Shown here in pieces: positions 1 through 42,097 of a stretch of DNA of 42,097 nucleotides (positions within the stretch are counted from its first letter, which is position 1; each line of letters starts with the position of its first letter). Below the pieces are notes generated by a model. That model saw nothing but the letters and a program-made list of their open reading frames with translations. It was not told where the DNA came from and searched no databases. Origin of the DNA: a virus; the IMG/VR virus record IMGVR_UViG_3300023222_000297, positions 1-42,097 of that record; one strand, written 5' to 3'. The position numbers and the translations under genes are program-made.

Positions 1-92
1 GGGGACTTCTACCCTTGCGGACGGCACTATTGGGTTTAGTAAAATAATCACCATGATAGTTGATGGTGGGAATAATGTATTGACACCGGCAA
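1..92. repeat. Direct terminal overlap, left copy (circularity signal)
   Basis: These 92 bases recur at 41919-42010 with a single difference, A at position 29 against G at 41947. The reading frame that enters here in mid-gene is the frame that leaves at the right end, so joining the ends restores one gene. This is the usual signature of a circular or circularly permuted assembly. P22-type phages package by headful, which fits. The mismatch changes Ile to Val in the joined protein and may be strain variation or a read error. Confidence 0.85.
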
Positions 93-208
93 ATTTTGCA
101 GACGGCACAACGCTGACATTTGCGGATGTGAATGATTCGGTTGAACTGGTATTCCATACCACCATTGGCTGGAATGTTCTCGCAAACAAAGGCGTTGTTG
201 TAGCGTAA
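2..208 (+). CDS. Decoration/head-like protein, C-terminal part (gene split by contig ends)
   Basis: An open frame with no start enters at base 2 and stops with TAA at 206-208. It reads GTSTLADGTIGFSKII and onward to a VLANKGVVVA end. The N-terminal part starts at ATG 41587 and reaches the shared overlap at 41919. Joined through the 92-bp overlap the protein would be about 180 residues, rich in Thr, Val and Gly and predicted to be mostly beta. Its place between portal and scaffold genes suggests a head decoration or cement-type structural protein. Many phages carry a similar MAFDAT-starting protein of unknown function at this site. The role is inferred from position only. Confidence 0.7.
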   Translation, partial: GTSTLADGTIGFSKIITMIVDGGNNVLTPANFADGTTLTFADVNDSVELVFHTTIGWNVLANKGVVVA

Positions 209-286
209 AAAGAAAACTAGCTTATCGGAGCGTAAAACCGAGGGGCATTATTGCCCATACTCTTACTACATGAAGAGGTAAAAAAC

Positions 287-1321
287 ATGGCAGATACACA
301 AGCGGACGATGCGGTACTGGATGAACTCATAGCTTCAGCCTCTAAAGAATCGACGGAGACGGAAGAGACTGTAGCGAAAAAACCTGATAATCCGGAAGTT
401 ACTGAAACTGACGCCAAAGGCGACAGCACAGGTGAAAAGGCACCGGAAACAACGGAAACCAAGGAGCCCGATAACAAGGGATCTTCAGGTATTGAGATCA
501 CCAGAGAAAGAAAGGGGTCGCTCCCTAAAGGAATTGGCAGGGGATTAAATAAACGTTTTAATACACTCAATGCGCGGGTTGATGATGCACACACGGAAAG
601 GGACCAAGCTAATTCTGAATTAGACAAGGAGAGAGAGAAAACAAGGCTCCTCCAAATGCAGAATGACCAATTGATATCAGCAAAGAAAGTATTCAGTCAG
701 CCTAATCCAGATGATTACGCGGGTGGTACTTACGATGATGATTATGAGCGGGATTCTACAAATGTCAGAATTAAGGAGGAGATTTCCAAACAGGTCGCTG
801 AATCAACCAAGGATTTAAGAGATCAGGATTTACAGCAAAAAGCCGAGGTTAATCTAAGGAAAAATCAGGACTTCTATTATTCCAAAGTGGATAAGATGGT
901 TGATGAATTGGAGATAGGTGACTTTGATGCAACTGAAGAGATCGCAATTAAGGCAATTGGTTTGGAAGCTGTCAATTCGATTATTAATACTTGGCCTGAA
1001 GAATCGGCTCAACTCATATATTTCTTTGGTTCCAATGCTGAAGAGTCTAAAACGTTTAAGCGTTTATTTGATGAAAATAAAGCCCTGGCCTGTTCCGAAA
1101 TAGGCGGGATACTGGCCGAGATAAAGGTCACTCCCAAATCGGAAACAACCCCCTTGGAACCCGATGAAGAGATTGTAGGCGGTTCGGCTTCTAAGATTGA
1201 TATGCTGCAAAAGCAGGTGGATAAATGGCGTGAGAAATCAATGGCCGGCAATCCAAAGGCTATGGAAAGAGTGCTGCAAATCAAGAAAGATGCAAAAGCA
1301 AAGGGGATTTTATTGGAGTAA
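287..1321 (+). CDS. Putative scaffolding protein
   Basis: This protein of about 344 residues is very acidic at the N terminus, with runs of Glu, Thr and Asp in the first 80 residues. A predicted coiled coil follows around residues 95-130 (heptad-like Ala, Leu, Glu and Arg spacing), and a basic helical tail ends the protein. P22 gp8 scaffold has a comparable size (303 residues) and composition and sits directly before the coat gene, as here. Scaffold would direct coat assembly in the procapsid and then exit. The start at 287 is chosen because GAAGAGG lies seven bases upstream; an in-frame ATG at 251 lacks a ribosome site. A small hairpin (GGGCA/TGCCC, 243-256) precedes it. Assignment rests on position and composition. 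Confidence 0.75.
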   Translation: MADTQADDAVLDELIASASKESTETEETVAKKPDNPEVTETDAKGDSTGEKAPETTETKEPDNKGSSGIEITRERKGSLPKGIGRGLNKRFNTLNARVDDAHTERDQANSELDKEREKTRLLQMQNDQLISAKKVFSQPNPDDYAGGTYDDDYERDSTNVRIKEEISKQVAESTKDLRDQDLQQKAEVNLRKNQDFYYSKVDKMVDELEIGDFDATEEIAIKAIGLEAVNSIINTWPEESAQLIYFFGSNAEESKTFKRLFDENKALACSEIGGILAEIKVTPKSETTPLEPDEEIVGGSASKIDMLQKQVDKWREKSMAGNPKAMERVLQIKKDAKAKGILLE

Positions 1322-1327
1322 ATTAGC

Positions 1328-2575
1328 ATGGCTAATGAATTTAATAGAGAAGAACACATTCTCTTTGAGCAAGTTTTAACCAAGTTCGATACAGACAACA
1401 TCATTGCAAAGCAGGCTGTACTTTTTCGCCAACCTGGCGTTGAAATGCAGAGACAGGGAGACAGGGTTTGGCGACCATCTCCACAGATAGCCACCACTAA
1501 ACCTGGTTTGGATATCACTGCTATCCTTGGCAGCATTACCCAGATGTCTGTACCTTCCGACTTAACCGATATCGATAACGTTCCGTGGCAGTTGGACGCT
1601 AAAGAAATGCGTGATCCGCTTTACCGGGATCGGCAGGCTTTGGCCGCTGCTCAAGCGTTGTCGGCAAAGGTCAACCGGAAAATGGCAATCCGTATCATGG
1701 AGCAGGGAACCCTCACCGTACCAGTTGTCGCACAGTTGACGGGTTATGATGATATTTCCCTGGCTGATGCTCTGATGCATGAGCAAGACGTTTTAGGGGC
1801 TAAGACAATGGTTTTAAATCCGCGTGACCATAACAGGATGGGCGGAAATTTGGCCAGTCGTACCCTTATGTCAAGGTCTGAAACTGCATTGGATAACACC
1901 ACTATTGGTCCGATAGCCAGTTTCACGACATTCAAGACCAATTTCGGTCCGACTTTGACGGGAGCTACTGGTGGTGGTGGTATCACCATAAGCGGGAATC
2001 AAAGGTTTGTTCCTACTTCTACCTTTACCACTGGGGATGCAACTGAGAATCAGGATAATCGGTTTATGAACCTGTTACTCAATAGCATTACCAATGTCAA
2101 GGTTGGGGATAAGTTCACAATTGCGAATGTGAATGCTCTTTCCCATATCAATAAAGAAGATACTGGGCAGTTGAAAACATTCACAGTAACCGCTCTTCCT
2201 GGTATCGCCAATACCATCACGATTGCACCACCTATCATTGTAGGTGACGGCACAAGTGACGCGGAAGACGATTATGCGAACGTGACTGCAGCGGCTTTGG
2301 ATACTGCAGCTCTCGTTTTCTTGAATACCACCACAACCCAGACGAACCCATTTTTCATAAATGATTCGATTGAAGTTGTGAGTGGCAACCTGGAATTTGG
2401 TGATATGCCGGGTGTTGCTGTAATGCGTCAAATGACCGATTCAGGGATTGAGATAATCTTTGCAAAAGGCGGTGATGTATTGACAGCAAAAACCACTTAT
2501 CGATTCACAATGTTCTTTGGGGTGACAAATCTAAACCCTGAAATGAACGGTGTATTGATAGGCGGTCAAGTATAA
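1328..2575 (+). CDS. Major capsid (coat) protein, P22 gp5 family
   Basis: This 415-residue protein has the size of P22 coat (430). Recognisable family stretches appear in the same order as in P22: a helix-rich N-terminal third, ITISGNQRFVP near residue 220, DNRFMNL, KVGDKFTIANVNALS (P22 has KRGDKISFAGVKFLG), TNPFFINDSIEVVSG, then IIFAKGGDVLTAKTTYRF and FFGVTNLNPEMNGVLIGGQ at the end. It forms the icosahedral shell with the HK97 fold plus the P22 insertion domain. It starts six bases after the scaffold stop, so the two are co-translated. A hairpin that may limit read-through follows the stop. Confidence 0.93.
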   Translation: MANEFNREEHILFEQVLTKFDTDNIIAKQAVLFRQPGVEMQRQGDRVWRPSPQIATTKPGLDITAILGSITQMSVPSDLTDIDNVPWQLDAKEMRDPLYRDRQALAAAQALSAKVNRKMAIRIMEQGTLTVPVVAQLTGYDDISLADALMHEQDVLGAKTMVLNPRDHNRMGGNLASRTLMSRSETALDNTTIGPIASFTTFKTNFGPTLTGATGGGGITISGNQRFVPTSTFTTGDATENQDNRFMNLLLNSITNVKVGDKFTIANVNALSHINKEDTGQLKTFTVTALPGIANTITIAPPIIVGDGTSDAEDDYANVTAAALDTAALVFLNTTTTQTNPFFINDSIEVVSGNLEFGDMPGVAVMRQMTDSGIEIIFAKGGDVLTAKTTYRFTMFFGVTNLNPEMNGVLIGGQV

Positions 2576-2585
2576 AAACTTTGTT

Positions 2586-2632
2586 TGCTCCCTGTACATA
2601 TGGCGGGGAGCAGGCATTTCATTAATCTTTTT
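2586..2632 (+). terminator. Hairpin after coat gene (attenuator or terminator)
   Basis: A perfect 7-bp stem TGCTCCC/GGGAGCA (2586-2592 with 2606-2612) with a 13-base loop begins ten bases after the coat stop. A T-rich tract follows at 2627-2632, although 14 bases separate stem and T-run. A partial terminator here would raise coat expression over downstream tail genes, a common phage design. The gap makes it a weaker match to a classical intrinsic terminator. Confidence 0.5.
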
Positions 2633-2645
2633 ATCGAGGATAATC

Positions 2646-2951
2646 ATGGCTAAAGACGTATTGTATGGCAGCATAATGGAAGGTTTTGACGCTCAAGGAA
2701 ATTCCAAATGGTTCAGGAACTATATCCCTGAAGGTTATACAAAATCACCACCAGAACCGGAAGAGCCTGAAGTTCAGGAACCTGAAGTTGTTGTAACCAA
2801 AGTCATCGAAACGGAAGTAATTGAAGAGGAGATTATCACCGAAACAGTTACAGGATCACCCGGAACAGTGACGGGATCCTCTGAACCTGGAAAACGTAAA
2901 CCGGGGCGTCCTGCTAAAGTAAAAGAGGAAGTCCCTGCGAGTGCAAAGTGA
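2646..2951 (+). CDS. Hypothetical protein with Glu-rich linker and AT-hook-like tail
   Basis: This 101-residue protein is not a recognised family. The first 30 residues look folded (GSIMEGFDAQGNSKWFRNY). A long Pro/Glu/Val/Thr linker follows, and the C terminus carries GKRKPGRPAK, which matches the Arg-Gly-Arg-Pro core of AT-hook minor-groove binding motifs. CGAGGA precedes the ATG. Its stop overlaps the GTG start of the gp4-like gene, so it belongs to the head-completion operon. It may bind packaged DNA or simply be an unstructured virion protein; neither is shown. Confidence 0.6.
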   Translation: MAKDVLYGSIMEGFDAQGNSKWFRNYIPEGYTKSPPEPEEPEVQEPEVVVTKVIETEVIEEEIITETVTGSPGTVTGSSEPGKRKPGRPAKVKEEVPASAK

Positions 2952-3394
2952 GCACAGGAACCCAAATAATCCAGGATGCGGCCGCTGAAATTGGTGTTCA
3001 TTCGCCAGTGGATCCGATATCTCCAGAAGGCTTGCAAGTGGGATTGCGGAAACTCATGTCCATGTTGCAACTTTGGCAGTCTCAGGGGATTAAATTTGAT
3101 TTCATTCCCATTACCATAGTGGGTGAGGAATTGTTTGAACCTCCTGATACCACTAATGCCATTGTCAGTAACCTGGCTATTTTGCTTGGCCCTACCTTTG
3201 AAGACGGGGCTGGAGTTATCCCACCGCAATTAATAGGGACAGCCGAGCAACAGTATCAATGGGTAAAAACACTTTACGAATTTATCACCATTCCCAACAA
3301 GGTTGCATCTTCCTTATTGATTCGTGGTGCAGGCAATTCCAAGGGGATATTCAGGCAGGTATTTAATGGTATTGATGGAACTGTGGGAAATTAA
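2948..3394 (+). CDS. P22 gp4-like head-tail adaptor / DNA stabilisation protein
   Basis: This 148-residue protein is near P22 gp4 length (166). The N terminus (IIQDAAAEIGVHSP, then a run of helices and MLQLWQSQGI) is the typical start of the gp4 family, which forms the ring under the portal that closes the head after packaging. The start is GTG overlapping the previous TGA (GTGA). The order coat, spacer gene, gp4, gp10 matches the P22 pattern. P22 gp4 has also been reported to have muramidase activity; no such active site can be seen here. Confidence 0.75.
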   Translation: MSTGTQIIQDAAAEIGVHSPVDPISPEGLQVGLRKLMSMLQLWQSQGIKFDFIPITIVGEELFEPPDTTNAIVSNLAILLGPTFEDGAGVIPPQLIGTAEQQYQWVKTLYEFITIPNKVASSLLIRGAGNSKGIFRQVFNGIDGTVGN

Positions 3395-3493
3395 CTCAGG
3401 AAATTATTGCTTATAAGTAACTGATAATAAATAGATTAATGTAATTTCCCCATTTATTAACGAATAATATTCCAAAAATTATTCTTCTATATT

Positions 3494-4867
3494 ATGCCAG
3501 TATTACCGTTCCCATTAGGATTAGAGGGAGTTGAAAAGCTTCCACGGACTAAACGAACCCTACAGAACTGTTTTAATGACGGGGCTGGGAAACTCCATGC
3601 GCGTCCTGGTATCGATGAACTGCAAGATACTGGAAAAACGGCAAGGGGAACATTCAAATGGAATGGGTTTACCTATCAGGTTGTTTCAACTTCATTGATC
3701 AAGATCACGGATCCAGTTACCGGAGCATTCACCACCAACCCGACACCCATTGAAGGATCACAGGTTGTCAAGGTGGCCATAGGATTTGTCGAAGCTGTTA
3801 TTACCGTTAAAGGTGGGAAGATTTACAGTCTTGATAAATTGGATGTGGTGGTTGAGATTGGCAACGGTGCGAATTTCTTCCCAAGTGTCGATGTTGCTTT
3901 CATAGATGATCGGTTTGTATGGGTTCCAATTACTGGAATCAATAAGACGCCGTTCTTTTCAGATGTTGGTGATGCTTCCACAGTTCAGCCACTTGCATTC
4001 TTTGATGCTCAATCCTTACCCGATGAAAGCAATGGAATCATTAATTTTAGGAATACACTGTATATCCTTGGTACGGATTCGATTGAACCGTTCAGACAGA
4101 TAATAACAACAGGGCCAAACCCATTCAGGAGATTGCAGGGCGGCAGAATAGACTTTGGGCATATCGGCGGATTGATTGAGTATGGCAATACGTTTGTATT
4201 TATGGGAAGGGAAAAGGGACAGGACTTTGGCATTTATGCATTCTCCAATGGTAACGCTGTAAAAATATCCAATGAGCCCATTGACTTGATCCTTTCCACT
4301 TATAACCAGGCAGAAAGGGAAGATGTTGTTGTCAGTCGCTTTAAATGGCGCGGATTTGATATTGTTACCTTTACGCTGTCGAGGGATTCATTCGGATATC
4401 TGGGTGGTAACTGGTTCCGGTTGAGATCCACTATTGGGAATGATAATTCAAAGTGGGGTGGTGGTTTTATATCTGAGTTGAATGGTGAATATTTTACAGC
4501 CTTCCTTTCAAAGATTGGGAAACTCAAGGATATCGACCAGGATTATGGTGAAAATATACAATTTGTGATTGAAATGGGGATTCAGCAACAAGACTCCAAG
4601 CGGTTTTCGGTTGCATGGATTGAGTTGCCAATATCACAGGGTTTTAGCTCCGAGGATGCCACTGTAGGGATTCAAATGAGCAAAGACGGGGTTTTATATG
4701 GTCAACCTTTTTTCAGGGATTTAGGCAACACAGGACAGTATGACCAGATATTGAGATTTAGAGAACCGGGCGGGTTGGGAAGGTTTCGATCTTTCATGGG
4801 ATTTCGTATTTTTAGCGGTGAAAGATTGGTATTTAATTCAGAACCTCCATTTATAAATATAAGATGA
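3494..4867 (+). CDS. P22 gp10-like packaged-DNA stabilisation / tail hub protein
   Basis: This protein of 457 residues compares with 472 in P22 gp10. It is beta-rich with short repeated blade-like stretches (TFKWNGFTYQVVST, FIDDRFVWVP, FRNTLYILGTDSIEPFRQ, IEYGNTFVFMGREKG), as expected for the tail-hub fold that carries the tailspikes. The first residues, MPVLPFPLGLEGVEKLPR, recall the family N terminus. The 99 bases upstream hold no gene, only an AT-rich stretch with an inverted repeat (GGAAATTA/TAATTTCC), and there is no clear Shine-Dalgarno motif before the ATG, unusual for this genome. The stop overlaps the next ATG. Confidence 0.85.
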   Translation: MPVLPFPLGLEGVEKLPRTKRTLQNCFNDGAGKLHARPGIDELQDTGKTARGTFKWNGFTYQVVSTSLIKITDPVTGAFTTNPTPIEGSQVVKVAIGFVEAVITVKGGKIYSLDKLDVVVEIGNGANFFPSVDVAFIDDRFVWVPITGINKTPFFSDVGDASTVQPLAFFDAQSLPDESNGIINFRNTLYILGTDSIEPFRQIITTGPNPFRRLQGGRIDFGHIGGLIEYGNTFVFMGREKGQDFGIYAFSNGNAVKISNEPIDLILSTYNQAEREDVVVSRFKWRGFDIVTFTLSRDSFGYLGGNWFRLRSTIGNDNSKWGGGFISELNGEYFTAFLSKIGKLKDIDQDYGENIQFVIEMGIQQQDSKRFSVAWIELPISQGFSSEDATVGIQMSKDGVLYGQPFFRDLGNTGQYDQILRFREPGGLGRFRSFMGFRIFSGERLVFNSEPPFINIR

Positions 4868-5160
4868 CGCAAATCATATCAAAGCCAAATTTAGGCGATC
4901 AGATTGTGGAGAAGGATGGGAAAGCCCTTCAGGTATTGCAAGGTTTTCTTGATGAAATTGTCATTAATTTTAATGAGCTTGAGGAGCAAATAAACCCAGT
5001 TGTTAAATTAAACCTTTTTACGGTGGCCACTGTTCCTGATCCTACAGTAAATAGAGGGGGACAAATCTATGTCACCGATGAAACAGGCGGCGAAGTCCCT
5101 GCATTCTCGGATGGAACCAATTGGCTGCGTGTAACTGACAGGGCGATCATAATGGTATGA
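4864..5160 (+). CDS. Small tail-associated protein in gp26 position
   Basis: The gene encodes 98 residues. A helical N-terminal half (residues 10-45) is followed by a compact beta segment: ATVPDPTVNRGGQIYVTDE, then FSDGTNWLRV. That C-terminal module is a recurrent one in phage tail and fibre proteins. P22 has its needle gene (gp26) here, a 233-residue trimeric coiled coil, but this protein is far too short and lacks long heptads. It may be a small tail cap or fibre-attachment protein. It overlaps both neighbours by ATGA junctions. Confidence 0.6.
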   Translation: MTQIISKPNLGDQIVEKDGKALQVLQGFLDEIVINFNELEEQINPVVKLNLFTVATVPDPTVNRGGQIYVTDETGGEVPAFSDGTNWLRVTDRAIIMV

Positions 5161-5771
5161 ATGTAATTAACTGGCAGATAACATCAGGATGTACATCAAT
5201 GGGAGGCGGTTGCATATCGTGCCCTTCATTAATGGAATATAAGGATAAAGGATTGGATTATTCCATCAAGATGCATCCGGAGAGATTGGCTGAACCTTTA
5301 TTGGTAGAAGAACCAACCTGCTTCATTGTCGCACTTGGTAGTGACTTGTTCCATGCTGGCGTTCCATTTAAGTTTATCCAGGATGTGTTCGAGATAATGA
5401 ATAAATGCCCAGAGCATAAGTTTGAATTAGCAACTAAACGAGTTGAAACTTTGGCTTTTTTGGCAAGTTGTCTTGAATGGACGGATAATATTATGATAGG
5501 GACAGCCGTTGAATCTGATAAGCATAAATTGAGGATTTGGTATTTGCAACAAGTACCGACTGAGAATAGATTTATTTCATTTGCTCCATTATTGGGTGAT
5601 GTTGGGCCTGTGAATTTAACTGGGATTAAAATGGCCGGTGGTATGGGTGAAAATTATGGATTAAGACGCCCTTTCGATCCTGCGTGGCTTGAGAATATCA
5701 AGCGACAATGTGAAGATCAAAAGGTGCAATGGATTAATAGTTATTCGATATATGAAAGTGAGGCGGCGTAA
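5157..5771 (+). CDS. DUF5131 (phage Gp37/Gp68) family protein
   Basis: The 204 residues follow the family pattern in order: SGCTSMGGGCISC with Cys12, Cys19 and Cys22, HPERLAEPL near residue 41, VALGSDLFHAGVPFKFIQDVF, HKFELATKR, NIMIGTAVES, RFISFAPLLGDV, and GLRRPFDPAWLENIKRQC. The protein may carry a metal or iron-sulphur centre on the three cysteines; its reaction is unknown. The usual CxxCY motif has Pro instead of Tyr after the last Cys. It is embedded between tail genes by two 1-4 base overlaps, at the position P22 gp14 occupies, unlike the non-structural setting common for the family. Confidence 0.8.
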   Translation: MNVINWQITSGCTSMGGGCISCPSLMEYKDKGLDYSIKMHPERLAEPLLVEEPTCFIVALGSDLFHAGVPFKFIQDVFEIMNKCPEHKFELATKRVETLAFLASCLEWTDNIMIGTAVESDKHKLRIWYLQQVPTENRFISFAPLLGDVGPVNLTGIKMAGGMGENYGLRRPFDPAWLENIKRQCEDQKVQWINSYSIYESEAA

Positions 5772-6496
5772 TGGTAGGTGTAGTTGTCGGTGGTCTAATT
5801 GGTGCAGGGGTTGGAGCTTTGGCTGGTGGTGCTGCGGCATTAGCCACTGATACTGGGGCAGGTGGGAGAGCTGCAGAGGCAGCTGCTGCAGAAAGTCGGC
5901 AAGCTGAAAAAAGAGCCCGTAAAACTCTGAGTCCATTTATTGAAGCAGGCACCGGTGCATTAGGTGGATTGACTGAGGGCTCAACAGTCGGTGGACTTGA
6001 TGCCAGGTTAGGCAGAATATTTGACTCGCAGATATTTGGGCAAGCCTTGGAACAAAGGCAACGCGGTGTACAAGGTGCATTGGCAGCAGGTGGTCTGACA
6101 AGATCAGGCACCGCCGTTGATGAACTTTCACGGCTTCCATTGGATGTTGGTTTGCAACTGGAACAATTATTGACAGGAAGGCTGGGCGGTCTTGCTGGCC
6201 AAGGTTTACAGGCTGGGGGATTATTATCAGGTATCCAACAAAGTGGTGGGCAATTTAGAGGGAATGCATTGTCATCTGGTATCGTCACGGATGCGGCCGC
6301 AAGCAATAGGGCTATTCAAGGAATTTTCCAAGGGGCTTCAGCCGGGGCTAACTTGGGCAGTTCATTTGGGAGTTTTGGTGGGGGTGGAGGAGGATTTAAT
6401 TTTGGAATCGGTGATCCTCAATCATTTGCAGCCGATCAGGCGGCAAGCCAAATTGGAGGATTTAACCTTGGGGCTGGTGGACAGGCTATTTTTTAA
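5771..6496 (+). CDS. DNA ejection protein, gp7-like position
   Basis: The protein has 241 residues, dominated by Gly and Ala. A hydrophobic glycine-zipper segment spans residues 2-27. An amphipathic Ala/Glu/Arg helix follows (residues 33-55), then SPFIEAGTGALGGL and a Gly-rich C-terminal tail with a run of five glycines. Short-tailed phages inject three such proteins before DNA to make a channel through the cell envelope, and this is the first of three in tandem. The antisense frame across it is open only because of the GC-rich alanine/glycine codons. Family-level identity with P22 gp7 is inferred from order and composition. Confidence 0.7.
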   Translation: MVGVVVGGLIGAGVGALAGGAAALATDTGAGGRAAEAAAAESRQAEKRARKTLSPFIEAGTGALGGLTEGSTVGGLDARLGRIFDSQIFGQALEQRQRGVQGALAAGGLTRSGTAVDELSRLPLDVGLQLEQLLTGRLGGLAGQGLQAGGLLSGIQQSGGQFRGNALSSGIVTDAAASNRAIQGIFQGASAGANLGSSFGSFGGGGGGFNFGIGDPQSFAADQAASQIGGFNLGAGGQAIF

Positions 6497-6518
6497 CAAA
6501 CTTTTTACTGGGTGAATT

Positions 6519-7874
6519 ATGGTTACATTGGCAAGTGTACGACCGGAAGATTTGGTGCCTGGGTTTGGAGAAACCGCTGCCGGCATTAATAGGTTGGCGC
6601 AGGATGTGAAGTTGGGCAGAGCTCAATCACAATTCTTTGACCCTGAATCTACCAAGCAACAGAAGATGGAGGCTTTTGGAAGAATATCAAGCCTCAATCC
6701 TCAGTTTGGCCAGGTTCTTTTACAGTCAATGGAACAGCAAGACATACAGAAGCAAAGGCAAATACAGCAAGGAATCAGGACAAATCTTAACAGAATGGCC
6801 TTGATCAACAAGCAACCGACTTTTGAAAAAAAACAGGCGGCTATAAAAAGAGAAATAGAAAAAGCCATTGTTGCTGATGAAGATCCTGCTCAATTACTTG
6901 AATTATTTGATATGGATGAAGCCGCGTTAAAACAGGAAATTCAAACGGCTGAGATTATCGCCACCGATGTTGATAAGTTATTTGAACGTCCTGAAGATGC
7001 TCTTGCTGGACAGCTTGGTAAAGTAGATCAAAGTAAAGTTACTACAAAATCATTCAAAGCATTTGTGGAAAGTGGTGGTGATCGAACTTTATTAAGACCA
7101 CGCGCCGAACCTGCCAGTCCAATTGGAAGGTTGCAAGAGGATAGGCGAAATGCCGCTTTAAACTTTGGCGAAGGAAGCCAACAGGTTAAAGAGATTGATG
7201 CGCAAATATCTGGGTTAACAGCAAAGGATCAGCGCACACCATTAACCAAAGCAGGAAAACAGATTGCCGATAGGGCGTTTATTGCTGAGAATTCCCCAGG
7301 TGATCTTACTGTCTTTGATGAATTAACATCACTTGAAAAGAAAAAGGAAGAAGGTGCGAAGATATCTGATGTTGCTTCATTAAGGGGCCAATTTTTAAAA
7401 CAGTCAAGCGAATTTATAACCATTAAATCAGCTTTGCAAAAGGTTCTCTCTGCTCCTAATGATCCGTCTGGTGATCTTGCCAAAGTGTTTGGGATTATGA
7501 AAATATTGGATCCTGGTTCAACCGTTCGTGAAGGTGAGCAAGCAACCGCTAGAGATGCGGCGGGTGTCGGTGAAAGGATGTTTAATATTTATAATCAAGT
7601 TGTTAAGGGTGATTCATTGACGCCTGAACAAAGAAAGAGGTTTGACAATTTAGCCCAATTAACTTTTGATTCCCAGATTCCAGATCAAAGGAAAAGGCAG
7701 GAATTCTTTACAGGTATTGCAACGCGTCAGGGGATGGATGCAAGGAATGTGGTTCGAGACTTATTAGAAACAACTCAAGCACCGCCAGCACCAGCACAAA
7801 CAGGACCAACAACCGCGCTCCAAGATTTAAAAGCCTTTCAATCAGGTAGATTTAAAGTAACAGTGGAGAACTAA
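6519..7874 (+). CDS. DNA ejection protein, gp20-like position
   Basis: These 451 residues are almost entirely helical, with Gln-rich coiled-coil stretches at about 60-100 and 120-160 and further charged helices to the C terminus. There is no membrane segment. P22 gp20 (471 residues) occupies the same place between gp7 and gp16 and is injected with the DNA. The start at 6519 follows the previous stop by about 20 bases; the stop TAA overlaps the next ATG (TAATG). Confidence 0.7.
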   Translation: MVTLASVRPEDLVPGFGETAAGINRLAQDVKLGRAQSQFFDPESTKQQKMEAFGRISSLNPQFGQVLLQSMEQQDIQKQRQIQQGIRTNLNRMALINKQPTFEKKQAAIKREIEKAIVADEDPAQLLELFDMDEAALKQEIQTAEIIATDVDKLFERPEDALAGQLGKVDQSKVTTKSFKAFVESGGDRTLLRPRAEPASPIGRLQEDRRNAALNFGEGSQQVKEIDAQISGLTAKDQRTPLTKAGKQIADRAFIAENSPGDLTVFDELTSLEKKKEEGAKISDVASLRGQFLKQSSEFITIKSALQKVLSAPNDPSGDLAKVFGIMKILDPGSTVREGEQATARDAAGVGERMFNIYNQVVKGDSLTPEQRKRFDNLAQLTFDSQIPDQRKRQEFFTGIATRQGMDARNVVRDLLETTQAPPAPAQTGPTTALQDLKAFQSGRFKVTVEN

Positions 7875-9559
7875 TGCCAAAATTTAGGGTCGAGGATCCA
7901 GATACAGGTCGAGTGGTAACGATAGAAGGGGATAGTGCCCCTAATCCCGCTGAACTTGATCAGATATTCAATGATCTGGAAAACCAGCAAGAACCATTTA
8001 TAGACATTTCTGGGATAGGGAAGAAACTTTTCGGTGCTGGTGAAGTCGCTGTGCAAATGGGGACAGCCGCCGCCGCTGAACCTGCCGCTGGTCTTTCCGA
8101 GATAGCCACGGCTCCGTTTGTAGGGACTGAAGGGGCGGAAGAGATCGGCGCTGGTGTACGGGAATCTTTGACCTTTCAACCAAGGACAGAAGCAGGGCAA
8201 GAACTTGCCCAAGGTGCCGGAGAATTTCTAGCACCTGTTGGGCGAGTGTTGAGCGCCGCTGAGACATCATTAGGCGATAAGGTTTTTAAAGAAACCAAAA
8301 GCCCAGCATTAGCGGCCGCTGCGACCACATTACCATCCTTGGCCTTGGAGTTGATTGGTATTGGTTTGACAAGAGGATTCAGGAAAACCTCCAAAGCTGC
8401 AACCAAATTAGAGAAAAAACTTGACAAGGCTCTGCTTACATCTAGCCCAGGAACCCAGGAATTAAGAAGAGTTGGCGGGGCTGTCTTTGATGAAATATCC
8501 GATCTTGGGGTTACTATTAAACCAAAAGGATTCGCGGAATTTACTGACAGGATAGCTAAAACAATGAGGTCATCAGGCGGAAGTCCGAGAGTCGATAAAG
8601 AGGCTTTTGGTGCATTGCAAGAGATCAGAGATGTAGCGGATACTTTTGCAGGGAGGCCAGTTCCTTTAAGTGAATTTGAGGTTCTAAGGAAGATAGCTCA
8701 ATCAGTAGCTAGCAAGGCTGATCCTTCCACCAGTCGCTTGGGGAATATTATGATTGATGAAATGGATTCATTCCTCGAATCTGCAAACCCTAAACAACTA
8801 TTAAATTTTCCAGGTAGAAAAGTTGATCTTCCTGAAAGATACCGACTAGCAAGAAGATTATGGGGACAGGCTAAAAGAGGGGAAGTTATTGCTGAGGTTA
8901 TTGACAAGGCTAGGAGACAACAGTCAGGCTTTGAAAATGGCCTGAGAATACAGGTCAGGCAACTATTGGATAATAAAAAAAGGATCAAGTTTTTCAGTAA
9001 AGATGAACGAGCGATAATGAATGATCTGATTACAGGAACAAAAACAGCAAACTTTAGCAGATTTTTTGGCAAGCTGGCGCCGAATGACGGTATTTCAAAC
9101 AGAATATTAAATAGTTTTGCTGCTGGTGGTGCAGGGGCATTTTTAACCGGCACAAGGGCAGGTGCCGTTATTCTTCCTGCGATTGGTTTTGTATCAAGTA
9201 GACTTGCCGAAAGATTAACAAAAGGTAAGGCATTCTTTCTTGATTCGGTTATTCGATCAGGCAGGGATGGAAGGAAAATAACAAGGGCTTATTTTGCCAA
9301 TACACCAAAGAAATTAAGGAATGCTGATGAACTTTCTGAATTACTTTTGAGACAAGATATTGACCTTTCTAATGTGCCGGCGGATGCTATTACCACTCAA
9401 GCTGTAGATTTGGTTATACAAAAAAGGGCCAGCTTAATCACTGCTACCGCTGGTGTAGCTACTGCTCAAGCTATTAAAAATGAAGAAAATGGAAAAGATG
9501 CGGAATTTGAACAAAATCCATTTCCGCGCGGAGGACAGGTAGCAGATAACGGAATCTAA
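7874..9559 (+). CDS. DNA ejection protein, gp16-like position
   Basis: This is a 561-residue protein. The first 40 residues (FRVEDPDTGRVVTIEGD, then a short helix) resemble a small N-terminal domain seen on many injected virion proteins. An Ala/Gly-rich hydrophobic region spans about 50-110. Charged helices follow, and a second hydrophobic stretch lies near residues 415-445 (FAAGGAGAFLTGTRAGAVIL). P22 gp16 (609 residues) is membrane-active and needed for genome entry. Third in the ejection cassette, it starts by overlap with the previous stop. No lytic transglycosylase motif was recognised. Confidence 0.72.
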   Translation: MPKFRVEDPDTGRVVTIEGDSAPNPAELDQIFNDLENQQEPFIDISGIGKKLFGAGEVAVQMGTAAAAEPAAGLSEIATAPFVGTEGAEEIGAGVRESLTFQPRTEAGQELAQGAGEFLAPVGRVLSAAETSLGDKVFKETKSPALAAAATTLPSLALELIGIGLTRGFRKTSKAATKLEKKLDKALLTSSPGTQELRRVGGAVFDEISDLGVTIKPKGFAEFTDRIAKTMRSSGGSPRVDKEAFGALQEIRDVADTFAGRPVPLSEFEVLRKIAQSVASKADPSTSRLGNIMIDEMDSFLESANPKQLLNFPGRKVDLPERYRLARRLWGQAKRGEVIAEVIDKARRQQSGFENGLRIQVRQLLDNKKRIKFFSKDERAIMNDLITGTKTANFSRFFGKLAPNDGISNRILNSFAAGGAGAFLTGTRAGAVILPAIGFVSSRLAERLTKGKAFFLDSVIRSGRDGRKITRAYFANTPKKLRNADELSELLLRQDIDLSNVPADAITTQAVDLVIQKRASLITATAGVATAQAIKNEENGKDAEFEQNPFPRGGQVADNGI

Positions 9560-9574
9560 ATAGGGGACGATGAC

Positions 9575-9820
9575 ATGTTTCATTTCGGATTGCATGGAGG
9601 TGGAGGAAGTTGGCTAAAAGAACAAAATAGAAAGTTTCTAGAATCATTAGTTTTTATGAAAGTGGTATTAAAACAGGTCATATTGGATGTTCCTAAATAT
9701 GCAACAGCTTCATTAATAGCAATAAATATTATGTGGTTGATGTTCACGTTCTTGTATAGTGGAGAAGAGATATTAATGTTGGTCAGATATATAAGCGAGT
9801 GCTTTGAACCTTATGAATAA
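9575..9820 (+). CDS. Small single-helix membrane protein
   Basis: The 81 residues include one clear membrane segment, about 43-62 (TASLIAINIMWLMFTFLY), flanked by a Lys/Gln-rich N-terminal part and an acidic tail. GGGGACG lies just upstream of the ATG. It sits between the ejection proteins and the tailspike gene. It could be a holin-like protein, a superinfection-exclusion factor or an accessory tail protein; nothing in the sequence decides this. Confidence 0.6.
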   Translation: MFHFGLHGGGGSWLKEQNRKFLESLVFMKVVLKQVILDVPKYATASLIAINIMWLMFTFLYSGEEILMLVRYISECFEPYE

Positions 9821-9832
9821 AAGGAGGCGCCA

Positions 9833-9895
9833 ATGGTTATTGATACTTTAAATTATATTTGTGATTTTCTGGCGAATCTTTTGTTTGGAAGATAG
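9833..9895 (+). CDS. Possible 20-residue peptide with strong ribosome site
   Basis: A perfect AAGGAGG (9821-9827) lies five bases before ATG 9833, and a 21-codon frame follows. The product, MVIDTLNYICDFLANLLFGR, would be an amphipathic hydrophobic helix. It lies between the preceding membrane protein and the tailspike gene, which has its own weak site further on. It may be a true small membrane peptide or a translation-coupling leader. Confidence 0.4.
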   Translation: MVIDTLNYICDFLANLLFGR

Positions 9896-9919
9896 ATTTA
9901 AATTATGGAGTGTAAATAA

Positions 9920-11290
9920 ATGCCTGCATTTATAGATGAAAATACCCAATTTGCGGCCGAAGGAGGGTTGCCCCTTGCTGGTGGCCAAGCTTTTTTTGGA
10001 ATAGTCAATCTGGATCCAGAACCAATACCTAACAGGATCACTATATTTTCCGATAGGGATTTAACGATTGCATTGCCCAATCCTATTACCTTGAATGCTG
10101 AAGGCAGGACAACCAGCAAGGTCTGGATTCCCAATGTATATTCGCTTCTGGTTAAAGATGTTGTTGGCGTCCAACATTTGCTTGAACTGGATCAAGGTGA
10201 GGCTGAACAAATAGGAATAATCAATCTCATATCGGTGCAGGGCACAAATGATATCACGGCTGACGCTTCCCCCGCTGTCAGCGTTTTAGTAGATAAAGCA
10301 CTTTATATTTTCCAGGCTATTGGTGCGAATACCAATGTGGATGGTGTTGATATGACATTGACGGTTGGAACCACAACCACGCATCCGATAAAACAGAATG
10401 TTACGCAGTCAATTCCTGCCGGTAAAATAGAGGACACGCAAACCATTATTGTTGCGTTTAACGAAGGGGCTCTTATCTTTGAGTGGGTGAATCATAGCGA
10501 CAAGGTGCTTTATTTAACCAACCCGACAGATGTTGTATCGGCTGCCACCACTGATATCTGGAGCCCGTTGGGAAATGACCTGCATATTGATTTAGGCTCC
10601 AGTCCTGTTAGCTCATTTGGAACGGCTCAGAAGGCGGGAGCGTTTAGATATATCCAAACGACAGGTATTATCACCTTTACAAATAGCGCCAATCTAATAT
10701 GTCCTGGTGGTGTTGATTTGATCAGTGCGTCTGGAGATACTTTCCAGGTGATAGCTGACAGTCCGACTATTGCGCGAATCATCCAGTATCAACGGGCAAG
10801 TGTTGAACCGCTCAAACCGTTTATATTTACAGGGGCAGTAGCATTAAGCGGAACATCCGAATTAATTCTATCTGGTTTGATTGATGTTGAAACCATTTTT
10901 ATAGAATTTGATGATTTTTCAACGGATACCAACAATCGAACTGCACTTCTTCAATTAGGAGATAGTGGAGGACTTGAAACTGCTGGTTATTCGGGTCGTG
11001 GATGGTCTGTCAATGTTACCCCTGGGGTCAGTGAGCAAGTAAATACTGATGGGTTTAATTTAGGCAATCCACCACAACAGGACACAGGCCAGTTAATGAT
11101 TGGTTCGCTGATCTTGACGCATATGGGCAGTAATCGGTGGCAGTGTACTTATCAAGGATCAAAAGACGATCAAGCATTATTTTATGGTTATGGAACCAAA
11201 ACTTTAACCGGACTGCTTACTCAAATTTCACTAACAAGTTCTGCCGGGGATGCTACCATTTCCGGTAATATCTACGCTCGACACAAATAA
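9920..11290 (+). CDS. Tailspike/tail fibre with P22-type head-binding domain
   Basis: This protein has 456 residues. The first ~95 match the P22 tailspike head-binding domain pattern: FAEGG-type start, GGQAFFGIVNLDPE, PNRITIFSDRDLTIALPNPITLNAEGR, VWIPNVYSLLVKD. That domain docks six trimers on the gp10/gp4 hub. The remainder is beta-rich with Thr/Ser/Gly repeats, ending in NIYARHK. The P22 endorhamnosidase parallel helix is not recognisable, so the receptor part is different and shorter (P22 tailspike is 666 residues). Receptor specificity cannot be read from sequence. Confidence 0.85.
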   Translation: MPAFIDENTQFAAEGGLPLAGGQAFFGIVNLDPEPIPNRITIFSDRDLTIALPNPITLNAEGRTTSKVWIPNVYSLLVKDVVGVQHLLELDQGEAEQIGIINLISVQGTNDITADASPAVSVLVDKALYIFQAIGANTNVDGVDMTLTVGTTTTHPIKQNVTQSIPAGKIEDTQTIIVAFNEGALIFEWVNHSDKVLYLTNPTDVVSAATTDIWSPLGNDLHIDLGSSPVSSFGTAQKAGAFRYIQTTGIITFTNSANLICPGGVDLISASGDTFQVIADSPTIARIIQYQRASVEPLKPFIFTGAVALSGTSELILSGLIDVETIFIEFDDFSTDTNNRTALLQLGDSGGLETAGYSGRGWSVNVTPGVSEQVNTDGFNLGNPPQQDTGQLMIGSLILTHMGSNRWQCTYQGSKDDQALFYGYGTKTLTGLLTQISLTSSAGDATISGNIYARHK

Positions 11291-11305
11291 CAATATCAGG
11301 TGACG

Positions 11306-11527
11306 ATGACTATTGATAATGGTTTGGTAAAATTACAGGTAAGGGTTTTAGGCCAGGTTATCCTCTGGGCACTCATGGGGATCATAGGTTGGTCGGTATT
11401 CTCCATAGTTGGGCATCAAACCAAAATAGCCGTATTAGAACAACAACAAGGGCACTCACAAGCTGCCAGGGACAAGGTAATGGAAAGAATTGCTGATGCC
11501 GTTGAAACGATTGCTGCGGCTAAATAA
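11306..11527 (+). CDS. Small membrane protein with C-terminal coiled helix
   Basis: The gene encodes 73 residues from ATG 11306. A membrane segment occupies about 14-36 (LGQVILWALMGIIGWSVFSIVG), followed by a charged Gln/Glu/Ala helix to the end. An upstream in-frame GTG (11300) would add two residues but lacks a ribosome site; AGGTGA sits just before 11306. One helix plus a periplasmic-type coil recalls i-spanins or small holin-like proteins, but no family is certain. It is the last gene before a strong terminator. Confidence 0.6.
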   Translation: MTIDNGLVKLQVRVLGQVILWALMGIIGWSVFSIVGHQTKIAVLEQQQGHSQAARDKVMERIADAVETIAAAK

Positions 11528-11593
11528 CCCTTGAGGATTGACCAATATCTTAGTATGATAAGATAGTTTGTTCATTTTTTGTTTTTCCTCATG

Positions 11594-11628
11594 AAAAGGC
11601 CACTGGACTCCTCGCCGGTGGCTTTTTC
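11594..11628 (+). terminator. Rho-independent terminator of the late operon
   Basis: The stem GCCAC/GTGGC (11599-11603 with 11618-11622) extends inward through a G-T pair and two G-C pairs, around the loop ACTCCTCG. Five T follow immediately at 11623-11627, and an A-run lies on the other side. This is the clearest intrinsic terminator in the window. A smaller AT-rich perfect hairpin (TATCTTA/TAAGATA, 11546-11565) precedes it. Together they close the structural transcript. Confidence 0.85.
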
Positions 11629-11645
11629 TATTTGTACCTTCCTGC

Positions 11646-11674
11646 TTGCATTCCTAAAATAAATAGTTCATAAT
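11646..11674 (+). promoter_or_regulatory. Candidate sigma-70 promoter before the DUF5675 gene
   Basis: TTGCAT (11646-11651), 17 bases, then CATAAT (11669-11674). It lies just past the terminator and about 30 bases before ATG 11705, which has GAGGAG upstream. It would give the putative lysis group its own transcript. Confidence 0.5.
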
Positions 11675-11704
11675 CAACTAAACATATTATTGAGGAGTTG
11701 ACAA

Positions 11705-12121
11705 ATGAAACATTTAGAATTAATAAGAGTCTCAACGGGTGAATACGGGACTTTTGGTGTATTGTTGGAAGTAGGGCAACCTCCCTTTGCTTTGACCTTG
11801 GAACCCCCGTGGAAAGACAACCAAGTCGATATATCCTGCATCCCTGCTGATACTTACCAATGCATCCCCGTTTTATCACCCCAATTTGGTCATACTTGGG
11901 AGGTTGCCGATGTTCCTGATCGAAGCCATATTTTATTTCATAAAGGCAACATAGCGGAAAGTAATGATTCTGATACTTTAGGATGCATCCTAGTCGCTGA
12001 AAAGTTCGATCCTTTGGGTGGCATTCCAGGCGTTTTATCGAGCAAAGAAGGATACAACGAATTTCTTGACTTAATCAAAAACGAAAAAAGTATCGCATTG
12101 ACCATTGAGGAGCATTATTGA
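11705..12121 (+). CDS. DUF5675 family protein, possible lysis enzyme
   Basis: These 138 residues have the layout of DUF5675: an N-terminal strand pair with YGTFGVLLE, FALTLEPPWKDNQ, CIPADTYQC, FGHTWEV, then ILFHKGN (His79, Gly81, Asn82) and DTLGCILV (Gly93, Cys94). The His followed about fifteen residues later by Gly-Cys is reminiscent of the L,D-transpeptidase (YkuD) signature, so a peptidoglycan-acting role is possible but unproven. No other endolysin candidate was found. A lipoprotein and a two-helix membrane protein follow, making a lysis cassette the best contextual guess. Start chosen for GAGGAG eight bases upstream. Confidence 0.75.
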   Translation: MKHLELIRVSTGEYGTFGVLLEVGQPPFALTLEPPWKDNQVDISCIPADTYQCIPVLSPQFGHTWEVADVPDRSHILFHKGNIAESNDSDTLGCILVAEKFDPLGGIPGVLSSKEGYNEFLDLIKNEKSIALTIEEHY

Positions 12122-12263
12122 GTCTTATTAAAAAATTTAATTATCTTTTTAATGGCAATTACAAATTTATCATAAAGCCAAAAAATACAGTTCATCGTTA
12201 AAAAAATAATATATCCATAACCGATTATAACTATTAGATTTTCCATTATATTGAGGTGAATCC

Positions 12264-12542
12264 ATGAACCTTATTCAAATTTGCGCTGTATCAAGCATTA
12301 TGTTTTTTTCAGGCTGTTCAATCATCCACGTTGAAAGGAATCCTGAAGGTTTAAAGATCAGCAAATATTCGATGGGTCAGGATCTAAAGGATGTCAATAT
12401 TCATATCAAGCGGGATGATGCAGAGGCATACGAAGCCACTGTTTCGGTAGGGGACTCCAATCAAACATTTGGTCTGAGTAAAGCGGCTGAGGTTGGCAGT
12501 TCATTGGCTAAAAAGGCTATTATACCTTTACCATTACCATAA
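12264..12542 (+). CDS. Small lipoprotein
   Basis: The gene encodes 92 residues with a lipoprotein signal peptide whose lipobox FFSGC places the lipidated Cys at residue 18. The mature part is short and polar, with a Lys-Lys and proline-rich end. GAGGTGA precedes the ATG. Its place between the DUF5675 gene and a small membrane protein would suit an outer-membrane spanin subunit (Rz1-like), although Rz1 proteins are usually more Pro-rich. The 142 bases upstream are AT-rich and show no gene. Confidence 0.65.
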   Translation: MNLIQICAVSSIMFFSGCSIIHVERNPEGLKISKYSMGQDLKDVNIHIKRDDAEAYEATVSVGDSNQTFGLSKAAEVGSSLAKKAIIPLPLP

Positions 12543-12557
12543 CGAGAAGAGTTTCTA

Positions 12558-12719
12558 ATGTTAAATGTAACCATATTTATTTGGGTAGTTACAGGATTTT
12601 TTCTTTTTGATATAGTTTATAACTTTAAAGATCGTGGAAAAAGTTGGAAACAAGGAACCATTATATTAATAATTTTTAGTCTATGTTCTTCATATCTTTG
12701 GACATATTATTTACCATGA
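12558..12719 (+). CDS. 53-residue two-helix membrane protein (holin candidate)
   Basis: The frame ATG 12558 to TGA 12719 encodes 53 residues. Two hydrophobic segments (about 3-21 and 34-51) flank a short charged loop, DRGKSWKQG. AGAAG lies upstream. Two-helix proteins of this size next to a candidate lysin and a lipoprotein are often class II holins. The C terminus lacks the usual positive tail, so the call stays tentative. A hairpin follows the stop directly. Confidence 0.5.
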   Translation: MLNVTIFIWVVTGFFLFDIVYNFKDRGKSWKQGTIILIIFSLCSSYLWTYYLP

Positions 12720-12731
12720 ACGGGAGAGACC

Positions 12732-12771
12732 CCAGACCCTTCGGGACGATGAACCATTGGGCCTGGTTTTA
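12732..12771 (+). terminator. Candidate terminator between convergent operons
   Basis: CCAGACCC (12732-12739) pairs with GGGCCTGG (12759-12766) with one mismatch, followed by TTTT. The loop is 19 bases, longer than ideal. It lies between the rightward lysis group and the leftward operon, where a terminator is expected. Confidence 0.4.
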
Positions 12772-12836
12772 GACGCAGGAAATATCGTATTAAACCCGCG
12801 AATAGTCCTATGAGAGTTAAAAAAATATATTCGCTA

Positions 12837-13196
12837 TTACCTAAATTGCTGTGTTCCGCTTCTAAATTTTCTTTTATTATTTGGATTGTTGTTTTGGAAA
12901 GATCCGCCTTTAAATGAATCAGTCCTATAATATGGATCATTCCCAAATGAATTCCATGAGTTTTGATTTGTAGAATTATTAGGGTTTGTATATCCCTTTT
13001 TATTTGTATATGGATTAATATTGCCTTGGGAGGAAAAGTTATTCCATTTATTATTATCAGGTGATGATCGGTAATGAGGTTCAACATAAGTGCCATTTGA
13101 TTTATAATATCCCTTTACATAAACATCAGGTAATGCAAATGTAGCTGAGACTAAAATTAATATTAAAGATAGCAAAATCAAATTAAGTGGTTTCAT
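12837..13196 (-). CDS. Secreted small Asn-rich protein
   Basis: The gene encodes 119 residues. A signal peptide (hydrophobic core LILLSLILILVS, cleavage after ATFA near residue 21) leads to a mature part reading YVKGYYKSNGTYVEPHYRSSPD then NPYTNKKGYTNPN. This GYYxxxGTYVxPHxRSxPD ... NPYTGK pattern is common in small secreted proteins of proteobacteria, function unknown. The rest is Asn/Ser-rich and probably disordered. It is the last gene of the leftward operon; its ATG overlaps the stop of the HTH gene. Confidence 0.75.
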   Translation of the reverse strand: MKPLNLILLSLILILVSATFALPDVYVKGYYKSNGTYVEPHYRSSPDNNKWNNFSSQGNINPYTNKKGYTNPNNSTNQNSWNSFGNDPYYRTDSFKGGSFQNNNPNNKRKFRSGTQQFR

Positions 13197-13438
13197 GATT
13201 TTTCCTTTTCAGTTGTATTGTTTCTTGAAGTAGGAACTCTTTTCCCCGTTAAAATATAATCAATGGAGCTCTTGAACAGCTTACTCATGGCAATGAGCAG
13301 TTCGAGGGTAGGCTTGACCCTTCCAGTTTCTATGTGGCTTATTCTCACCTGTTTGGTCCCCAGCATGTCGGCAAGTTCAGCTTGACTTATTCCCCCTCGA
13401 AGCTTTTTAATTCTTTTCCCTATCGCCCTTTTATCCAT
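13193..13438 (-). CDS. XRE-family HTH regulator (second copy)
   Basis: This 81-residue protein is made of one Cro/CI-type helix-turn-helix domain: KRIKKLRGGISQAELADML, then VRISHIETGRVKPTLELLIAMSKLF. The tail is short and charged, with no oligomerisation domain. It is clearly paralogous to the regulator at 15580-15801 (shared KRI.KLRG..Q, E.GRVKP.L.FL and DYIL.GK). The ATG abuts the stop of the lipoprotein gene, so translation is probably coupled. It may modulate the same operators. Confidence 0.85.
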   Translation of the reverse strand: MDKRAIGKRIKKLRGGISQAELADMLGTKQVRISHIETGRVKPTLELLIAMSKLFKSSIDYILTGKRVPTSRNNTTEKEKS

Positions 13439-13849
13439 TCAGTGACAATTTTGGAATGTCGTGGTTCCAATGGTCTGGGTGGTGCAAAATGTACTCCTGG
13501 AAGGCTGACGCGCATTAGAGGACATACCAGAATAAACATCAGCCGCCGCACCAGCAGAATTTGCGCCTGCTTGAAGGCCACCAAGCAAACCTCCTGCCAA
13601 TCCCGCCCGAACATTCCTCCAGAAATTACTATTTTCTGCATCATCCATTAGTTCAGCATTGCGCTGGGCATTGTTATGGTATTTATCGGCACATTCTCTT
13701 AATTCTTTATCAGTCCGATCAGGCCCATATGCTTCGCATTCATACAAAAAAATAGCGTCATTGTCGGCACGCATGGAATCGCTGTAAACAGCACAACCAG
13801 AAAACACAAAACTAATAAATAATATGCATAAAAGATATTTTGTATTCAT
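13439..13849 (-). CDS. Lipoprotein with Cys-containing C-terminal tail
   Basis: From the ATG at 13849 (GGGGGA spaced five bases) the protein has 136 residues. The longer frame start at 13930 lacks a ribosome site and hides the signal peptide. The lipobox VFSGC gives Cys19. The mature part has a helix with paired cysteines (YECEAYG ... ELRECADKY), a Gly/Ala-rich stretch GLAGGLLGGLQAGANSAG that could insert into a membrane, and a tail with FCTT and FQNC. As part of a repressor-linked operon it may alter the cell surface of a carrier cell. Confidence 0.75.
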   Translation of the reverse strand: MNTKYLLCILFISFVFSGCAVYSDSMRADNDAIFLYECEAYGPDRTDKELRECADKYHNNAQRNAELMDDAENSNFWRNVRAGLAGGLLGGLQAGANSAGAAADVYSGMSSNARQPSRSTFCTTQTIGTTTFQNCH

Positions 13850-13877
13850 CATTTCCCCCATCATTTGATTAAGAAAA

Positions 13878-14057
13878 TTATAATTCTTCATACCATATAG
13901 CGATTGTAATCTTATGCTCGGAATTCTCATAAGGTGTGGTCGCCATTAGCTTATCAGTTATTTTGACAGTCAATTTTTGTTGCTTGGTCCATTTATTGAC
14001 TGTTTCTTCAACTACCATAATATTAATGCCTTCAAATAATTTCAATTTCATTTTCAT
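13878..14057 (-). CDS. Cse60-like small protein (paralogue of 20845-21033)
   Basis: This is a 59-residue protein from ATG 14057 (AAGAGA upstream). It has the pattern of the small sporulation-protein Cse60 family: MKLKLFEG start, a helix with VNKWTKQQK, and an ending ITIAIWYEEL. The rightward early gene at 20845 has the same outline and ends ITICIWYHMEE. Function unknown. The name comes from Firmicutes spore work and should not be taken literally. An adjacent small inverted repeat (ATGACA/TGTCAT, 14103-14118) lies just upstream. Confidence 0.6.
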   Translation of the reverse strand: MKMKLKLFEGINIMVVEETVNKWTKQQKLTVKITDKLMATTPYENSEHKITIAIWYEEL

Positions 14058-14178
14058 TTTCTCTTTTATCCTCAAAAATTAAAACTTTAAATTCAACCCG
14101 ACATGACAACGCTGTCATCGTTTGAATACATCCCCTGGCAATATGATTAACTTTTTCATTACTAAAATCTCCCCGTTG

Positions 14179-15210
14179 TTAGAATTTTACAGTGGTTCGT
14201 AAAAATGGCCCGTGATGAATAATATCCCCCTCAAGGAAGCCGAATTTTTTATTTAGGCGAACATCAAAACTACTTGAAGAGGTTGCCCCGTAATGAGCGT
14301 TAAATTGATAGCCTGCTTCTGCTTCCAATTGAAGCCAATCACTAAATTTAAATTCATATGATAACCCTGCTTCCATATCTAAACTGTGGTTTGTTGTTTC
14401 ATATTTTCCATCGGCGGTTTCTTGTCCAAATACTAACCATCGATTAGATTGAAGAGGGTACTCAATATTCTCAAATTTTTCGTGCAATAATTTTCTTTCT
14501 CCCTTTTGAAATAATACCGCCCAATTACCGGAAGCAATTACAGAAAGATTGTCTATAAAAAATAGTGGTTGCTTGATTGATAAACCAATACGCGGCCCTG
14601 CACCTTCCATCCTGAATCCCGTAATGCTGTTTACGTCATACCAAAATTGAAGAGGCAATTCGCATGTGATAGGGGGGGTAGCACCGGGGAATTCTGTGCA
14701 TTGATTAGTTTTAATGGCTAATGTGGTTTGAGTATATTTGGCATATCTCAAGCCTGCTTGTGCTCTGAATTCTGTACTCTTCAATTTAAAAGTATAGCCT
14801 ACTTCAAAATCTATAATATTAGCTCCGAATGTCCCTTCGGCGCGGCTTTCACCGATAATCTTTACTAAATAATTGGAATTGGGAGCATCAAAAAGGCCAT
14901 ATATACTTAATATGTTGGAGTTCATAGGTATATCTGTTTTTTGTTTTTTATCTCTTAATGCGCTATAAAAAACACCCACATCAAAACCCTTTCCAAAGAA
15001 TACACCACCACCAGTGCGGTAACTGTAAACGTCATTAAATTTTAATTCCTCGACGATACCAAAAGGGTCAACGGAAATAGGGTAATTATCATTGTCAGAG
15101 TGTGGGATTGACTGTCTGCCTTCATAGGTGAGATAAAAATTTGGTTCTGCAAAGGCGGGATTTGCAAGCATTAAAATAAACAGTGTTAAAAATATTGATT
15201 TTTTCATCAT
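14179..15210 (-). CDS. Outer-membrane beta-barrel protein (Lpg1974-like porin candidate)
   Basis: The protein has about 343 residues. The signal peptide has core IFLTLFILML and AFA cleavage near residue 21. Alternating strands with aromatic girdles follow, including GPRIGLSIKQPL and an ending in GPFLRTTVKF with a terminal Phe, the recognition signal for the BAM machinery. The layout resembles the Lpg1974 pore-forming outer-membrane family of Legionella. Three consecutive ATG codons follow GAGGAG; the second (15210) has five-base spacing. It is transcribed with the repressor, so it could be made in a carrier cell and change the surface, as the Lc porin of phage PA-2 does. It is the most host-like gene here. 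Confidence 0.8.
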   Translation of the reverse strand: MMKKSIFLTLFILMLANPAFAEPNFYLTYEGRQSIPHSDNDNYPISVDPFGIVEELKFNDVYSYRTGGGVFFGKGFDVGVFYSALRDKKQKTDIPMNSNILSIYGLFDAPNSNYLVKIIGESRAEGTFGANIIDFEVGYTFKLKSTEFRAQAGLRYAKYTQTTLAIKTNQCTEFPGATPPITCELPLQFWYDVNSITGFRMEGAGPRIGLSIKQPLFFIDNLSVIASGNWAVLFQKGERKLLHEKFENIEYPLQSNRWLVFGQETADGKYETTNHSLDMEAGLSYEFKFSDWLQLEAEAGYQFNAHYGATSSSSFDVRLNKKFGFLEGDIIHHGPFLRTTVKF

Positions 15211-15303
15211 CATTTCTCCTCGATATTGCTAGTGTATAGTAAAATCCATGATAGTGCCTAAAGTATTATACTACAACTTGTCTTTCTTTTGTGAAATTTA
15301 CCT

Positions 15304-15572
15304 GTATAATAGAGACGTTGGTCGCTGAATCGTTTACCTATTTACGGGTTCTTGCCCGTAGGTAGGTCTTTACAAACTTTCCTCTTCTAGTCCTGTAGGG
15401 TTTTACCCTTTCAGTTTTGAATCTGGGAAGCTTGAAAGAAATTCGCCTTACACGAAATAAACGCATAGTGGCTCCTTTTCTTTTATAAGGCAGGCAAGTC
15501 CTGCCGACCTAAGACTTCATTGCCTTGGCCTTAGGCTTTGAAGTCTGGGTCAGAAAAGATTCGCGACCAACG
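15304..15572. other. Hairpin-rich segment bounded by a 10-bp inverted repeat
   Basis: CGTTGGTCGC (15316-15325) is mirrored by GCGACCAACG (15563-15572), with TGAATC/GATTC adding to the inner side. Inside are a perfect GGCAGG/CCTGCC hairpin (15489-15505), a long stem AGACTTCA/TGAAGTCT closed by GACC/GGTC, ACGGG/CCCGT and AGGG/CCCT. On the plus strand TATAAT (15304-15309) lies seven bases before the first arm, though no good -35 box is seen. It could be a plus-strand structured RNA antisense to the 42-residue gene, or a structured leader for that gene on the minus strand. The 15211-15337 gap otherwise shows no gene. Confidence 0.5.
15338..15466 (-). CDS. 42-residue Arg/Lys-rich protein
   Basis: ATG at 15466 with AAGGAG seven bases upstream opens a 43-codon frame ending in TAG. 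The protein is strongly basic, with MRLFRVRRISFKL at the start and VKPYRTRRGKFVKTYLR near the end, and has no acidic residue except one Glu. The VKPYxRRxGKxVKxY pattern resembles small basic phage proteins of unknown role. It could bind nucleic acid. It sits between the repressor and outer-membrane genes and inside a 10-bp inverted repeat. Confidence 0.6.
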   Translation of the reverse strand: MRLFRVRRISFKLPRFKTERVKPYRTRRGKFVKTYLRARTRK

Positions 15573-15579
15573 CCCAGTC

Positions 15580-15801
15580 CTACAATTTCCCCCGTAAAAT
15601 ATAGTCCATTGTTGTATCGCAAAAATCGCAAAGGAAGAATAAAAAATCTAGTGATGGCTTGACCCTTCCTATTTCTACGCCAGATAGATAAGGCTGTGTG
15701 AAGCCTGAAAGCTTTGCAAAATCTCTTTGGTTCATATCCCCTCGTAATTTTCTGATTCTTTTTCCAACGTTTTTTTTATTTAAAATAATATCAATAGACA
15801 C
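15580..15801 (-). CDS. XRE-family HTH repressor
   Basis: The gene encodes 73 residues: a single Cro/CI-type domain with KRIRKLRGDMNQRDFAKLSGF, then QPYLSGVEIGRVKPSLDFL and ending in DYILRGKL. There is no C-terminal peptidase or dimer domain, so it is not a LexA/CI-type RecA-cleavable repressor. The start is GTG 15801 with AAGGGGA five bases upstream; this site overlaps the -35 region of the divergent rightward promoter. It very likely controls both promoters in the intergenic region. It heads the leftward operon. Confidence 0.85.
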   Translation of the reverse strand: MSIDIILNKKNVGKRIRKLRGDMNQRDFAKLSGFTQPYLSGVEIGRVKPSLDFLFFLCDFCDTTMDYILRGKL

Positions 15802-15810
15802 AATTTCCCC

Positions 15811-15838
15811 TTGACAAGTTGATAAAAGTTGATACTAT
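15811..15838 (+). promoter_or_regulatory. Rightward early promoter (PR-like) with operator repeats
   Basis: TTGACA (15811-15816), a 16-base spacer and TACTAT (15833-15838) make a strong sigma-70 promoter. Two direct repeats of GTTGATA (15818-15824 and 15828-15834) sit ten bases apart, one helical turn, inside the spacer and -10 box. A repressor bound there would block polymerase. The promoter drives the structured leader and the early genes from 16198. Confidence 0.75.
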
Positions 15839-15846
15839 TAAGTCAA
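15819..15846 (-). promoter_or_regulatory. Leftward repressor promoter candidate (PRM/PL-like)
   Basis: Read leftward, TTGACT (15846-15841), 16 bases, then TATCAA (15824-15819). The start site would be only about ten bases before the GTG of the repressor, leaving just its ribosome site. It overlaps the rightward promoter and the same GTTGATA repeats, giving a mutually exclusive switch. The -10 match is moderate. Confidence 0.45.
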
Positions 15847-15934
15847 GGTTGAAAATATTTTAAAATTTTCTATTGAAATTAGAATTTTAATTTGTTACGT
15901 TACTTTTACCAATCCAGATATAAATATCTTCTTA

Positions 15935-16152
15935 TCCCTTTGCAGAGGGAAAAGAAAGTTCACAATTTAAAAGACCTGTGAAAACCATGAAAATACAAAA
16001 CCCATAAGAACTCAAGCGGATCATTACTGACCCGCTCAAGTACTACCGCCGCTCTCCTCCCTTTGTTTTCACAGGCAAAAAAAAGAGCGGCGGTAGCTGC
16101 AAATTTGTTCCGAGGATAGGGGTGACAGCCCCTCCCTCGGGTGTATTGACCC
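15935..16152 (+). ncRNA. Structured early leader RNA with H-type pseudoknot
   Basis: The 359 bases between the PR-like promoter and ATG 16198 hold no gene but a dense set of stems. CCTGTGAAAAC (15975-15985) pairs with GTTTTCACAGG (16065-16075), 11 bp perfect. CTACCGCCGCTCT (16043-16055) pairs with AGAGCGGCGGTAG (16084-16096), 13 bp perfect. The two interleave, so together they form an H-type pseudoknot whose last connecting loop is CAAAAAAA. A sub-hairpin AGCGG/CCGCT (16015-16036) lies in the first loop. Flanking hairpins are TCCCT/AGGGA (15935-15950) and CCGAGG/CCTCGG enclosing GGGG/CCCC (16110-16140). No known RNA family was recognised. It could be an sRNA, attenuator or anti-terminator. 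Confidence 0.7.
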
Positions 16153-16197
16153 GTCCAAGGTCATAAAACCGTCTGATTCACGATAGGAGCCTTTTTA

Positions 16198-16398
16198 ATG
16201 TCCAATGATGAAAATACAAACGGTACAAAAAAATCTAAATTAAGCGTCAGCCTGAGCCCATATATTAAAGACCTATTAATAATAGACTCAGAAGAAAACT
16301 TTCGCCCTACCAGTCAGCACCTAGAATATATCCTGAAAATTTATTTCAATCTCAAAGACAAAGCTAAATTCCAAGACCTTTTAAAGACTATCAAGTGA
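16198..16398 (+). CDS. Small ribbon-helix-helix-like protein
   Basis: The gene encodes 66 residues. After a polar N terminus comes SKLSVSLSPYIKDLL (a beta strand leading into a helix), then FRPTSQHLEYILKIYF, the order expected of an RHH (Arc/CopG) DNA-binding fold. TAGGAG lies eight bases before the ATG. First gene after the structured leader, it is a good candidate for an early regulator that may bind the inverted repeats just downstream. Confidence 0.6.
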   Translation: MSNDENTNGTKKSKLSVSLSPYIKDLLIIDSEENFRPTSQHLEYILKIYFNLKDKAKFQDLLKTIK

Positions 16399-16460
16399 TG
16401 ACACAAGACGACACACAGCGTCACTTGTCACTAAGGTACGCCAATAGTAACCTTGTGTCA
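16392..16460. promoter_or_regulatory. Nested inverted repeats after the RHH gene
   Basis: CAAGTGA (16392-16398) is mirrored by TCACTTG (16421-16427). TGACACAAG (16399-16407) is mirrored by CTTGTGTCA (16452-16460), with AAGGT/ACCTT nested in the second. The two foldings compete. They fill the gap before the ERF gene and could be an operator or a processing or attenuation element. Confidence 0.45.
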
Positions 16461-16515
16461 ACTAAAAAATACACAGGGCGACTTGAAGCACACAGAAACT
16501 TAACGAGGAAATGCC

Positions 16516-17172
16516 ATGAATGAATTATTGACTAAAGAAGAATTCGACAAATTACCACCTATGTTTATCCCAAACCAAAGCGAATCTATAGCTAAGTTAG
16601 GGGCAGCCTTATCCAAGGCCCAGGGTGAAATTAAAGGGGTTAAAAAGGAGAATGAGCAACCTCATTTCAACTCTAAATATGCCGATCTGGAATCATGCTG
16701 GGAAGCGTGCAGGAAGCCACTGTCCGACAATGGACTGGCTGTTATTCAAACCAACGGAGGCAGCTTGGAAAATCAGTCCATTATCACTACCTTGGTACAC
16801 TCCTCCGGCGAATGGATGCGCGGGGAATTATACATGCTTCCTGATCGAAAAGGACCACAAGCAATTGGGGCAATTATTACATATGCAAGAAGATATGCGC
16901 TTTGTGCAATTGTCGGATTAAGTCCTACAGATGATGACGGATATGGAAGATTAGGATCTGGCAAAGGTGGAAAAGTTACTTCTAATGATGTTCTTGTAAA
17001 TGAGATACAAATTGAGTATGCCGAAAAACATTGCGAATTAAATGACGGGGAAATTATTGAAAAATTAATGTGGTTATACAGCAAGTCGGAAATAAAAGAT
17101 TTAACAGTTTCTGAACTCAAGGCATGGGCTGAAGAAGATGGATGGGGGAAAAAGAATAAAGAAGAAGAATGA
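16516..17172 (+). CDS. erf: ERF-type single-strand annealing recombinase
   Basis: The protein has 218 residues (P22 Erf 204). The family core is clear: LGAALSKAQGEIKGVKKENEQPHF, KYADLESCWEACRKPLSDNGLAVIQT, ITTLVHSSGEWMRGEL, then PQAIGAIITYARRYALCAIVGL and a DDDG turn. Erf proteins form rings that anneal single strands, which in P22 circularises the entering genome through its terminal redundancy. That fits the headful design inferred here. The C-terminal acidic part differs. CGAGGA precedes the ATG. Confidence 0.88.
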   Translation: MNELLTKEEFDKLPPMFIPNQSESIAKLGAALSKAQGEIKGVKKENEQPHFNSKYADLESCWEACRKPLSDNGLAVIQTNGGSLENQSIITTLVHSSGEWMRGELYMLPDRKGPQAIGAIITYARRYALCAIVGLSPTDDDGYGRLGSGKGGKVTSNDVLVNEIQIEYAEKHCELNDGEIIEKLMWLYSKSEIKDLTVSELKAWAEEDGWGKKNKEEE

Positions 17173-17257
17173 TGTCCCATATTAATTGGGCGATTGGTGG
17201 AAAACTTTCCCCCCAGAATACCCAACAATAAAACAATAGCTTAGGAGGTATTTGGAA

Positions 17258-17542
17258 ATGCGAAAACATAAGGACATGAAAGCCAATTTAGTAATGCAAA
17301 TTCAATGCGTGACAGGTGAATTAGCCTTGATAGCAAAGGGATTAAAGGAACTTGACCTGGATGATGACAAAGCGGTTAAGGAGCTTAATTACCTTGGTGA
17401 TTGCCTTGAATGCAGGTCGGCTGATACGGATAAGCTTATGGATACGCTCTATGAGTTTGCCAAAGAAGTTGAGGAAGCACAACCACATTTTGACCCTGAT
17501 GCCATGACATCTATGCAGGAAAATCAATCACTGGGATTTTAA
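17258..17542 (+). CDS. Hypothetical early protein
   Basis: The gene encodes 94 residues from ATG 17258, with TAGGAGG nine bases upstream; an in-frame TTG at 17252 is too close to that site. The product is helical and acidic (ELDLDDDKAVKEL, TLYEFAKEVEEA), with CLEC in the middle. Located between recombinase and initiator genes, it is probably a recombination or replication accessory. No family recognised. The 85 bases upstream contain only a short GGAAA/TTTCC repeat. Confidence 0.65.
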   Translation: MRKHKDMKANLVMQIQCVTGELALIAKGLKELDLDDDKAVKELNYLGDCLECRSADTDKLMDTLYEFAKEVEEAQPHFDPDAMTSMQENQSLGF

Positions 17543-17545
17543 AAT

Positions 17546-18322
17546 ATGCAGTATTTCAGGGTCAGGAATTTAGAAAAATACCAGCATTATAAAGACAGAA
17601 ATCCGACCTGGATAAAGCTATATGCTTCCATTTTAACCGACGTTGAATTCAACTCAATGAAGCGTGGAGATCAACTGGATTTTATCAAATTAATTTTGCT
17701 CGCTTCCCAGAATGGTAACCAACTTGTGTACCAAAGTGGGACCATAGCGGGACACATTTGTGCTCCAAAACGTTTCAAGTTGGTTACCTTCTTGGATAAT
17801 GGTCTTATTGAAATCATTGATGATACAAAGAAATCTGCTAGCAAAATGATAGCACCTATAAATATAAAGAATATAAACAATATAAACAATATAAATCAAA
17901 AAGATAAAAGACTTTCAGCAGATTCGCAAAAACCCGAATCAACTGCACCTGTAAAATTCGATCAAAAAAAGCATTTTGAAACTGCCTGGGCGGAATATCC
18001 TAGAAAGTTAGGCAAGAAGGCCGCTTGGAACCATTACCGGGCCAGCGTCAAGGCCAGTGTTGATCACAGTTTGGTAATGCTGGCTATTGTGAATTACCGG
18101 GTATATGCCGACGCTATGGGCTATGACTACCAGCATGGTTCGACCTGGTTTAACAACTGGCAAGACCATATCAACCCGCATGATATCAAGGCCAAGGATC
18201 CGCCAAAGACCACGTTTGAGAAGGAGCGTGACGTTATCGACGATTGGGCTAAAACCCGCAATGGCAATAACTTAGGAGGCATTTTTAATGTTGACACAGA
18301 ACCAATTTCAGCAGGGGATTAA
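17546..18322 (+). CDS. Replication initiator, lambda O-like organisation
   Basis: This is a 258-residue protein. The N-terminal domain (residues 1-100) starts MQYFRVRNLEKYQHYKDRNPTW-like and has the winged-helix outline of phage replisome organisers. A low-complexity Asn/Ile linker (106-118) is encoded by four AT-rich 9-bp repeats. The C-terminal domain contains HFETAWAEYPRKLGKKAAW and GSTWFNNWQDH, a module common in phage replication proteins. As in lambda O, the origin may lie inside the gene. It is followed by a helicase-loader-like gene overlapping by 35 bases. No strong ribosome site precedes it, so coupling to the upstream gene is likely. Confidence 0.78.
   Translation: MQYFRVRNLEKYQHYKDRNPTWIKLYASILTDVEFNSMKRGDQLDFIKLILLASQNGNQLVYQSGTIAGHICAPKRFKLVTFLDNGLIEIIDDTKKSASKMIAPINIKNINNINNINQKDKRLSADSQKPESTAPVKFDQKKHFETAWAEYPRKLGKKAAWNHYRASVKASVDHSLVMLAIVNYRVYADAMGYDYQHGSTWFNNWQDHINPHDIKAKDPPKTTFEKERDVIDDWAKTRNGNNLGGIFNVDTEPISAGD
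17861..17896 (+). repeat. Four tandem 9-bp iterons inside the initiator gene (possible origin)
   Basis: AATATAAAG, AATATAAAC, AATATAAAC and AATATAAAT follow each other without gaps, and further A/T-rich DNA comes after (to about 17910). The position between the two protein domains is where lambda keeps its O-binding iterons and melting region. Simple low-complexity coding for an Asn-rich linker is the alternative. Confidence 0.5.
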
Positions 18323-18626
18323 GATTTTCCGGTCATGCGGTGGTCCCAAGCTTGATACGCAGACCATAGAAATTTGGTTTCGCATGCTGGCTAGGTTGGA
18401 ACCTCCGGACTTCGAGGGCGCAATTATGGCGCTTTGCGAGGAGGTGACAGAAATGGGATCGATCAACTTTGTCGCTGAGATTAAACAACGGGCAAGGATA
18501 TTGGCAGAACGCCGGAAACGAATGCAGGCCGGTAGTTCAGACAATTTGCTGGAGGGTGGTGGTGAATATATCGCTAAGGAAATGGTTACTGACTTTTTGA
18601 AGAAATTCAACCTAAAGGCCGTATGA
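18288..18626 (+). CDS. Putative helicase loader (P-like)
   Basis: The gene encodes 112 residues. The helical pattern IEIWFRMLARLEPPDFEGAIMALCE, then GSINFVAEIKQRAR, resembles small phage loader/inhibitor proteins (G39P, and the lambda P C-terminal region) in which a Trp helix and an aromatic-Pro or aromatic-Val turn recur. TAGGAGG precedes the ATG. Its position immediately after the initiator supports a role in bringing the host DnaB helicase to the origin. Family assignment is tentative. Confidence 0.6.
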   Translation: MLTQNQFQQGIKIFRSCGGPKLDTQTIEIWFRMLARLEPPDFEGAIMALCEEVTEMGSINFVAEIKQRARILAERRKRMQAGSSDNLLEGGGEYIAKEMVTDFLKKFNLKAV

Positions 18627-19849
18627 AGACATATTTCAAGGATGAAAATATCACGCTTTATAATTGCGATGTCATGGACGGATTGAAGCTACTTGAGCCT
18701 GAATCTGTGCAATGCGTTGTTACCAGTCCCCCTTATTGGGGCTTGCGTGATTACGGTACAGCCCAATGGGAAGGGGGAGAAATTAACTGCGATCATTCAA
18801 CCGCTAGAAGTAGGGGGGATGATATTAAGTTAACCGATAAACAGGGGACATCGGCAGGCAGTCGTCCTAATATTCAAATCCAATGTAAATGTGGTGCTAA
18901 ACGAATTGACAAACAATTTGGCTTGGAAAAAACCCCTGAAGAATATGTTGAAAAGATGGTTTTAATATTCAGGGAAATTAAAAGGGTTTTGAAGGATGAC
19001 GGAATAATTTGGGTGAATATGGGTGACTCATATTACAACTATCGGCCGGGTGCAAGGACATCACAGGAAAAACAATCATTGGCAAAACACAATGGTGCGG
19101 TTGTGGAAGAAAGCGCTAAACGAAAAACCAAGCTTAATGGTTTAAAAGAAAAAGATTTGATGGGCATGCCTTGGATGGTTGCCTTTGCGCTTAGATCCGA
19201 TGGCTGGTATTTACGATCTGAAATCATATGGCATAAATTAAATCCGATGCCTGAATCGGTAACAGATCGCCCGACTAAATCCCATGAGCAAATATTTTTA
19301 CTCAGCAAATCACAGAAATATTTTTATGATGCTGATGCGATACGGGAGCCTGTGAGCCCTAATACTCATTTGAGATTATCGCAAGATGAGGAAAAAAAAA
19401 TTGCATCGCAAAGGGCTAAATATAAAACACCTGATGGTTGGGATACCTCAAGAGGGAATGGTGGCCACGGAAGTTTTCATAAACAAGGGCGTGAGCAAGG
19501 GAAGATTAATAATAAAAATTTTGATCCAGGAAAAGGTAATAAATATAATTTAAGCTTTGATAGTGCAGTTTGCCTTCCTGTAGAAAATAGAAACAAACGC
19601 ACCGTCTGGAGCATAGCCACCGCACCTTACAAGGACGCCCATTTCGCAACCTTTCCACCCAAGCTTATAGAACCCTGCATCCTTGCCGGATCGGCGCCAG
19701 GAGATACCATTCTGGATCCATTTTGGGGGTCTGGTACGACAGGCCAGGTTGCAAGGGATCATGGCCGCAATGTTATCGGGATAGAGTTGAACCCGGATTA
19801 TTGCGAGATGTCATTGAAGCGGTTCAAGCAAAAAGTTCTACAATTTTAA
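18623..19849 (+). CDS. Beta-class DNA methyltransferase (N4-cytosine/N6-adenine)
   Basis: The protein has 408 residues. The catalytic motif TSPPYWGLRDYG begins at residue 34 (SPPY at 35-38). The S-adenosylmethionine motif DPFWGSGTTGQVA sits near the C terminus from residue 365, followed by NVIGIELNPDYC. This order (IV before I) defines the beta class. The middle carries a CKCGAK segment and the target-recognition part. No restriction enzyme partner is near, so it is an orphan, probably protecting phage DNA. Specificity cannot be read from the sequence. It overlaps the upstream stop by ATGA. Confidence 0.9.
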   Translation: MKTYFKDENITLYNCDVMDGLKLLEPESVQCVVTSPPYWGLRDYGTAQWEGGEINCDHSTARSRGDDIKLTDKQGTSAGSRPNIQIQCKCGAKRIDKQFGLEKTPEEYVEKMVLIFREIKRVLKDDGIIWVNMGDSYYNYRPGARTSQEKQSLAKHNGAVVEESAKRKTKLNGLKEKDLMGMPWMVAFALRSDGWYLRSEIIWHKLNPMPESVTDRPTKSHEQIFLLSKSQKYFYDADAIREPVSPNTHLRLSQDEEKKIASQRAKYKTPDGWDTSRGNGGHGSFHKQGREQGKINNKNFDPGKGNKYNLSFDSAVCLPVENRNKRTVWSIATAPYKDAHFATFPPKLIEPCILAGSAPGDTILDPFWGSGTTGQVARDHGRNVIGIELNPDYCEMSLKRFKQKVLQF

Positions 19850-19871
19850 TTAGCAAAACTGAAATTAACTA

Positions 19872-19920
19872 TTGACATCCTCCTATAATTATTGCAATAT
19901 ATTCTCAGGTTAGGGAATAT
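19872..19920 (+). promoter_or_regulatory. Promoter and operator before the second early regulator
   Basis: TTGACA (19872-19877), 17 bases, then CAATAT (19895-19900). An inverted repeat ATATTC/GAATAT (19899-19904 and 19915-19920) straddles the expected start site, a typical repressor site. It serves the HTH gene at 19994 and the small genes after it. Autoregulation is likely but inferred. Confidence 0.55.
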
Positions 19921-19993
19921 TAACAATAACTAAATGCAAAGTGCTGTCCTCATTAAAGATTTGAGGATGCCTTTACAGTGCGAGGAGATAATC

Positions 19994-20419
19994 ATGGTAT
20001 CAAAAAGGCAGTTAAAAACAAAAAGAGGTAGTGGCTATGGAGTCATAGGACATCCTGGTGATCGCATCAGGATGTGGCGAAAGTCTAAAATTGTAGATGG
20101 CAAGACAATGAGGGCTGGGCAATTAGCAAAGTTGCTCCATATTTCGCAGGGCTCTTTATCAGATATTGAGAATAATAATTCTTTCCCATCGGCAGATACT
20201 GTTGCATGTTTTTATCGATGGGCACATCTTAACCCTGCATGGTTGTTGATGGGCAAAGGCCCAATGGTTGCGATGCCGGATGATGACAAGGAATTACTGG
20301 GGTCGGATCCTGTTTTAAATAACCTGGTTGAGCGTGTCATCCAAATTTATAAAGATGGGAGTGATGCTCAAAAGGCTAAATTATCCGGCTATGTGAGCGG
20401 GATGGAGAGTACGCAATGA
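19994..20419 (+). CDS. HTH transcriptional regulator
   Basis: From ATG 19994 (GAGGAG six bases upstream) the protein has 141 residues; the upstream in-frame ATG at 19934 lacks a ribosome site. It carries a CI-like helix-turn-helix (MRAGQLAKLLHISQGSLSDIENNNSFPSAD) and the NPAWLLMGKGPM phrase typical of phage repressors. The C-terminal helix resembles a small dimerisation tail. No self-cleavage domain is visible. It differs from the two regulators of the leftward operon, so the phage has three HTH proteins. It could act as a Cro-like or early-to-late switch factor. Confidence 0.82.
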   Translation: MVSKRQLKTKRGSGYGVIGHPGDRIRMWRKSKIVDGKTMRAGQLAKLLHISQGSLSDIENNNSFPSADTVACFYRWAHLNPAWLLMGKGPMVAMPDDDKELLGSDPVLNNLVERVIQIYKDGSDAQKAKLSGYVSGMESTQ

Positions 20420-20616
20420 AATGCCCTGAGTGTGGGAACATAGCCAAGCGCCCTGATGGATCAATGATAGTTGATTCAAGATTGACTCATGGCGACACGG
20501 TTAGATGGAGACGCCGAAAATGTCCTTTTTGTGGGGATAGATATACTACGAAAGAAACAATCGAGGAGAAAAAAGAATGGATACCGGAAGAGGTTTTATC
20601 TGTGAAGGCTTCATAA
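20416..20616 (+). CDS. Stand-alone NrdR-like zinc ribbon
   Basis: This 66-residue protein matches the first domain of NrdR: MKCPECGN at the start, DSRLTHGDTVRWRRRKCPFCG, then YTTKETI. Two CxxC pairs would bind one zinc. The ATP-cone domain that makes NrdR a nucleotide-sensing repressor of ribonucleotide reductase genes is absent. It may bind DNA alone or interfere with host NrdR. It overlaps the HTH gene stop by four bases. Confidence 0.75.
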   Translation: MKCPECGNIAKRPDGSMIVDSRLTHGDTVRWRRRKCPFCGDRYTTKETIEEKKEWIPEEVLSVKAS

Positions 20617-20843
20617 CCATACCAGAATTTGATCTAACTTTGACATGCAATAAAAGAGCAATAAAGGATTGCTTTTGTGAGCTACATCACCCTGATAAGA
20701 AGTCTTTGAAAGAAGAGTTAGACACCAGAGAACAACTGTATAGTAAAGCTATTATCCTGATTAGAAACATTGCTAAAGGTGAGGTTGACAACGTTGAAGA
20801 ATGGTGTCAACGATTTATTAAAGAAGTTATCGAGGAGAATTAG
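20577..20843 (+). CDS. Hypothetical Cys-rich small protein
   Basis: The gene encodes 88 residues. The N-terminal half has FICEG, TLTCNK, DCFCELHHP, a set of Cys and His that could bind a metal. The C-terminal half is helical with EEWCQRFIKEVIEEN. GAGGAG precedes the ATG, and it overlaps the zinc-ribbon gene by 40 bases. Not a recognised family. Confidence 0.65.
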   Translation: MDTGRGFICEGFITIPEFDLTLTCNKRAIKDCFCELHHPDKKSLKEELDTREQLYSKAIILIRNIAKGEVDNVEEWCQRFIKEVIEEN

Positions 20844-20844
20844 A

Positions 20845-21033
20845 ATGCCAATCAAGCTAGAGATGTTTCAAGACCACGATATTGGAGTTTTGCAAGGTAG
20901 AGTGAATGGATGGATTTCCCAGCAACCCAAGGGAACAGTGATAAAACATACAGAAATGTCGGCATCGCAACTTGTGAATGATCCAGCGATAACAATATGT
21001 ATTTGGTATCACATGGAAGAGGTGAAACCATGA
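20845..21033 (+). CDS. Cse60-like small protein
   Basis: The gene encodes 62 residues from ATG 20845 (GAGGAG upstream). It begins MPIKLEMFQDHD, continues with a helix (VNGWISQQPK), then VIKHTEMSASQ and ends ITICIWYHMEE. The same outline occurs in the leftward gene at 13878-14057. Similar short proteins occur singly in many phages and bacteria with no known role. Its stop overlaps the next ATG. Confidence 0.65.
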   Translation: MPIKLEMFQDHDIGVLQGRVNGWISQQPKGTVIKHTEMSASQLVNDPAITICIWYHMEEVKP

Positions 21034-21491
21034 CCGAATTGCCTTTTATCAATAGCACTGCAAACCCTTCCTTGTGTCAGGGTAGAATAACAAAATCATT
21101 AAAAAAATTTGGCATTTCAAGGATACGATTTGATGATGATTTCGAGAGCGGAATTTTAAAATTAGATTTCATCTACCAAAAGATGCCGATTTCTATTCCA
21201 ATTAATTATTTTGAATTGGGAAGAATATTTATAAAATCCAAAACTTATCCAAATAAAGAAAAATTAAGGAAAACCGCATACAAAGCGGCTAACAGTATTT
21301 TAGATAGTTATGTTAAGTCAATGCTTTTGATAATTCAGTCAGGGGCTTTCACTTTTGAGGAAGTCTTTTTGCCCTATTTTATGATCGATAATAATACTAC
21401 CGTTAAGGATCATATTATCCCTAAATTGGAACAAATCACATCTGGCCAATTTTTAATTCCTGAAAAATTAGTGCAATTAAATGAGAAATAA
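21030..21491 (+). CDS. Hypothetical early protein
   Basis: The gene encodes 153 residues from ATG 21030 (GAGGTGA upstream, ATGA overlap). Mixed alpha/beta: the first part has ISRIRFDDDFESGILKLDFIY, the middle a basic helix KEKLRKTAYKAANSILDSYVKS, and FLPYFMIDNN follows. No catalytic motif recognised. It overlaps the VRR-NUC gene by eleven bases, and in other phages comparable proteins lie near recombination genes, so a DNA-related role is plausible only by context. Confidence 0.6.
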   Translation: MTELPFINSTANPSLCQGRITKSLKKFGISRIRFDDDFESGILKLDFIYQKMPISIPINYFELGRIFIKSKTYPNKEKLRKTAYKAANSILDSYVKSMLLIIQSGAFTFEEVFLPYFMIDNNTTVKDHIIPKLEQITSGQFLIPEKLVQLNEK

Positions 21492-21915
21492 CAAAGAACA
21501 TAATCAGCAAGTAATGGTTTTCAATTGGAGGGATTTAAACGCCCATCTTTACCCATGCCTCAAATATATGTACGCGATACCGAATGCAGGGCAACGGCAT
21601 CCGGCGGTAGGGGCAAAGATGAAGGCTGAAGGGCTCAAACCAGGGATGCTTGATTTTTGTTTGCCTTGGCCTAAAGAAGATTTACAATTTAAGAATTTTT
21701 GCGTCAGAGAATTATATGACATATGCGGCTTGTACATCGAAATGAAGACACCACCTAAACAGCCTAGCAAGATATCAACTGAGCAAAAAGATTGCCTTAA
21801 ATACCTTATTTCGGTTGGCTATGAGGCTCATGTAGCATGGTCAGCGGATGAAGCGATAGAAATCATTAAAAACTATATCAACCCTGATGAAACAAGGTGG
21901 GTTGACTTTCAATAA
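21481..21915 (+). CDS. VRR-NUC family nuclease
   Basis: This 144-residue protein has the stand-alone viral-type VRR-NUC layout: YAIPNAGQRHPAVGAKMKAEGLKPGMLDF with Asp58, then GLYIEMKTP with Glu87 and Lys89 forming the PD-(D/E)xK-type centre, and a later QKDCLKYL helix followed by GYEAHVAWSADEAIEII. These enzymes act on branched DNA; phage forms probably resolve junctions before packaging. An insert of about 15 residues (DLQFKNFCVRELYD) separates the Asp and Glu motifs. It begins inside the preceding gene. Confidence 0.88.
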   Translation: MRNNKEHNQQVMVFNWRDLNAHLYPCLKYMYAIPNAGQRHPAVGAKMKAEGLKPGMLDFCLPWPKEDLQFKNFCVRELYDICGLYIEMKTPPKQPSKISTEQKDCLKYLISVGYEAHVAWSADEAIEIIKNYINPDETRWVDFQ

Positions 21916-21941
21916 CAATAACGACGAGGAGAAAATAAATT

Positions 21942-22262
21942 ATGGATAATGTTAATGAAAGTGAATTTGGCAAGATAAATAAATTGGTTTTTGTGGAAAC
22001 GAGATTAATTAACTCTCTAATAGTTGCTGATATTTATAAAAGTCATACGGATCATTATAAGGATAAATATTTTGTTCGTTGTCCAATTTTAGACATAACT
22101 ACCTCAGGTGATAGTATCGAAAGAATACTATCTAATATACAACAAGTCATAACAAATAAACAATTTTCACGTGAATTCGATCGCGATTGGAAAATAGGGA
22201 AATACATCCAAGGTTCAGAAATCAAATGTTTTTCAAAAGAAACACTAGCAAAAATGGGTTGA
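21942..22262 (+). CDS. HicB-like small protein
   Basis: The gene encodes 106 residues. The segment YFVRCPILDITTSGDSIE followed by ILSNIQQVI matches the HicB/UPF0150 strand-helix pattern (CPELDI-type strand, G-D-S turn, helix). No HicA toxin partner lies beside it, so it is more likely a lone regulatory or DNA-binding protein than half of a toxin pair. GAGGAG lies upstream. Confidence 0.55.
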   Translation: MDNVNESEFGKINKLVFVETRLINSLIVADIYKSHTDHYKDKYFVRCPILDITTSGDSIERILSNIQQVITNKQFSREFDRDWKIGKYIQGSEIKCFSKETLAKMG

Positions 22263-22267
22263 TTACT

Positions 22268-22435
22268 ATGTTAAAGAAAAAGCCCCAAATGACCTTGACG
22301 GCCAATGAGGCTTTTCCACAAACTAACGAGGAGAACATTGCAACATCCAATCCATATTGCAACATCAGTCTAAATGGTATGGATAATTTGTTGATATGTC
22401 AAATGATAATTGACAAAAGGAGGACGATGGTATGA
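22268..22435 (+). CDS. Hypothetical 55-residue protein
   Basis: The frame from ATG 22268 ends in an ATGA overlap with the DUF1353 gene, which supports it. The protein is polar, with two Cys (NPYCNIS and LLICQM) and no known family. The ribosome site is weak. It could instead be a leader for the next gene. Confidence 0.4.
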   Translation: MLKKKPQMTLTANEAFPQTNEENIATSNPYCNISLNGMDNLLICQMIIDKRRTMV

Positions 22436-22866
22436 GATATAAGCAAGGGTATCATTATCAGACAGTAGAAGAATTTAAAGTCCTTTTAGCCGGATGCCCT
22501 GATATCCATCAAAGTTATTTCAAGAATGGCATATGGGCAATTAATAAATATGTCTCCATTGAACATGGGGGGGATGGTCTATATTGGCTATATATAGCCA
22601 GTGGATATGCATGGGATGGGGCAACTGGGGCTGTAGATACAGATAATTTTATGGTTCCGTCAATGGTGCATGATGCTATATTAGAGCTAATCGGTTCAGG
22701 GTGGTTGCTCTATGGTCCTTGGAAACCTTGGATTGATAAATTTTTAATTAAATTATGCAAGGATCGGGGAATGAACTGGGTTAGAAGACAACGGGTATAT
22801 TGGGCTGTCAGGTTACTTGGAAACCCAAAGGGCAGTTTACCAAAAGAAATAATTGAAGTCATATGA
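22432..22866 (+). CDS. DUF1353 family protein
   Basis: This 144-residue protein has the family hallmarks IASGYAWDGATGAVDTDNFMVPSMVHDAI, then a helix pair with DKFLIKLCKDRG and VYWAVRLLGNP. DUF1353 proteins are frequent near phage tail or lysis genes; their biochemical role is unknown, though the HD-like His-Asp dyad is well conserved. AGGAGG lies nine bases before the ATG. Its stop overlaps the first fibre gene, so it may belong with the adhesion block. Confidence 0.82.
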   Translation: MRYKQGYHYQTVEEFKVLLAGCPDIHQSYFKNGIWAINKYVSIEHGGDGLYWLYIASGYAWDGATGAVDTDNFMVPSMVHDAILELIGSGWLLYGPWKPWIDKFLIKLCKDRGMNWVRRQRVYWAVRLLGNPKGSLPKEIIEVI

Positions 22867-23720
22867 CCACAGAAATTGAAAGAACAAAACCCGTCGATGT
22901 AACGAGGTTCAATCCGCGTGATAGCCTTTTTGTTAGAGGCAGTGAAGTCATTGACGGTAGTATTCGTTTTGCAATTGATGAAGACGACCCTCTCCCGCAA
23001 GAAACCCATATAGAACTTTTAACACTTGACCCGATTAGCGGCGAAATAATCCACAACGATACAGGGTTAAGGGTTGCATCAGCATCGCTCTCCTTGGGCC
23101 ATGATTTAAGAGTGGGTGCGGCTGGTGGATTTATAGAAACTTTCAACGTTTCTGAAATCGACGACCATATTAAATCCCTTTTACCTCACATTCAATTTGA
23201 TCAGTTGGGCACTACAGGACCTGCGCATATGCCTATCCTTGACAAAAGGGAAAATTTTATAATTTTTCCTGGTCCCGCGACTGGTGAAATTATCGCATCA
23301 ACCATTGGTTTTACTTTCTCCGCTGCCAGCACGAAGCTTTTACATGCTTCCACCCATACGACAGGATCAGTAGGTGCAACCAATCAAATCAGGGTGAGCT
23401 ATTACAAAGGGACAGATAATACAGGTTCCCTCCTGAACCGGATTAATATCCCTTCCAGTGTGATGCCAGCGAACACGACATTTACCATTACATATGAGGA
23501 TGACTTTGGTTTTGAAAATATCGAGACTGTATTTGTCGAGTTTGTCAGTTCAAATAATATTTCAATGGCAACCAATATCAGCGGCGATATTATCACCACG
23601 CAAAATGGTCATACTCTTGATGAGCTTGACATGATTCTGGATGAACTTGTTTTAGCCAACGATTTATCTTTAACCTTTGACAATAACCTTGGCTTTGTCG
23701 TCAACAACAGGTTTCCATAA
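22863..23720 (+). CDS. Structural/tail-fibre protein
   Basis: The gene encodes 285 residues. An N-terminal region (GSEVIDGSIRFAIDEDD, HIELLTLD) is followed by a linker ending in HIQFDQLGTTGPAHMPILD, and then a beta-sandwich-like domain of about 140 residues with a jelly-roll outline. Short GTTGPAH-type phrases occur in phage fibre shafts. The stop A is shared with the next ATG. Likely a virion appendage; exact place unknown. Confidence 0.6.
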   Translation: MTTEIERTKPVDVTRFNPRDSLFVRGSEVIDGSIRFAIDEDDPLPQETHIELLTLDPISGEIIHNDTGLRVASASLSLGHDLRVGAAGGFIETFNVSEIDDHIKSLLPHIQFDQLGTTGPAHMPILDKRENFIIFPGPATGEIIASTIGFTFSAASTKLLHASTHTTGSVGATNQIRVSYYKGTDNTGSLLNRINIPSSVMPANTTFTITYEDDFGFENIETVFVEFVSSNNISMATNISGDIITTQNGHTLDELDMILDELVLANDLSLTFDNNLGFVVNNRFP

Positions 23721-26719
23721 TGCCCAACAAATTCCATAAAGATATGGTGTTGGACGACAACCACGCTGTAATTTCACGGTTATATGTTGATATAGCCGCA
23801 CGCGATGCGGATAGTCTTTTTCATTCAAATATTTTAAACGTCAATAAAACGGTTCGGGTCGATAGCCCTCTCGCCTATTATATTTTAGTCAATATAACAC
23901 CCACTTGGGAAAGTATCGGAAGCAGTCTAAACGATTCCTTCCTTGAATTGATCGACGTTGACCCGACAACATACGCACTCCAAGGCGGTAAAGTTGTTCA
24001 GGTTAATGCCGTTCCCGATGGTTTGGAATTTGGACAGATTCTAACTCCAGCAGGGACTCCTCTGTTTGCGGCTTTAACTGTTGATACCGATACCTTAATA
24101 GTTGATTCAGCTTTATCAAGGGTTGCAATAGGAAATACAGCAAACCCACTCACCGATTTAACAATTTTTCAGGGAGCCAACAGTAATAAAGGATTGACAT
24201 TATCAGGCCAGGGAGTACAGGGGAACTTAACCAATCAGGGTGTTTCCGTTTATAACGGAGTCAATGCAACCTCAGACCAACAATTATGGATTTCAAACTA
24301 TGCGACGCAAGGGCAAAATTCAGCAACCGCTGTTAGGATTATTGTTGATATTGATGTCCCCATTATCAGTGCTGTGGGTGCCAACGGGTTAAATAGACGG
24401 AGCATACAACTTGGGGATGATACAACGGGAAGTGTCGGGATTGGTGAATTTCCATTACAAGCTAATATTGAATCAAAACTGCATATAAAGACAGGCACAC
24501 TCAGCAATATAGGTTTAATCATTCAAGGCGTTGCCAGTCAAACAGCCGATTTATTTCAAATAAAAGATAGTGGTGGTTCAGTTCAGATAAAAATGGACCC
24601 ATTGGGATCGTTATCGATGGATTCAACTGTAGGTGTTTTTAGATTAAACCGATTAACGGAAGCTGAAAGGGACGCGTTAACGCCATTAGAGGGAATGTCT
24701 ATTTTCAATACCGACAGCCTTCAAGAAGAGGTTTATAACGGCACGATATGGGTTGGTCAAAAAGCAAATGATTCGTTTCTTGAATTAACAGATACGCCTG
24801 TAAGTTATACGGGGGTTGGCCTATCTGTTGAAATTAACGGTAGTAATGATGGACTTGTATTTGGTCAAAATCTAACGACAACAGGAACCCCCACTTTCGC
24901 GTCCGCGATGATTACGGGGAATTTAAGTGCCGGATCAGGGACCATAACAGGGGATTTGACTGTTGACACGACTACCCTTGTGGTGGATTCGACAAATAAC
25001 AGAGTGGGTATAGGGATTGCCGTTCCTGTTGCAAAGCTTCATGTCAATACTGAATTAATTGCTGATGTCGGTTTAGTAGTACAGGGCATCATAGGTCAAA
25101 CAGGTGACATATTACAGCTTAAAAATGGTGCTGGTCTTGCCGTAACAAGGTTTCACGCAAACAATGATTTTACTTTATTGGGTGCGTTTCGAGATACGGC
25201 TGACTCGCCTGGAACAATGGGTCAAGTTCTTTCGTCTTTAGTGACAGGAACAGAGTGGGTTGATAACGCGGTAGGTAATGTTGTCGGCCCCGTTACCGCA
25301 ACGGATGAAGCCATTGCACGATTCAATCTCGCCACGGGGGACTTGATACAAAATAGCACGGTATTGATAGATGATATCGGCACGATGACCATACCTGTCG
25401 GGGCTGGTTTGAGTGTCGATAGCCCGACCCTTGTTGTGGACGCTACAAACAACAGAGTCGGCATAGGAATCGCTTCGCCAACTGTTACTTTGGATATTGT
25501 CGGTAATGCACTTATAACTGGTTCCGCAACTATCACGGGTGATTTAACAGTCGATACAAATACTTTGAATGTCCATGCTACTGAAAGTCTAGTTGGTATT
25601 GGGAGCACAACCACGCCTTTAACTGACTTAACAATTTATCAAAAGGCAGGGAACACAAAAGGGATTTCGTTCTCAGGTATAGATGTTTTTGGTTTTCAAA
25701 CGGCTGATGGTATCTCTATTTATAATGGAGTCAACGCTGTAAATAATATGCAGTTATTTATGGCTACCCAAAGTGATCAAGGATCAAATACGTCAACCGC
25801 CCTAAGAATTATTGTTGGCAATGATGTTCCCGTTATAAGTGCTGTTAGGCCTGACGGTATAGGCCGCAAAAAAATTCAATTCGGAGATGACACGGGCGGT
25901 GATGTTGGGATAGGCGGTTTTGCATTACAGGCAGATATCAAAGCAAAATTTCATATCAAGGCAGGTTTACCCACCAAGGTAGGATTGATAGTTGAAGGCG
26001 ACCCAAGCCAAACGGCTGATTTAGTACAAATAAAAAATAGTAGTGAAGCGGTTGTATTAAAGATAGAAGATTCTGGGTTGACAGAAATTAGCACCACTGT
26101 GGGCGCAAGTACTTTCATAATGAATACAGCCGTTGTTGATGCCAGCTTATATTTAGATTTTACCAATCAGGCAGGCGCAAGGGCAATATTTGGATGTGAT
26201 GGAAACGGATTATCAGGCGTAGGCCAAGTGGAAGATGTGACGGTAGCTAATTTTAATGGAAGTGCTGGTGCATTGAATTTTTTCACGGCTGGAACTTTGC
26301 GCGGACGTTTTTTATTCAATGGTGATTTTGAAGTCGATATTAATACATTTTTTGTGGATGCTGGCCTTAACCGTGTTGGGCTGGTTACAGCTACGCCTAA
26401 TTCAACCTTGCAGGTAAATGGAACCGTTTCAGTAAAAAGAACCGCGATCACAACCAGCTTCACAGGGGATTTTGAAGTAATTTGGGGAGTAACCACAATC
26501 CCTGGTGGTGGTTTAACATTATCCATTCAAACGGAAGATATTGTAACGGGTCGTTTATTTATTCTTAAAGATGAATCAGGAACGGCAAGCCCGACAGACC
26601 CAATAATAATAGACACCCAAGCGTCGGAAATGATTGACGGTTTAGCTAGTGTGAGTATAGAAATTCCCTATGGTGTGGTCCGTCTTTACAGTGACGGGTC
26701 AGACCTTTTTTCATGGTAA
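23720..26719 (+). CDS. Large repetitive tail fibre (999 residues)
   Basis: The protein is beta-rich with at least five copies of a shaft motif of the type LTVDTxTLVVDxxxNRVGIG (nt about 24077, 24953, 25408, 25540, 26324), as found in trimeric fibres. A block of about 145 residues is present twice, diverged (nt about 24150-24580 and 25617-26045, both LTDLTI..., YNGVNA, ALRIIV, P.ISAV, LQA.I..K.HIK). The pattern ERDAL.PLEGMSIFNTDS appears near 24670. The end (IEIPYGVVRLYSDGSDLFSW) is a typical fibre-tip strand. Inferred role: receptor-contacting fibre. Confidence 0.8.
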   Translation: MPNKFHKDMVLDDNHAVISRLYVDIAARDADSLFHSNILNVNKTVRVDSPLAYYILVNITPTWESIGSSLNDSFLELIDVDPTTYALQGGKVVQVNAVPDGLEFGQILTPAGTPLFAALTVDTDTLIVDSALSRVAIGNTANPLTDLTIFQGANSNKGLTLSGQGVQGNLTNQGVSVYNGVNATSDQQLWISNYATQGQNSATAVRIIVDIDVPIISAVGANGLNRRSIQLGDDTTGSVGIGEFPLQANIESKLHIKTGTLSNIGLIIQGVASQTADLFQIKDSGGSVQIKMDPLGSLSMDSTVGVFRLNRLTEAERDALTPLEGMSIFNTDSLQEEVYNGTIWVGQKANDSFLELTDTPVSYTGVGLSVEINGSNDGLVFGQNLTTTGTPTFASAMITGNLSAGSGTITGDLTVDTTTLVVDSTNNRVGIGIAVPVAKLHVNTELIADVGLVVQGIIGQTGDILQLKNGAGLAVTRFHANNDFTLLGAFRDTADSPGTMGQVLSSLVTGTEWVDNAVGNVVGPVTATDEAIARFNLATGDLIQNSTVLIDDIGTMTIPVGAGLSVDSPTLVVDATNNRVGIGIASPTVTLDIVGNALITGSATITGDLTVDTNTLNVHATESLVGIGSTTTPLTDLTIYQKAGNTKGISFSGIDVFGFQTADGISIYNGVNAVNNMQLFMATQSDQGSNTSTALRIIVGNDVPVISAVRPDGIGRKKIQFGDDTGGDVGIGGFALQADIKAKFHIKAGLPTKVGLIVEGDPSQTADLVQIKNSSEAVVLKIEDSGLTEISTTVGASTFIMNTAVVDASLYLDFTNQAGARAIFGCDGNGLSGVGQVEDVTVANFNGSAGALNFFTAGTLRGRFLFNGDFEVDINTFFVDAGLNRVGLVTATPNSTLQVNGTVSVKRTAITTSFTGDFEVIWGVTTIPGGGLTLSIQTEDIVTGRLFILKDESGTASPTDPIIIDTQASEMIDGLASVSIEIPYGVVRLYSDGSDLFSW

Positions 26720-26767
26720 ATATATGCACCGTAAAGGCTTCATTAATTTATTAAGGAGTTCGGCACT

Positions 26768-28696
26768 TTGAGTGATATCAATACAAATTTAGTGAGTCGG
26801 CCTGCGCTGGCTCGTGATATACAAACCAAAGTCATTTTTTCAATGGATGATTTCCCGGTGCCTTCTGGTGGCATTATTACGCTTGAAACAAGTTTCCAAT
26901 ATCTAATAAGTGCAAACCTAACTACATCGGATAGATTTGAATTGCCAGCGGGAAGTCAAATTGCAATCCGTGGTGTTTTCGGTTTCGGGGCAGGAATTGA
27001 ATTTACAGGGATGGGTACTCTCTTTTCTTCTGCGGGTCGTGTCAATAGATTCCATATAGATCAAATGGGAATGTCGGCGACAATGGCAGGGGCAACTTTG
27101 GTTAATGTTCAAGGGGATTTTTCACAACTTAGCGACTGTCTGCTTAAAAGAATAAACTGGATAACAACGGGAGGTGGTGGTTTCGGAAACATTCAAGATT
27201 TCGGAATATTTATAGCCGAGAATATGTCAGTCGCTGGAATTGTTACTCAAGGGGTAGACATTTCCAATTGCAGTATTGTGAGTTATGCGGGTGCAGGTTT
27301 TTTTGGTTTAGGTTTTGGGAGTGCAGACCTATTTGCAGTCAGAGGGCTAGGAACTAATGTGGTTTCATTCACTGAAAATCTTGCCCAGCCGTTAGGTGCG
27401 GAAGCGACATTTTTCATCTCTCCAGATATAAGCCCAATTGCTCAAGTCAATATCACAAGAACATTTAATTTAGGCAATGGAGCATATTTCAGAGAGAAAA
27501 GTTTTGGACAATTTCAGTCAATTGCAAATAACACCGTAGTAAAAGCAGATTGCAATAGTGTCCTAGATTCTGGTGGTCTTGCACGTTTCGGATTTGCTGG
27601 CGGCCCCGATCTTTCTGTTGGCGACCAAGTTACTAACGCGGGCTTTGGGTTTACTCAATATAACGGTGTTTTTATAATCTCATCTATTAGTATTAATTTT
27701 CAAACGGTTGAAAGTTTACTCGGCGTTCCTTTGGCATATGCGGGAACGGATGAGACAACATTCGGAACCGTGACTAGGCAGTATCGAGTTTTTACCACAG
27801 ACGATACAACGGGCATCGTTTTGGGCGAAGGTATTCAAATTAAAAATACTCTGCAAAATAATGGATCATTTTCTGTAAGAAACTTTTTGGCGGCAGAGTT
27901 TGGCATGGACGGAAATTTTTCCGTTCCCGCTACTTTTACCATAGATGAGGCTGGCGATTATGATACGGGATCAATTGATGAAACTGATCCCAGGATGCAA
28001 TTATTTGACAATGGAGCGCAAAAAGACAGTAAGGAAATAGCTTTAGGTAATGTAAATGGAAATACGACAGCATCGACTATATCAGACGGGGTTTATGCCA
28101 CTATTAATACGGGTGTATTTATTGAGGGCCTTGTCACTGAAAGATTTACCCTGATTTCTGCCAATGCTGGAATATTTAGATATGACGGAGCCAATCCATT
28201 TGAGGGGTTTATAACTGGTTCTTTAGCGGCGACCAAAGCAGGATCAGTAGAAAATTATAGGTTTGCAATGTCATTGAATGGAGGGATACCTCTTTTTAAT
28301 GCAATTGCATCAACAGCTATCACAAGCGTTATCACTTCACCGCTTAATATTGGCAATGCCAGGTTTGTACATGCAGGGACAACCCCCCCTGTAGGTTCAT
28401 TTGTAACCTTGAGCGCGTTTGACGTTGTCCGAAAATATAATATAAAAGGACTTGTTATTTTTTCTGACGCGACAAATTTTGAAATTGACGGACTACTATT
28501 TAGTGCAACTGATACAGGTAATTATATAGCCGCCAGGGCAAATTTTATTCCTATGGAAGTAAAAACCACAAAGGTGGTTGTCCCGTTGCTTTTTTCCGCT
28601 AAATTTCAACCAGGAAACACGATACAAGTAATGTGTGCAGGTGATGGAACCGCAAACGATCCAACAATTGTTGATTTAACTTTGGGAGTATTTTAA
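26768..28696 (+). CDS. Tail fibre/appendage protein
   Basis: This 642-residue protein starts at TTG 26768, nine bases after AAGGAG; there is no in-frame ATG near. The segment from about 40 to 200 has repeating short strands with asparagine and glycine turns (FSQLSDCLLKRINW, GVDISNCSIVSYAG), the look of a right-handed beta-helix. A C-terminal jelly-roll domain follows (FSAKFQPGNTIQVMCAGDG). Such helices often hold polysaccharide-binding or cleaving sites; no catalytic triad can be read. Similar proteins are annotated as phage tail appendages. Confidence 0.65.
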   Translation: MSDINTNLVSRPALARDIQTKVIFSMDDFPVPSGGIITLETSFQYLISANLTTSDRFELPAGSQIAIRGVFGFGAGIEFTGMGTLFSSAGRVNRFHIDQMGMSATMAGATLVNVQGDFSQLSDCLLKRINWITTGGGGFGNIQDFGIFIAENMSVAGIVTQGVDISNCSIVSYAGAGFFGLGFGSADLFAVRGLGTNVVSFTENLAQPLGAEATFFISPDISPIAQVNITRTFNLGNGAYFREKSFGQFQSIANNTVVKADCNSVLDSGGLARFGFAGGPDLSVGDQVTNAGFGFTQYNGVFIISSISINFQTVESLLGVPLAYAGTDETTFGTVTRQYRVFTTDDTTGIVLGEGIQIKNTLQNNGSFSVRNFLAAEFGMDGNFSVPATFTIDEAGDYDTGSIDETDPRMQLFDNGAQKDSKEIALGNVNGNTTASTISDGVYATINTGVFIEGLVTERFTLISANAGIFRYDGANPFEGFITGSLAATKAGSVENYRFAMSLNGGIPLFNAIASTAITSVITSPLNIGNARFVHAGTTPPVGSFVTLSAFDVVRKYNIKGLVIFSDATNFEIDGLLFSATDTGNYIAARANFIPMEVKTTKVVVPLLFSAKFQPGNTIQVMCAGDGTANDPTIVDLTLGVF

Positions 28697-28845
28697 TGAC
28701 AGAAAAAGAAGCGTTAAAACTATTGGTCGATATTTGTATGTCTGTAATGGGACAGCTTACAGAAGAAGTGCAAGAGAAAGTTATTGAGGCTAGGAAATGT
28801 TTGAAAGCAATTTTACCAGAAGAGGAAGTAAAGAAAAGTGAGTGA
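28696..28845 (+). CDS. 49-residue acidic helical protein
   Basis: The frame ATG 28696 shares its first base with the previous stop (TAATG) and ends at TGA 28845, inside the start of the next gene. The product is one or two amphipathic helices (EALKLLVDIC, LTEEVQEKVIEARKCLKAI) with a charged tail. Tight coupling on both sides supports that it is real. It may be a fibre chaperone. Confidence 0.55.
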   Translation: MTEKEALKLLVDICMSVMGQLTEEVQEKVIEARKCLKAILPEEEVKKSE

Positions 28846-29614
28846 TTATAATTTATGGAAAAATGATATTAAAAATCGTTTCCCTACTGGCCTCATTGAT
28901 GAAAATGCCATAGGTGATGGATATGAAACAAATATCATAATCGGACAAACGACCACTACAAGTTCATGGAGGATGTCTTTATGGGATGCTTATCAGGATT
29001 TAAGGGATAAATTATTGGACGGTGAAGTTTCCATTTTGCCAAAATCCACAACCGCCCAAAGGAATGCCCTGACTGGCATTGCAGACGGGACTGAATTATT
29101 AAATATTGATACGCAACGGGCCGAAGTTTGTTTTAATGCTGGTTGGATCAGCGCGGGTGGTAGTTCATCAGGGTCGGCTGTTGCGTTTGGGGCGATGTAT
29201 GAAGATGACGCGGGGGGATCTTCCATAGTTGACGCAAGCATTTACAAAGGATGGATAAGCGCAATAGCAGGGAAGTTTGATTCGCAGGGGATAGCCAGCT
29301 TTGCTAATAATGCTTCGGGCGATAGAATAGTTATTGGTGCTCAGGGAAAGGGAATTTATATTGTTGCCTTTCATATCAGCATTACAAACTCAGGCGGAAA
29401 TTTAACCACTGCGGCTATCCATATCAATGGAGTTGAGCAGGTGAGCGTTAAGATGTCATTGACCGGAGACAGTGCAAAAGCTGTTCATCTTGCATCTGAT
29501 GGCCCCTTGCAACTTAACGCAAATGATTATGTTGATCTAAGAATGAAATCTTCTCAATTGGACATACTTACTATTTATCAATGCAATGTGAATGTTGATA
29601 GGATAGAAACATGA
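28838..29614 (+). CDS. Tail fibre with C1q/jelly-roll-like tip
   Basis: The gene encodes 258 residues from GTG 28838. The N-terminal part (NGxGYETNI-like, RMSLWDAYQDLRD) is an attachment region. QRNALTGIADGTELLNIDTQRAEVCFNAGW is a phrase common to many fibre proteins. The last ~130 residues form an eight-strand pattern: GIYIVAFHISIT, AAIHINGVEQ, LQLNANDYVDLRM, with a C1q/TNF-type outline. That fold is frequent at phage fibre tips. Confidence 0.72.
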   Translation: MSDYNLWKNDIKNRFPTGLIDENAIGDGYETNIIIGQTTTTSSWRMSLWDAYQDLRDKLLDGEVSILPKSTTAQRNALTGIADGTELLNIDTQRAEVCFNAGWISAGGSSSGSAVAFGAMYEDDAGGSSIVDASIYKGWISAIAGKFDSQGIASFANNASGDRIVIGAQGKGIYIVAFHISITNSGGNLTTAAIHINGVEQVSVKMSLTGDSAKAVHLASDGPLQLNANDYVDLRMKSSQLDILTIYQCNVNVDRIET

Positions 29615-29814
29615 AAAAACTAATTATAGCAGTAATATTATTGATGATGCTCCAAGGTTGTTTGGGTTTTACGATAGCCAGTACAATTATTGGAACTGGA
29701 TGGGGAGTTCATCAAAATAATGAGATCAAAGAGAATAAAGATCGATTGGATGAATTTGAAGTTCAAAGAATCTCAGATCAAATAGATGAGGATTATATTA
29801 ATGGCCGGTCCTGA
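29611..29814 (+). CDS. Small lipoprotein
   Basis: The gene encodes 67 residues with signal peptide MKKLIIAVILLMMLQGC, Cys17 lipidated. The mature part has a glycine turn, then a charged helix ENKDRLDEFEVQRISDQIDED. It lies inside the fibre cluster, overlapping both neighbours. A phage lipoprotein there may mask a receptor and block re-infection, as llp of T5 does. Rz1-type function is less likely so far from a lysis group. Confidence 0.65.
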   Translation: MKKLIIAVILLMMLQGCLGFTIASTIIGTGWGVHQNNEIKENKDRLDEFEVQRISDQIDEDYINGRS

Positions 29815-30265
29815 ACGTAATGTTCCTTATATTTTTGATGTCGCCTTGATCGATTCTCTCACAGGAGATTTTAAGATTGATCCAACGATAGTCTCAGGTG
29901 ATTTCAAGGTAGCCAAGGAGAGCGGTAGTTTTGTTAATCTGGCAACGTTGCCAGTCATTTCACCCATTGGTACGTCAAACTTAAAGGTCAGTCTATCTGC
30001 TACTGAGATGGACGCAGACAGGTTGGTTGTCGAGGCATTGGATGTGGTTGGTGAAGAGTGGGATGGTATGAGAAGTCGAATAGAAACAGAGGCAACTCCT
30101 GGTGGGACTTCAAAGATATTGGATATACTGGAAGGTGATCATATTGAGGATTCTAAACGGGTCATTATCAATAAAAAGAATACCAGCATACCTGTGCTGG
30201 ATAAAAAAATAGTAGGGAGTCTACTAAAAAGCAATGTTACAATTAGGACGCTTGAACAACCATAA
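29801..30265 (+). CDS. Hypothetical structural protein
   Basis: From ATG 29801 (GAGG nine bases upstream) the protein has 154 residues; the ATG at 29786 lies within the lipoprotein gene. Strands with FIFDVALIDSLTGDF-type phrases, DFKVAKESGSFVNLATLP and KVSLSATEMDADRLVVEALD give an Ig-like or beta-sandwich look common in phage baseplate/fibre accessory proteins. The C-terminal part is unrelated and charged. Confidence 0.6.
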   Translation: MAGPERNVPYIFDVALIDSLTGDFKIDPTIVSGDFKVAKESGSFVNLATLPVISPIGTSNLKVSLSATEMDADRLVVEALDVVGEEWDGMRSRIETEATPGGTSKILDILEGDHIEDSKRVIINKKNTSIPVLDKKIVGSLLKSNVTIRTLEQP

Positions 30266-30280
30266 TGAGGAGCAACGAGA

Positions 30281-30508
30281 ATGCGAAATATAAGATGGCC
30301 ATCGACTAAAAAAGAATACTGGCAAGCAATTAAGGATTTTATATTTTGGCACCCAATTAATAAAATTAAGATTTTTTATCTTTCCAGATTTAATAAAGAA
30401 TATATGGCAATGGATAAGGAAAGGCGTTCGTGGATAATATCAGGAGACGCGGCTTTCAACAAAAAGGTAGATAGAAAGTTATCAAAAATTATAGAGGAAT
30501 TAAAATAG
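30281..30508 (+). CDS. Hypothetical small basic protein
   Basis: The gene encodes 75 residues, basic and aromatic-rich (YWQAIKDFIFWHPINKIKIFYLSRF), with a charged helical end. GAGGAG lies upstream. No family recognised. Amphipathic rather than clearly membrane-spanning. Confidence 0.55.
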   Translation: MRNIRWPSTKKEYWQAIKDFIFWHPINKIKIFYLSRFNKEYMAMDKERRSWIISGDAAFNKKVDRKLSKIIEELK

Positions 30509-30509
30509 A

Positions 30510-30626
30510 ATGTACCAATTAATGTATTTACATTGGGGATTGATTGACAAGATTATAAAACTTGCTGGATTCACTTTAGCCCGAGACAATACCAAGGGGT
30601 TGAGGCGGTCATCCGGTAATCGATAA
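30510..30626 (+). CDS. Possible 38-residue protein
   Basis: ATG 30510 follows the previous stop by one base and opens 39 codons. The product begins MYQLMYLHWGLIDKIIKLAGF and ends with Arg/Ser. GAGGA lies 12 bases upstream, a long spacing. It fills the gap before the next structural gene. Could be real or chance. Confidence 0.35.
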   Translation: MYQLMYLHWGLIDKIIKLAGFTLARDNTKGLRRSSGNR

Positions 30627-30637
30627 GGAGTAGGATC

Positions 30638-31027
30638 ATGGGTTTTGACACAAGGCAGGGGCAAGTAAGCGGTCGCGTTACTGAAAAATGGGATGCGGCT
30701 GATATTGCGGTTGATACTGATTGGTTTACTGATGATATTGTTCCGTTTATCCCCGCAAGGAGCGGAGAAGCCTTGAAAGATGCTTCCACAGTAGTCAAGC
30801 ACACTTTGGAGATAGTTGTGCCTACCGCAACCATTATAAATATTCAAAAGAAATTCAATGGCATCACGAAAGAAATAATTTTAAATGGTGGAGCTGAATT
30901 GGGTATCAATATAGGTTTTCAATTCGATTTAATATTGCAGAAGGGGATGACATATAACATCCAACACAAAACAGGGACGCAGAATCCCGCTGTCATCATT
31001 ACCGAATCTTACAATACGGATATCTAA
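30638..31027 (+). CDS. Hypothetical structural protein
   Basis: The gene encodes 129 residues. The N terminus, MGFDTRQGQVSGRVTEKWDAADI, leads to a beta-sandwich region (HTLEIVVPTATIINIQKK, GINIGFQFDLILQKG, YNIQHKTG). Similar small domains occur as fibre tips or decoration proteins. AGGAG lies upstream, and the stop overlaps the next ATG. Confidence 0.6.
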   Translation: MGFDTRQGQVSGRVTEKWDAADIAVDTDWFTDDIVPFIPARSGEALKDASTVVKHTLEIVVPTATIINIQKKFNGITKEIILNGGAELGINIGFQFDLILQKGMTYNIQHKTGTQNPAVIITESYNTDI

Positions 31028-32457
31028 TGGTAAATATAGCAGGTTATCCAAGCGCAGTAATACAAGGTTTCCCAGGCAAAAGCGGAAGGATTCAGGGTCT
31101 AGGCGGTTTTGTCCCTTCCGACCTTGCGGGTCTTGAGGCTTGGTTTGATGCGGGTCAAGGAATAATATTAAATGGTGTTGTTTCGGAATGGCAGGACCAA
31201 AGCGGGAACGGAAATCATTTGATTCAATTAACGCCAGCCAACGGCCCTTCATTTAATCCCGGACCTTTACCGTCAGTGCAATTTGACGGCGTTAACGACA
31301 ATATGGCAACAGCCGCCTTTGCCGCACCATTGAGTCAACCCAATACAATTTTTCTAGTTTACGCAAGAACGACGGGAGCTATAAGTGGTGAAGTAGTTTA
31401 TGCAGGTATAAATCTTGGTTCCAGGAATCAATTTACATTAACTGGCCTGCCACCAGGCGCGTCAAATCTCTTTGCAGGCACTCTAAGGTCTGGAACAAAT
31501 TCATCAGGAATTGTAAACGAAACTAAAATCAGCACTGTCGTTTTCAATGAAGCTAATAGTAAATCATTTTTTGAAGGTGTTCCCGATACTTTAGCCGCAG
31601 GAACGATAGGCACTCAAGCGTTGACTGGTTTCAATCTAGGAGCAAGGCCGGATTTAACCAACTTTGCACATATATTAGTACAGGAAGCGATTGTTTATGA
31701 TAGGGAAATTACAAATATAGAAAAAAATCAAGTGGGAAATTATTTAGCTAATAAATGGGGATTAACCTGGACGGATATATTTGATCCGTCTAATATTAAC
31801 GGTCTTACAGCTTGGTACGATGGGCGCAGTGGAATAATTTTGAATGGTGCGGATGTTTCCCAATGGGATGATCGAAGTGGCAATGGAAATAACTTGTTGC
31901 AAGCTACAGCATCAAAACAACCCTTTTTTGATAATGCTGGTGCTGATCCATTTGTGTTGTTTGACGGTATTACAGAACTGTTGCAATTGTCAGCTTTTGG
32001 TAGTGGGGATCAACCGCAACCGAATACTTTTGTGATCGCTGTAAGGGTTGTGGTAAATACGATAAACGATATCATTTTTGATAGTGCAGTCAGTGGGAAA
32101 AGGCATTTTATCGATTTAGCGGGAGGGGGGCAAGCAAGATTATTTGCGGGAAGTGCATCAATTTCAGGGGATACAAATCTTTCCACCACAAAACATATTA
32201 TTGCGGTGGTCGTTGATGGTGTAAATTCGCAAATGTATATTGATGGTGGATTAGATGAAATTCTTGGTGAACCAACGCCAGGGTCTAATGTTCTGGCGGG
32301 TTTTAGTCTGGGGGCAAAATTCAATGAAACGGACCACTCCAATTTAGAATCATATGGAATAACTATTTATAACAGGGCACTTTCAATTCAAGAGTTAAAC
32401 CAAGTTGGGAATTTTTTCAAAAACTCATTAACTGGATTTTCCTGGACCGACATATGA
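31027..32457 (+). CDS. Virion protein with two tandem LamG-like domains
   Basis: The protein has 476 residues. Two copies of a concanavalin-A-like (LamG) jelly roll repeat: the first from LAGLEAWFDAGQGIILNG..VSEWQDQSGNGNHL to IYD-type strand and NYLANKWGLTWTD, the second from INGLTAWYDGRSGIILNGADVSQWDDRSGNGNNL to QVGNFFKNSLTGFSWTD. Each ends with the strand-helix (IVYDREITNIE / ITIYNRALSIQE) characteristic of the family. LamG domains bind glycans, so this is a likely receptor-binding or capsid-surface adhesin. Confidence 0.85.
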   Translation: MVNIAGYPSAVIQGFPGKSGRIQGLGGFVPSDLAGLEAWFDAGQGIILNGVVSEWQDQSGNGNHLIQLTPANGPSFNPGPLPSVQFDGVNDNMATAAFAAPLSQPNTIFLVYARTTGAISGEVVYAGINLGSRNQFTLTGLPPGASNLFAGTLRSGTNSSGIVNETKISTVVFNEANSKSFFEGVPDTLAAGTIGTQALTGFNLGARPDLTNFAHILVQEAIVYDREITNIEKNQVGNYLANKWGLTWTDIFDPSNINGLTAWYDGRSGIILNGADVSQWDDRSGNGNNLLQATASKQPFFDNAGADPFVLFDGITELLQLSAFGSGDQPQPNTFVIAVRVVVNTINDIIFDSAVSGKRHFIDLAGGGQARLFAGSASISGDTNLSTTKHIIAVVVDGVNSQMYIDGGLDEILGEPTPGSNVLAGFSLGAKFNETDHSNLESYGITIYNRALSIQELNQVGNFFKNSLTGFSWTDI

Positions 32458-32648
32458 GAATCAATACAATATTAGGCAACACCAACAAGAATAACCCTAA
32501 TTCGACCGTAATAGGGGGAAACAGCCTGCCAAAAGAAAGGACAGGCATTGACATCAAGTTGAGTTCAAGAGTCGCTAAATCGGACGTTAAGAGGCTCAGA
32601 ATGCGTAGTAATGTAATCAAACCTATCGGGGGGAGTGTAACGCCATGA
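32454..32648 (+). CDS. Hypothetical 64-residue basic protein
   Basis: The gene overlaps the previous stop (ATGA) and the next start. The product has INTILGNTNKNNPNSTVIGGN, then KRLRMRSN and a Gly/Pro end. Unrecognised. Tight coupling supports that it is translated. Confidence 0.55.
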   Translation: MRINTILGNTNKNNPNSTVIGGNSLPKERTGIDIKLSSRVAKSDVKRLRMRSNVIKPIGGSVTP

Positions 32649-32899
32649 ATGATTATGATTTATTGGGACAATTAGGAGGATCAGCCGCAAGACAATGGCC
32701 ATATGAGGAATCCAGAAAGCTGCAAGCCGAGGCTGCCGCCAGACAGGCTGAATTTATGCAGGCATATGCATCGAGAAATGAGAAGGCTGAGCCTGAAAGC
32801 GAAATAACCATTACTGAAATACCGATCCCAGATGTTGTTCATCAGTTGGATAGGTATTATAAAAGTCAAGTCCCACTGCTTAATGAGAAAAACCCATGA
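32645..32899 (+). CDS. Hypothetical 84-residue protein
   Basis: One long Ala/Gln/Glu helix (YEESRKLQAEAAARQAEFMQAY) is followed by a polar tail with HQLDRYYKSQVP. It may form a coiled coil. Overlaps both neighbours by ATGA. No family known. Confidence 0.55.
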   Translation: MNDYDLLGQLGGSAARQWPYEESRKLQAEAAARQAEFMQAYASRNEKAEPESEITITEIPIPDVVHQLDRYYKSQVPLLNEKNP

Positions 32900-33210
32900 C
32901 AAATAAATTAGTCATAATCCAGAAAGGCGAGTCATTGCCATTCAAGTTTGACCGTGGCGGGGCTGTTATCACTGATTGGGTGTGCGTTATCAAGGTAAAA
33001 CAGAAGCCTGGCGACACACCGATAATTGACAGGGTAATCCCACCAGACCAGAATGAGCGATCCTGGAGTGACTTTTTGAAGATGTCAGAGACTAATTTAT
33101 TGGTTGAGGGTTTGTGGTACATCACGGGGATCCTGACCAATATGGTTAACGACGAGCAGGAAGAGATACCGGTGAGGTTTCAGGTAACTAAAACGTGGTC
33201 AGTACCATAA
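32896..33210 (+). CDS. Ig-like small phage protein
   Basis: The gene encodes 104 residues with an N-terminal QKGESLPFKFDRGGAVITDWVCVIKVKQKPGD and a later GLWYITGILTNM, the strand order typical of an Ig-like phage domain of the type found beside tail genes. Probably a virion accessory. Overlaps the preceding stop. Confidence 0.6.
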   Translation: MTNKLVIIQKGESLPFKFDRGGAVITDWVCVIKVKQKPGDTPIIDRVIPPDQNERSWSDFLKMSETNLLVEGLWYITGILTNMVNDEQEEIPVRFQVTKTWSVP

Positions 33211-33221
33211 GGAGAAAGACG

Positions 33222-33407
33222 ATGAGACATTTTTGGGAAGAGTGGCACAGGAAAAAGGTAAAAAAGGATAAAAATGTACCAGATAAGTTGGAGCCTGCTG
33301 ATCCAGACATTATTAAAAGTATTCAAACAGCCAATTATTCAGTGTTTACCATGAGGGTTACGAACAGCGACCATATTATGGACACTGTGATGTTGAGCCA
33401 TAATTAA
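33222..33407 (+). CDS. Hypothetical 61-residue protein
   Basis: From ATG 33222 with AAGGAG upstream; the frame start at 33195 is inside the previous gene. N-terminal charged helix (WEEWHRKKVKKDK), then a short strand region YSVFTMRVTNSDH. Unrecognised. Confidence 0.5.
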   Translation: MRHFWEEWHRKKVKKDKNVPDKLEPADPDIIKSIQTANYSVFTMRVTNSDHIMDTVMLSHN

Positions 33408-33416
33408 GGAGCCAAT

Positions 33417-33596
33417 ATGCCACTAATAAAGCCCCGTAAAGGTGCATCGAAGAAAGTCAAGCGCAACGCCGCGTCTGTTAATATAGCGAGCGAGATACGT
33501 TCCGGCGTTAAGCGATCCCAGGCAATTGCTATTGGACTAAGTGTAGCTGGTTTGGGAAGGAAGAAGGGGAAGGGCAAGAAAAAGCGTAGTGCCTGA
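33417..33596 (+). CDS. DUF6496-like small basic protein
   Basis: The frame ATG 33417 to TGA 33596 encodes 59 residues. AAGGAG lies upstream. MPLIKPRKGASKKVKRNAAS, then a helix SEIRSGVKRSQAIAIGLSVAGL and a poly-Lys/Arg tail, follows the pattern of a widespread short phage family (ISxxIxxGxxxxQAxAIAxxxAG). Function unknown; probably nucleic-acid binding by charge. Confidence 0.75.
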   Translation: MPLIKPRKGASKKVKRNAASVNIASEIRSGVKRSQAIAIGLSVAGLGRKKGKGKKKRSA

Positions 33597-33642
33597 TAAG
33601 GTAAAATAACCAATAAACCTTAGATATAGGAGCAATTTGGCG

Positions 33643-33927
33643 ATGAATTACTCACATATGAACAATCCTGGCGAATTCAAATACACCCCGAACGATTTAA
33701 CCTCCCTCGATCGAGTCACGATCAAAGACGCTGACGGTAATATCAAGGAAGTTGTCCATGCCAAGCGGCTTGAAGAAGTCCACACCTACAACATAAAAAG
33801 AGAATACGGGCAGGACATATGCCGTGAGTGTGACAAATTATTCACACTGTATAAAAAAGTGCAATATACTTGTAGTGAGTGTATACAAAAGCGTAAAACT
33901 ATTGGATTATCATTGAGGAGGTCATAG
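33643..33927 (+). CDS. Small zinc-ribbon protein
   Basis: From ATG 33643 the protein has 94 residues (TTG 33637 possible, but only four bases from AGGAG). N-terminal beta region (TSLDRVTIKDADGNIKEVV), then DICRECDKLF and QYTCSECIQKR, two CxxC pairs for one zinc. The role may be nucleic-acid or protein binding. The 79 bases after it are AT-rich with no supported gene. Confidence 0.6.
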   Translation: MNYSHMNNPGEFKYTPNDLTSLDRVTIKDADGNIKEVVHAKRLEEVHTYNIKREYGQDICRECDKLFTLYKKVQYTCSECIQKRKTIGLSLRRS

Positions 33928-34006
33928 CATTTAACATTATATTTATTTTAGTGGGTATGGTATTATTTGTTTGTAACGAAATGTTTAACAACCGAGGAGT
34001 ATAATA

Positions 34007-34237
34007 ATGTTTGATGAAATAATCTTTCTTTGCGTGATTGTATTTATTTGTTTTTGTCTTTGGGTGGTTATCGAGGCAGTAATACAATATGAAAATTCCT
34101 TTAAGCCTGCATGGACCGTGATTAAACCTAAACGTTATAAAATGCTTCATTCTCATAATTTATATTATTTATGGCGATATGGGGGGAATGAACTAAACAA
34201 TAAATCATATCTTATTTGTGAGAATTTAGAACCATGA
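34007..34237 (+). CDS. Small membrane protein
   Basis: The gene encodes 76 residues with one hydrophobic helix near the N terminus (IIFLCVIVFICFCLWVVIEAV) and a basic aromatic cytoplasmic-type tail (KPKRYKMLHSHNLYYLW). GAGGAG lies upstream. It precedes terminase with ATGA overlap. May be a superinfection factor; unrecognised. Confidence 0.6.
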   Translation: MFDEIIFLCVIVFICFCLWVVIEAVIQYENSFKPAWTVIKPKRYKMLHSHNLYYLWRYGGNELNNKSYLICENLEP

Positions 34238-34755
34238 CCAATAAAGTAGGCAGACCATTAAAATACACCGACCCTCAAGATATGCAGGAGGATATTGACA
34301 GGTATTTCTGGGATTGCTATGAGAACAGGATGAAGGCTAAACAGGATAGACAAGCCCCTCATTTAGCCGACTATACTACCAAACCTTATGATAGTGACTT
34401 CTTTAAAACCACTGAAAACTTACACCCTACCGTTGCAGGACTAGGCAGAGCTATTGGTATGTCCAGATGGACAATTATGAGATATGAACAAACAGACGAA
34501 TTTTGCACCATCATTCAGGAAGCCAAGGAATGGATAGAGGACTATAATGAACAGTCAATGCATGGGCCTAATGCCAATGGAGTTAAGTTCATATTAACCA
34601 ATGGCTTTAATTGGAAGGACAAGAGCGAAAGGGAATTATCAGGACCAGGAGGTTCACCATTACAGACAAGCTTTAGAGTTGAGTTTGTTGATGCACCTAA
34701 ACGTATCGAGGAGAATAATGATGACAAAGATCAAGAACCATTGCGAGAAGCATGA
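34234..34755 (+). CDS. Terminase small subunit
   Basis: This 173-residue protein is near P22 gp3 length (162). GRPLKYTDPQDMQEDIDRYF at the start, then HPTVAGLGRAIGMSRWTIMRYE, a helix-turn-helix for packaging-site recognition, and ANGVKFILTNGFNWKDKSERE, a phrase characteristic of small terminases. It would bind pac and load the large subunit. The pac site in P22 lies inside gp3; it cannot be recognised here. A zinc-protein gene starts inside its 3' end. Confidence 0.87.
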   Translation: MTNKVGRPLKYTDPQDMQEDIDRYFWDCYENRMKAKQDRQAPHLADYTTKPYDSDFFKTTENLHPTVAGLGRAIGMSRWTIMRYEQTDEFCTIIQEAKEWIEDYNEQSMHGPNANGVKFILTNGFNWKDKSERELSGPGGSPLQTSFRVEFVDAPKRIEENNDDKDQEPLREA

Positions 34756-35197
34756 GGAGTACAACTTAAGAGTAAATAGCAGTTGTCATAGACATATAGA
34801 AATACATCCCCATTGCCCTGAATGTGATAAGTATAGGATTAAATACATCCACTGCCCAGACTGCCAGCGTGCCCTTGCTGAGTTATGGGCTGATAGGTGG
34901 GGGTGGGTTGAAGGAGGCAATTTTTGGTACGATGGGAATACATCCTTGTACGTTGCTGACTTACATTATACCAGGGCCAGAGCATGTCTCACAGATAAAG
35001 CCATCTCCCTAGAAGGAGCCTACAAATCATGGGAATGGGCTGAGGAGCAGGGTGGAAGCATAGCCATAGATGATGGTCGTGTCCGTTTCACTCCATATTT
35101 AGCTGAATTCGGGAATACAAGCTATGAGATATCAAAATACGGCAAAGCAACAGCCATTATATTAGCCGCAAGCGAGGTAGAGGCAAAAATCAAGTAA
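34721..35197 (+). CDS. Hypothetical Cys/His-rich protein
   Basis: From ATG 34721 (GAGGAG seven bases upstream) the protein has 158 residues. The first 50 carry many metal ligands: HCEKHEEY, SSCHRHIEIHPHCPECDKY and YIHCPDCQRA. The C-terminal domain is mixed (ACLTDKAISLEGAYKSWEWAEEQGG). It may be a zinc protein interposed between terminase subunits; no family recognised. Confidence 0.6.
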   Translation: MTKIKNHCEKHEEYNLRVNSSCHRHIEIHPHCPECDKYRIKYIHCPDCQRALAELWADRWGWVEGGNFWYDGNTSLYVADLHYTRARACLTDKAISLEGAYKSWEWAEEQGGSIAIDDGRVRFTPYLAEFGNTSYEISKYGKATAIILAASEVEAKIK

Positions 35198-35257
35198 CTG
35201 ATTCTATTAACCAGAATGCCCGTCGCTCATCGGCGGGATAACTCGAGGAGGAGAATG

Positions 35258-35440
35258 ATGGGTAAACCAGAAAAGAAACTAGCCCATGTAATCACTGAGG
35301 GTGTGGTTGAAGAAATTTCCAATTATTTTAAGTGGGATAGCATGTCTGGAGAATTTCAAAAGGTTTTTCGCAAGGATTGCAGGACAACTATTAGAAAAAT
35401 ATTAGAGGCTAACGATGCCGACGGGGAGCAATCACCATGA
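35258..35440 (+). CDS. Hypothetical 60-residue protein
   Basis: GAGGAGGAG precedes ATG 35258 and an ATG just before. The helical, charged product contains KLAHVITEGVVEEISNYF and FRKDCRTTIRKIL. ATGA overlap with the next gene. Unrecognised. Confidence 0.55.
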   Translation: MGKPEKKLAHVITEGVVEEISNYFKWDSMSGEFQKVFRKDCRTTIRKILEANDADGEQSP

Positions 35441-35736
35441 CCTTTAACAAAGACAAGGCCCATTTAGTAGGCAATCTACCACCTTCAAGCAAGCCCTGGA
35501 CATTGATGGATTATGATGGTGGGACGTTCTTTATTAATGAGGAGCATCCACCGATGATTATCAACCAACACAATAAGTTGGAAGCGTTGAAGTTGAAGGA
35601 TGAACCAAAGACTGTAATGATTCTTGCTGAAGATAAGACAAATACAATTATTCCAAGTTTAATCAGGAGCAGACAATGGCGTGATCTTAATAAACGGACA
35701 ATGGATGAATGCCTTGATGGCACAGAGGAGGGGTGA
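35437..35736 (+). CDS. Hypothetical 99-residue protein
   Basis: Mixed strands and helices: PWTLMDYDGGTFFINEEHPP, then KTVMILAEDK and a charged C-terminal helix. Overlaps both neighbours by ATGA-type junctions. No family known. Confidence 0.55.
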   Translation: MTFNKDKAHLVGNLPPSSKPWTLMDYDGGTFFINEEHPPMIINQHNKLEALKLKDEPKTVMILAEDKTNTIIPSLIRSRQWRDLNKRTMDECLDGTEEG

Positions 35737-35966
35737 TGATTGAAAAAGAAATTACATTCAAGGAAATAGAAAAAATTAAATACTCAGATTACACAGAGGA
35801 TCATGGTGAGATTTTAGTGAAGTTCAAGCACTATAAATTTCTCATCAAAGAAGTTAAGAGCATACCTTGTGGGAATTGTCATGGGGTTGGAATGGTCGGC
35901 TCATCTCAATTAGACGGGGATGATTGTACCATATGCCAAGGAACAGGGAAGAAACATAACCCATGA
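35733..35966 (+). CDS. DnaJ-type zinc-finger mini-protein
   Basis: The gene encodes 77 residues. The C-terminal half has two CxxCxGxG motifs, CGNCHGVG and CTICQGTG, the signature of DnaJ cysteine-rich domains, here with two instead of four copies and no J domain. The N-terminal half is a small beta region (EILVKFKHYKFLIKEVK). It directly precedes the large terminase with ATGA overlap. Perhaps a packaging chaperone; inferred. Confidence 0.72.
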   Translation: MMIEKEITFKEIEKIKYSDYTEDHGEILVKFKHYKFLIKEVKSIPCGNCHGVGMVGSSQLDGDDCTICQGTGKKHNP

Positions 35967-37435
35967 CCACCAAAGAAGCCCCACCCTGCATATTACAGCT
36001 TCCAAAGAAGATGAAGCGTGCCTTTACTACCAAGGCCAGAATCATTGTATTGATAGGTGGGCGTAGTTCAGCCAAGTCATGGGGTACTGCAAAGCTATTA
36101 TTAATGAAGGGCGTCTCTGAAGGTGCTGATATCCTTTGTGGTCGTGAGTTCCAGACATCTATTGATGATTCAGTCCATAAACTCCTTTCAAAGACAATTG
36201 AAAATGATAAAATTAAGGGTTGCATTGTTACCGACAAAAAGATTGACTTCCCATATGGTGGCGGCGTGCGCTACAAAGGATTTGCTAGGAATTCGGCGGC
36301 GGTTAGGTCAGCGGAAGGCTTCAAGTACTCATGGATTGAAGAGGCACAGGATCTATCAGAGAAGTCTATTGACGAATTGCTTCCAACTATAAGAGCTGGT
36401 AACTCTCAATTGATATTCACTGCTAACCCGATGGCCAGTAATGATCCATTTAGTAAGCGCTTCATTATCCCGTTCAAGCGTGAACTGGACAAGCATGGCA
36501 TTTATGAGGATGCAATGCACCTGATCATAGTGCTGAACTGGATGGACAATCCCTGGCATGGCGAGTTGGAAATGCAGAGGCGATGGGACAAGAAACATAT
36601 GTCTAGAGCTAAATACGACCACATTTGGGAAGGAGCATTCAATGATACTGTTGAGGACGCTATTATCCAGGCTGAATGGTTTGATGCGGCGATTGATGCA
36701 CATCTCAAGCTAGGCTGGAAGGCCCAAGGTGCCAAGGTGGTTGCACATGACCCATCTGATACCGGTCCTGATCCCAAGGGGCTATGCTATAGGCATGGCT
36801 CTGTAATCCTGGATGTCAGGGAAAAGGATGATGGTGACTCCAATGATGGATGCGATTGGGCTACCAGTTATGCTATTTCTCATGGCGCTGATATGTTCGT
36901 CTGGGATTGTGATGGCATGGGAGTCTCATTGAAACGCCAGGTTAATGACGCATTCGACGGCAAGAAGATTGACGCTGTTATGTTCAAGGGATCTGAGGGT
37001 GTTATCAACCCGAGTGAATTGTATCAAGCCGATGACCGTATCGAACGGTACAAGGCTAAGACAAATAAGGAGACATTCAGGAATAAAAGAGCCCAATATT
37101 ACTGGATGCTGAGGGATAAATTTTATAACACTTATCGAGCGGTGGTTAAAAAAGAATACGTTAACCCTGATGATATGATCAGTATATCCTCGGAGATAGA
37201 ATGTTTGACCCAATTTCGTTCGGAAGTGTGTAGGATACCATTGAAGTCTAACCCTAATGGGTTCTTGCAGATAATGACCAAGCTGGAGATGAAATTAAAG
37301 TTGAAGATTGTTTCACCTAACCTGGCTGACTCGGCCATGATGTGCATGGAGATACCTGAGATCAAGCAGAAGGTGGATAATACACCAATCACGATACCTA
37401 CATTGAGGAGTAGTTTTCCTACGAGAAGGAATTAG
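35963..37435 (+). CDS. Terminase large subunit
   Basis: This 490-residue protein compares with P22 gp2 (499). The Walker A motif is GGRSSAKS at 32-39, and Walker B with catalytic acid is WIEEAQD at 124-130. A TANP coupling motif lies near 153. The C-terminal nuclease domain has candidate metal-binding aspartates at 263 (VAHDPSD), 315/317 (WDCDG) and 456 (NLADSAMM). It pumps DNA into the procapsid through the portal and cuts at headful length. Order small terminase, large terminase, portal is kept, though six small genes are interspersed. Confidence 0.93.
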   Translation: MTTKEAPPCILQLPKKMKRAFTTKARIIVLIGGRSSAKSWGTAKLLLMKGVSEGADILCGREFQTSIDDSVHKLLSKTIENDKIKGCIVTDKKIDFPYGGGVRYKGFARNSAAVRSAEGFKYSWIEEAQDLSEKSIDELLPTIRAGNSQLIFTANPMASNDPFSKRFIIPFKRELDKHGIYEDAMHLIIVLNWMDNPWHGELEMQRRWDKKHMSRAKYDHIWEGAFNDTVEDAIIQAEWFDAAIDAHLKLGWKAQGAKVVAHDPSDTGPDPKGLCYRHGSVILDVREKDDGDSNDGCDWATSYAISHGADMFVWDCDGMGVSLKRQVNDAFDGKKIDAVMFKGSEGVINPSELYQADDRIERYKAKTNKETFRNKRAQYYWMLRDKFYNTYRAVVKKEYVNPDDMISISSEIECLTQFRSEVCRIPLKSNPNGFLQIMTKLEMKLKLKIVSPNLADSAMMCMEIPEIKQKVDNTPITIPTLRSSFPTRRN

Positions 37436-37448
37436 AGGAGGTTTTAAT

Positions 37449-37667
37449 ATGGGTGAAGATATTGAGTTGACTATTGCATTTGAAAAATCATTTGTAGTTA
37501 AAAAGACATTTACGGCTAAGCAACGGGTGGGAGCCGCATTATTTGCAGAAAAAGAAATAGAATCATTAAATGAACAGTTTGAAGCGTTAATGGATTCATA
37601 TAAGCGGCAGGGATGGGTGAAGCAATACGAATGGCAGATCAAAAGAGAAGAAACTGCCAAAATCTAA
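37449..37667 (+). CDS. Hypothetical 72-residue protein
   Basis: AGAGGAGG precedes the ATG. Start strand ELTIAFEKSFVVKKTF, then a long charged helix (KEIESLNEQFEALMDSYKRQ). Could be a small dimeric coiled protein. Unrecognised. Confidence 0.6.
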   Translation: MGEDIELTIAFEKSFVVKKTFTAKQRVGAALFAEKEIESLNEQFEALMDSYKRQGWVKQYEWQIKREETAKI

Positions 37668-37730
37668 CTAACTGATTTAATTAATCAATCTATCGGTCAG
37701 CCACCGGTGGAGTAACCGAGGAGAAATGAG

Positions 37731-37943
37731 ATGGAATGTATTCACAATTGGATTGTAACGACCGATGACGACAACCGACCAGAAGATATTATGTGTTCAA
37801 AATGTAAGGAAGTAACTATATTTATTAAATATGATGAAGATGAGGATCATCTAAAGGAAGGTGCTGATTATCTTAAAATGAGCAGGAAGCAAGCGCAAAA
37901 GATACATAACACATCATTAAGTGAATTAGCAGAAAAGGGTTAA
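37731..37943 (+). CDS. Small zinc-binding protein
   Basis: The gene encodes 70 residues. Cys3 and His5 (MECIHNW) with CSKC make a likely metal site, followed by an acidic stretch YDEDEDHLKEG and a helix. CGAGGAG lies upstream. The 63-base gap before it contains only an ACCGGT palindrome region. No family is certain. Confidence 0.6.
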   Translation: MECIHNWIVTTDDDNRPEDIMCSKCKEVTIFIKYDEDEDHLKEGADYLKMSRKQAQKIHNTSLSELAEKG

Positions 37944-37945
37944 AC

Positions 37946-40084
37946 ATGCCAAACACAATGGAATCAACTAGAAACGAAATAGTCCCTACCGAGGAAGCCG
38001 GCAAGCTTACCAGGTTCAAGGAAGATATCATCCTGGATGCTGAGTTGACGGAAGATCAGCGCGACCATGCCAATATTGATATGCGCTTTATCAATGTTAC
38101 GGGTGGGATGTGGGAAGGGTTCGAGGATAACCAGTTCCAAGACAGGACCAAGCTGGAAATGGATCTAGTGAGTAACCATGTCCATAGGTTTGTCGGTAAT
38201 TGGAACCTGAACCGTGTTGGCGTCAACTTCAAGCCTTATGATGCCATGAATTCCATGACAACCGACAGCGATGCTGATTTGATCAATAGCATGTACCGGG
38301 CTGATTATCTGGATGGCAATGGGAAGGCTGCCACTGATAATGGAGTGCGGGAAGGAACCACCTGCGGGATTGGTCATTTTAAACTGGCTACCAAGTTTGA
38401 GGATGAAGGTGACAAGGAAAACAATTTGCAGAGGATCGAATGGAGGCAGGTAACAGGCTCATATAATACTGTTTTCTGGGACAATGCTGCAAAGCTTATG
38501 ATGAAACAGGATGCCCGGAGATGTACGGTATTGACCCAGTTCACTCCTGATTCATTTGAGAGGGAATATCCAGGCGCCGATCCAGTGAGTGCTTATCATC
38601 CCGATACAAGACAATTTTTCAACTATCAAGCTGATCGTGTCCACCTTATCTATATTGCAACACGCTATGAGATCATCAAGAAGAAGGAGTTTGTTTACCA
38701 GTATAATAATAGAATCACCAATAAGATAGATACTTACAGCGAAAAGGACCATGAGTTGATCAAGGATGAGCTGAAGGTCGACCCTAACCGCAAGTTCATG
38801 ATGAAAAGGAAGATCACCACTCAAATTGTGGAGAAGTCTATATTCTCAGGGTCAGAATTCCTTAAGAAACCAAAGAAGATTGCCGGCAAGTTCATTCCCA
38901 TTATCCCTATGTATGCCCATTGGTCGTATGTGGATGGAACTGAATGGTATCATGGGTTGGTCAGGAAGCTGCTTGATGCCCAAAGGCTTTACAATATGCA
39001 GGTGAGCCAATTAGCCGAGAACTCAGCGACAGCCGGCCAGGAAGTCCCAATCTTTGATCCATCCCAGATACCAGTGTCTATTCAAGATGGTTGGGAAAAC
39101 AAGAACAATAAACCATATTTACTGGCCTTTGCATTGCGGGATAAAGACGGAAATATTGTCCATCATGGACCGCTTGCCTACTCACAACCTCCAAGGTTGG
39201 ATGGTTCGACTGAACAATTATTGCAGATTGTCCCTGCTTACTTTAATGAGCAGACAGGCGGAGCTCCACAGGAGATTATGGATCCAAAAGCCAGCGGTAA
39301 AGCTATCAGGGCATTGCAGAAGCGTGAAGATTTGAATACCCAGGTGATCAATGACAATTATGCCATGGCAGTTCAAAGGTCTGGAGAAGTTTATCAGTCA
39401 ATGGCCGCTGATGTTTACAGCGTTAAACGAATGGTCCGGACGGTTGGGTTGGATGGTACGGATGGGACAAAGGCATTGCTCAAGACCGTGATGGATGAAA
39501 AGACCGGGCGATTGGTGGAATCCAACAATCTCAGGGGCAAGAAATTCCTTGTTTACTCAGATATTGGGCCGCAATACGACACATTGAGGGAAGAAACCAC
39601 GGAAGATTTGAAGGGATTGATACCGATTCTTATTGAATCAGGGGCTCAAGATATGGTCCCGACAGCAATAGCCGCCTTGATAGAAAACTCTACCGGTTCA
39701 GGAATGGAAGCACTGAAGAAGAAGAATCGCCGCAATATGATATTGGCCGGTGATGTTAAACCAGAAAACGATGAAGAGAAGAAGTTTTTGCAGGAAGCAC
39801 AACAGAATCAGAGCAACCCACAAGATGATCTTATTAAGGCTGCTACGGAGCAAGCTGCGTCTGAAGCACAGAAGTTTCAGTCTGAAGCCAGGAACCTGGA
39901 CTCTAAATCGCTTGATAATGCCGCGTCGGCACAGAAGAAGGCGGCTGAAACGAGAAAGATTATCTCTGAGACTGAGAATGCCAAGGTAAAAACATTACTT
40001 GATATTGAGAAGCAAAACAGGGAATTGGCTAGAGAGTTGCCCTTTCAGGTAGGTAGGAGGACGGTGACACCATTAGCATCATAA
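37946..40084 (+). CDS. Portal protein, P22 gp1 family
   Basis: This 712-residue protein is of P22 portal length (725). It shows the family opening with HANIDMRFINVTGGMWEGFED, the crown/wing region with NWNLNRVGVNFKP and GNGKAATDNGVREGTTCGIGHFKL, WSYVDGTEWYHGLVRKLLDAQRLYN, and a long C-terminal helical part rich in Ala, Gln and Glu (residues 610-700) like the P22 barrel. The dodecamer forms the DNA channel at one vertex. The codon pattern and length are normal. Confidence 0.92.
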   Translation: MPNTMESTRNEIVPTEEAGKLTRFKEDIILDAELTEDQRDHANIDMRFINVTGGMWEGFEDNQFQDRTKLEMDLVSNHVHRFVGNWNLNRVGVNFKPYDAMNSMTTDSDADLINSMYRADYLDGNGKAATDNGVREGTTCGIGHFKLATKFEDEGDKENNLQRIEWRQVTGSYNTVFWDNAAKLMMKQDARRCTVLTQFTPDSFEREYPGADPVSAYHPDTRQFFNYQADRVHLIYIATRYEIIKKKEFVYQYNNRITNKIDTYSEKDHELIKDELKVDPNRKFMMKRKITTQIVEKSIFSGSEFLKKPKKIAGKFIPIIPMYAHWSYVDGTEWYHGLVRKLLDAQRLYNMQVSQLAENSATAGQEVPIFDPSQIPVSIQDGWENKNNKPYLLAFALRDKDGNIVHHGPLAYSQPPRLDGSTEQLLQIVPAYFNEQTGGAPQEIMDPKASGKAIRALQKREDLNTQVINDNYAMAVQRSGEVYQSMAADVYSVKRMVRTVGLDGTDGTKALLKTVMDEKTGRLVESNNLRGKKFLVYSDIGPQYDTLREETTEDLKGLIPILIESGAQDMVPTAIAALIENSTGSGMEALKKKNRRNMILAGDVKPENDEEKKFLQEAQQNQSNPQDDLIKAATEQAASEAQKFQSEARNLDSKSLDNAASAQKKAAETRKIISETENAKVKTLLDIEKQNRELARELPFQVGRRTVTPLAS

Positions 40085-40098
40085 TAAAGGAGTAAATC

Positions 40099-40605
40099 AT
40101 GGCTAGAAAGAAAGCAACACCGAGAAGATCGAGACAACCTGCAATCAGGGATCTTGAGAAAGAGAATAAGCGTCGCCGTGCATTTGAGCTTAAAACTGTT
40201 AAAAAAGCAGCCGCGGCCTTCGGAATTGGGCCAGGTGGCAAAGGTAAAATATTATCCAAATCATTGGCTAAAAAATTCAGTAAACAGGGCCAAAAGGTTC
40301 AAAAATCTGTAGCTCAAGCTAAAAAAGGGGAAAAAAGAAAACTTAATAAAGAACTCGGTATTGGGCCTATGGGAATTGGTACATCCACATCAAGAGTGCA
40401 ACCAAAAGGCTTGAAAGTTACTGGCAGGTCACAAAGGGAAGCCAGTCGAGGATCGCAACGTTCTGCTGCTGATGCCGCCAGGGCTGTGAAGAATAAAAAA
40501 CTTGCCACAAAAAAGCTTCAAGAAAGAGAAAAAGGGCGTCAAGAACTTACAAAGCTGACTCTAAAACATCAAAGAGAATTACGAAATAAAAGAAAGAAAA
40601 AATAA
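40099..40605 (+). CDS. Lys/Arg-rich virion-region protein
   Basis: The gene encodes 168 residues with extreme basicity: repeated KKAAAAFGIGPGGKG and KLNKELGIGPMGIGTST, so a short motif GIGPxG occurs twice. The rest is charged helix with KRKK ends. AAGGAG upstream. A protein of such charge between portal and coat may be packaged with or bind DNA. No family recognised. Confidence 0.65.
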   Translation: MARKKATPRRSRQPAIRDLEKENKRRRAFELKTVKKAAAAFGIGPGGKGKILSKSLAKKFSKQGQKVQKSVAQAKKGEKRKLNKELGIGPMGIGTSTSRVQPKGLKVTGRSQREASRGSQRSAADAARAVKNKKLATKKLQEREKGRQELTKLTLKHQRELRNKRKKK

Positions 40606-40614
40606 AGGAGAACC

Positions 40615-40806
40615 ATGTCAAAAGACAACGGAGAACGGGAAGGCAAAGAGATAAAGGTCAAGCCTATCAAGGGAGCCAAGGCTCAATTAAAGGCGCTTGC
40701 TGATATCAAGAAGCTGGACGTTAAGATCAAGAAACGCTTCAAGGTAAGCGAACCTTTGCTGATAAAAAGGGAGAAATTACGGAAGGGTTTGGGGATTGGT
40801 GACTAA
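40615..40806 (+). CDS. Small basic protein
   Basis: The gene encodes 63 residues, Lys-rich (KEIKVKPIKGAKAQLKALADIKKLDVKIKKRFK) and ending GLGIGD, echoing the GIG motif of its neighbour. AAAGGAG upstream. Likely the same functional group; unknown. Confidence 0.6.
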   Translation: MSKDNGEREGKEIKVKPIKGAKAQLKALADIKKLDVKIKKRFKVSEPLLIKREKLRKGLGIGD

Positions 40807-40904
40807 AAATAGTCACACTGTGTCTATATTTGTGATACATAACCTAATGTATTGCATAAAAGGTGGCACGTGAAACATAGGTTAATAAAATAGGATAAAT
40901 AAAA

Positions 40905-41352
40905 TTGACTATCTCAATAACTCGATATGGAATTATTAAAGGTGGGGTTTGCGATACTGAGCACGAAAATAGAGCTAGTAGGGAAGCTGGAGCTAATATG
41001 ATGTTAGAGAGATTTATTGACTTCGGAGGTTTTAAAAAACGCAAGAACGATGGGAAATATCAAGCGGCTAAAGAGGTTTATTATGATTCAATTGAAATGT
41101 ATAAGTATTGGCCCAATGCACAGCGGGAAGTGGGGGGGGCTTCGGTTTGCACAAGATATTTTCCCTAACCTGTTGGAAGATAAGAAGTGGCTTACTAAAA
41201 AACAAATGATCAAGTTGTGTGAGGATAAGTGTGCGGGTGTTTCTGGGATGGATGCAGTCATTAGTAAAATGAAAGGCAAAGATTCGCACATAATGTCAGA
41301 CCATATCTATAAAGAAAAAAAGAAATATAATGAACTTGAAATACTAAGTTAG
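40905..41352 (+). pseudogene. Hypothetical protein interrupted at a run of eight G
   Basis: A frame from TTG 40905 (AGGA nine bases upstream) reads to a stop at 41168, but the plausible continuation (LRFAQDIFPNLLEDKKWLTKK to 41352) lies in the +1 frame. The switch falls at G8 (41132-41139). Removing one G restores a single frame of about 148 residues: ISITRYGIIKGGVCD, REAGANMMLERFIDF, then WPNAQREVGG joined to LRFAQDIF. It could be a sequencing or assembly error, a population mixture or slippage. Similar two-part proteins were not recognised. Confidence 0.6.
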
Positions 41353-41404
41353 TATATTTTAGTAGACTTATGACATTCAACTGTAAAATAAAAGGATACA
41401 CATC

Positions 41405-41467
41405 ATGCCAGTGCACAACAACGGTACAACAACAAGGAAGCGGAAGAAGAAAAAGGCCAGAAAATAA
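41405..41467 (+). CDS. 20-residue highly basic peptide
   Basis: ATG 41405 follows AAAGGA by about nine bases and opens 21 codons: MPVHNNGTTTRKRKKKKARK, half Lys/Arg. Phages commonly carry such tiny basic genes. It is one of several basic mini-proteins in this genome. The remainder of the gap 41353-41586 shows only the promoter and a 10-bp palindrome GACTATAGTC (41561-41570). Confidence 0.45.
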   Translation: MPVHNNGTTTRKRKKKKARK

Positions 41468-41494
41468 CACTTGATTTAGTGCATTTAAGAATAT

Positions 41495-41522
41495 TTGCAA
41501 TTAATTAGTTTATGTTTATAAT
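41495..41522 (+). promoter_or_regulatory. Promoter for the capsid genes
   Basis: TTGCAA (41495-41500), 16 bases, TATAAT (41517-41522). It precedes the decoration-like, scaffold and coat genes and would give extra transcripts for abundant head proteins. AAGGAG (about 41573) follows before ATG 41587. A nine-codon frame starting ATG 41538 lies between and may be a leader or chance. Confidence 0.6.
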
Positions 41523-41586
41523 AAATTGAGGTTAACCATGAGAATTGGAATAATAAAAAGACTATAGTCTATAAGGAGTAATTAAA

Positions 41587-42010
41587 ATGGCTTTTGACGC
41601 AACAAGACTCAAGAATATTGGTGGACAGGACAACCAGGATTTTGGGGGTGATGTGTTTTCATATACGCATCCGACAGACACCCTGGGAACAATTTTAGCG
41701 GCTGATTATTTCATTTTAGCCGAGCAAAGCTTGAATGTGAATGACATTGTTCGGATTGTTCATCCCAGCGGTGAAGTTGATGTTTTAGTGAGCATTTCCA
41801 CTGCATTGACGGTCACAGTAACCAGTATTTCTGGTGGTGTGCAATCGCTGTCGGTTGCAACAGGAGTAGGTGTTATTGACCCAGATGCACCTATTACAGA
41901 GTTGACAACCACAGGTGTGGGGACTTCTACCCTTGCGGACGGCACTGTTGGGTTTAGTAAAATAATCACCATGATAGTTGATGGTGGGAATAATGTATTG
42001 ACACCGGCAA
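41587..42010 (+). CDS. Decoration/head-like protein, N-terminal part (continues at base 93)
   Basis: From ATG 41587 the frame reads MAFDATRLKNIGGQDNQDF, then AADYFILAEQSLNVNDIVRIVH, and Val/Thr-rich strands. It is in phase with the fragment at 2-208 through the 92-base overlap; beyond 42010 the sequence turns into the inverted copy, so residues read past that point are artefactual. The joined protein of about 180 residues is typical of small head proteins lying between portal and coat. Function inferred from position. Confidence 0.7.
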
Positions 42011-42097
42011 GGGTAGAAGTCCCCACACCTGTGGTTGTCAACTCTGTAATAGGTGCATCTGGGTCAATAACACCTACTCCTGTTGCAACCGACAGCG
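41846..42097. repeat. 87-bp perfect inverted repeat at the contig end (fold-back)
   Basis: Bases 42011-42097 are the exact reverse complement of 41846-41932, with a 78-base spacer identical (one mismatch) to bases 15-92. The junction CCGGCAA/GGGTAG shows no coding sense. This pattern is characteristic of a library, amplification or assembly chimera at a read end. A real covalently closed hairpin end is the less likely alternative, because the same region also joins the left end smoothly. Confidence 0.8.
41919..42010. repeat. Direct terminal overlap, right copy
   Basis: The second copy of bases 1-92, with G at 41947 for A at 29. Trimming the window to 1-41918 gives a circle in which the split gene is restored and every operon is continuous. 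Confidence 0.85.

Follow-up and report, generated by a model that had tools for sequence, protein, structure and literature searches.

The early leader of a P22-like phage would appear to carry a conserved, cis-acting RNA, organised as an H-type pseudoknot, which we tentatively propose acts as a rigid scaffold, most likely for read-through by RNA polymerase, in a manner that resembles the put RNAs of phage HK022 in logic and not in descent. That the leader RNA is real follows from its two long stems being kept by matched, two-sided mutations in two related phages (IMG/VR 3300023223_001476, here L096, and 3300023223_001537, here L108). Together the three sequences appear to found a new, uncatalogued family of phage leader RNAs, for which a function is inferred from comparison.

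Two interleaved stems in a gene-free leader

The window (the whole 42,097-nt stretch of DNA analysed, an IMG/VR virus record) contains P22-type coat and portal genes, and its phage is P22-like. Outside a lysogeny block at 12707-15801, nearly all long ORFs run rightward from the leader. The features of this region, in order, are:

15580..15801, - strand: divergent CI-like XRE/HTH repressor gene (Pfam HTH_3 4e-10); position shared with both relatives
15811..15838, + strand: PR-like promoter, TTGACA-16-TACTAT with extended -10; from a consensus scan only
15975..15985, + strand: P1 5' arm, CCTGTGAAAAC; letters verified; covariation in three phages
16010..16041, + strand: P1a, hairpin in loop 1, directly 5' of P2; fold z -4.2 (window)
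16043..16055, + strand: P2 5' arm, CTACCGCCGCTCT; letters verified; pairing in three phages
16056..16064, + strand: L2, pyrimidine-rich; window DNA CCTCCCTTT, CCUCCCUUU; relatives CACCUCC, UUCCUUCCUUU
16065..16075, + strand: P1 3' arm, GTTTTCACAGG; letters verified; pairing in three phages
16076..16083, + strand: L3, A-rich; window CAAAAAAA; relatives CACAAGAAGA, AUAAGUAAAGU
16084..16096, + strand: P2 3' arm, AGAGCGGCGGTAG; letters verified; pairing in three phages
16110..16140, + strand: P3, GC-rich hairpin with GGGG-NNRCAN-CCCC top; fold z -3.9, -3.1, -4.0 (three phages)
16148..16162, + strand: P4, weak hairpin GACC..GGTC or DNA operator; alignment A7; GACCC..GGGTC in L096
16198..16398, + strand: first early gene, 66-aa probable ribbon-helix-helix (RHH) protein; alignment A6
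16516..17172, + strand: second early gene, ERF single-strand annealing protein (Pfam ERF 1.6e-21)

An earlier, sequence-only reading had described perfect interleaved arms of 11 and 13 bp across 15975-16096, and these are exact when checked letter by letter. The window loops are 57 nt (L1), 9 nt (L2) and 8 nt (L3); the A-rich last loop it described is confirmed at 16076-16083 and is tabulated above with L3 of the relatives, and the small hairpin it placed in loop 1 is found at 16010-16041, with counterparts in both relatives. Nested folding shows only one of the two stems, P2 in the window and P1 in L096, and the two are never shown together because nested folding cannot represent them. Pseudoknot energies, estimated with a crude penalty, are -52.5, -44.8 and -49.0 kcal/mol in the three phages, with stem stacking of about -19 to -31 kcal/mol, whereas the best nested folds of the same sequences are weaker (-39.9, -34.5 and -31.9 kcal/mol).

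Two long stems in pseudoknot order had also been judged unlikely by chance, which the shuffles bear out. When the whole window was shuffled 200 times in 2-kb blocks with dinucleotides preserved, no shuffle (0/200) had two interleaved stems that both reached 11 bp, and eight of the 200 contained an interleaved pair with stems of at least 9 and at least 11 bp. Across 933 kb of other loci there was no 11/13-bp interleaved pair, and the sole 11/11 pair is a repeat-like array in locus L009.

The description of the region as gene-free holds, in that no ORF of at least 40 aa overlaps the element, and so does its placement in the early leader, with the PR-like promoter before it and the first early gene after it. 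Only in part does the same apply to the strong promoter that was claimed: the site at 15811-15838 is the best consensus match nearby and on that basis a plausible promoter, with promoter-like sites at the matching position in L096 (4083-4111) and L108 (4253-4281), but promoter-like matches in the region are no commoner than in shuffles. The first early gene probably encodes an RHH protein, a weak assignment given a Pfam RHH_5 match of its L096 homologue that falls below the cut-off (E 0.019) and a low-confidence helix-helix model (pLDDT 65).

Two repeats have one copy within the element and another at or near this gene. The near-repeat TAYTGACCCG(CT/TC)CAAG occurs at 16025-16040, on the 3' side of P1a, and at 16144-16159, just upstream of the RHH gene, with counterparts in L108 (AACCCGCTCAAGGTCA) and L096 (GACCC-8-GGGTC before the RHH gene); this is possibly an RHH operator or the P4 hairpin. 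An exact 13-nt repeat, ATGAAAATACAAA, lies at 15987-15999 in loop 1 and again at 16208-16220, near the start of the RHH gene, and was not seen in the two relatives.

Homologous leaders and covariation

The two relatives, both long records with P22-type capsids, were found by searches with the replication and coat proteins of the window. Plain blastn with the leader aligned L096 4136-4273, which is exactly the pseudoknot region (E 6e-7). In L108 the element, at 4341-4469, ranked fifth of 92 candidates in a scan of 1.23 Mb that looked for interleaved stems by structure alone, and an independent blastn gave a leader alignment of 243 nt with 64% identity (E 1e-17, small database). Homologues were sought with exact patterns and a single genome scan, so members with altered P2 ends would escape; the three sequences covered are all metagenomic. 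All three phages have the gene order divergent CI-like gene, rightward promoter, leader, RHH-like gene and ERF-type recombinase, and stem order and loop sizes are kept. The spacing from P2 to the start codon is near-constant (101 nt in the window, about 105 and 104 nt in the relatives) and the distance from the predicted transcription start to the element is variable (about 29, 53 and 130 nt).

Comparison of homologous leaders had been named as a check that could refute the pseudoknot, and both homologues retain complementarity, with P1 paired in 100% and P2 in 90% of cells. These values come from alignment A3, P1 being out of register when MAFFT was run on a shorter stretch (A4). P1, which ranks first of the 35 possible helices of the window leader, reads CCUGUGAAAAC/GUUUUCACAGG in the window, CCACUGACGAC/GUCGUCAGUGG in L096, where it extends to 14 bp, and CCCGUGAAGUU/GACUUCACGGG in L108, where it extends to 13 bp; all 33 cells pair and five of the 11 pairs are changed on both sides. 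P2 is 13, 11 and 10 bp long in the window, L096 and L108, keeps CUACCG/CGGUAG, and has C-G pairs that became U-G as well as a single pair in which both partners differ. P1a occupies the same place in both relatives (weakly in L096, z -0.2), with 79% of cells paired and 4/11 pairs changed on both sides, and four pairs of P3 are changed on both sides. For the structure as a whole, 87% of cells are paired, and sliding the partner by 1-3 columns lowers this to 33-46%. With three sequences to judge by, these counts give P1 strong support and P2 and P3 moderate support, while that for P1a and P4 is weak. The H-type reading is thus supported by pairing and by covariation, with the S1-S2-S1'-S2' order and the loops kept and two-sided changes in five pairs of P1 and one of P2.

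The G-U cells of P1 and P2 pair only on the + strand, being A-C mismatches on the opposite strand, so the selected product is the rightward RNA. Nucleotide identity is 60-64% in the pseudoknot core and 52-63% from P2 to the start codon, compared with 39-60% in the flanking RHH-like, XRE and ERF genes, indicating that the noncoding leader is constrained at least as much as the proteins.

Searches for further members and known leader RNAs

No known RNA family had been recognised from the sequence alone, and the covariance search against Rfam 15 agrees, with no family at gathering score in the window, STAXI, c4, riboswitches and all other families included; at relaxed E-values the window element and its two relatives gave nothing beyond sub-threshold matches that look like chance. 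A covariance model, R1, was built from the three members, whose own scores are therefore high by construction, and was used for copy number per phage and absence from named relatives: each of the three phages has one copy in the DNA examined, and named relatives with P22-like coats lack the element. There was no recognisable copy in named phage and plasmid records, no match to the stem pattern in 398 Pseudomonadota genomes, and no such element named in the published literature searched. Single-protein searches of IMG/VR with the RHH-like and ERF genes gave no match, and an ERF alignment search gave 80 distant loci, none with a leader homologue. Exact-P2 pattern matches in five contigs proved to be unrelated chance hairpins, and an R1-type match in L032 (covariance model, E 1.5) and a pattern match in L115 were rejected as coding or AT-rich DNA. 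With stems kept in homologues, and with strand, position and absence from Rfam all holding, the suggestion of a new phage regulatory RNA is well founded.

The c4 RNA of proteobacterial phages is an antisense RNA; our element is likewise a structured phage RNA, but Rfam gave no match for it, nor was a conserved antisense target identified. Lambda nut-type leaders have a boxA followed by a boxB hairpin and work with N protein. A boxA-like CGCTCT is present in a P2 arm of the window and absent from both relatives; a divergent N gene is possible. STAXI, a tandemly repeated pseudoknot (PMC2864571), shares with our element a pseudoknot RNA near genes for DNA-handling proteins, although here it is in single copy and matches nothing in Rfam.

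Possible functions of the leader

To our knowledge, protein-free structured RNAs controlling phage early transcription are known mainly from HK022 put. Early promoters of HK022 are followed by the put RNAs, which work in cis and independently of phage proteins; a put RNA is about 70 nt with two stem-loops and binds the zinc-binding domain of RNA polymerase beta', and a genome has two copies (PMC9378689). Like putL and putR, our element is a structured RNA in the early leader of a temperate phage; it follows an early promoter, and no antiterminator gene is recognised in that part of the genome. It differs in being about 125 nt, an H-type pseudoknot plus hairpin in one copy, and without sequence match: blastn of the leader gave nothing meaningful against a phage collection including HK022 or against HK022 24000-30500, and R1 did not match HK022 24000-32000. 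The likeness is therefore one of position and of a cis RNA heading a long transcript, with read-through known for put and proposed here.

We suggest that, on transcription from PR, the leader would fold into the very stable P1/P2 pseudoknot, with P1a in loop 1, and then P3. The folded leader would be a rigid scaffold acting in cis on its own transcript, which may hold RNA polymerase, directly or via a host factor, in a state resistant to pauses and terminators and so permit read-through of the long rightward unit. P1 and P2 use separate arms and can therefore form together, which a scaffold would require, and such stable, non-overlapping stems fit a scaffold better than a switch. These coexisting arms, the rightward ORFs from the leader, the single copy per phage and the HK022 precedent favour a cis scaffold. 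Counting against it, intrinsic terminators were not in excess downstream. It is more speculative, and on balance rather unlikely, that the pseudoknot heading the rightward transcript of these P22-type environmental phages is an RNA-only processive antiterminator of a second class, evolved independently of the first.

The variable distance from the transcription start and the near-constant spacing to the start codon suit a role at the first gene at least as well, and on the strength of that spacing a gp32-like operator or mRNA stabiliser is nearly as likely as a put-like role. A phage or host protein would then bind the pseudoknot and govern how the message of the first early gene or operon is translated or how fast it decays, a somewhat doubtful but serious alternative. 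In T4, a leader pseudoknot 67 nt upstream of the gene 32 start codon nucleates binding of gp32, the ssDNA-binding protein that the gene encodes (PMC3014915), and in gene 32 of T4, T2 and RB69, as here, a pseudoknot in the leader keeps a fixed distance from the early gene that follows. A leader conserved as far as the start codon and a single-strand annealing protein as second early gene are in keeping with an operator, yet here the stems measure 10-14 bp, there is a hairpin in loop 1, and the leader is not that of an autoregulating ssDNA-binding gene, the adjacent gene being RHH-like, its product probably an RHH DNA-binding protein and not a single-strand binder, and ERF only second. Moreover, the pseudoknot leaves the ribosome-binding site uncovered, with P3 and P4 intervening. 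According to a 2010 review, the pseudoknot of T4 gene 32 may be the only one in viruses that is used for translational autoregulation (PMC3014915). For either class, a covariation-supported pseudoknot with three members and a calibrated model offers a concrete test system, and R1 a way to seek more members in phage metagenomes.

An attenuator, in which P2 and a following U-tract form a conditional intrinsic terminator modulated by P1, is unlikely. UUUUUUU comes after P2 in L096 and UUUAAUUUUU in L108, but in the window it is CUGCAAAUUUG, a poor U-tract, so that the U-tract is found in two of three members; the P2 loop is about 30 nt, and with non-overlapping arms and no conserved alternative pairing found, no switch is visible. 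P2 was also rejected as a plain terminator on either strand of the window, there being no U-tract after the stem. Less probable again is a small RNA that acts in trans or a riboswitch that binds a ligand, whether set free from the leader or working inside it: the RNA is compact and stable, its loops are conserved in character and the U-tracts of two phages could form a 3' end, but Rfam gave no riboswitch or small RNA at threshold, and there is no invariant loop core resembling a ligand pocket, no switching arms and no downstream metabolic gene. Chance, or inverted repeats that act as protein-binding palindromes in DNA with no RNA function, is very improbable, for although there are three sequences only and the arms could in principle be DNA sites, the shuffles, the compensatory changes with G-U retention and the order and loop sizes conserved in three phages all speak against it. 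A leader peptide was rejected as well; each of the three leaders has an ATG after the P1 5' arm, but the reading frames are 6, 37 and 32 codons long and lack a Shine-Dalgarno sequence, and the frame, read by eye, is shifted by a 1-nt indel and so not kept.

Neighbouring observations

A second highly structured element, of 265 nt, lies at 15312-15576 between the CI-like and outer-membrane-protein genes. It matched no Rfam family, and a copy was detected in neither relative. It is multibranched, closed by GTTGGTCGC/GCGACCAAC, and has fold z -9.0 (+) and -8.3 (-); TATAAT lies just upstream on the + strand, and on the - strand there is a basic ORF of 42 aa whose ribosome-binding site is good. In L096 the gap downstream of the CI-like gene (3390-3520) contains repeated GGTTTTAGACGCG segments with a weak fold signal. 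The outer-membrane beta-barrel protein gene adjoining the repressor in the window (14179-15213) is likely a lysogenic-conversion gene; L096 has a homologue of about 30% identity in the matching place, together with a second, weaker OMP-like match.
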